39,475 nucleotides of DNA from Myxococcaceae bacterium. GTDB taxonomy: Bacteria; Myxococcota; Myxococcia; Myxococcales; Myxococcaceae. Shown here in pieces: positions 1 through 39,475 of this stretch. The notes under the pieces were generated by a model that searched no databases, was not told where the DNA came from, and saw only the letters and a list, made by a program, of their open reading frames with translations. The stretch lies in NCBI GenBank assembly GCA_022842905.1, contig JALHOS010000017.1, positions 1 to 39,475 on the forward strand, written 5' to 3'. Positions within the stretch are counted from its first letter, which is position 1; each line of letters opens with the position of its first letter. Position numbers and translations under genes: made by a program.

Positions 1-2319
1 GCGTCGGCGCCGGCGCCCGACGAGCAGCAGCCCCAGCGCCAGCACCGGGCCCGCCGACGAGCACCCGCCGCCGCAGGGGTCCGGCTTCGCGCCTCCCTGC
101 CCACCGGCGGCGCCGCCCGTGCCTCCGGTACGCGGCGCGGTTCCTCCTCCGCCGGTTCCTCCCGTCATGTCGCCGCCGCCCGCGCCGCCAAACCCGGTGT
201 CCACGCAGTAGTGGGTGTTGCCCAAGAAGAGCTGGCACGTCTCTCCCGACGCACACGCGGTCGGCGCGGTCGGATCACAGGTGATGCGGCACTTCCCGTT
301 GTTGCACGCACCGCCGAACGTGCAGGCGCGCGGCTCGCCCACCGCGTCACAGGCCTGGCCAATGCGCTGCGTCTTCTGGCTGTCACACGCGCACACGCCG
401 TCGCCGCTCGGCTCCTGCTGAATGCAGGTGAGGCACGCGCTGGACGTGAAGACGTTGCAGGCTCGATAGCACTTCGTGTTGTGGCACTTGAGCAGGCCGC
501 CGCACTGCCCGTTCGCGCACGACACGCACGCGTGCCGTCCAGGCTCTCCGGGAATGCAGGAAGTGCCGTCGCAGAAGAAGCCTTCGGCGCACTCGCCGAA
601 CTCGCCGAGCGTGGAGCACTTCGCCCGGCAGTACCGTGTGCCCCCCGTGCCGACGCAGGCCATGTTGTTCGGGCAGTAGCGGTTCACCTCGCCGAGCATG
701 GGATCCATGATCAGGCCGCAGCGCTGGTTGAGCCCCGACAGCTCGTACGGACAGGCGCAGATTCCGTCCGTCGGCTCCGTCCCCCACGGAATGCAGGCGG
801 GACACGCGCCGGGGTTGCGCGGGTTGCAGGCCGTTCGACACTGGCCCTGCACGCAGGTCCCAGGCGCGCGACACGGCACCGACGTGCTGCAGAACTCGCA
901 GGTGCCGGCGCCACCAACCGGCACGCACGCTCGGTCCACGCCGCCGACCAGCGGAGCACAGGTCATGGGCCCCGCAGTCTGCGAGCACACCGTCGCCGTA
1001 CACGTCGGGCCGCACTGCCCCGTCGAGCTGCCTCCGCTGCAGCACGCCCGGCAGTACGCGGCGTTCAACCCAGGGCCGATGCCGCCGTCTCCTTCCGCGA
1101 CGCAGACGGAGCAGCCGGGGCAGATCTGGTGCAGCTCGCAGCGGTCGTTCAGCACGAGCGTCGGCACGCACATGCCCGCCTGGCACTTGAAGCCGGGCGC
1201 ACATTCCACGTTCTGTTGGCACTGCGGCCTGATCAGCTGACAGCTCCCGAAGTCCGGCGTGCAGAAGCGGCCCTGCCCGGTCAGCTCACACTTGTACCCA
1301 GAGCCACACTGGGCGTTGGTCGTGCAGCCGACGGTGCACAGGTGCGTGCCGTCGGACCGCCGGAGGCACACCCCCGACAGACACGCGGCGCTCGACGAGC
1401 AGAACTTGCAGAGGTCCGGCGAGCCAAGGATCGGCAGGCACGCAAAGCTGTTCGTCGACGCCTGGCACGTGTAGCCCGGCGGGCAGTTGGTCGCGGTCGC
1501 GGACAGGCAGTCCTGGGTGCAGATCGCCTCGCTGCTCCCGGGGCGAGCTTCACACACGCGGCCCTGCGTACAGCTGTTCATGCCCACACCGCTGAGCATG
1601 CACGGATCTCCTTGGCCGCCAGGCTCCCCGGGGTACAGCCCGCAGATCGCCCCTTCGTCCGAGCTGGTCAGCCGCTGGCGGACCTCACCCCACGAGAACG
1701 TCGGCGCCATGACCGACGTCCCGCTGCTGTGCTGAAGCCCTGCGAAGTGCCCCACCTCGTGGAGGATCAGCGACTCGAGATCGTACGAGCCCTGGTTCCC
1801 CGTCGTGTCCACGTAGACCGCTCCGTTGAACTCGATGTCGCCGTCGACGATCGAGCCCAGGCCTCCGTCCTGCAGCGTCGTGTGTGTCATGCCCAGCACG
1901 CCCGCGCCGTGGCGCCAGTCCGACTGCTTCATGACCATGACGCTGTTTCTTCCGTCGGTGCCGCTCATGGCGTTGAAGCCGTCGGGGAACGAGAAGAGCC
2001 CGGCGTCGGCGACGTCGAACTTCGTGCCGCAGGTGATCTGCCCCGTCGTCCACTTGCCGAACGCGCGCCGCGCCGTCTCGATGAAGAGGGCGTGCGATAC
2101 CGAGTTGCTCGGCGAGAGGAGCGTCTGCCCGCCGTCGTTGCTGATGCTCTGCGCGATGCGGAACGTCGGCACGCAGCGGCCGGCCACGCAGCGCTCGCTG
2201 GGGTGGCAGGGTGACGGGTTGCAGAGGGCCAGGGCCCACCGCGCCGCCGTCGCCTCGTGCGCCCAGAGGCCCACGAGCATGACCGCCGTGGCCAGCGGAA
2301 GGAATCGCCCGGGTCGCAT
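1..2319 (-). CDS. Cys-rich metzincin (matrixin-like) protease with MYXO-CTERM tail, 3' end beyond the window
   Basis: The frame is open from an ATG at 2319 to base 1 (773 codons) with no stop, so the gene is cut by the left edge. An N-terminal signal segment (residues 1-25) is followed by a protease domain with the zinc motif HEVGHFAGLQH (His187, Glu188, His191, His197) and a Met-turn at Met204 (SVMAP), which is the metzincin signature of family M10. From about residue 225 the protein is very rich in paired Cys, then has a Gly/Thr-rich linker and ends in CGGGCSS, a Leu-rich hydrophobic segment and an Arg cluster, the MYXO-CTERM type of surface-sorting signal. The stop codon should lie just outside the window. 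It is the third gene of a minus-strand operon and starts 6 bases after the stop of its paralogue, with which it shares phrases such as CQASTN and YCRxCC. Substrate and cleavage specificity are unknown; the metalloprotease call is firm, the extracellular role is inferred. Confidence 0.85.
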   Translation of the reverse strand, partial: MRPGRFLPLATAVMLVGLWAHEATAARWALALCNPSPCHPSERCVAGRCVPTFRIAQSISNDGGQTLLSPSNSVSHALFIETARRAFGKWTTGQITCGTKFDVADAGLFSFPDGFNAMSGTDGRNSVMVMKQSDWRHGAGVLGMTHTTLQDGGLGSIVDGDIEFNGAVYVDTTGNQGSYDLESLILHEVGHFAGLQHSSGTSVMAPTFSWGEVRQRLTSSDEGAICGLYPGEPGGQGDPCMLSGVGMNSCTQGRVCEARPGSSEAICTQDCLSATATNCPPGYTCQASTNSFACLPILGSPDLCKFCSSSAACLSGVCLRRSDGTHLCTVGCTTNAQCGSGYKCELTGQGRFCTPDFGSCQLIRPQCQQNVECAPGFKCQAGMCVPTLVLNDRCELHQICPGCSVCVAEGDGGIGPGLNAAYCRACCSGGSSTGQCGPTCTATVCSQTAGPMTCAPLVGGVDRACVPVGGAGTCEFCSTSVPCRAPGTCVQGQCRTACNPRNPGACPACIPWGTEPTDGICACPYELSGLNQRCGLIMDPMLGEVNRYCPNNMACVGTGGTRYCRAKCSTLGEFGECAEGFFCDGTSCIPGEPGRHACVSCANGQCGGLLKCHNTKCYRACNVFTSSACLTCIQQEPSGDGVCACDSQKTQRIGQACDAVGEPRACTFGGACNNGKCRITCDPTAPTACASGETCQLFLGNTHYCVDTGFGGAGGGDMTGGTGGGGTAPRTGGTGGAAGGQGGAKPDPCGGGCSSAGPVLALGLLLVGRRRRR

Positions 2320-2325
2320 CGTGCG

Positions 2326-4749
2326 TCAGCTCCGCGCCCGTCGACGTCGCAGGCTCATCGCCAGGAGCGCGAACACGCCCAACGGGCCCCCCGCGCTGCA
2401 GTTGCAGTCCGGTGGTGGCACCGTGCCGCCACCGCCGGTGCGCACCACACACTGTCGCGACGACGCGTCACAGCGCAGGCCGCTCGCGCAGGGCCCACAC
2501 ACGCTGCTGCTGCCCCCTCCGGTGCCGCCAGTTCCGCCCGTCGAACCGCCTTCGTTCCCCGCTCCTCCACTTCCGCCCGCGCCCGTGGCGTCGAGGCAGT
2601 AGTGCTGATCCTGGTAGCGCGTACACGCCTGGTTCCCCGTGCACGGCGTCGGGTTGCCTGGATCGCAGGAGCTGCGGCACGTCGACCGGAAGCACGCCGC
2701 CCCAGGCTGACACCCGCGCACCGGCGCCGAAGCACAGGCCTGGCCGACCGCCACGCGCTCATCAGGGCAGGTGCACACGCCGTTGTTGGCGGCGTCGATC
2801 GCCAGGCAGCTGGTGCAGTTGCCCGGCTGTGTCGTCACGCACGGCTGGTAGCAGCGGTTCTGGTGGCAGCGCAGGCCCGGCGCGCACGTGCCGTTGTTGC
2901 AGGCCATGCACTGGCCGGTGTCCGGCGGCACGCAGACGAACTGGCCGCCGACGCCGGTGCACGTCTGGCCGGTGGGGCAGGAAGCGGGCTGGTTGCGATC
3001 GCAGCGCTGGCGGCAGCGGGGCTGCGGAGAACCGACGCAGGCCAGGTCGTTCTGGCACCACAGCGGCTCACCGCTCGCCATGGGGCCACAGGCCTCTCCG
3101 ACCCGCACCACCTTCTCGGGACACGCGCAGTAGAAGTTGCCCGACGTCATCTCCGCGCAGGCGCCGCACTGCCCCGGGTTGCTCGGGTTGCAGGTTTCCA
3201 GGCAGCGCCCGTTGATGCAGCGGCCCACGGCGCAGGAGTTCGCGTCCATGGTGCTGCAGGTCTGGCACAGGTTCGCGCCGCTCTGGCGCACGCACACGGA
3301 CGCGGTGCTGTTCGTGATGGTCGCGCAGCGCTCCGCCGGCGGTCCAGTGGGACAGGTGCGCGCCATGCACCCGTTGCACAAGCGGTCGGCGCCCCCCGCG
3401 CCCGCCGTGCAGCACTGGCGGCAGTACGCGATGCCCGACACCTCGTCCTCGAGAATGCACTCCGAGCAGGCGTTGCAGAGTTGGTGCACCTCGCAGCGCG
3501 AGCCGACGGTCTTCACCGGCGTGCAGGTGCCGCCGACGCAGTCGTAGCCTGGCGCGCAGTTGCCGGCAGACGTGCACTGGCCCGTGCAGCGATTGCCCGC
3601 GGGAATGCAGTAGCCGCCGGTACAGCTGTAGCCGGCGCCGCACTGGCCGTCGGTGGTGCAGTTCATGGAACACCACGAGTAGCCCGACGTGTCGTCGTAC
3701 AGGCACAGCCCTGTGCTGCAGCCCGAGCCGGTGGTGCAGAAGGCGCACAGGTCCACCGTGCCGACCTGCGGCAGACAGGCGAACATGTTCGTGGACGCCT
3801 GGCAGGTGAAGCCGGCGGGGCAGCCTTGGGTGCCAGCGACGTAGCAGTCGCGGGTGCAGATCGGCGTGTTGGTGCCTGGCGCGGCTTCGCAGACCAGGCC
3901 CTGGGCGCAGTTGGTGTTGCCCATGGCGTTGACGGTGCAGCGGTCGCCCTGGGCGCCGCCACCGCCCTGGCCCGGAGGCACGGCGTAGATCGTACAGATG
4001 TCGGCGACGTCCAGCGTCTGGAGCGTGCGCACCACGCCGCCGAGGTTCACGTTGGGGTTCATGCTCGCCAGGCCTTGGAAGGCGTCGGTGTGATCGACGC
4101 CAGCGAAGTGCCCGGCTTCGTGGAGAATGACGCTCTCGTAGTCGTAGGACTGCGCGTCGCCGTTCTCGGCCCAGTTGATGTTGTTGTTGAACTCCGTGTC
4201 CGCGTCGAAGATGTGCTTGTTGTTCAGCGTGTACGTCGCCGTCGTCAGCGCCAGCGTCGAGGTGCTGTGGCGCCAGTTCGTGCCCGTCAGCCAGATCCCA
4301 CGGTTGGCCACGTCGGTCGCGTTGATCGCGTTGTAGCCCTGCGGCGTCGTGAAGCAGCCCGCGTTCGAACTCGGGCACGCGTTGATCGACATCCACCGGG
4401 TGCCATCCGAAGCGCCGTTCGTCGCCTGAATGCACAGCTGCGAAGTCACTTGTGAGTAGGTCCACTTGCCCCACAGCTCGACGGTCTTGGCCAGGACGGT
4501 GCTGTACGAGATCGCCGACAGGCCGGCCCGCGTGCGAATGGTGGTCGTCCCGGCATTGTCGACGCTGGTCGCCCAGAGGTACTTGGGCACGCAGCGGTTG
4601 GTCGTCTGATCACAGGTCTCGCTGTTGAGGCACTGCTGCGTGGGACAGCCGGCCGTCAGCGGCCACTTGGTGCCGTTGACCCACGACGCGTCCGCCGACG
4701 CAGCCACGAAGAAGGCTGCGTAGCTGCAGAGCAGGGCGCCGCGTTTCAT
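2326..4749 (-). CDS. Cys-rich metzincin (matrixin-like) protease with MYXO-CTERM-like tail
   Basis: This 807-residue protein starts with a signal peptide (residues 1-22, ending near ASADA). The catalytic domain has HEAGHFAGVDH (His210, Glu211, His214, His220) and a Met-turn in ASMNPN, as in M10 matrixins. From about residue 265 onward come many Cys-rich modules with CxxC and CxxxC spacing that look disulfide-rich, then a Gly/Ser/Thr-rich linker. The end has Cys, a short hydrophobic stretch (GPLGVFALLAM) and RRRRARS, a MYXO-CTERM-type signal for retention at the cell surface. Its ATG overlaps the stop of the upstream small gene by 4 bases (ATGA), so the two are probably translationally coupled. 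The following gene encodes a clear paralogue, indicating tandem duplication. The predicted location is outside the cytoplasm or on the surface. The Cys-rich part could bind substrate or cell-wall material, but that is not shown by the sequence. Confidence 0.88.
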   Translation of the reverse strand: MKRGALLCSYAAFFVAASADASWVNGTKWPLTAGCPTQQCLNSETCDQTTNRCVPKYLWATSVDNAGTTTIRTRAGLSAISYSTVLAKTVELWGKWTYSQVTSQLCIQATNGASDGTRWMSINACPSSNAGCFTTPQGYNAINATDVANRGIWLTGTNWRHSTSTLALTTATYTLNNKHIFDADTEFNNNINWAENGDAQSYDYESVILHEAGHFAGVDHTDAFQGLASMNPNVNLGGVVRTLQTLDVADICTIYAVPPGQGGGGAQGDRCTVNAMGNTNCAQGLVCEAAPGTNTPICTRDCYVAGTQGCPAGFTCQASTNMFACLPQVGTVDLCAFCTTGSGCSTGLCLYDDTSGYSWCSMNCTTDGQCGAGYSCTGGYCIPAGNRCTGQCTSAGNCAPGYDCVGGTCTPVKTVGSRCEVHQLCNACSECILEDEVSGIAYCRQCCTAGAGGADRLCNGCMARTCPTGPPAERCATITNSTASVCVRQSGANLCQTCSTMDANSCAVGRCINGRCLETCNPSNPGQCGACAEMTSGNFYCACPEKVVRVGEACGPMASGEPLWCQNDLACVGSPQPRCRQRCDRNQPASCPTGQTCTGVGGQFVCVPPDTGQCMACNNGTCAPGLRCHQNRCYQPCVTTQPGNCTSCLAIDAANNGVCTCPDERVAVGQACASAPVRGCQPGAACFRSTCRSSCDPGNPTPCTGNQACTRYQDQHYCLDATGAGGSGGAGNEGGSTGGTGGTGGGSSSVCGPCASGLRCDASSRQCVVRTGGGGTVPPPDCNCSAGGPLGVFALLAMSLRRRRARS

Positions 4750-5306
4750 CGACGCGCTCCGACGGCGGCGCGCACGCGGGTGAGGAACTTCTCGGCGGGC
4801 CCGAGGTTCTCGACGGCGTCGATCGGCTCCGGGCTCTTCGAGCCGCGCTCCAGCTGGGTCAGGCCTCGCATGTCGCGCAGCGCAGTCAGCCGGCCCAAGT
4901 GCGGCTTGAGCGCGACCTTCCCCGCGGACAGGGTGTGAATGCCGAAGCTGCGCGAGTCATCCGGTGGGCGAAAGAGGAACAGCACGACGTCTTCGCCGAC
5001 CTCGAAGCGCGGCGCCCCGGCAACCAGCTGCCCGATGTCGCCCACCTCACCGCCGGGCGAGCGCACGAGAATGATCATGGGCGCGGTGCCTTTGAGCGCC
5101 TCTTCGACCTTCACTTCGGCGTACGTCCAGATCGACCGGTGCGCTTCGTCCCACTGCGCTTCGGTGCGCAGCACGCGGCCGCGGATGACGACCTCCGAAG
5201 CCTGCGTCATCTGCTCGATCGACTCGCGGGCGATCACCGTGGCGTGGGCGAGCGGGCCGAGCAGCAGCGCCAGCGCGGCGGTGCCGACCAAGAACGTCGT
5301 GCGCAT
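4746..5306 (-). CDS. Small exported protein coupled to the metzincin genes, function unknown
   Basis: This 186-residue protein has a typical signal peptide (MRT..., hydrophobic core ALALLLG, cleavage after AHA near residue 22). The mature part begins with an acidic helix-like stretch (ESIEQMTQASEVVIRGRV) and then looks like mixed beta structure (WTYAEVKVEEALKG, VVLFLFRPP). There is no Cys in the mature part, no catalytic motif I recognise and no membrane anchor. A strong ribosome site (GGAAGGA) lies about 10 bases before the ATG. It is the first gene of the three-gene minus-strand operon and its stop overlaps the start of the 807-residue protease. The tight coupling suggests that it works with the proteases, for example as an inhibitor, chaperone or targeting partner; this is inference from position only. 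Confidence 0.8.
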   Translation of the reverse strand: MRTTFLVGTAALALLLGPLAHATVIARESIEQMTQASEVVIRGRVLRTEAQWDEAHRSIWTYAEVKVEEALKGTAPMIILVRSPGGEVGDIGQLVAGAPRFEVGEDVVLFLFRPPDDSRSFGIHTLSAGKVALKPHLGRLTALRDMRGLTQLERGSKSPEPIDAVENLGPAEKFLTRVRAAVGARR

Positions 5307-5318
5307 TGTCGGGGTCCT

Positions 5319-5340
5319 TCCAGCTTGGGTCCAGCTTGGG
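5319..5340. repeat. Two perfect tandem copies of an 11-base unit in the 5' leader of the protease operon
   Basis: TCCAGCTTGGG occurs at 5319-5329 and again at 5330-5340. It lies just upstream of the ribosome site of the 186-residue gene (minus strand), in the 109-base divergent spacer shared with the DsrE-like gene. It may be a slippage product or a tandem operator; nothing else distinguishes these. Confidence 0.6.
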
Positions 5341-5415
5341 GTCCGGCCTGAACGAATCTTCCGCTAATGTATCGGAAACTGAGAGTGGGTTGGTGCTTTG
5401 GCGGAAGGAGCGCAC

Positions 5416-5814
5416 ATGCGCGGGCGGGCAGTCTTTTTCGTGGCGCACGCTGGGTACGAAGCCGCGTGGCAAAGCATGTCGCTGGGGCTGACGGCGGCGG
5501 CCATGGGTGACGACGTCGTCTTCGTGTTCGCCTTCGAAGCGCTCAAGTCGCTCGCGCGGGGCAGCTTCGGCAAGGCGCTGAACGACCGCGAAACGAAGGA
5601 AGTCACCCGCGCCGAAGGGTTGGGCGCGCCGCAGCCCGCGCGCATGCTCGAAGACGCCCGTTCGCTCGGCGCCAGGGCGATCGCCTGCGACACCACCGTG
5701 AAGCTGTGCGGCCTGCTCGCGTCCGACCTGACGGAGCGCGCGGTGCTCGACGACGTGATGGGCCTGCCGCAGATCTGGAAGCTGACCGAGGGCGCTCGGG
5801 TGCTCAACTTCTGA
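5416..5814 (+). CDS. DsrE/DsrF-like small protein
   Basis: The ATG at 5416 is preceded by an excellent ribosome site (GGAAGGAG, 5 bases away), so I prefer it to the TTG 18 bases upstream. The 132-residue protein has an alternating alpha/beta pattern, opening with beta strand RAVFFVAHAG and a helix (LGLTAAAMGDDVVFVFAF), then a strand with two Cys (ACDTTVKLCGL, Cys91 and Cys98). This layout resembles the DsrE/DsrF/TusD-like fold, whose members carry a conserved Cys in the same place for sulfur relay or peroxiredoxin-type functions. It has no signal peptide and should be cytoplasmic. It is transcribed divergently from the protease operon and converges on the VWA gene. No sulfur-metabolism genes lie next to it, so its physiological role is open. 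Confidence 0.65.
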   Translation: MRGRAVFFVAHAGYEAAWQSMSLGLTAAAMGDDVVFVFAFEALKSLARGSFGKALNDRETKEVTRAEGLGAPQPARMLEDARSLGARAIACDTTVKLCGLLASDLTERAVLDDVMGLPQIWKLTEGARVLNF

Positions 5815-5846
5815 GTCGAAGCGCGTGTTGTGAGTCGAAGCGCGTG
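5812..5846. repeat. Duplicated 16-base segment (period 19) spanning the stop of the DsrE-like gene
   Basis: TGAGTCGAAGCGCGTG is present at 5812-5827, where its first three bases are the stop codon, and again at 5831-5846, separated by TTG. It fills nearly all of the short spacer between two convergent genes. It is not self-complementary enough to be an obvious terminator. Confidence 0.6.
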
Positions 5847-5851
5847 GACGT

Positions 5852-7024
5852 TCAGAGCTTCTGCAGGATCCGGATCTGGATCTTGACCGGGTTGCGCGTG
5901 TCCGCCGTGTTGATGTTCTGGCAGAGCCGGCCCTGCGCCACGACGGTCGCCGGCGTCATGCCCTGCGGCGGGGCGTAGGACCAGGTGTCGGCGCCGGTCG
6001 TCACCGATTCGCCGTTGACGATCACCGAGAGGAAGCGCGGGTCCGACGGCTCCACCGTGAGCGGGAACTTGCAGGGGTCCGCGTCGCCGATGCGGCGGGA
6101 AATGTCGTCGAGCGCTGCGGTGAGCTCCTGGCCGTTGGCAGCGCGGTAGAACTTGGGCGTTCCGGTGCGCGCGAAGCCGCCGGCCTCGGCCATGAGGTTG
6201 AGCGTGTCGGCCGCGTCGCCCGTCGCCGTGTCCGCGCCGAAGCCGACGACCACGGTCCGAATGTTCTTCGCGCGCAGCGCCTGAATCTTCTCCGCGGTGC
6301 CGATCGCGTCGAGGCAGCCGTGGCTGCACGGCTGAAACGCCGCCGAGCCCGCGTTCTGGCAAGCGGACAAGGGACCCAAGGTGCACCGGCACGCGGGGTT
6401 GGCGGCGGAGCAGGTGTTGTTCATGTTCGCGTCGTTGCAGTTGGGCAGACCGTCGGTCAGCAGCAACACCAGGTCCTCTCGGAAGTCGTTGGCGTCGTTG
6501 AGGCCAGGCACGTTGCCGACGAACGCGAGGGAGTTGCCTGTGGGCGTACCGCCGTTCATCACCGCCGAAGAGATCTTGCCCGAGATCGCCATGGCCTTCT
6601 GGCGCATCACGTTCACGTCGTCGGTGTTGGAGGCCTCGGGCAGCGACTCGTCGACCGTGTCGGCCGCGAAGCACCCGCCGTTCGAATGCGGGAAGAACGT
6701 GAGCCCCATGCGAGCGACGGCCGAGGAGTTCGCCAGGAAGTTCGCCATCGCCGACTTCATCTCGGTCTCGCGCGTCGGGCAGGACGGCGCGCAGGGGTTG
6801 CCCGGCCCGCAGCCCGCCGGCGTGCAGCGCGGGTCGCCGGGGTTGATCGGGCTCTTCATCGACCCGGACCGGTCCACCAGGAGCATGAGGTTCGGCTTCG
6901 GCTTGGTCGCGACCACGTCCTTCGCCTGCGACGTCTGGGCGATGGCCAGCGGCACCACCTTTTCGAAGTCGTACACCTGGCAGCCAAAGGCCGCCGTCGC
7001 CAGCACGATCACCAGTGAACGCAT
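5852..7024 (-). CDS. VWA-domain lipoprotein
   Basis: The 390-residue product begins with a short hydrophobic leader ending in AAFGC (Cys15), a likely but atypical lipobox because -3 is Ala rather than Leu. The von Willebrand factor A domain starts near residue 45: the MIDAS motif is LVDRSGSMK (Asp51, Ser53, Ser55), followed by GGTPTG and LLLTDGLPNC, which supply the remaining metal-ion ligands. Several Cys clusters lie inside the domain (for example around CAPSCPTRE and CRCTLGPLSACQ), suggesting disulfides outside the cytoplasm. A C-terminal region of about 90 residues after the VWA domain has beta character and ends at the bare C-terminus QIRILQKL. VWA lipoproteins are common in Myxococcota, where some act in adhesion or gliding, but no such role can be assigned here. 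It is monocistronic and convergent with the DsrE-like gene. Confidence 0.85.
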   Translation of the reverse strand: MRSLVIVLATAAFGCQVYDFEKVVPLAIAQTSQAKDVVATKPKPNLMLLVDRSGSMKSPINPGDPRCTPAGCGPGNPCAPSCPTRETEMKSAMANFLANSSAVARMGLTFFPHSNGGCFAADTVDESLPEASNTDDVNVMRQKAMAISGKISSAVMNGGTPTGNSLAFVGNVPGLNDANDFREDLVLLLTDGLPNCNDANMNNTCSAANPACRCTLGPLSACQNAGSAAFQPCSHGCLDAIGTAEKIQALRAKNIRTVVVGFGADTATGDAADTLNLMAEAGGFARTGTPKFYRAANGQELTAALDDISRRIGDADPCKFPLTVEPSDPRFLSVIVNGESVTTGADTWSYAPPQGMTPATVVAQGRLCQNINTADTRNPVKIQIRILQKL

Positions 7025-7137
7025 AGCCCAGGACCATAGCAGCTGACGCTGCGCTGAGAAGGGCGGCCGTTGGTGCCCGATCAGCGCTGCGAATTCGGAG
7101 CGAGCCCACCCCGTCGACGCGGTAGGAAGGCTCGGCC

Positions 7138-8082
7138 ATGCGTGTCGTCGTGCTGTCTCGTTCCAAGCGGATCGCGTCGACCAAACGGATCGTGGCCGCG
7201 GCGCAGGCGCGAGGGCACTCAGTGCGCGTGGTGAACCCCGCCCAGGTGGCGCTGCTCCTCGGCGGACCCGCCCCGCGACTGCAGCACCGCAGCAAACTGC
7301 TCGCGGTGCCCGACGTCGTGATTCCCCGCATCGCCTCCAGCCTGGCGAGCTACGCGCTGCCGGTGCTCGATCAGTTCCAACTTCGCGGCGCGGTCGCGCT
7401 CAACTCGGCGCGCGCGATCGGACAGTCACGCAACCCCGCGCGGTGCCTTCAGCGGCTGAGCTCGCACGGCGTGGAGATCCCCCGGACGGTCATGGCGCGC
7501 GACGCCTCGCAGCTCAAGACGCTGGTCGATCGGGTCGGCGGGGTGCCGGTGCTGGTGAAGCTGCTCCACGGGCCGGAGCGGCGCGGGGTGATGATCTGCG
7601 AGTCCGAGCAGTCGCTGGCGGCCGCGCTCGAGGCGGTGCTCGGCCTGGGGCGCGATGTGGTCATGCAGGAGTACGTGCGCGGATCTGGCCGGGACTTGCG
7701 GGTCTTCGCGGTCGGTGGGCGGGCGGTGGCGGCGGTGCGGCGCAAGGCTCGGTCGGGGCTGCTGTCGCCCACGCTGTCCAAGCTCGCCCGCATGGAGCCC
7801 GTGACGCTCGATCCGGCCGTCACGGCCGTCGCGGAGCGCGCCGCGCAGGTCAGTGAGCTCGACGTGTGCGCCGTGGACTTGCTTCAAACGAAGGCCGGCG
7901 ACGTGAAGGTTTTCGAAGTGAACGCGTCTCCTTCGCTGCCGGACCTCGAGCAGGCGACGCGGGTCGACTTGGCCGACCTCATGGTCCGCCACGCCGAAGC
8001 GTTGTTCGAGAAGCACCTAGCCCAACGGGGCCCACCTGTGGCATCGAGCGGGTCCCCTGTGAAGAAGGACGTGTCGTCATGA
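7138..8082 (+). CDS. rimK: RimK-like ATP-grasp ligase
   Basis: The 314-residue protein matches the size of RimK, which ligates glutamate to a C-terminal glutamate (ribosomal protein S6 in E. coli). The N-terminal part has the preATP-grasp pattern (LSRSKRIASTKRIV, then NPAQV and PDVVIPRIA). The ATP-grasp core shows VPVLVKLLHGPERRGVMICE, the acidic strand VVMQEYVRGSGRDLRVFAVG and the metal-binding end VFEVNASPSLPDLE. A ribosome site (GGAAGG) precedes the ATG. Its stop overlaps the ATG of the following exported protein by 4 bases. ATP-grasp ligases of this group can also make poly-glutamate or modify other proteins or cofactors, so the substrate is not fixed by sequence. The symbol reflects family membership. 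Confidence 0.85.
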   Translation: MRVVVLSRSKRIASTKRIVAAAQARGHSVRVVNPAQVALLLGGPAPRLQHRSKLLAVPDVVIPRIASSLASYALPVLDQFQLRGAVALNSARAIGQSRNPARCLQRLSSHGVEIPRTVMARDASQLKTLVDRVGGVPVLVKLLHGPERRGVMICESEQSLAAALEAVLGLGRDVVMQEYVRGSGRDLRVFAVGGRAVAAVRRKARSGLLSPTLSKLARMEPVTLDPAVTAVAERAAQVSELDVCAVDLLQTKAGDVKVFEVNASPSLPDLEQATRVDLADLMVRHAEALFEKHLAQRGPPVASSGSPVKKDVSS

Positions 8083-8513
8083 AGCTGAAGGCCACTCTGT
8101 TGTCCCTGTCGTTGGCGGCGACCTGTGCGCTGGCCGGTGAGCCGGACCCCACCGCGCTGTACGACGTGTCCACCGACGGATCGACCACGTCGCTGAAGGC
8201 CGGTGAGCGCGGCAAGTTCGTCCTGTCGATCAAGTCCAAGGGCGGCGCGCATGTCTCCGACGAGGCGCCGCTGCGCATCGAGCTTTCGAGCAAGGAGTCG
8301 AAGCTCGACAAGGCCAAGCTGACCATCGCCGACTCGGTGGTGAAGAAGAAGGAAGGCGAGGCGGCGGTGCCCGACCCGCGCTTCGAAGTCGGCTTCGCCC
8401 CGACGGCGCAGGGCGCCACGTCCATCGACGCGAAGATGACGTTCTTCATCTGCACCGAGAAGCTCTGCCTGCGGCAGACCAAGACGCTCAGCGTGCCAGT
8501 GAGCGTCAATTGA
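8079..8513 (+). CDS. Exported DsbD-alpha-like small protein
   Basis: The chosen ATG at 8079 overlaps the rimK stop (ATGA) and gives a clear signal peptide (MKLKATLLSLSLAATCALA, cleavage near residue 19). The mature part, about 125 residues, is predicted beta-rich with charged loops (GAHVSDEAPLRIELSS, DPRFEVGFAPTAQG). It ends with FFICTEKLCLRQTKTLSV, holding two Cys five residues apart in the position where the N-terminal (alpha) domain of the disulfide transporter DsbD has its redox pair. No transmembrane domain follows, so it would be a free periplasmic domain. The similarity is by pattern only. The last codons overlap the TTG start of the next gene, so rimK, this gene and rlmB look like one transcript. 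Confidence 0.7.
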   Translation: MKLKATLLSLSLAATCALAGEPDPTALYDVSTDGSTTSLKAGERGKFVLSIKSKGGAHVSDEAPLRIELSSKESKLDKAKLTIADSVVKKKEGEAAVPDPRFEVGFAPTAQGATSIDAKMTFFICTEKLCLRQTKTLSVPVSVN

Positions 8514-9523
8514 AGCGGCGGTCCGGTGGAGAAGGGCGGGGTGATTCCAAGCGCGGCGGCGGGCGCCGTGAGGAGCGCTGGCGTCAGCTCTCGGACCCTC
8601 GCGGTGGACCGCGCCGACCGACCAAAGGCAAGCCCGGCGGCAGGCCCGATCGACCGACGAGACCGGCGCGGCTGGCCACGCGCGCTGCGCCGCAGCCGGC
8701 CGAGCCTCGGGAGCGGACTGAACGGACCCAAGGCGCCGCAGCCAACGAGCGGTACGTCTTCGGGATCAACCCCGTGCTCGAGCTGCTCCGCGGCGGCGGC
8801 GGCCGCATCGATCGCCTGCTGATCGTCGAAGGCGCGGTGAACCCTCGCGTCGCTGGGGAGATCCTCTCTCGCGCGCGCGAAGCGAACGTTCGCTACGAGT
8901 ACGTGCCCAAAGATCGGCTCGAGCGGCTGGGCGAAGGGCTCGTGCACCAGGGCGTCGTCGCGGAGGTGCGCCAGTTCGACTTCGTGGAGCTGTCCACGCT
9001 GATCCACCGCGCGAAGAACTCCGGGCGGCCCATGGTGATCGTCGTGCTCGACGGCATCGAGGACCCGCACAACTTCGGCGCGATCATTCGCTCGGCAGTG
9101 GCCTTCGGCGCACAGGGCTTGGTGATCGGCAAGGATCGTTCGGCGCCCGTCACCGGCGTCGTGGCCAAGGCGTCGGCCGGGGCGATCGCCCACGCGACGA
9201 TCGCGCGGGTCACCAACATCTCCCGGGCGCTCGAGGAACTGAAGGCCGCCGGGGCCTGGGTCGTCGCCGCGGACCCCAAGGGCGATCGCTCCATGTGGCA
9301 AGCGCCCCTCGACGGGCACCTGGCCCTCGTCGTCGGGGCCGAAGGAGAAGGTGTGCGCGAGGGCGTGCTCAAGCACTGCGACTTCCGGGTCCAGATCCCC
9401 ATGGCCGGACCGATCGCGAGCCTGAACGCAAGTGTGTCGACGGGGATCTTGCTGGCGGAGATCGGCCGGCAACGCGCGGTGCGACCGTCGAACCCCGCGG
9501 TGACCGTCAGCGGCGAGGGCTGA
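8510..9523 (+). CDS. rlmB: SpoU-family rRNA 2'-O-methyltransferase (RlmB type)
   Basis: The 337-residue frame starts with TTG at 8510, overlapping the upstream stop (TTGA). The first 78 residues are a very basic, Gly/Arg/Pro-rich low-complexity extension absent from E. coli RlmB (243 residues). A substrate-binding domain follows from YVFGINPVLELL. The SPOUT catalytic domain has motif 1 DGIEDPHNFGAIIRSA, motif 2 LVVGAEGEGV and motif 3 IPMAGPIASLNASV, which form the knotted AdoMet site. RlmB methylates the ribose of G2251 in 23S rRNA, and the family also holds tRNA methylases (TrmH), so the exact target is inferred. The true start could lie further downstream, since no good ribosome site precedes the TTG. 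It leads directly into the tRNA/tuf block. Confidence 0.88.
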   Translation: MKRRSGGEGRGDSKRGGGRREERWRQLSDPRGGPRRPTKGKPGGRPDRPTRPARLATRAAPQPAEPRERTERTQGAAANERYVFGINPVLELLRGGGGRIDRLLIVEGAVNPRVAGEILSRAREANVRYEYVPKDRLERLGEGLVHQGVVAEVRQFDFVELSTLIHRAKNSGRPMVIVVLDGIEDPHNFGAIIRSAVAFGAQGLVIGKDRSAPVTGVVAKASAGAIAHATIARVTNISRALEELKAAGAWVVAADPKGDRSMWQAPLDGHLALVVGAEGEGVREGVLKHCDFRVQIPMAGPIASLNASVSTGILLAEIGRQRAVRPSNPAVTVSGEG

Positions 9524-9539
9524 GGTCCGTCGTGTTCCC

Positions 9540-9569
9540 TTGACTCTGCGGTTTCACGCCTTGTATGCA
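9540..9569 (+). promoter_or_regulatory. Candidate sigma70-type promoter for the tRNA-tuf transcript
   Basis: TTGACT at 9540-9545 and TATGCA at 9564-9569 are separated by 18 bases, and the region after the -10 is GC-rich (GCGCCGCCCC), as in stringently controlled stable-RNA promoters. It lies about 65 bases upstream of the first tRNA. The -10 match is only moderate. Confidence 0.35.
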
Positions 9570-9634
9570 GCGCCGCCCCTTTGAGGCCTGCGGTTTGTCG
9601 ACTGTTTTCAGCAGCCTTGGAGATCGAAGCGCTT

Positions 9635-9707
9635 GCCGGTGTAGCTCAGCTGGTAGAGCACCTGATTTGTAATCAGTAGGTCGCGGGTTCGATTCCCGCC
9701 GCCGGCC
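9635..9707 (+). tRNA. tRNA-Thr (anticodon TGT)
   Basis: A 7-base acceptor stem (GCCGGTG with CGCCGGC, one G-U), D arm with CTC/GAG, anticodon loop TTTGTAA and T arm GCGGG/CCCGC are all present. The 3' CCA is not encoded (C then ACA follow the stem) and position 27-43 at the top of the anticodon stem is a C-U mismatch. It holds the place of E. coli thrU in the conserved cluster. Confidence 0.93.
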
Positions 9708-9745
9708 ACAAGACGGGCAACAAGTGAATAGCGGAAGCCTCTTAC

Positions 9746-9829
9746 GGAGGGGTAGCCAAGCGGCCAACGGCAACAGACTGTAAATCTGTCGGTCCTCGAC
9801 CTTCGGTGGTTCGAATCCACCCCCCTCCA
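9746..9829 (+). tRNA. tRNA-Tyr (anticodon GTA)
   Basis: Acceptor GGAGGGG pairs with CCCCTCC, the anticodon loop is CTGTAAA, there is a long variable arm typical of class II tRNA, and the T arm GGTGG/CCACC is intact. The discriminator is A and the CCA end is not encoded. It corresponds to tyrU in the E. coli cluster. Confidence 0.93.
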
Positions 9830-9832
9830 CTC

Positions 9833-9909
<77 letters not shown>

Positions 9910-10042
9910 CGCCGTCGTAGTAGGCCGCGCCGCGGTCGATTTCCTCCCAAGGAGTCGAGCCGCGCAGGCAGGCCGTGAAGAGTACGGCCGGAGCACCCCG
10001 CAGGACCGCAGCACCCAGAAGCACCCAGCACGAAGAGTCAGT

Positions 10043-10118
10043 GCCCTGATAGCTCAGTTGGTAGAGCACATCCTTGGTAAGGATGAGGTCACCAGTTCAA
10101 TCCTGGTTCAGGGCTCCA
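10043..10118 (+). tRNA. tRNA-Thr (anticodon GGT)
   Basis: Acceptor GCCCTGA pairs with TTCAGGGC-type 3' strand, the anticodon stem CATCC/GGATG encloses TTGGTAA, and CCA is encoded. It lies 69 bases before the tuf start and corresponds to thrT. The 133 bases between it and tRNA-Gly contain no gene that I can see. Confidence 0.95.
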
Positions 10119-10187
10119 TTTGGAAGTAGCAGTCCCCAACGAGCTCGAGCTTTCACTCGGGAGTCACCACAAGGAAGGGTAGGCGCC

Positions 10188-11378
10188 ATGTCGAAGGAGA
10201 AGTTTGAGAGAACACTGCCGCACGTCAACATCGGCACGATCGGTCACGTCGACCACGGCAAGACCACGCTGACCGCGGCGATCACCAAGGTGCTGTCGAA
10301 GGCCGGTGGCGCGACGTTCCTCGCGTACGATCAGATCGACAAGGCGCCTGAAGAGAAGGCCCGCGGCATCACGATCGCGACGGCGCACGTCGAGTACAAG
10401 ACCAAGAACCGCCACTACGCGCACGTCGACTGCCCTGGGCACGCCGACTACGTGAAGAACATGATCACCGGCGCCGCGCAGATGGACGGCGCGATCCTGG
10501 TCGTCTCGGCGGCCGACGGCCCGATGCCGCAGACGCGTGAGCACATCCTCCTCGCGCGCCAGGTCGGCGTTCCGTACATCGTCGTCTTCCTGAACAAGGT
10601 CGACATGCTGGACGACCCCGAGCTGCGCCAGCTGGTCGAAGAAGAAGTGCGCGACCTGCTCAAGAAGTACGACTTCCCGGGCGACAAGATCCCCGTGGTC
10701 CCCGGCTCGGCGCTCAAGGCGCTCGAGGGTGATCCGTCCGAGATCGGCGAAGGCGCGATCATGAAGCTGATGGAGGCGGTGGACTCGTACATTCCGACCC
10801 CGCAGCGCGCGGTCGACAAGCCGTTCCTGATGCCGGTCGAAGACGTGTTCTCGATCGAAGGCCGCGGCACCGTGGCGACCGGTCGCGTGGAGCGCGGTCG
10901 GGTGAAGGTCGGCGAAGAAGTGGAAGTCATCGGCCTGCGCGCGACCGCCAAGACCACCGTCACCGGGATCGAGATGTTCAAGAAGCTGCTCGACGAAGGC
11001 ATGGCAGGCGACAACGTCGGTGCGCTGCTCCGCGGCCTCAAGCGCGAGGACATCGAGCGTGGCCAGGTGCTCGCCAAGCCCGGCTCGGTGAACCCGCACA
11101 CGAAGTTCAAGGGCCAGATCTACGTCCTGACGAAGGAAGAGGGCGGCCGCCACACGCCGTTCTTCAAGGGCTACCGTCCGCAGTTCTACTTCCGCACCAC
11201 GGACGTGACCGGCACCGTCAAGCTCAAGGACGGCGTCGAGATGATCATGCCGGGCGACAACACCGAGATCGAAGTCGAGCTCATCACGCCGATCGCCATG
11301 GAGAAGGAACTCCGCTTCGCGATCCGTGAGGGTGGCCGCACGGTCGGCTCGGGCGTCGTGTCCGAAATCATCGCCTGA
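10188..11378 (+). CDS. tuf: Translation elongation factor Tu
   Basis: The ATG at 10188 gives the standard N-terminus [20 protein letters not shown] and a 396-residue protein, the normal EF-Tu size. The G domain shows the P-loop GHVDHGKT (residues 19-26), switch [13 protein letters not shown] and base-binding NKVD; domains 2 and 3 follow with [18 protein letters not shown] and the final [19 protein letters not shown]-Tu carries aminoacyl-tRNA to the ribosome with GTP. A ribosome site (AAGGAAGG) sits 12 bases upstream. It is cotranscribed with the four upstream tRNAs, as in E. coli tufB. Two hairpins follow the stop. Myxococcota may carry a second tuf copy elsewhere, which cannot be judged from here. 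Confidence 0.98.
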
Positions 11379-11388
11379 CACCAGTGAC

Positions 11389-11450
11389 AGGTGCGCGCAA
11401 GGCGCACCTCGCTTGACATGAGGGGAAGGCTCTGTCATGGGGCCTTCCCC
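11389..11450 (+). terminator. Tandem hairpins downstream of tuf
   Basis: A first hairpin pairs AGGTGCGC (11389-11396) with GCGCACCT (11402-11409). A second and stronger one pairs GGGGAAGGC (11422-11430) with GCCTTCCCC (11442-11450), followed by TTCGTCGTC. A run of six T lies further on at 11479-11484, after a weak TTCGTC/GACGAA stem. The second hairpin is the best terminator candidate, probably partial because rpmG follows on the same strand. Confidence 0.6.
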
Positions 11451-11505
11451 TTCGTCGTCTCACCGATGACGAAACGACTTTTTTCCAAGTGCGGAGTCGA
11501 AGCTT

Positions 11506-11673
11506 ATGCCCAAGGGTGACCGAAGCCTGATCTCGCTCGAGTGCAGCGTGTGCAAAGAGCGAAACTACACGACGACGAAGAATCGTCGGAAGCAGCAGGA
11601 CAAGCTTGCGATGAGCAAGTTCTGTTCGCGCTGCCGCAAGCACACGGAGCACAAAGAAGGCAAGGCCGGCTAA
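11506..11673 (+). CDS. rpmG: 50S ribosomal protein L33
   Basis: This 55-residue frame is short but unmistakable: [20 protein letters not shown], then TTKNRRK and [14 protein letters not shown]. It keeps both CxxC pairs (Cys13/16 and Cys40/43), so it is the zinc-binding form of L33. L33 is part of the large subunit near the E site. A GGAG ribosome site precedes the ATG. The position between tuf and tRNA-Trp/secE is common in many bacteria but not in E. coli. Paralogues without Cys may exist elsewhere, as is usual for zinc-regulated L33 pairs. Confidence 0.95.
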
Positions 11674-11694
11674 GCCTGCCTTGGGATTTCTTCA

Positions 11695-11770
11695 AGGCCA
11701 GTAGCTCCAACGGTAGAGCAGCGGTCTCCAAATCCGCGTGTTGGGGGTTCGAATCCCTCCTGGCCTGCCA
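11695..11770 (+). tRNA. tRNA-Trp (anticodon CCA)
   Basis: Acceptor AGGCCAG pairs with CTGGCCT, the anticodon loop is CTCCAAA, the T arm is GGGGG/CCTCC-like with standard TTCGAAT loop, the discriminator is G and CCA is encoded. It lies 21 bases after rpmG and 25 bases before secE, a frequent bacterial arrangement. Confidence 0.95.
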
Positions 11771-11795
11771 TTTTTCCTCCTGACGAGAGACGCGA

Positions 11796-12242
11796 ATGTC
11801 GGCGACTGAAGCCAGCGAACAAGCGAACCGCGCGCAAATGGAGCCGGTGCGGCTCGTCATCATCTTCCTGCTTATCTCCGCGGTCGTCGTGGGCCTGTTC
11901 TTGGCGAACGTGCTCACCGACCTGTTCGGGACGTTGAAGCTGGGTGGCGACACCGAGCTGATGAGCGGGATTCCACTTTCGAAGCCGCCTCAGCTGCTCG
12001 GCTTCGTGCTGGCGATCGGCGCGGCGGTGTACTGCTGGGTGAACCCCAAGGTGCGCACGCTGTCGACCGAGGTCGCGTCCGAGCTCATGCGCGTCAGCTG
12101 GCCTTCATTCGACGAGACGCGGCTGCACACGGTGGCGGTGGTCGTCGCTTCGCTGGTGGCCGCGGTGCTGCTCTTCGGCATCGACCGGCTCGCCTACGAA
12201 GTCATGGTGTACTGGCTGCCTGCGCTCTGGGAGAAGCTGTGA
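11796..12242 (+). CDS. secE: Protein translocase subunit SecE
   Basis: The 148-residue protein has three predicted membrane segments (about residues 19-41, 64-81 and 110-133), like the three-segment SecE of enterobacteria and unlike the usual one-segment form. The conserved cytoplasmic amphipathic helix and hinge are visible as [19 protein letters not shown] before the last segment. SecE holds the SecY channel together in the inner membrane. Its stop overlaps the nusG ATG (TGATG), so the two are translationally coupled as in most bacteria. Confidence 0.95.
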
Positions 12243-12799
12243 TGTCCGAGACCGCCGAGAAGATCGAGAAGCGTTGGTACGTGGTGCACACGTATTCGGG
12301 CTTCGAGAACAAGGCCAAGAAGAGCCTCGAGGACAAGATCAAGATGGAAGGGCTCGCTGAGCTCTTCGGCGACATCAAGATCCCCATGGAGTCCGTCGTG
12401 GAGATGCGCGACGGCCAGAAGCGGCAGACGCGCCGCAAGCTCTTGCCCAGCTACATCTTGGTGGAGATGGTCATGAACGACCGCACCAAGCACCTGGTGA
12501 AGAACACGCCGAAGGTGACCGGCTTCTTGGGCGCCCACGGCAACGACGATCCGCCGCCGCTTTCGCAGCGCGAGGTCGAGCGCATGATCAGCACTGAAGG
12601 GGCGATGAAGCCCAAGCCGCGCGTGCAGTACGACACCGGCGACACCGTGCGCGTGATCGACGGGCCGTTCGCGAACTTCAACGGCACGATCGAAGAAGTG
12701 AACGCCGAGAAGGGCCGCGTGAAGGTGCTCGTGTCGATCTTCGGGCGCTCGACGCCGGTGGATTTGGACTTCATGCAGATCGAGAAGACGACGGGCTAG
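12242..12799 (+). CDS. nusG: Transcription antitermination/termination factor NusG
   Basis: The 185-residue protein starts [20 protein letters not shown], the classic NGN-domain opening, with [10 protein letters not shown] and the RNA-polymerase-binding surface following. The KOW domain is near the end ([20 protein letters not shown] and [16 protein letters not shown]). I start at ATG 12242 rather than the GTG one codon earlier because of the TGATG overlap with secE. NusG couples RNA polymerase to Rho and to the ribosome through S10. Only a 17-residue insertion-like loop ([12 protein letters not shown]) differs in tone from the core. Confidence 0.97.
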
Positions 12800-12832
12800 T
12801 CGCCCTGCGGTTCTCGCTGCGGACCAAGACTC

Positions 12833-12891
12833 CCGCTGCACTGAAGCAGCGGAGCAACGGTGGGAGGTGCCGCACGCAAGTCGGCACCGTT
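12833..12891 (+). promoter_or_regulatory. Hairpin-rich rplK leader, possible L1 control site
   Basis: The 115-base nusG-rplK spacer holds a 7-base hairpin (CCGCTGC 12833-12839 with GCAGCGG 12846-12852). It also holds two mutually exclusive stems: AACGGTG 12856-12862 with CACCGTT 12885-12891, and GGTGCCG 12866-12872 with CGGCACC 12882-12888. In E. coli, L1 represses the L11 operon by binding its leader, so this is a reasonable place for such a site. The assignment is inference. Confidence 0.35.
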
Positions 12892-12914
12892 CGAACCACG
12901 GGAGAAGCACGTCG

Positions 12915-13358
12915 ATGAAGAAGGTCACAGGGCAGGTCAAGCTGCAGATCGCGGCAGGCAAGGCGAACCCGGCGCCGCCGATTGGACCGGCGCTCGGTCA
13001 AGCAGGCATCAACATCATGGAGTTCTGCAAGCAGTTCAACGCTGCCACGCAGGCCCAGATGAAGGAGAGCCTGATCATTCCGGTCATCATCACCGTGTAC
13101 CAGGACCGGTCGTTCACGTTCCTGCTCAAGACGCCGCCGGCGTCGGTGTTGATCAAGAAGGCCGCGGGGCTGCACACCGAGAAGAAGAAGGGCTCGGGGG
13201 CCAAGAAGTCGGGCAAGGAGATCGTCGGGAAGATCAGCCAGAAGCAGCTGGAAGAGATCGCCAAGACGAAGATCCAGGACACGACCGCGGGCAGCCTCGA
13301 GGCAGCCATGCGGACGATCGCGGGCACGGCGCGCTCCATGGGCGTCGAGGTCAAGTAA
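12915..13358 (+). CDS. rplK: 50S ribosomal protein L11
   Basis: The ATG at 12915, preceded by GGGAGAAG, gives a 147-residue protein of standard length. The N-terminal domain opens [19 protein letters not shown] and has [18 protein letters not shown]. The C-terminal rRNA-binding domain has [20 protein letters not shown] and the closing [12 protein letters not shown]11 forms the GTPase-associated centre stalk base with 23S rRNA and helps stringent factor RelA sense uncharged tRNA. It is followed after 32 bases by rplA in the usual order. Confidence 0.98.
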
Positions 13359-13390
13359 CCCCTTCCACCCTTCAAAGAACGAGCACTCAC

Positions 13391-14098
13391 ATGGCAGGCA
13401 AGAAATTCAAGAAGGCGGCGGAGCTGGTCGACCGCAACAAGCGTTACCCGGTCACCGAGGCGTTCAAGCTGCTCAAGCAGACGATCGAGATCACCAAGGG
13501 CAAGTGGGATCAGACCGTCGACGTGGCGATCAACCTCGGCATCGACACCAAGCACGCCGACCAGCAGGTCCGCGGCGCGCTGGTGCTGCCCAACGGCACC
13601 GGCAAGTCGAAGAAGGTGGCCGTGTTCGCCAAGGGCGACAAGGCGACCGAAGCGCAGAACGCCGGCGCCGACGTCGTGGGCGAGATGGACCTGGCCAAGA
13701 AGATCGAAGAAGGCTTCATGGACTTCGACACGGTGATCGCGACCCCCGACATGATGGGCGTGGTCGGCCGGTTGGGTAAGGTCCTCGGTCCTCGCGGCCT
13801 CATGCCGAACCCCAAGGTCGGCACCGTGACGCCGGACGTGACCCGCGCGATCAAGGAAGCCAAGGGCGGCAAGATCGAGTTCCGCGCCGAGAAGGCCGGC
13901 ATCATTCACGCGCCGGTCGGCAAGTCGTCGTTCGCGGCCGAGAAGCTCGAGGAGAACTTCAACAGCCTCATGGAAGTGATCATGAAGATGAAGCCCGCCA
14001 CCGCGAAGGGCGTGTACCTCAAGGGCGTGGCCGTCTCGTCGACCATGGGCCCCGGCATCAAGGTCGACACCCAGCAGATCAGCGCGAAGTACAAGTAA
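13391..14098 (+). CDS. rplA: 50S ribosomal protein L1
   Basis: The 235-residue protein starts [20 protein letters not shown] and shows the L1 hallmarks [19 protein letters not shown] and [17 protein letters not shown], ending [13 protein letters not shown]1 forms the mobile stalk that moves deacylated tRNA out of the E site, and in many bacteria it represses its own operon by binding the leader RNA. A hairpin follows the stop by 27 bases. Length and sequence are entirely ordinary. Confidence 0.98.
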
Positions 14099-14125
14099 GG
14101 CGCCGACTAACCTGCTGAAAACGCG

Positions 14126-14156
14126 AGGCTCGCAGCCGTTGACAGGTTGCGAGCCT
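14126..14156 (+). terminator. Hairpin after rplA (terminator or attenuator)
   Basis: AGGCTCGCA (14126-14134) pairs perfectly with TGCGAGCCT (14148-14156), with a 13-base loop, followed by TTCGGTT. It separates rplKA from rplJL. In bacteria of this type it may be a partial terminator. Confidence 0.6.
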
Positions 14157-14470
14157 TTCGGTTAAGGGCACCGAGCTTTCAGGAAGTACCGCGGAGAACG
14201 ACGGCGTTCGTCCGCGTCAACACCAAAACTGAATCAACCCCCTGGGACGAAGACAGCAGGGACGAGTGGGCGCCGCGCGAGCTGCGGCCTTGGGAATCGG
14301 GAAACCGGTGGCCAGGCGTGAGGAGCCCCTTCGTTTAATCGGTGCCGCAGCTTGGCGCCGCCCCTGCCGAGACCAACGGGAGAGTGCTTGAGGGGTCGCT
14401 TGGACGGGACTTCGCGAAAAGCTCGCTCTTGGGCTTCTGCCAGGAAGACGAAGCGGAAGGAGGTGACAGA
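14157..14470 (+). promoter_or_regulatory. Long rplJ leader, likely L10-leader-type control region
   Basis: No gene is visible in these 314 bases between the rplA hairpin and rplJ. Such long, structured leaders precede rplJ in many bacteria and bind the L10-(L12)4 complex to limit rplJL translation. The part nearest rplJ has complementary stretches and ends in a strong ribosome site (GGAAGGAGGTGA). Similarity to the L10 leader RNA family is inferred from position and size; I have not folded it. Confidence 0.4.
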
Positions 14471-14983
14471 ATGCTCAAGAGCGAAAAAGAGACCCTCACC
14501 AAGGAACTCAACGACAAGTTCACCCGTGCAAAGACGGTGATCGTCGCGGAGTTCCGCAAGCTCGACGTGGACACGGTCAACCGGCTTCGAAAGAAGCTGC
14601 GCGACGGTGGTGTCGAGTGGAAGGTGCTGAAGAACACGCTGGCCCGACGTGCGGCCAAGGGGACGACGGTCGAGCACGTCAGCGACGATTTCGTGGGGCC
14701 AGTGGCCGCCGCGATCTCATACGGCGACGTGATCAGCCCGGCGAAGATCCTCACCGAGTTCATCAAGGACTTGGAGACGATCAAGATCCGAAGCGCGGTC
14801 GTCGAAGGAAAGAAGACCGACGCCAAGGGCGTGCAGGCGCTGGCGAAGATGCCGGGCTTGCCCGAGCTGCGTGCGCAGATCCTCGGAATGATCAACCAAC
14901 CGGCGACGAAGTTGGCCCGCACCATCAAGGAGCCGGGCGCCGCGTTGGCGCGTGTCATTCAGCAGAAGGCCGAGAAGAAGTGA
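14471..14983 (+). CDS. rplJ: 50S ribosomal protein L10
   Basis: The ATG at 14471, 6 bases after AGGAGGTGA, gives MLKSEKETLTKELNDKFTRA and a 170-residue protein of normal length. The N-terminal domain has VIVAEFRKLDVDTVNRLRKK and the conserved VEWKVLKNTLARRA. The C-terminal helix that carries the L7/L12 dimers is the segment before ARVIQQKAEKK. L10 anchors the stalk on 23S rRNA next to L11. An upstream in-frame start is possible but lacks a ribosome site and would add non-homologous residues. Confidence 0.97.
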   Translation: MLKSEKETLTKELNDKFTRAKTVIVAEFRKLDVDTVNRLRKKLRDGGVEWKVLKNTLARRAAKGTTVEHVSDDFVGPVAAAISYGDVISPAKILTEFIKDLETIKIRSAVVEGKKTDAKGVQALAKMPGLPELRAQILGMINQPATKLARTIKEPGAALARVIQQKAEKK

Positions 14984-15033
14984 CCTCAAGCAGTCCAACC
15001 ATTTCGTAGCAACCATTCCGAAGGAAAGAAGAC

Positions 15034-15405
15034 ATGGCAGACATCAACTCAATCGTGGACCAGCTGTCGTCGCTCACCGTCATGGAGGCGGCGGACCTGG
15101 TGAAGAAGCTGGAAGAGAAGTGGGGCGTGTCGGCAGCGGCCATGGCCGTCGCGGCGGGCCCTGCGGCTGCGGCCGCGGCTCCGGTCGAAGAGAAGACCGA
15201 GTTCACGGTCGTGCTGGCGAAGGCCGGTGACAAGAAGATCGACGTCATCAAGGTCGTTCGCGAGCTGACCGGCCTGGGCCTGAAGGAGGCCAAGGACCTC
15301 GTCGAGGGCGCCCCGAAGAACGTGAAGGAAGGCGTCAACAAGGACGAGGCGAACAAGATGAAGGAGAAGCTGACGGCCGCGGGCGCGACCGTCGAGCTCA
15401 AGTAA
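15034..15405 (+). CDS. rplL: 50S ribosomal protein L7/L12
   Basis: The 123-residue protein has the N-terminal dimerisation domain ([20 protein letters not shown]), an Ala-rich flexible hinge at about residues 35-52 and the globular factor-binding domain ([20 protein letters not shown], then [16 protein letters not shown]). L7/L12 dimers recruit EF-Tu and EF-G to the ribosome. It follows rplJ by 50 bases with GGAAGGAAAG as ribosome site, and is followed by a strong hairpin before rpoB, fitting the usual excess of L12 over polymerase. Confidence 0.98.
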
Positions 15406-15431
15406 TCGGTTCGAGTCGTACGCCTAAAGGG

Positions 15432-15463
15432 AGCCGAGGCCTCACAGAGGGGCCTCGGCTTTC
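15432..15463 (+). terminator. Attenuator/terminator between rplL and rpoB
   Basis: AGCCGAGGCC (15432-15441) pairs perfectly with GGCCTCGGCT (15451-15460), with a 9-base loop, followed by TTT. In E. coli a partial terminator at the same place lowers rpoBC expression relative to the ribosomal genes; the same role is likely here. Confidence 0.75.
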
Positions 15464-15534
15464 CCCGCTTCAAGAAGCCTGCTTAACGCCGCCGCCGCAG
15501 TACCACGTCGTTGTCTTTCTCGAGCGAGAGCCGA

Positions 15535-19746
<4,212 letters not shown>

Positions 19747-19835
19747 GGGGCGATCGCGGTTTCCCAACCGGACGACACACGAACGCAAACGCCATTCATT
19801 TTTCGCAACTCACGCAGGCCTAGAAGGGTGAATCC

Positions 19836-24098
<4,263 letters not shown>

Positions 24099-24131
24099 GG
24101 CCACTGACCGGACTGCAGTGCTGGGGTCGTG

Positions 24132-24165
24132 ACGGGGTGCCACTCGCGGTGTGAGGGCGCCCCGT
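24132..24165 (+). terminator. Candidate terminator after rpoC
   Basis: ACGGGGTGCC (24132-24141) pairs with GGCGCCCCGT (24156-24165) over 10 bases, including one G-U, with a 14-base loop, 33 bases after the rpoC stop. There is no real T run, so it may need Rho or be only a processing signal. Confidence 0.5.
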
Positions 24166-24193
24166 TGCATTCAAGGCAAGCAAGAGAGGCCTC

Positions 24194-24520
24194 ATGGACA
24201 AGCACCCGAAGGGCGTCGCCGAGATAGTCCAGCAGTGGTGGGAGCAGGCGGCGGTGGCGGTGTCGAGCGCCGAAGACGAAGTCGCCAAGCTCTTCGCGCG
24301 TCTGCCGGGCGTGGCTGCGCTGCAGCCCGACGAGGCGCGCCGGCAGGTCGGTGAGCTGACCGAGCGCCTCAAGCAGCAGCGCCGCGACGCCGAGCGTCGG
24401 GTGGAAGACGCCGTGCGCCAGGCCGTCAGCCGGCTGAAGGTGCCGACGCGCGACGAGGTGCTCGGGCTGTCGTCCCGGCTCGACGCGTTGGCCAAGCGGA
24501 TCGAGGACCTCGGCCGGTGA
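24194..24520 (+). CDS. Phasin-like helical protein
   Basis: The 108-residue protein starts at an ATG behind AGAGAGG and is predicted to be almost entirely helical, with heptad-like spacing in residues 55-80 (ELTERLKQQRRDAERRVEDA). The end KVPTRDEVLGLSSRLDALAK is the pattern of the phasin/PhaI-type family, whose members coat polyhydroxyalkanoate granules or act as small coiled-coil regulators. No PHA synthase is nearby, so a granule role is uncertain. The stop overlaps the GTG start of the following transglycosylase. Confidence 0.65.
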   Translation: MDKHPKGVAEIVQQWWEQAAVAVSSAEDEVAKLFARLPGVAALQPDEARRQVGELTERLKQQRRDAERRVEDAVRQAVSRLKVPTRDEVLGLSSRLDALAKRIEDLGR

Positions 24521-25215
24521 GTGAGGCCCGGCCAGGACACGTGGTCGGCGCCGCGGCTTTCTTCGCGGTGGCGGCGCTCTCGGCGGCGGCGGTGGGGTTC
24601 TCCGCCCGGCCGGTCGCGACCGTCCCTTCGCTGCCTGCGCTCGCCGTCGTCCCTGAGCCGGCGCACGTCTGTCACGAGGAGACGGAGCGCGTGTTGGCGG
24701 CGCTCGAGCCTCGCACCACGTCCTGGGGCAACGCCTTCCGGCACGACGTCGCCGAGGCCGTGGCCGAGGAAGCTGAGCGCGCGGGGTTCGACCCGCTCCT
24801 GGTGCTGGCCGTGATCGACGCGGAGTCGGACTTCCGGATCGACACCACGTCGCGGGCTGGGGCGCGCGGCATCATGCAGCTGCGGCCGGACACGCTCCGA
24901 GCGGTGGCCGAGCGAGAAGGGCTGACCCTCGATGATCCCGCGCTGCCAGCGACCACGACGCAGGTGCGGCTCGGCACCCGGTACCTCCGCACCCTCGTGG
25001 GGAGCTTCGCGGGGCGCATGGACCTGGGGTTGATGGCGTACAACGCGGGGCCCAATCGGCTGCTCGCGAAGATCCGCGAAGGTTCGACGGCCTCGCTGTT
25101 GCCCTACGTGGGCGAGGTCCGGCGTAGCTACCTGGCGCTGCGCGCGGACGTCGGCGAGGTTGGCGCCTGGGCCGACGCGCACGCCGCGGTGCGCAGCGAG
25201 GTGTCCCGTGACTGA
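24517..25215 (+). CDS. Lytic transglycosylase, SLT (goose-lysozyme-like) domain
   Basis: The GTG at 24517 overlaps the previous stop (GTGA). Residues 9-30 form a hydrophobic membrane anchor or uncleaved signal. The SLT domain begins near residue 89: the catalytic Glu103 sits in AVIDAESDFRID, followed by GARGIMQLRPDTLRA and LGLMAYNAGPNRLL, the three family motifs. These enzymes cut the glycan strand of peptidoglycan between MurNAc and GlcNAc with formation of an anhydro ring. At 232 residues it is close to a bare catalytic domain with its anchor. A role in wall remodelling or in assembly of envelope machines is likely but unproven. Confidence 0.9.
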   Translation: MSEARPGHVVGAAAFFAVAALSAAAVGFSARPVATVPSLPALAVVPEPAHVCHEETERVLAALEPRTTSWGNAFRHDVAEAVAEEAERAGFDPLLVLAVIDAESDFRIDTTSRAGARGIMQLRPDTLRAVAEREGLTLDDPALPATTTQVRLGTRYLRTLVGSFAGRMDLGLMAYNAGPNRLLAKIREGSTASLLPYVGEVRRSYLALRADVGEVGAWADAHAAVRSEVSRD

Positions 25216-25675
25216 CGGACCGAGCCTCCAGGAACGCTATTCGCCGAACAGCCCGTGCTTCGGCTGCGGCCCGGCCAACGCCAAGGGCCTGCGGATCCGC
25301 AGCTTCGTCGAGGGCGACCTCCTCGTCGCCGACTGGACCCCCGAAGCGCACCACGAGGCGTTCCCCGGGGTGCTCAACGGCGGCATCATCGGCTCGCTGC
25401 TCGACTGCCACTGCAACTGGGCGGCGGCGAACCACTTGAGGGTGGCTCGGGGGCTCGACGCGCCGCCGTGCACCGTCACCGCCGACTACGCGATCGTCCT
25501 GCGCCGGCCCTGTCCAACCGACAAGCCGCTCAAGTTGACCGCGCGGGTGACGTCCCACGAGGGCGATCGCTGCGTCGTCGAGGGGGAGCTGACGTCGGAC
25601 GGGAAGGTGCGCGCCACGTGCAAGGGGACCTTCGTGGCCGTGCAGCCAGGGCACCCGGCGTACCACCGCTGGTGA
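25208..25675 (+). CDS. PaaI-type hotdog-fold thioesterase
   Basis: I start at GTG 25208 (MTDGPSLQERYSPNSPCFGC), which has GAGGTG upstream and overlaps the transglycosylase stop; an upstream start would add 16 residues that look like read-through of the other frame. The 155-residue product has the hotdog central helix FPGVLNGGIIGSLLDCHCNW and the following strand TADYAIVLRRPCPTDKPLKL. Members hydrolyse acyl-CoA or related thioesters in the cytoplasm. The CxxC near the N-terminus (CFGCGPANAKGLRI) recurs in this subgroup. The substrate is unknown. Confidence 0.82.
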   Translation: MTDGPSLQERYSPNSPCFGCGPANAKGLRIRSFVEGDLLVADWTPEAHHEAFPGVLNGGIIGSLLDCHCNWAAANHLRVARGLDAPPCTVTADYAIVLRRPCPTDKPLKLTARVTSHEGDRCVVEGELTSDGKVRATCKGTFVAVQPGHPAYHRW

Positions 25676-25797
25676 CGCGAGCGTCGCCCGTCAAGTCCCG
25701 TACCCGCCCACCGCCAGCTCGTCACGGCGCCTGACCCGGGCGTTCGCTGCGCCTTGTGGTATCGACCCGAAGACTCATCTCACGTTGGGAGCGCACC

Positions 25798-27888
25798 ATG
25801 GCCACGGTTCGTCAGCTGGGACGGAAGTTCGCACACGACAAGCAGGTGACGCTCGAAGAAGCCAAGGCGCTCGTCGCCAAGGCGACGGAGTCCGGCAAGG
25901 CCACCAAGTCCACCCAGGCGGCGCTCCGCAAGGTGCTCAAGCAGTACGGCGATCGGTTCACGCTCGAAGCGCGGGCGGAGGTACAGGCGGTCCTCGATCC
26001 CGTCAGCCAGTCGCAGTCCGTCGGCCAGGCGATCGTCCCGCTGCAGATCCCCGGTGGGCAGCGGCCGGTGTTCCTCACGACGAGCGGCCAGTTCACCGTC
26101 GAGCCAGACGGCGCCGCGCCGGTGGACGACGCCGAGCTGGGAGAGGCCTGGTACCGCGCCGCCGAGGCCGCGAGCGACGCCCGGACGCCGATGCTGGCGG
26201 AGCTCAAGCCCGACCTGCAGGCGGCGGTCTTCGACCAGCTCAAGACCGTGCTGTCCCGCGCCCAGGCCGAACCCGGCGCGACGAAGATCGAGGGCTACAA
26301 GGCCGAGCAGCTGCGCGCGAGCGCCGGCACCGTGCTGCTCGATCTGATCGACTCCGCACAGTCGCCCCAGCTGCGCAAGGACGCCGTGGGCGCGCTGGAG
26401 CGCATGGTGCGCGCCGAGCCGGACACTCGCGTCCGCGAGACGCTCGTCTTCCACTTCGCCAACAGCAAGGTCGGACAGAGTGAGGAGTACAAGAAGCTGG
26501 CGGACTCGCTGATCGCCGAGCTGACGCCCACCAAGCCTCCGTACGACGCGTGGTTCGCCGACGGGAACAACACCGTCACGCTGGCGTGGGCCGTCGGTGA
26601 AGACGAGTTCTGGAAGGGCTTCACCACCTACCTGAAGAGCAAGGGCTTCAAGCCCACGAGCCCCGAGAGCCAGAAGGGCGTCTCCACGTACGAAGCGACG
26701 TTCGACAAGCCGGGCGTCGGCCCCACGACGTTCCGCATTCACGTCCGAGAGAACGAAGCCGACATTCTCAAGCCCATGGGCGACCAGGCGGTGGACATCG
26801 TCGGGTACGACGGCCATTCGGACTGGGGGCGCAACATGTCGCACTCGGTGCGCGCCGGCCCGGAGAGGACGGACGGCGGGCAGGGGAAGCTGATCTTCTA
26901 CAACCTGTGCGTCGGCAAGGGCATGCTCGACCGCGTCAAGGAGAAGTACGGCAACGCGCAGCTCGTCACGACGTTCGCCGCGTCGAACTTCTACACCGAC
27001 GCCCAGGGCCAGATGACGCGCGGAGAAGGGCAGCAGGCGCTCATGGCGTTGATCGACGGCATCGCGGCGAGAGCGGACTGGAAGGCGATCCACGGGGCGA
27101 TGAACCGCGCCGCGGACATTGGCTGGGGGCGGACCTGGGACAACTACCTGACGCCGATCTCCACCGATACGCGGGAGCGCGTGCTCGACCGGGACAACGA
27201 CGGTCAGGCCGACTACCTGGACAAACACTTCAACTTCTCCCTGTTTCATGTCGAAGAGGACACCGCTCGCGAGCTCGAGCCGGTGCGCCAGGAGCGGCAC
27301 GCGTCGATCCTCGACGGCACGAAGGTCATCGTCGCGGCGAACATGGTGAACACCCTGTCCGAGTTCAGTGGGCTGCTCGATCGCTTCAACCCGGACTCGA
27401 AGGTGGTGGGCGACGGCTGGTTCGAGCCGAAGCTGGGCGATCACGAGCTGGTGCGCTTCAACGAGCGCCCGCGGCGCGACGGCAAGGGCGTCGACGTGGC
27501 GTTCCAGGTCAACGCCCGCTACGCGCACATGTCCGAAGAGATGCTGCGGGCGATCGCCGTCTCCGAGTTCACGCGGTGGCTGGCGAACAACGGCAAGCTG
27601 CGGCTGTCGGCGGCGGAGGCGAAGCTCGGCGGCGCGCTGGCCTTCGCGCAGTCGCTGGACGTCGACGAGAGCTTTCGTGACGGCCCGGTGTGGAGCGCGT
27701 ACCTCAAGCGCATGAACCTCCCGGCGGACCTCACGTACGAGAAGGTCACGCAGGCCCTCGAGGCTCACAGCGGGCACAACTACTCGGGCGACCCCGCGTC
27801 GATCGCCAAGCTGAGCTCTCTGCTCAGCAAGGACGTGCTCGACGTGCTCGAGAAGCCGGAGGTCGGCGTGCCGACGACGCTGTTGTGA
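25798..27888 (+). CDS. Large protein with candidate clan CD His/Cys dyad and EF-hand-type loop
   Basis: The ATG at 25798 has GGGAG upstream and gives 696 residues without a signal peptide. Residues 5-70 are helical with the spacing of a small repeat-like module (VTLEEAKALVAKATESGKAT). The centre has a hydrophobic strand followed by His (VDIVGYDGHSDWG, His340) and a second strand followed by Cys (GKLIFYNLCVGKG, Cys371). This is the arrangement seen in clan CD (caspase, gingipain, clostripain) peptidases, but overall similarity is not obvious. A perfect EF-hand-like loop lies at 464-475 (DRDNDGQADYLD). No family name is certain. Its stop overlaps the GTG of the DUF2891 gene, so the two are coupled. 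A cytoplasmic or non-classically secreted enzyme is possible. Confidence 0.6.
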   Translation: MATVRQLGRKFAHDKQVTLEEAKALVAKATESGKATKSTQAALRKVLKQYGDRFTLEARAEVQAVLDPVSQSQSVGQAIVPLQIPGGQRPVFLTTSGQFTVEPDGAAPVDDAELGEAWYRAAEAASDARTPMLAELKPDLQAAVFDQLKTVLSRAQAEPGATKIEGYKAEQLRASAGTVLLDLIDSAQSPQLRKDAVGALERMVRAEPDTRVRETLVFHFANSKVGQSEEYKKLADSLIAELTPTKPPYDAWFADGNNTVTLAWAVGEDEFWKGFTTYLKSKGFKPTSPESQKGVSTYEATFDKPGVGPTTFRIHVRENEADILKPMGDQAVDIVGYDGHSDWGRNMSHSVRAGPERTDGGQGKLIFYNLCVGKGMLDRVKEKYGNAQLVTTFAASNFYTDAQGQMTRGEGQQALMALIDGIAARADWKAIHGAMNRAADIGWGRTWDNYLTPISTDTRERVLDRDNDGQADYLDKHFNFSLFHVEEDTARELEPVRQERHASILDGTKVIVAANMVNTLSEFSGLLDRFNPDSKVVGDGWFEPKLGDHELVRFNERPRRDGKGVDVAFQVNARYAHMSEEMLRAIAVSEFTRWLANNGKLRLSAAEAKLGGALAFAQSLDVDESFRDGPVWSAYLKRMNLPADLTYEKVTQALEAHSGHNYSGDPASIAKLSSLLSKDVLDVLEKPEVGVPTTLL

Positions 27889-28982
27889 GCGCCTGGGCGA
27901 TCGTCGCTGGCTTGGGCCTGCTGGGCAGCACGCCCCCGGCCTTCAACGAGGCGACCGTGGGCCGCTTCGTGCAGCTGGCGCTGGACTGCGTCCACAAGGA
28001 GTACCCCAACAAGATCGGCCACGTCCTCAACGGCCCAGACGACGTGGGGACGCCTCGGCAGCTCACGCCGGCCTTCTTCGGCTGCTACGACTGGCACAGC
28101 TCGGTGCACGGGCACTGGCTGCTCGCCCGCGCCGCGCGACTGTTCCCCAACGCCTCTTTCGCCGCGCCCGCGAAGGCCGCGCTGGCGGCGAGCCTGACGG
28201 CGCAGAACGTGGCGTCCGAGGTCCGGTACCTCTCAGCCCCGGGGCGGGTGAGCTTCGAGCGGCCGTACGGGCTCGCGTGGCTGCTCGCGCTGGCCCAGGA
28301 GCTTCGCGAGGCGCCGACGGAGGAGCTGCAGGCGCTCGGGCGGATCCTGGCGCCGCTCGAAGCCGAGACCGTCAAGCGGCTGAGCGCCTGGCTGCCCAAG
28401 CTGTCCACGCCGGTGCGCTCGGGTGAGCACTCGCAGTCGGCCTTCGCGCTGGGGCTGGCGCTCGACTGGGCGCGCTCGGCCCAGGACCGCGCGTTCGAAG
28501 CGCTGATCGTCGCCCGCGCCCGCGCGTACTTCGGCGCCGACACCCGCTGCCCGCTGGCCTACGAGCCGTCGGGCGAGGACTTCCTGTCGCCCTGCCTGGC
28601 GGAGGCGGACCTCATGCGCCGCGTGGTTTCGAAGAACGAGTTCTCGTCGTGGCTGACGCAGTTCCTGCCCGTCGTGAAGCAGGGCAGGGCGAGCTGGCTG
28701 GCCCCGGCGATCGTGAGCGATCCGACGGATCCCAAGCTCGCGCACCTGGACGGCCTCAACCTGAGCCGAGCGTGGATGTTGGACGGCGTGGCGTCGGTGT
28801 TGCCCCTCAAGGACCAGCGGCGCGTGGCGATCGCGGCCGCGGCCGACGCACACCGGGACAAGGGCCTGGCTGCCGTCACCGGCGAGCACTACGAGGGCGG
28901 ACACTGGCTCGGGACGTTCGCCATGTACCTGGTGACGCAGCGTGGGCTGCCCGCAGCCCCGGCGCCCGCACCTGGCAGATGA
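27885..28982 (+). CDS. DUF2891-family protein
   Basis: The GTG at 27885 overlaps the previous stop (GTGA) and gives 365 residues that begin with a short hydrophobic signal-like stretch (AWAIVAGLGLLGSTPPA). The body has the DUF2891 pattern: FNEATVGRFVQLALDCVHKE, TPAFFGCYDWHSSVHGHW and HSQSAFALGLALDWAR, suggesting an alpha-alpha barrel-like helical protein with conserved His/Trp residues. Family members are of unknown function, and many have export signals. The 3' end (LVTQRGL, 28927 onward) has a degenerate copy just downstream. Coupling to the candidate clan CD protein points to a joint task. Confidence 0.72.
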   Translation: MSAWAIVAGLGLLGSTPPAFNEATVGRFVQLALDCVHKEYPNKIGHVLNGPDDVGTPRQLTPAFFGCYDWHSSVHGHWLLARAARLFPNASFAAPAKAALAASLTAQNVASEVRYLSAPGRVSFERPYGLAWLLALAQELREAPTEELQALGRILAPLEAETVKRLSAWLPKLSTPVRSGEHSQSAFALGLALDWARSAQDRAFEALIVARARAYFGADTRCPLAYEPSGEDFLSPCLAEADLMRRVVSKNEFSSWLTQFLPVVKQGRASWLAPAIVSDPTDPKLAHLDGLNLSRAWMLDGVASVLPLKDQRRVAIAAAADAHRDKGLAAVTGEHYEGGHWLGTFAMYLVTQRGLPAAPAPAPGR

Positions 28983-29070
28983 ACATGTCCTCGCGCTCGC
29001 TTTTCTGCCTTCGGCGAAGCGCGACCGCTCGAAGCGTTCGAACAGCTCGTCGGACTGACCGGTCGCCATC
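28978..29070 (-). pseudogene. 3' fragment of the FAD oxidoreductase gene
   Basis: Read on the minus strand from 29070 this encodes MATGQSDELFERFERSRFAE, nearly the same as the C-terminal end of the intact protein ending at 29154 (one Leu to Arg change). It then loses frame through a 2-base length difference and no longer ends in DMIIG. It is the left copy of the tandem duplication and has no start or upstream part of the gene. A faint copy of the DUF2891 end lies correspondingly at 29104-29145. Confidence 0.8.
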
Positions 29071-29153
29071 GGGGCGGACGCAGGCTCCGGACGTTCACCG
29101 ATGACCTGGTGACGCAGCGTGGCCTGTCCGGATCCCCGGGCACCGCCCAGCCT

Positions 29154-30637
<1,484 letters not shown>

Positions 30638-30641
<4 letters not shown>

Positions 30642-31927
30642 GGTGCGCTCCTGCGGGCCGCGAGGATCGACTCGGCGGCCACCAAGCCCTGCTCGGCGGC
30701 GGCGGCGGCGCTCATGGCCCCGCGCAGCTCACCGGCGGCCCAGACATTGGACGCCGCGGTGCGTCCCGCGGCGTCGGCTTCGAGCACGAAGAGCTGGCTC
30801 TTCGGCTCCCAGCTGACCTTCCCCCCCGCGGCTCTCCCCAGTTCGAACGCGGGAGACGGCGGCCCACAGAGGGCGACGGCGTCGCAATCGACCTTGGCGG
30901 TGCGCGGGCCGTCGCGGACGGTGAGCGCTTCGACGCGCGAGAAGCCGTGGGCCTTGAGCGGCGTCTGGCCGACGGCCACGGCCTTCGCCCCAGCGCCGGT
31001 GAGTAGCGACGCCAGCGCGCGGGCTTCGGATAGATCGCCGACGCAGGCCACCACGTCTCCCACCAGCACTCGGTGCCGACGCAGCAGTCCGCTGACGGCG
31101 CGCGCCGCGTAGATGCCGGGCAGGTCGTTGTTCTCGAACACGGCGAAGGGCGGGTGCCCGCCGTTGGCGAGCAGCAGTTGGTCGAAGACGATGACGCGCA
31201 GTTGCTCACCGTGCTTGACGACCAGGTACGGCACGCCGTCGTCCGCGAACAGCCCGACCACCGTCGAATCGAGCGCCAGCTTCGCCGGCGGGCAGTCGAA
31301 CACCGGGGGCAGCCCGTCTTCCGCGGCCGTCAGCAAGCGGCCTCCGGCGGCGCTGCCCTTCTCGAGGACCAGGTACGGCGCCCGCGCGGCCTCGAAGCAG
31401 CGCGCCGCGGCGAGGCCAGCAGCTCCCGCGCCGACGATGACGATCGGCTCACGCGTCACCGTGGCCACCGGCAGCGGCGGGGCGGCGCGGTCGGGCAAGA
31501 GTCCAAGCCCGGCGAGCTTGCGCGCGATCTTCAGCAGCAGATCTTCGGCGAGCGGGACGCCCGCGAGGAACGTGTGGTGGTTGAACCACTTGGGGAACAC
31601 CCAGTCGGTCGCCTGCAGAACGTCGAGCTTCGCGTCGGGGAACGCGTTCTGGCGTTCGACCCGCATGCCCTGCCGCGCCGGCACCTGGCAGGTCGCCACA
31701 TTGGGGACGCCGTCGACGCGCATGAGGCAGTTGGAGCAGGCGCCGGAGAAGCACGAAGGGCCACGAGGTCGGTGGTACTTGATGCTGCGCGCGGTGAGCG
31801 TCTCGTCGGCGGCGACCAAGGCGACGGCGACGGGCTCTCCGTCCTGGGCGTGGATCGTGTGTCCGTCGACCTCGAGCGTGATCGGCTGCTCGGGCGGGCG
31901 CAGGCGGCGCGGCATGGCGCCCGCCAT
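30638..31927 (-). CDS. [2Fe-2S]/FAD oxidoreductase subunit (SoxA/HcnAB-like)
   Basis: This 429-residue protein has an N-terminal plant-type-like ferredoxin domain: SIKYHRPRGPSC (the FKYHRPRG-type phrase of sarcosine oxidase alpha) with Cys59, Cys64, Cys67 and Cys80 as cluster ligands. The FAD-binding loop IVIVGAGAAGLAAARC is at 162-177, followed by a pyridine-nucleotide-type oxidoreductase fold and a closing VWAAGELRGAMSAA motif. It resembles HcnA joined to HcnB without the latter's BFD end. It is the first gene of a two-gene operon, coupled by overlapping codons to the DAO subunit. ATGs at 31927 and 31915 are both possible starts. The pair probably passes electrons from an amine or amino acid to a quinone-type acceptor. 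Confidence 0.83.
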
Positions 31928-32021
31928 GTACCCCAGCGCTCTTCAGATACAAGCCGCGGGCAGGTGGGGGGCGGCGAAGTGCTTGGCCGGCCGCCATCAA
32001 ACGGCTACACGACGCGCAGCC

Positions 32022-32882
32022 ATGACCGCCAGCGCTTGGTTCCAGAAGAAGCCGAAGATCGCGCCCTCGGAGCCGTCGGATTCCGAGGGTGGCCCCAGCC
32101 GCATGGAGGGCCTGTGGTTCAAGTGTGACGCCTGTGGAGAGATCCTCCTGCGCGAGGACTTCGAGAAGAACCTGAACGTGTGCCCGGCCTGCAGCGCCCA
32201 CGTGGCCTGGCCCGCGCGCACTCGGCTGCTCCACCTGTGTGATCCGGACACCTTCGAGGAGTTCGACGCCGCGCTCGAGCCGCAGGACCCCTTGGGGTTC
32301 TCCGACAGCAAGAAGTACAAGGACCGCATCAAGAGCACGAAGAAGGCGCTCGGCGAGAACGACGCGTTCGTCGGTGGTGTCGGGCAGATCGACGGCGTGC
32401 AGGTGTCCGTCGGCGCGTTCCTGTTCGAGTTCATGGGCGGATCGATGGGCTCGGTGGTCGGTGAGAAGGTGACCCGCGTCTTCGAGCGCGCGTACCAGCT
32501 CAAGTGTCCGGCGATCGTCTTCTCGGCGTCGGGCGGCGCGCGCATGCAGGAAGGGATCTTTTCCCTGATGCAGATGGCCAAGACGTCGGCGGCGATCCAG
32601 CGCTTCCGGAGCGTCCGCAAGCCGTACCTCTCGGTGCTGCTGCACCCGACCACCGGCGGCGTCGCGGCGAGCTTCTCGTGGCTGGGCGATGTGATCTTGG
32701 CCGAGCCGAAGGCGCTGATTGGCTTCGCCGGCCCGCGGGTGATCGAGCAGACCATTCGCCAGAAGCTGCCGCCCGGCTTCCAGCGGTCCGAGTTCTTGCT
32801 CGAGCACGGCATGATCGACGCGATCGTTCAGCGCAAGGATCTGCGGGCGCGGATCTCGAGCCTGCTGGGGCTGTTGGGCTGA
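32022..32882 (+). CDS. accD: Acetyl-CoA carboxylase carboxyltransferase subunit beta
   Basis: The ATG at 32022 gives 286 residues, matching AccD. The zinc ribbon holds Cys35, Cys38, Cys54 and Cys57 (WFKCDACGEILL, NVCPACSAHV). The carboxyltransferase domain shows GGSMGSVVGEK, VFSASGGARMQEG and PTTGGVAASFSWLGD, ending with LIGFAGPRVIEQTIRQKLP. It transfers the carboxyl group from biotin to acetyl-CoA with AccA to make malonyl-CoA for fatty acid synthesis. No clear ribosome site is seen before the ATG, so a start at 32103 is also possible. folC starts 5 bases after its stop, a frequent neighbour. Confidence 0.96.
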   Translation: MTASAWFQKKPKIAPSEPSDSEGGPSRMEGLWFKCDACGEILLREDFEKNLNVCPACSAHVAWPARTRLLHLCDPDTFEEFDAALEPQDPLGFSDSKKYKDRIKSTKKALGENDAFVGGVGQIDGVQVSVGAFLFEFMGGSMGSVVGEKVTRVFERAYQLKCPAIVFSASGGARMQEGIFSLMQMAKTSAAIQRFRSVRKPYLSVLLHPTTGGVAASFSWLGDVILAEPKALIGFAGPRVIEQTIRQKLPPGFQRSEFLLEHGMIDAIVQRKDLRARISSLLGLLG

Positions 32883-32887
32883 GGGGC

Positions 32888-34195
32888 GTGGCGGCGCTGC
32901 CCGTGCTGAGCGCGCGCGAGGTCGTCTCGTCGGGTCGGCCTGAGCTGGCGCTCGAGTACCTGCTGGCGCAGCCGGCCTCGACGATCAAGCTCGGGCTGGA
33001 GCGCGTTCAGGCGGCCCTGGCTGCCTTGGGCAGTCCGCAGCTCCGCGTCCCGTCGCTGCACGTCGCGGGCACCAACGGCAAGGGCTCGACCTGTGCGGTC
33101 GCCGCGAGCTGCCTGGCCCAGCGCTACCGGACGGGGCTGTACACGTCGCCGCACCTGGAGCGGGTCAACGAGCGCATTCAAGTGCAGGGGAGCCCCATCG
33201 ACGACGAGGTGCTCGGGCGCCGGGTGCTCGAGGTCCTCGGGCAGCTCGGCAACGAGCCGGGGCTCACGTTCTTCGAGTTGGGCACCGTCGTCGCGCTGTG
33301 GCACTTCGCGCAGGAGCGAGTCGACGTGGCGGTGCTGGAGACGGGCCTGGGCGGCCGCCTCGACGCCACGCGCGCGGGCCACGCGGTCGTCACTGCGATC
33401 ACCGCGATCGGCCTGGACCACCAGGAGTACCTGGGTGACACGCTCCCGCTGATCGCCAGGGAGAAGGCCGGCATCATTCGGCCCGGCGTCCCGGTGATCG
33501 TGTCCGCCCAGCCCGACGGCGTGCTGCCGGTGATCGCCGAGCGCGCGGCCGAGCTGGGAGCGCCGCTGTCCACCGAAGGCCAGGACTTCTCGTTGGACGC
33601 GGACGGCACGTACCGAAGCCAGGCGGGCGGAGTTCTGCCGCTTTCGTACACGCTGCGCGGTCCGCACCAACGACACAACGTGGCCACGGCGGTTGCGTGC
33701 GTCGAAGCGCTGGGGGCCGCGGGCTTCCCGCTCGACGAGGCGGCCCTGCGGCGCGGCGTGGCGCTCGCACGCTGGCCGGGTCGGCTCGAGCTGTTTTCCG
33801 GGCCGCCCGACGTGCTGCTGGACGGCGCCCACAACCCCGCTGGGGTCGACGCGCTGCTCACCGCGTTGTCGGCGGAGTTCCCCGGACGGCCGGTGCACCT
33901 GGTGTTTGGCGTGTTCGCGGACAAGGCGTACGAGGTGATGGTGGCGAGGCTGTTCTCGGCGTGTGCGTCGGTCGTCGTGACGCCGCTGCCGAGCCCACGT
34001 GGCCTAGCGCCCGAAGTGATCGTCCAGACTGCGCGGAACTGCTGCCCAGCGGTCCCGGTCGCGCCGGCGGGCGGGGTGGTCGAGGCGCTGGAGGCTGCGC
34101 AGCAGGCGGCGTCGGTGGATGGCGGCCTGGTGCTGGTGGCCGGCTCGCTGCTGCTCGTGGGGCTGGCGCGGGGTCGGCTCGCTGCGGTGCGTTGA
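32888..34195 (+). CDS. folC: Folylpolyglutamate synthase / dihydrofolate synthase
   Basis: I start at the GTG at 32888, 5 bases after accD with GAGGGG nearby, giving 435 residues. The Mur-ligase-type P-loop HVAGTNGKGST (residues 58-68) is followed by LYTSPHLERVNERI, ETGLGGRLDATR and the central EKAGIIRPGVPVIVS. The C-terminal domain has LDGAHNPAGVDALL. The enzyme joins glutamate to dihydropteroate and then to folates with ATP in the cytoplasm. The translated frame continues upstream through accD in the alternative phase, but no homologous residues lie there. Its stop overlaps the -35 of a grpE promoter candidate. Confidence 0.94.
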   Translation: MAALPVLSAREVVSSGRPELALEYLLAQPASTIKLGLERVQAALAALGSPQLRVPSLHVAGTNGKGSTCAVAASCLAQRYRTGLYTSPHLERVNERIQVQGSPIDDEVLGRRVLEVLGQLGNEPGLTFFELGTVVALWHFAQERVDVAVLETGLGGRLDATRAGHAVVTAITAIGLDHQEYLGDTLPLIAREKAGIIRPGVPVIVSAQPDGVLPVIAERAAELGAPLSTEGQDFSLDADGTYRSQAGGVLPLSYTLRGPHQRHNVATAVACVEALGAAGFPLDEAALRRGVALARWPGRLELFSGPPDVLLDGAHNPAGVDALLTALSAEFPGRPVHLVFGVFADKAYEVMVARLFSACASVVVTPLPSPRGLAPEVIVQTARNCCPAVPVAPAGGVVEALEAAQQAASVDGGLVLVAGSLLLVGLARGRLAAVR

Positions 34196-34219
34196 CAGAC
34201 CCGCCGCGGCGGTTAGCTT
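34192..34219 (+). promoter_or_regulatory. Candidate promoter of grpE
   Basis: TTGACA (34192-34197) matches the -35 consensus perfectly, and TAGCTT (34214-34219) lies 16 bases further on as a weak -10. A start near 34226 would put the first base almost at the grpE ATG (34229), and no ribosome site is visible, so the transcript may be nearly leaderless. Confidence 0.4.
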
Positions 34220-34228
34220 GCCCGCGCC

Positions 34229-34855
34229 ATGAGTGGACACCCTCCCAGTGCCGACGGTGACGAGACCCCCGCCGTTCGGGTCAATGACAAGCGCCGCTTC
34301 ACGCCCGACGGCGGGCCGAACGATGCGTCGACCCAGCCCTCGGCAACCGACGCGGCCTCGCCAGGCGGCACGAACGACGAGCTCCGCGCGACGCGGGCGC
34401 AGCACGAGGCCTTGCAGCGGAAGTTCGACGAGCTTGCCCGGGCCTACCAGGCCACCGAGCGCGACAAGGAAGACTTCAAGAAGCGCGTCCAGCGCGAGCG
34501 TGAGCAGCTCATGGACGTCGAACGCGGGGCCGTGGCGGCCGGCTTGCTCGAGGCGATCGACGAGCTGGACCGCTGCCTGTCGCAAGCCGACGAGTCACCG
34601 CTGGCCACCGGGGTGCGGCTCATCCGCGACGGGCTGCTCAAGCGCGCCCTCGCCATGGGCGTCGAGCGCGTGCCCCTCGAAGGGCGGCCGTTCGATCCGA
34701 ACCTGGCCGAGGCCGCCGACATGGAGCTGACGACCGAGCCTGGGCAGGACAACCACGTGCTCTCGGTGCTGCGCGCCTGCTACCAGCTCAAAGGCCGCGT
34801 GGTGCGGCCGGGCCAGGTGAAGGTGGCGCGGTACATGACGCCGGCGAACGCCTGA
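34229..34855 (+). CDS. grpE: Nucleotide exchange factor GrpE
   Basis: The 208-residue protein has a variable, Pro/Asp-rich first 45 residues, then a long helix with coiled-coil spacing (ELRATRAQHEALQRKFDELA, KDFKKRVQREREQL) and the C-terminal beta domain. Its conserved phrases are VERVPLEGRPFDPNLAEA, NHVLSVLRACYQLKGRVV and RPGQVKVAR. GrpE releases ADP from DnaK in the heat-shock chaperone cycle. dnaK and dnaJ are not adjacent. No classic heat-shock operator (CIRCE) is seen in front of it. Confidence 0.9.
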   Translation: MSGHPPSADGDETPAVRVNDKRRFTPDGGPNDASTQPSATDAASPGGTNDELRATRAQHEALQRKFDELARAYQATERDKEDFKKRVQREREQLMDVERGAVAAGLLEAIDELDRCLSQADESPLATGVRLIRDGLLKRALAMGVERVPLEGRPFDPNLAEAADMELTTEPGQDNHVLSVLRACYQLKGRVVRPGQVKVARYMTPANA

Positions 34856-34879
34856 CAGGACCGTTGAGCGTGCCCTTCC

Positions 34880-34929
34880 GTCGAGGGGACGCCGTTCTCC
34901 TTCGCCGGGCATCGTCAGCGCCCCTCGAC
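34880..34929. repeat. Inverted repeat after grpE
   Basis: GTCGAGGGG (34880-34888) pairs perfectly with CCCCTCGAC (34921-34929) around a 32-base loop. It lies 24 bases after the grpE stop in a 221-base spacer without genes. It may be a terminator for grpE or a regulatory palindrome. Confidence 0.5.
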
Positions 34930-35076
34930 AGGACGACCGGTGGCTCGGCGGGGATCGTCCTCGCGCGGCCTTGAAGCTCGGCCTGGGGCTCGGTCCGGCA
35001 TTCCTCGACACGCTGTGAAGGACCGGGCGCGGGGCGGCTGGACGCGCTCTTTGGGCGAGCTACGGTCTTGTGCTCG

Positions 35077-36444
35077 ATGGCGAGCGGCGCGCGAGCGGCT
35101 GGGGTGTGCTGGGCGCTGCTCGCCGCGCCCGCGTTCGCTGACGGGGTCGAAGCCTGGATCCAGCGGAGCCTCCAGCGCCAGCGGCCGGCACCGACGGAGC
35201 GCGCGGTGGAGCGACCCAGCGCGGGGCTTCCGTGGCTGGTGCGCGGCGCGGGCAAGCTCGCCGTTCCGGGCTTCACGCCGCCAGGCTCCCTGGCGCCGCT
35301 GGTGCGCGCGGTCCGGGCGGGGGTCGTGGGGATCACCACGCGCAACGGCGGCAGCGGCCGCTCGGTCGGCACCGGCTTCGTCGTGTCGGCCGACGGGCTG
35401 ATCGTCACCAACCACCACGTCGTCGAGAAGGCGCAGGACGTCGCGGTGCGCCTGGCCGATGGCACGCAGCTCGACGCCGCGCTCGTCGGCTCGGACGGGG
35501 CGACGGACCTGGCGCTGCTGCGGCTCGAGAAGCCTCCGAAGCTGGCGGCGGTGTCCCTGGGCGACTCCGACGCGCTCGAGGTCGGCGACTGGGTGATGGC
35601 GATCGGCAGCCCGTTCGGGCTCGAGGCGTCGGTCACTCACGGGCTCATCTCCGCCAAGGAACGCGCGATCGGCGTCGGCCCTTTCGACGACTTCTTGCAG
35701 ACCAACGCGCTCATCAACCCGGGCAACTCCGGCGGGCCGCTCTTCGACATGCGCGGCGACGTCGTGGGGGTTGCGTCGGCGGTCATGAGCCAGGGCCAGG
35801 GCATTGGCTTCGCCGTGCCGATCAACCTGGTGAAGGACCTGCTGCCCAACCTGCTCGACGACGGGCGGGCGGATCGCGGCTGGCTCGGCATCAACGTGCG
35901 CGCGGAGGGAGAGGGCGCGGAGGCGGCGCTGCTCATCACCGAGGTGTTCGACGGGAGTCCTGCGCGCGCCGCGGGTTTGGCGGTCGGCGATCGGATCGTC
36001 TCGGTGAATGGGCGCCCTGCGGAGAGCTACCGCCAGGCGCTCCGGCGAATCGCCCTGTTGGGGCCGGGCGCGGCGGTGAAGTTGGCGCTCACGCGGCGGG
36101 GCAAGGCCGTGCAGGCGCAGGCGACGCTGGTGGAACGGCCGGCGGAGGGAAGTCTGCGCGCTTGGACCGACGGGACGCGCCTGGACGCGCTGGGCCTGTC
36201 GGCGCGCGACGTGGAGGTCGGGGGCCTTCGCGCGGTGCGGATCGCCGCGGTCGTCCCTGGAGGTGCGGCTGAAGCCGCGGGCCTGGCCGTAGGTGACTTG
36301 CTGGTGGAAGTGGAGCGGGTGGCGCTGGCCACCGTCGCGGAGCTGAACGCCGCCCTGGCTCGGGCTGAGAAGGGCGGGGCGCTGCTGCTCAAGGTGCGGC
36401 GCGGTGAGTCAGCGCGCTACGTGACGCTCTTGGTCCCGCGCTGA
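35077..36444 (+). CDS. DegP/HtrA-type periplasmic serine protease
   Basis: I start at ATG 35077 (MASGARAAGVCWALLAAPAF), whose signal peptide ends near ADG (residue 22); a TTG three codons upstream is less likely. The catalytic triad is His114 (TNHHV), Asp144 (GATDLALL) and Ser218 (NPGNSGGP). Two PDZ domains follow, with GLAVGDRIVSVNGRPAESYR and GLAVGDLLVEVERVALA as the carboxylate-binding and strand regions. It degrades or refolds damaged envelope proteins; members of this family number several in myxobacteria. Length (455) fits DegP/DegQ. The gene ends 4 bases from the convergent lipoprotein gene, leaving no room for a separate terminator. Confidence 0.93.
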   Translation: MASGARAAGVCWALLAAPAFADGVEAWIQRSLQRQRPAPTERAVERPSAGLPWLVRGAGKLAVPGFTPPGSLAPLVRAVRAGVVGITTRNGGSGRSVGTGFVVSADGLIVTNHHVVEKAQDVAVRLADGTQLDAALVGSDGATDLALLRLEKPPKLAAVSLGDSDALEVGDWVMAIGSPFGLEASVTHGLISAKERAIGVGPFDDFLQTNALINPGNSGGPLFDMRGDVVGVASAVMSQGQGIGFAVPINLVKDLLPNLLDDGRADRGWLGINVRAEGEGAEAALLITEVFDGSPARAAGLAVGDRIVSVNGRPAESYRQALRRIALLGPGAAVKLALTRRGKAVQAQATLVERPAEGSLRAWTDGTRLDALGLSARDVEVGGLRAVRIAAVVPGGAAEAAGLAVGDLLVEVERVALATVAELNAALARAEKGGALLLKVRRGESARYVTLLVPR

Positions 36445-36448
36445 ACCC

Positions 36449-37081
36449 TTACGACTCGGAGTTGGGGTTCTTGGTCCACTTGTCGACGTTGCCGTCGCCA
36501 TCGAGGTCCTCGCCGATGCGGTCGACCTGGTCGCCTTCCCAGAACTCCCAGTAGTCGATCTTCCCGTCGGCGTTGGTGTCGCGCTCCTTGCGCACCAGCT
36601 TGCCCTTCTCGAAGTAGAGGAAGAGCGACGGCTTGCCGCCGGACTGCAGGTCTCGCTCCTTCCGAACGATGACGCCCTTCTCGTAGTAGTTGACCTGATC
36701 GACCTTGCCGTCGAAGTCCAGGTCCAGGGCTTCGCGGCTGATCTGCTCGCGCTCGTCGTACTGCCGGCTGATGTCGACGCGCCCGTCCCAGTTGATGTCG
36801 AGCTCCTTGCGGACGAGCCGCTCGACGTCCTTGCCGTCGGGGCCCTTGGCCGTGGTGGTGAAGCTCCAGACGTCGGACTTCTTGTCTCCGTTGAGGTCGA
36901 ACTCGGTGACCGTCTCGCCGGCCTTCTTGGACTGGCGAACGCCTTCAGCCAGCACTTGGGAGTCTCCCGGGCCGGTGGCCGGCTCGTCCGTCTTCTTGGA
37001 TTCCTTGGTCGAAGCGCACGACGAAAACGCGCCCACGCCGAGGACGAGCAGCGCAGCCGCCACGGGGCGGAACAGTCTCAT
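36449..37081 (-). CDS. Lipoprotein with repeated Asp-rich calcium-binding-type loops
   Basis: A leader ending AFSSC (Cys22) marks a lipoprotein, with Phe at -3 being unusual. The 210-residue product carries five Asp-rich loops of the EF-hand/dockerin kind: DLNGDKKSD, DINWDGRVD, DLDFDGKVD, DTNADGKID and DLDGDGNVD, spaced about 25-45 residues. Between them the phrase YYEKG/YFEKG followed by (V/L)VRKERD recurs, showing an internally duplicated module. Calcium binding is likely from the loop pattern; a role at the cell envelope is inferred. It starts head-to-head with a ribbon-helix-helix gene, the ATGs being only about 40 bases apart. Confidence 0.82.
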   Translation of the reverse strand: MRLFRPVAAALLVLGVGAFSSCASTKESKKTDEPATGPGDSQVLAEGVRQSKKAGETVTEFDLNGDKKSDVWSFTTTAKGPDGKDVERLVRKELDINWDGRVDISRQYDEREQISREALDLDFDGKVDQVNYYEKGVIVRKERDLQSGGKPSLFLYFEKGKLVRKERDTNADGKIDYWEFWEGDQVDRIGEDLDGDGNVDKWTKNPNSES

Positions 37082-37123
37082 TTTTGACCCTCCAAGGTGG
37101 TCGACATAGCGTCACAGATGTCC

Positions 37124-37303
37124 ATGGCGCGCAAGAAGATCAGCACCACGATCTACATCACGCCCGAGCAGAATGAGCTGCTCAAGCTGCTCAACCAGCG
37201 GACCAAGGTCCCGGTGGCCGAATACATCCGCCAGGGGATCGATCTGGTGCTCGAGCGCTACAAAGACCAACTCCCTGGACAGACGCGCTTCGACGGAATC
37301 TAA
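37124..37303 (+). CDS. Ribbon-helix-helix DNA-binding protein
   Basis: From ATG 37124 the product is 59 residues: MARKKISTTIYITPEQNELL, then LNQRTKVPVAEYIRQGIDLV. The first strand KISTTIYIT and the two helices are the MetJ/Arc/CopG ribbon-helix-helix fold, whose dimers insert the beta ribbon in the major groove. ATG 37118 and GTG 37097 are possible earlier starts, and none has a good ribosome site. It is probably a repressor; the short spacer to the divergent lipoprotein gene and the cotranscription with the sugar-nucleotide gene make both likely targets, but this is inference. Confidence 0.78.
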   Translation: MARKKISTTIYITPEQNELLKLLNQRTKVPVAEYIRQGIDLVLERYKDQLPGQTRFDGI

Positions 37304-37312
37304 GGCGCGGCC

Positions 37313-38257
<945 letters not shown>

Positions 38258-38375
38258 GCGTGGTCCTGGCTGCTTTCGTGCGCTGAGCCTCGCGGCTGGG
38301 CCGCCTGTCCGAGCGGCCGGGGCGGGCCTGCGTGCGCGTGGAGGCCGACGCCGAAGCATGCTTGCTTGCGCGCCC

Positions 38376-38612
38376 ATGAAAACCATTGGCGTGCTGGGCT
38401 CGGGGCAAGTGGGGCAGATCTTGGCGGACGGGTTCTTGAAGCACGGGTACGCCGTGCGGCGGGGATCTCGCGATCAGGCGAAGCTGGCGGCGTGGAAGGC
38501 GGGGGCGGGCGCGAACGCGTCGGTCGGCGACTTCGCGGACACCGCGCGCTTCGGGGAGATCGTGGTGCTCGCGGTCAAGGGCAACGCCGCTGAAGACGTG
38601 GTGCGGCCGTAA
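38376..38612 (+). pseudogene. Truncated F420/NADP-dependent oxidoreductase remnant
   Basis: From ATG 38376 a 78-residue frame begins MKTIGVLGSGQVGQILADGF with the GxGxxG dinucleotide loop and GASVGDF-like and VVLAVKGNAAEDVVR stretches of the NADP/F420 oxidoreductase (NPD) family. It then ends abruptly, where full-length members are about 200 residues. The C-terminal two thirds are absent and the next gene (minus strand) begins 17 bases later, so the rest was deleted rather than frame-shifted. It is probably non-functional. Confidence 0.7.
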
Positions 38613-38628
38613 GCGGCCGAGCGGACCG

Positions 38629-39475
38629 TCAGCGCACGAGGCGGCTGGTCCCCAACTCCGTGGGCGTCACGTCGAGCTCACGCATGGTGAGCGTCGACCC
38701 GCTGACGCAGTAGTGGAACCGCCGCGCGCCACCGTCGGGACGACCGAAGAAGGTCAGCACCCCGGCGTCGAGCGAATAGGGGCCCGCTTCGTTCACGGTC
38801 GGCGCGTAGTCGATGGTGCAGCGGCAGGCGTTGCCTGTGAGGGCGCAGGTCGCCGTGGGCACGTAGAGGCGCACGTTCGTCTGCACCGTGTTGCAGCCGA
38901 AGGCGCAGACACCGGTCAAGTCGACGGTGCCATTGAGCGAGAGGGCGACCTGGCGGCGCATGAAGCCACAGCCGTCGAAGACGATCTGGCCTCGCAGCAG
39001 GTTGCCGCCGTCGGCCGTGGGGCCTGGGCAGGTGCTCCGCGCCGCCACGAGGGGATCGTCGGCGCAGGCGTCGCTGTAGGTGTAGACGCCCGCGGGGATC
39101 GCGCCGCCACACGTCGGCATCGTGCACGCTGGTGGTGCGGGGAGAATGGGGACCGCTGGGCCCGCGTCTGCGTCTGGCATCGCGACGAGGCACCCGCCGC
39201 CGTCGACTGCCGGTCCGGCGTCGGTGCCGGCCGAACCGCCAGCGCCCGCTGAGCCACCACCTGCGCCTGCGGAGCCTCCACCCGAGCCTGCGGCGCCACC
39301 ACCCGAGCCTGCGGAGCCACCACCCGAGCCAGCGGAACCGCCACCGATGCCTGCGGAGCCACCACCCGAGCCTCCGGAGCCGCCACCCGCGCCTCCGGAG
39401 CCGCCACCAGAGCCAGACGAGCCGCCACCTGCGCCTGCGCCGCCGCCACCTGCGCCAGCGGAGCCGCCACCCGAG
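38629..39475 (-). CDS. Secreted/surface protein with Gly-Ser heptad repeats, 5' end beyond the window
   Basis: The minus-strand frame is open from the right edge to the TGA at 38629, so the start and signal are missing. The first visible part is a tandem of GGGSAGx heptapeptides, about 12 copies, then TDAGPAVDGGGCLVAMPD. From residue MPDADAGP onward there is a compact domain of about 175 residues with many Cys (CTMPTCGGAIPAGVYTY, CGFMRRQVALSLNGTV, CRCTIDY), which looks disulfide-linked and beta-rich and ends TSRLVR. The Gly-rich repeat after a lipoprotein or signal sequence is common in myxobacterial surface proteins. No function can be assigned. An internal ATG at 39180 is not a likely start. 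Confidence 0.75.
   Translation of the reverse strand, partial: SGGGSAGAGGGGAGAGGGSSGSGGGSGGAGGGSGGSGGGSAGIGGGSAGSGGGSAGSGGGAAGSGGGSAGAGGGSAGAGGSAGTDAGPAVDGGGCLVAMPDADAGPAVPILPAPPACTMPTCGGAIPAGVYTYSDACADDPLVAARSTCPGPTADGGNLLRGQIVFDGCGFMRRQVALSLNGTVDLTGVCAFGCNTVQTNVRLYVPTATCALTGNACRCTIDYAPTVNEAGPYSLDAGVLTFFGRPDGGARRFHYCVSGSTLTMRELDVTPTELGTSRLVR
39241..39475. repeat. 21-base tandem repeat coding for Gly-Ser heptads
   Basis: On the minus strand the unit encodes GGGSAGA/S with variants GGGSGGA, GGGSSGS and one six-residue unit GGAAGS. The period is 21 bases in about 11-12 units and it runs off the right edge. Copies differ in synonymous positions, so it is not a freshly expanded array. Confidence 0.85.

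Follow-up and report, generated by a model that had tools for sequence, protein, structure and literature searches.

A predicted TIMP-fold protein encoded directly ahead of M10 metzincins across Myxococcota, a candidate inhibitor of prodomain-less surface proteases

To our knowledge, karilysin is the main source of what is known about bacterial MMPs. The contig studied here, from a soil-dwelling member of the Myxococcaceae, begins with two genes for metzincins of the M10 family, both with tails of a surface-anchor type. The window, that is, the whole stretch of DNA that was analysed, is 39,475 bp long. An initial annotation of positions 1-4749 described two tandem metzincin genes; the informative and new part is a third gene, missed there and lying just outside that interval at 4746-5306, which encodes a protein of predicted TIMP fold (P0003, here P3).

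The two proteases are encoded on the reverse strand, 6 bases apart. P0002 (2326..4749, 807 aa) is an M10 metzincin with a catalytic domain (about residues 23-259, 3973..4683), a Cys-rich region and a MYXO-CTERM-type tail (...CNCSAGGPLGVFALLAMSLRRRRARS, 2329..2409). P0001 (1..2319), the second M10 metzincin, is an open frame of 773 codons cut by the contig end, and the protein therefore has at least 773 aa; its tail, as far as it extends, is ...PCGGGCSSAGPVLALGLLLVGRRRRR (1..81). Translation and alignment place the zinc site HEAGHFAGVDH of P0002 at 4090..4122 and HEVGHFAGLQH of P0001 at 1729..1761. Both proteins score above the Pfam cut-off of 24 bits for Peptidase_M10 (PF00413), P0001 at 36.5 bits and P0002 at 28.2 bits, and in an alignment of P0001, P0002 and 18 long relatives the H-E-G-H-G-H ligands and the Met of the Met-turn are invariant (20/20). 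The AlphaFold model of P0002 has the MMP catalytic fold: in VIA-align, model residues 3..239 lie on karilysin 37..201 with Z 15.7, human MMPs follow with Z 14-15, and the top Foldseek row is karilysin bound to potempin A in 8b2q (E 8.4e-5). The metzincin identity and the retention of the zinc-ligand positions are thus confirmed. The P0002 model aligns with karilysin and the MMPs from model residues 1-6 on and has no prodomain; because the catalytic domain begins directly behind the predicted signal peptide, P0002 has no space for one.

P0001 and P0002 align end to end with 35% identity (E 5e-118), as expected of the tandem paralogues that the initial annotation took them for, and are sisters in the tree with moderate support (84/85). 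The duplication had also been called recent, which the long end branches (0.97 and 1.68 changes per column) contradict; the two are old paralogues. A separately arisen tandem pair is present in genome G024 in the same tree (support 100/100). Since the window is the whole contig, the end of P0001 lies outside it, and the missing 3' end, which it had been proposed to look for, was not recovered: among the 40 own-genome places listed for the first 150 bases, the only full match was the window itself and the rest were short, with no contig overlap that completes P0001. Tandem MYXO-CTERM metalloproteases as such are already known as NCBI family NF041905, named for the gene pair MXAN_2677/MXAN_2678. 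A tandem pair elsewhere in the same genome belongs to this family of M10 proteases by score (348 and 325 bits, cut-off 250). In contrast, the genome search gave P0001 and P0002 only 60 and 46.6 bits, and whole-protein scans did not report them as NF041905; their Cys-rich region is long. P3 goes unmentioned in the family name, and our literature search found no paper on MXAN_2676 to MXAN_2679.

The tails agree with the MYXO-CTERM assignment in architecture and only marginally in curated models. In the available text of PMC11980579, MYXO-CTERM is defined by three parts: a Cys motif, a hydrophobic helix and an Arg cluster. A simple rule of Cys, hydrophobic stretch and Arg cluster is passed by all 20 aligned tails, against a background of 1-21% of composition-matched shuffled tails. 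The isolated P0002 tail narrowly passes TIGR03382 (16.1 bits, cut-off 15.85) and stays below TIGR03901 (13.9 bits, cut-off 20); the incomplete P0001 tail matches neither model, and weakly matches two families whose members carry such C-termini (E 0.11 and 0.26). Neither protein matched the MYXO-CTERM models in whole-protein scans, each of the two models is matched by 2 of the 20 aligned proteins, and the four places that TIGR03901 matched in this genome all lie outside the window contig. Hence, the proposed tails stand as an architecture; of the two window tails only that of P0002, in isolation, passes a curated model, and narrowly.

P3 (4746..5306, reverse strand, 186 aa) is the first gene of the three-gene run, and its stop codon shares the bases ATGA with the P0002 start. 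The ORF encodes a predicted secreted protein. Its signal peptide, read by eye as residues 1-22 (...LAHA^TV, 5241..5306), ends at A22, which is almost invariant in the P3 alignment and mostly followed by T or S; the mature part of 164 residues (4749..5240) is the portion that was modelled. Across an alignment of 151 P3s, mature residue 1 is T or S in 130 of 147; counting A and G as well, the number rises to 145, and V or T mostly comes next. T39 is kept in 150 of 150, G63, G64 and G75 are kept in 151 of 151, and 104 of the 151 aligned regions have no Cys at all. Pfam and NCBIfam scans assigned P0003 to no family. Among 19 P3 relatives, one matched the lipoprotein model NF038029 of NCBIfam (E 3.7e-4), which is taken as a match to the signal peptide.

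The mature P3 model (pLDDT 95.9, pTM 0.90) is predicted to have the TIMP/NTR/agrin-NtA fold. Four agrin NtA chains lead the Foldseek list (E 5.5e-5 to 1.4e-4) and TIMP-1 and TIMP-2 come next (E from 1.1e-3). In VIA-align, agrin NtA (3i70) is the best single fold match at Z 11.6, followed by N-TIMP-3 (3cki_B; Z 11.5, 2.4 A, 116 aligned) and N-TIMP-1 (3ma2_C; Z 11.2). The alignment spans model residues 1..164 on N-TIMP-3 1..121 with residue 1 on residue 1, and the rows for TIMP-1, -2 and -3 (Z 8.1-11.5) place the predicted model in the N-TIMP OB/NTR fold. Complement C3/C4/C5 and PCOLCE also match (Z about 8 to 9.7), a reminder that an NTR fold can be no more than an interaction domain, which counts against an inhibitor reading. 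At the sequence level, a P3 profile run against PDB sequences found no TIMP, the Pfam families that 19 P3 members matched did not include TIMP, and NCBIfam gave nothing significant for TIMP with the 19 relatives. In hhalign against TIMP-2 and TIMP-3 profiles the probability was 0.6 of 100, which is not significant: 4 of 100 column-shuffled TIMP decoys outscored real TIMP, and a short stretch that puts P3 residues 14-25 in register on TIMP residues 14-25 was not above the shuffled decoys. Because none of these profile comparisons was significant, homology of P3 with TIMPs is not claimed. P3 also lacks the Cys1-X-Cys3 N-terminus and the disulfides of TIMPs, so its chemistry cannot be identical to zinc binding by Cys1. 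P3 is TIMP-like, not a TIMP.

The gene is widespread and closely tied to M10 proteases. A search of 195 Myxococcota genomes detected P3 in 178 (84 of 90 genera), and all 96 genomes of the home family have it. Of the 94 P3 matches inspected, 90 are linked to an M10 protease: 80 lie beside one, meaning that a separate same-strand M10 domain begins no more than 1.5-1.6 kb downstream, and 10 share a reading frame with it. The 60 home-family regions hold 62 matches, all linked in this way, 53 beside and 9 in the same ORF (two of the nine being partial P3 matches of 28-29 bits). Outside the family this held for 28 of 32 (27 beside, one fused), the other four having no M10 within the fetched region. 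Two M10 genes follow P3 in 38 of the 53 home-family loci with a separate M10, and each of the three P3 loci of this genome lies immediately ahead of M10 genes. By the same pattern, M. xanthus DK1622 would be predicted to have a P3 gene next to its MXAN_2677/MXAN_2678 pair. The converse association is looser: directly upstream of the M10 protein, no P3 was detected in 23 of 81 cases on named contigs and in 3 of 8 in this genome. Two loci of this genome that lack P3, a pseudoprotease and a Cys-rich fragment, were among the first 21 inspected, and the count retains both. The recurrence of the pair across the phylum suggests a bacterial protease-and-inhibitor set of this kind.

Pairing is also faithful within genomes. 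For 50 pairs from 20 genomes the Mantel r is 0.868, compared with 0.156 +/- 0.066 for within-genome swaps, none of which reached the observed value in 2,000 trials, which shows that P3s retain their own protease paralogue. Linkage alone suffices for this, and fidelity therefore does not demonstrate contact. Together, the ten fusions and the pairing fidelity suggest that P3 acts on the protease itself. It is then hardly credible that P3 serves in adhesion or matrix binding as an NTR protein, comparable to agrin NtA with laminin, and shares an operon with proteases by chance, even with agrin NtA as top single fold match and a weak match to the Pfam NtA model (PF03146) in 2 of 19 P3 members (best E 0.088; P0003 is not among them).

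The gene neighbourhood also offers a reading as a gliding-motility locus, with the adhesin CglB as the protein that the surface metzincins would trim or release. A CglB gene (NF033757, 369.6 bits) lies at 5852-7024. Of 29 long-type loci on named contigs, 16 have a CglB homologue, and several of those without one are on short contigs. The link is, however, seen solely with the long Cys-rich subtype, and cglB is present in one of 60 P3-fetched family regions, itself long-type, most of these regions being compact subtypes. We regard this reading as very improbable. An opposite-strand ORF (5398-5814) sits between cglB and P3, so the two are unlikely to form one operon, and with the link limited to the long subtype a shared operon was rejected.

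From the computed linkage and fold we infer binding and inhibition, and consider it reasonably probable that P3 is a cognate TIMP/potempin-like inhibitor that holds a surface MMP latent. P3 would take the place of the absent prodomain, a position that it occupies in most fusions (N-terminal to M10 in 6 of 10), keep the enzyme latent and protect the cell's own envelope. Latency would cover lipidation, myxosortase cleavage and type II secretion of the enzyme to the outer surface, where displacement or degradation of P3 would render it active.

Several of the same observations would also suit a trans-acting prodomain, or a folding or secretion chaperone for M10, that does not inhibit the mature enzyme. 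These are the order of P3 before protease with the frequent ATGA overlap of the two genes, the N-terminal place of P3 in the six fusions, the lack of a prodomain in the P0002 model, and the retention of P3 beside two proteins (at loci L263 and L267) in which the first zinc His is lost, a loss that an inhibitor role alone would not explain. Against this, the nearest folds of known protease function are inhibitors, the TIMPs; karilysin, the nearest bacterial protease relative, has an inhibitor encoded upstream; and the protease precedes P3 in 4 of the 10 fusions. We consider such a role rather unlikely. Chaperoning and inhibition by P3 can coexist.

If P3 is an inhibitor, it could also be the immunity protein of a weapon, whose protease hits other cells while P3 shields the producer; this overlaps with the latency reading, having equal inhibition and another purpose. 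A T6SS effector with an MMP-like domain, described in the accessible part of PMC13340143, has an immunity protein that bears a signal peptide and resembles potempin A. The partner-type M10 proteins, however, carry surface-anchor-like tails in 192 of 206 cases by a crude rule, and P3 is in every family genome, whereas typical immunity genes vary. We judge a self-protection role of this type improbable.

Going further than a cognate inhibitor, we propose tentatively, and with more doubt than confidence, that Myxococcota have an MMP-TIMP system of their own. In it, a near-universal, disulfide-free TIMP-fold protein would block surface-anchored MMP-like proteases that lack a prodomain: its free mature N-terminus (Thr/Ser1) and the invariant Gly-Gly loop would enter the zinc cleft, either in trans or, as a prodomain in natural fusions, in cis. 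Judged from strand order only, the Gly63-Gly64 loop would occupy a position in the TIMP wedge. Under this proposal, P3 and the TIMPs of animals would either be distantly related or have converged strikingly on one fold for one target family. TIMP origin is placed within eumetazoans in the available text of PMC10755359, and a bacterial TIMP was not described in the titles and abstract openings of the papers listed by our literature search, which covers few subscription papers.

The analysis gives a proposed function to a protein family that is present in those 178 genomes and unnamed by Pfam and NCBIfam in P0003. If correct, a TIMP-fold protein that partners M10 proteases throughout a bacterial phylum, in some lineages as a fusion, would offer a scaffold free of disulfides for inhibiting metalloproteases. 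It would also explain how social predators could bear prodomain-less surface proteases unharmed, and would open the origin of the NTR/TIMP fold to testing.

Among known systems, the closest bacterial precedent is potempin A (PotA) with karilysin of Tannerella forsythia. Potempin A is an OB-type barrel. Like P3, it is small and secreted, and its gene stands immediately ahead of a bacterial protease gene; the catalytic domain of P0002 is closest to karilysin. According to the available part of PMC7296668, potempins are lipoproteins whose genes sit directly ahead of those for the KLIKK proteases that they inhibit. P3 has this gene order, but no Cys at its cleavage site as read by eye, and so differs from the outer-membrane lipoproteins. 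Potempin chains are absent from the 50 Foldseek rows listed for P3 and from its listed VIA-align rows; P3 and potempin A may still share a fold. As far as the sources consulted go, karilysin is a T9SS KLIKK protease, whereas the window proteases carry MYXO-CTERM-type tails. Agrin NtA is the best single fold match, but belongs to an extracellular matrix protein of animals. Animal N-TIMP, which we take to be MEROPS inhibitor family I35, shares with P3 the predicted inhibitor fold with mature residue 1 in register, and the protease on both sides is of M10 family and fold. TIMPs are defined by the Cys1-X-Cys3 N-terminus and conserved disulfides (PMC9409782, in its accessible text), while P3 is mostly Cys-free and has no detectable sequence similarity to them. 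Unlike animal TIMPs, P3, a presumed inhibitor, is encoded directly ahead of its protease or fused to it.

The metzincins P0002 (2326-4749, reverse strand, 807 aa) and P0001 (1-2319, reverse strand, at least 773 aa) are the second and third of three consecutive genes, the first of which (4746-5306, reverse strand, 186 aa) encodes P0003, the window's copy of P3, a small secreted protein with a predicted TIMP/NTR/agrin-NtA fold. An ATGA overlap joins P3 and P0002, and a gap of 6 bases precedes P0001, which is cut by the contig end and lacks its C-terminal end. The genome is a draft of 7.85 Mb in 667 contigs, and the window is one entire contig. Upstream of the run lies a homologue of cglB, encoding the CglB gliding-motility lipoprotein (5852-7024, reverse strand; NF033757, 369.6 bits, cut-off 200), and of 29 loci on named-genome contigs that encode M10 metzincins with a long Cys-rich region like the window pair (long-type loci), 16 contain a cglB homologue. 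One transcript for cglB and P3 is unlikely because a 138-aa ORF (5398-5814, forward strand) intervenes on the opposite strand; by eye, it looks DsrE-like. On contig C2, a gene for a CPBP (Rce1-like, PF02517) membrane protease (L057, 10309-11106) stands one gene from another P3-M10-M10 locus of this genome; the genome as a whole has three CPBP-type genes.

Both proteases score above the Pfam M10 cut-off, in agreement with the initial annotation as metzincins. They align end to end at 35% identity, and all zinc ligands, the catalytic Glu and the Met-turn Met are kept in all 20 proteins of an alignment with 18 long relatives. The AlphaFold model of mature P0002 (764 residues, 29 sequences) has a mean pLDDT of 80.6 and a pTM of 0.41; within residues 1-240, 17 of 24 ten-residue blocks reach a pLDDT of at least 85, with a minimum of 69. 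It contains an MMP domain (VIA-align: karilysin Z 15.7, 3.0 Å, 158 aligned; human MMPs Z 14-15), and the top Foldseek match among the matches listed is karilysin taken from its complex with potempin A. The MMP match starts at model residues 1-6, directly behind the predicted signal peptide; on the MMP side it starts where the catalytic domain begins, therefore leaving no space for an MMP-type prodomain. The MYXO-CTERM architecture claimed for both tails (Cys, hydrophobic stretch, Arg) is present, but the curated model TIGR03382 is passed only by the isolated P0002 tail, just above cut-off; whole-protein scans gave no MYXO-CTERM model match in P0001 or P0002, and each such model matched 2 of the 20 aligned proteins.

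The suggestion that the pair duplicated recently had to be abandoned: in the tree, P0001 and P0002 form a moderately supported group on long branches. A separate tandem pair in another genome (G024), fully supported, is independent. Judged from the tree, the window pair is an old lineage-specific duplication. Such proteases by themselves are of a known kind, already named by NCBI as the MXAN_2677/MXAN_2678 family (NF041905). At E up to 1 this model matched 18 of the 20 aligned proteins, P0001 and P0002 being the two without a match; in the genome search the window pair scored 60 and 47 bits and the tandem pair on C2 348 and 325 (cut-off 250).

P0003 matched no Pfam or NCBIfam family above cut-off, and 19 P3 relatives gave weak or isolated matches only. 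Its mature form, modelled by AlphaFold together with 48 relatives taken from named genomes, reached a mean pLDDT of 95.9 and a pTM of 0.90. Agrin NtA takes the first four places among the Foldseek matches listed (E 5.5e-5 to 1.4e-4); next come TIMP-1 and TIMP-2 (E from 1.1e-3). VIA-align of the predicted model gave Z 11.6 for NtA, 11.5 for N-TIMP-3 (116 aligned, 2.4 Å), 11.2 and 10.3 for N-TIMP-1, 10.1 for TIMP-2, and 9.7 and 9.6 for the NTR domains of complement C5 and PCOLCE. In the TIMP matches listed, model residue 1 pairs with the first TIMP residue at the alignment start, and the strand-helix order (E2-4, H8-14, E17-31, E36-50) is that expected of N-TIMP. TIMPs carry a Cys1-X-Cys3 signature, whereas P3 is without it; across 151 distinct P3s, G63, G64 and G75 are invariant, and the mature form begins with T or S in 130 of 147. 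No sequence similarity to TIMPs was detectable by profile search of PDB sequences or by hhalign profile-profile comparison.

P3 is present in 96 of 96 Myxococcaceae genomes. Sixty regions of this family, chosen to cover the genera of the listing and mostly new to the analysis, held 62 P3 matches, all with an M10 beside them or in the same frame. Fifty-three have a same-strand M10 domain that starts no more than 1.5 kb downstream, with two M10s following in 38 of these loci. The other nine share a reading frame with the M10, ordered P3-M10-tail in six and M10-tail-P3 in three; two of them, L167 and L204, match P3 only partially, at 28-29 bits. Joint reading frames are known from L170, L172, L174, L189, L212, L214, L222, L167 (12149-14845), L204 (8378-9694) and L265, the M10 domain coming first in L222, L167, L204 and L265. 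Outside the family, 32 P3 matches from a listing that extends only to the stronger scores (31 of the 32 regions listed; the remaining one, G038:C104, is L088, already in the set) comprised 27 with an M10 within 1.6 kb, one fused with the M10 first, and four (L250, L257, L262, L264) with no M10 match inside the fetched region. The gene next to P3 in L250 encodes a 344-aa, probably secreted protein. Overall, 90 of 94 P3 matches are linked to an M10, far above chance given nine M10 matches in the 7.85 Mb of the window's own genome.

Among the first 21 loci inspected, 19 have a P3-like gene as the metzincin's immediate neighbour; the two others, on C101 and C243 of the own genome, hold a pseudoprotease and a Cys-rich fragment. 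The former (L051, 7201-8718) is a 505-aa P0001 relative with a MYXO-CTERM-like tail and a lost HExxH (VLITRAGYFFGAQPS), with no P3 match within the fetched region. Counted from the protease side, in genome sets that partly overlap those above, in the best 80 of 166 relatives (79 loci on contigs of named genomes, from Myxococcaceae and Archangium MAGs, Sorangium, Minicystis, Polyangium and others), P3 is directly upstream of 58 of 81 distinct M10 proteins. The other 23 include first or second tandem members, a contig end, L109 with P3 farther upstream, and real absences. In five loci where no P3 was found (L110, L119, L129, L134, L135; four are Polyangium records), a 111-112-aa ORF, frataxin-like by eye, directly precedes the M10 gene or overlaps its start. 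In the own genome, five of eight above-cut-off M10 matches lie in P3 loci.

Across 50 pairs from 20 genomes with at least two pairs each, the P3 distance matrix correlates with that of the M10s (r = 0.868); within-genome partner swaps gave 0.156 ± 0.066, with 0 of 2,000 as high. The P3s have each travelled with their own protease. This fidelity follows already from linkage, and therefore demonstrates a stable unit rather than contact.

With a predicted TIMP fold, and with its position, its fusions and its descent all tying it to MMP-type proteases lacking a prodomain, P3 would most simply be their inhibitor or trans-prodomain. The folds of P3 and of the protease, the linkage and the fusions come from computation. 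We infer that P3 would bind and inhibit its partner through wedge residues, with release at the surface; by analogy with the sorting model described in the cited part of PMC11980579, the proteases may be sorted by Sec, lipidation, MrtX cleavage and type II secretion. The main rival, a chaperone role, is compatible with inhibition. The first zinc His is lost in two P3 partners (L263, L267), which would suit a structural role of P3 as well; in four others (L185, L186, L195, L248) Asp or Glu replaces His as third ligand (HExxHxxGxxD or E), a site that retains a possible third ligand.

The TIMP-fold partner, its phylum-wide spread and the fusions were not found among the open-access papers listed in the literature searches. 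The bacterial precedent for an inhibitor-or-prodomain role of P3 is the potempins: in the cited part of PMC7296668, small-lipoprotein genes stand directly before the KLIKK protease genes and the lipoproteins inhibit the downstream protease, and in that of PMC13340143 an MMP-like T6SS effector has an immunity protein resembling potempin A. P3 is likewise an inhibitor-like protein encoded upstream of a bacterial MMP; its predicted fold is, among the matches listed, nearer to animal TIMP and NtA.
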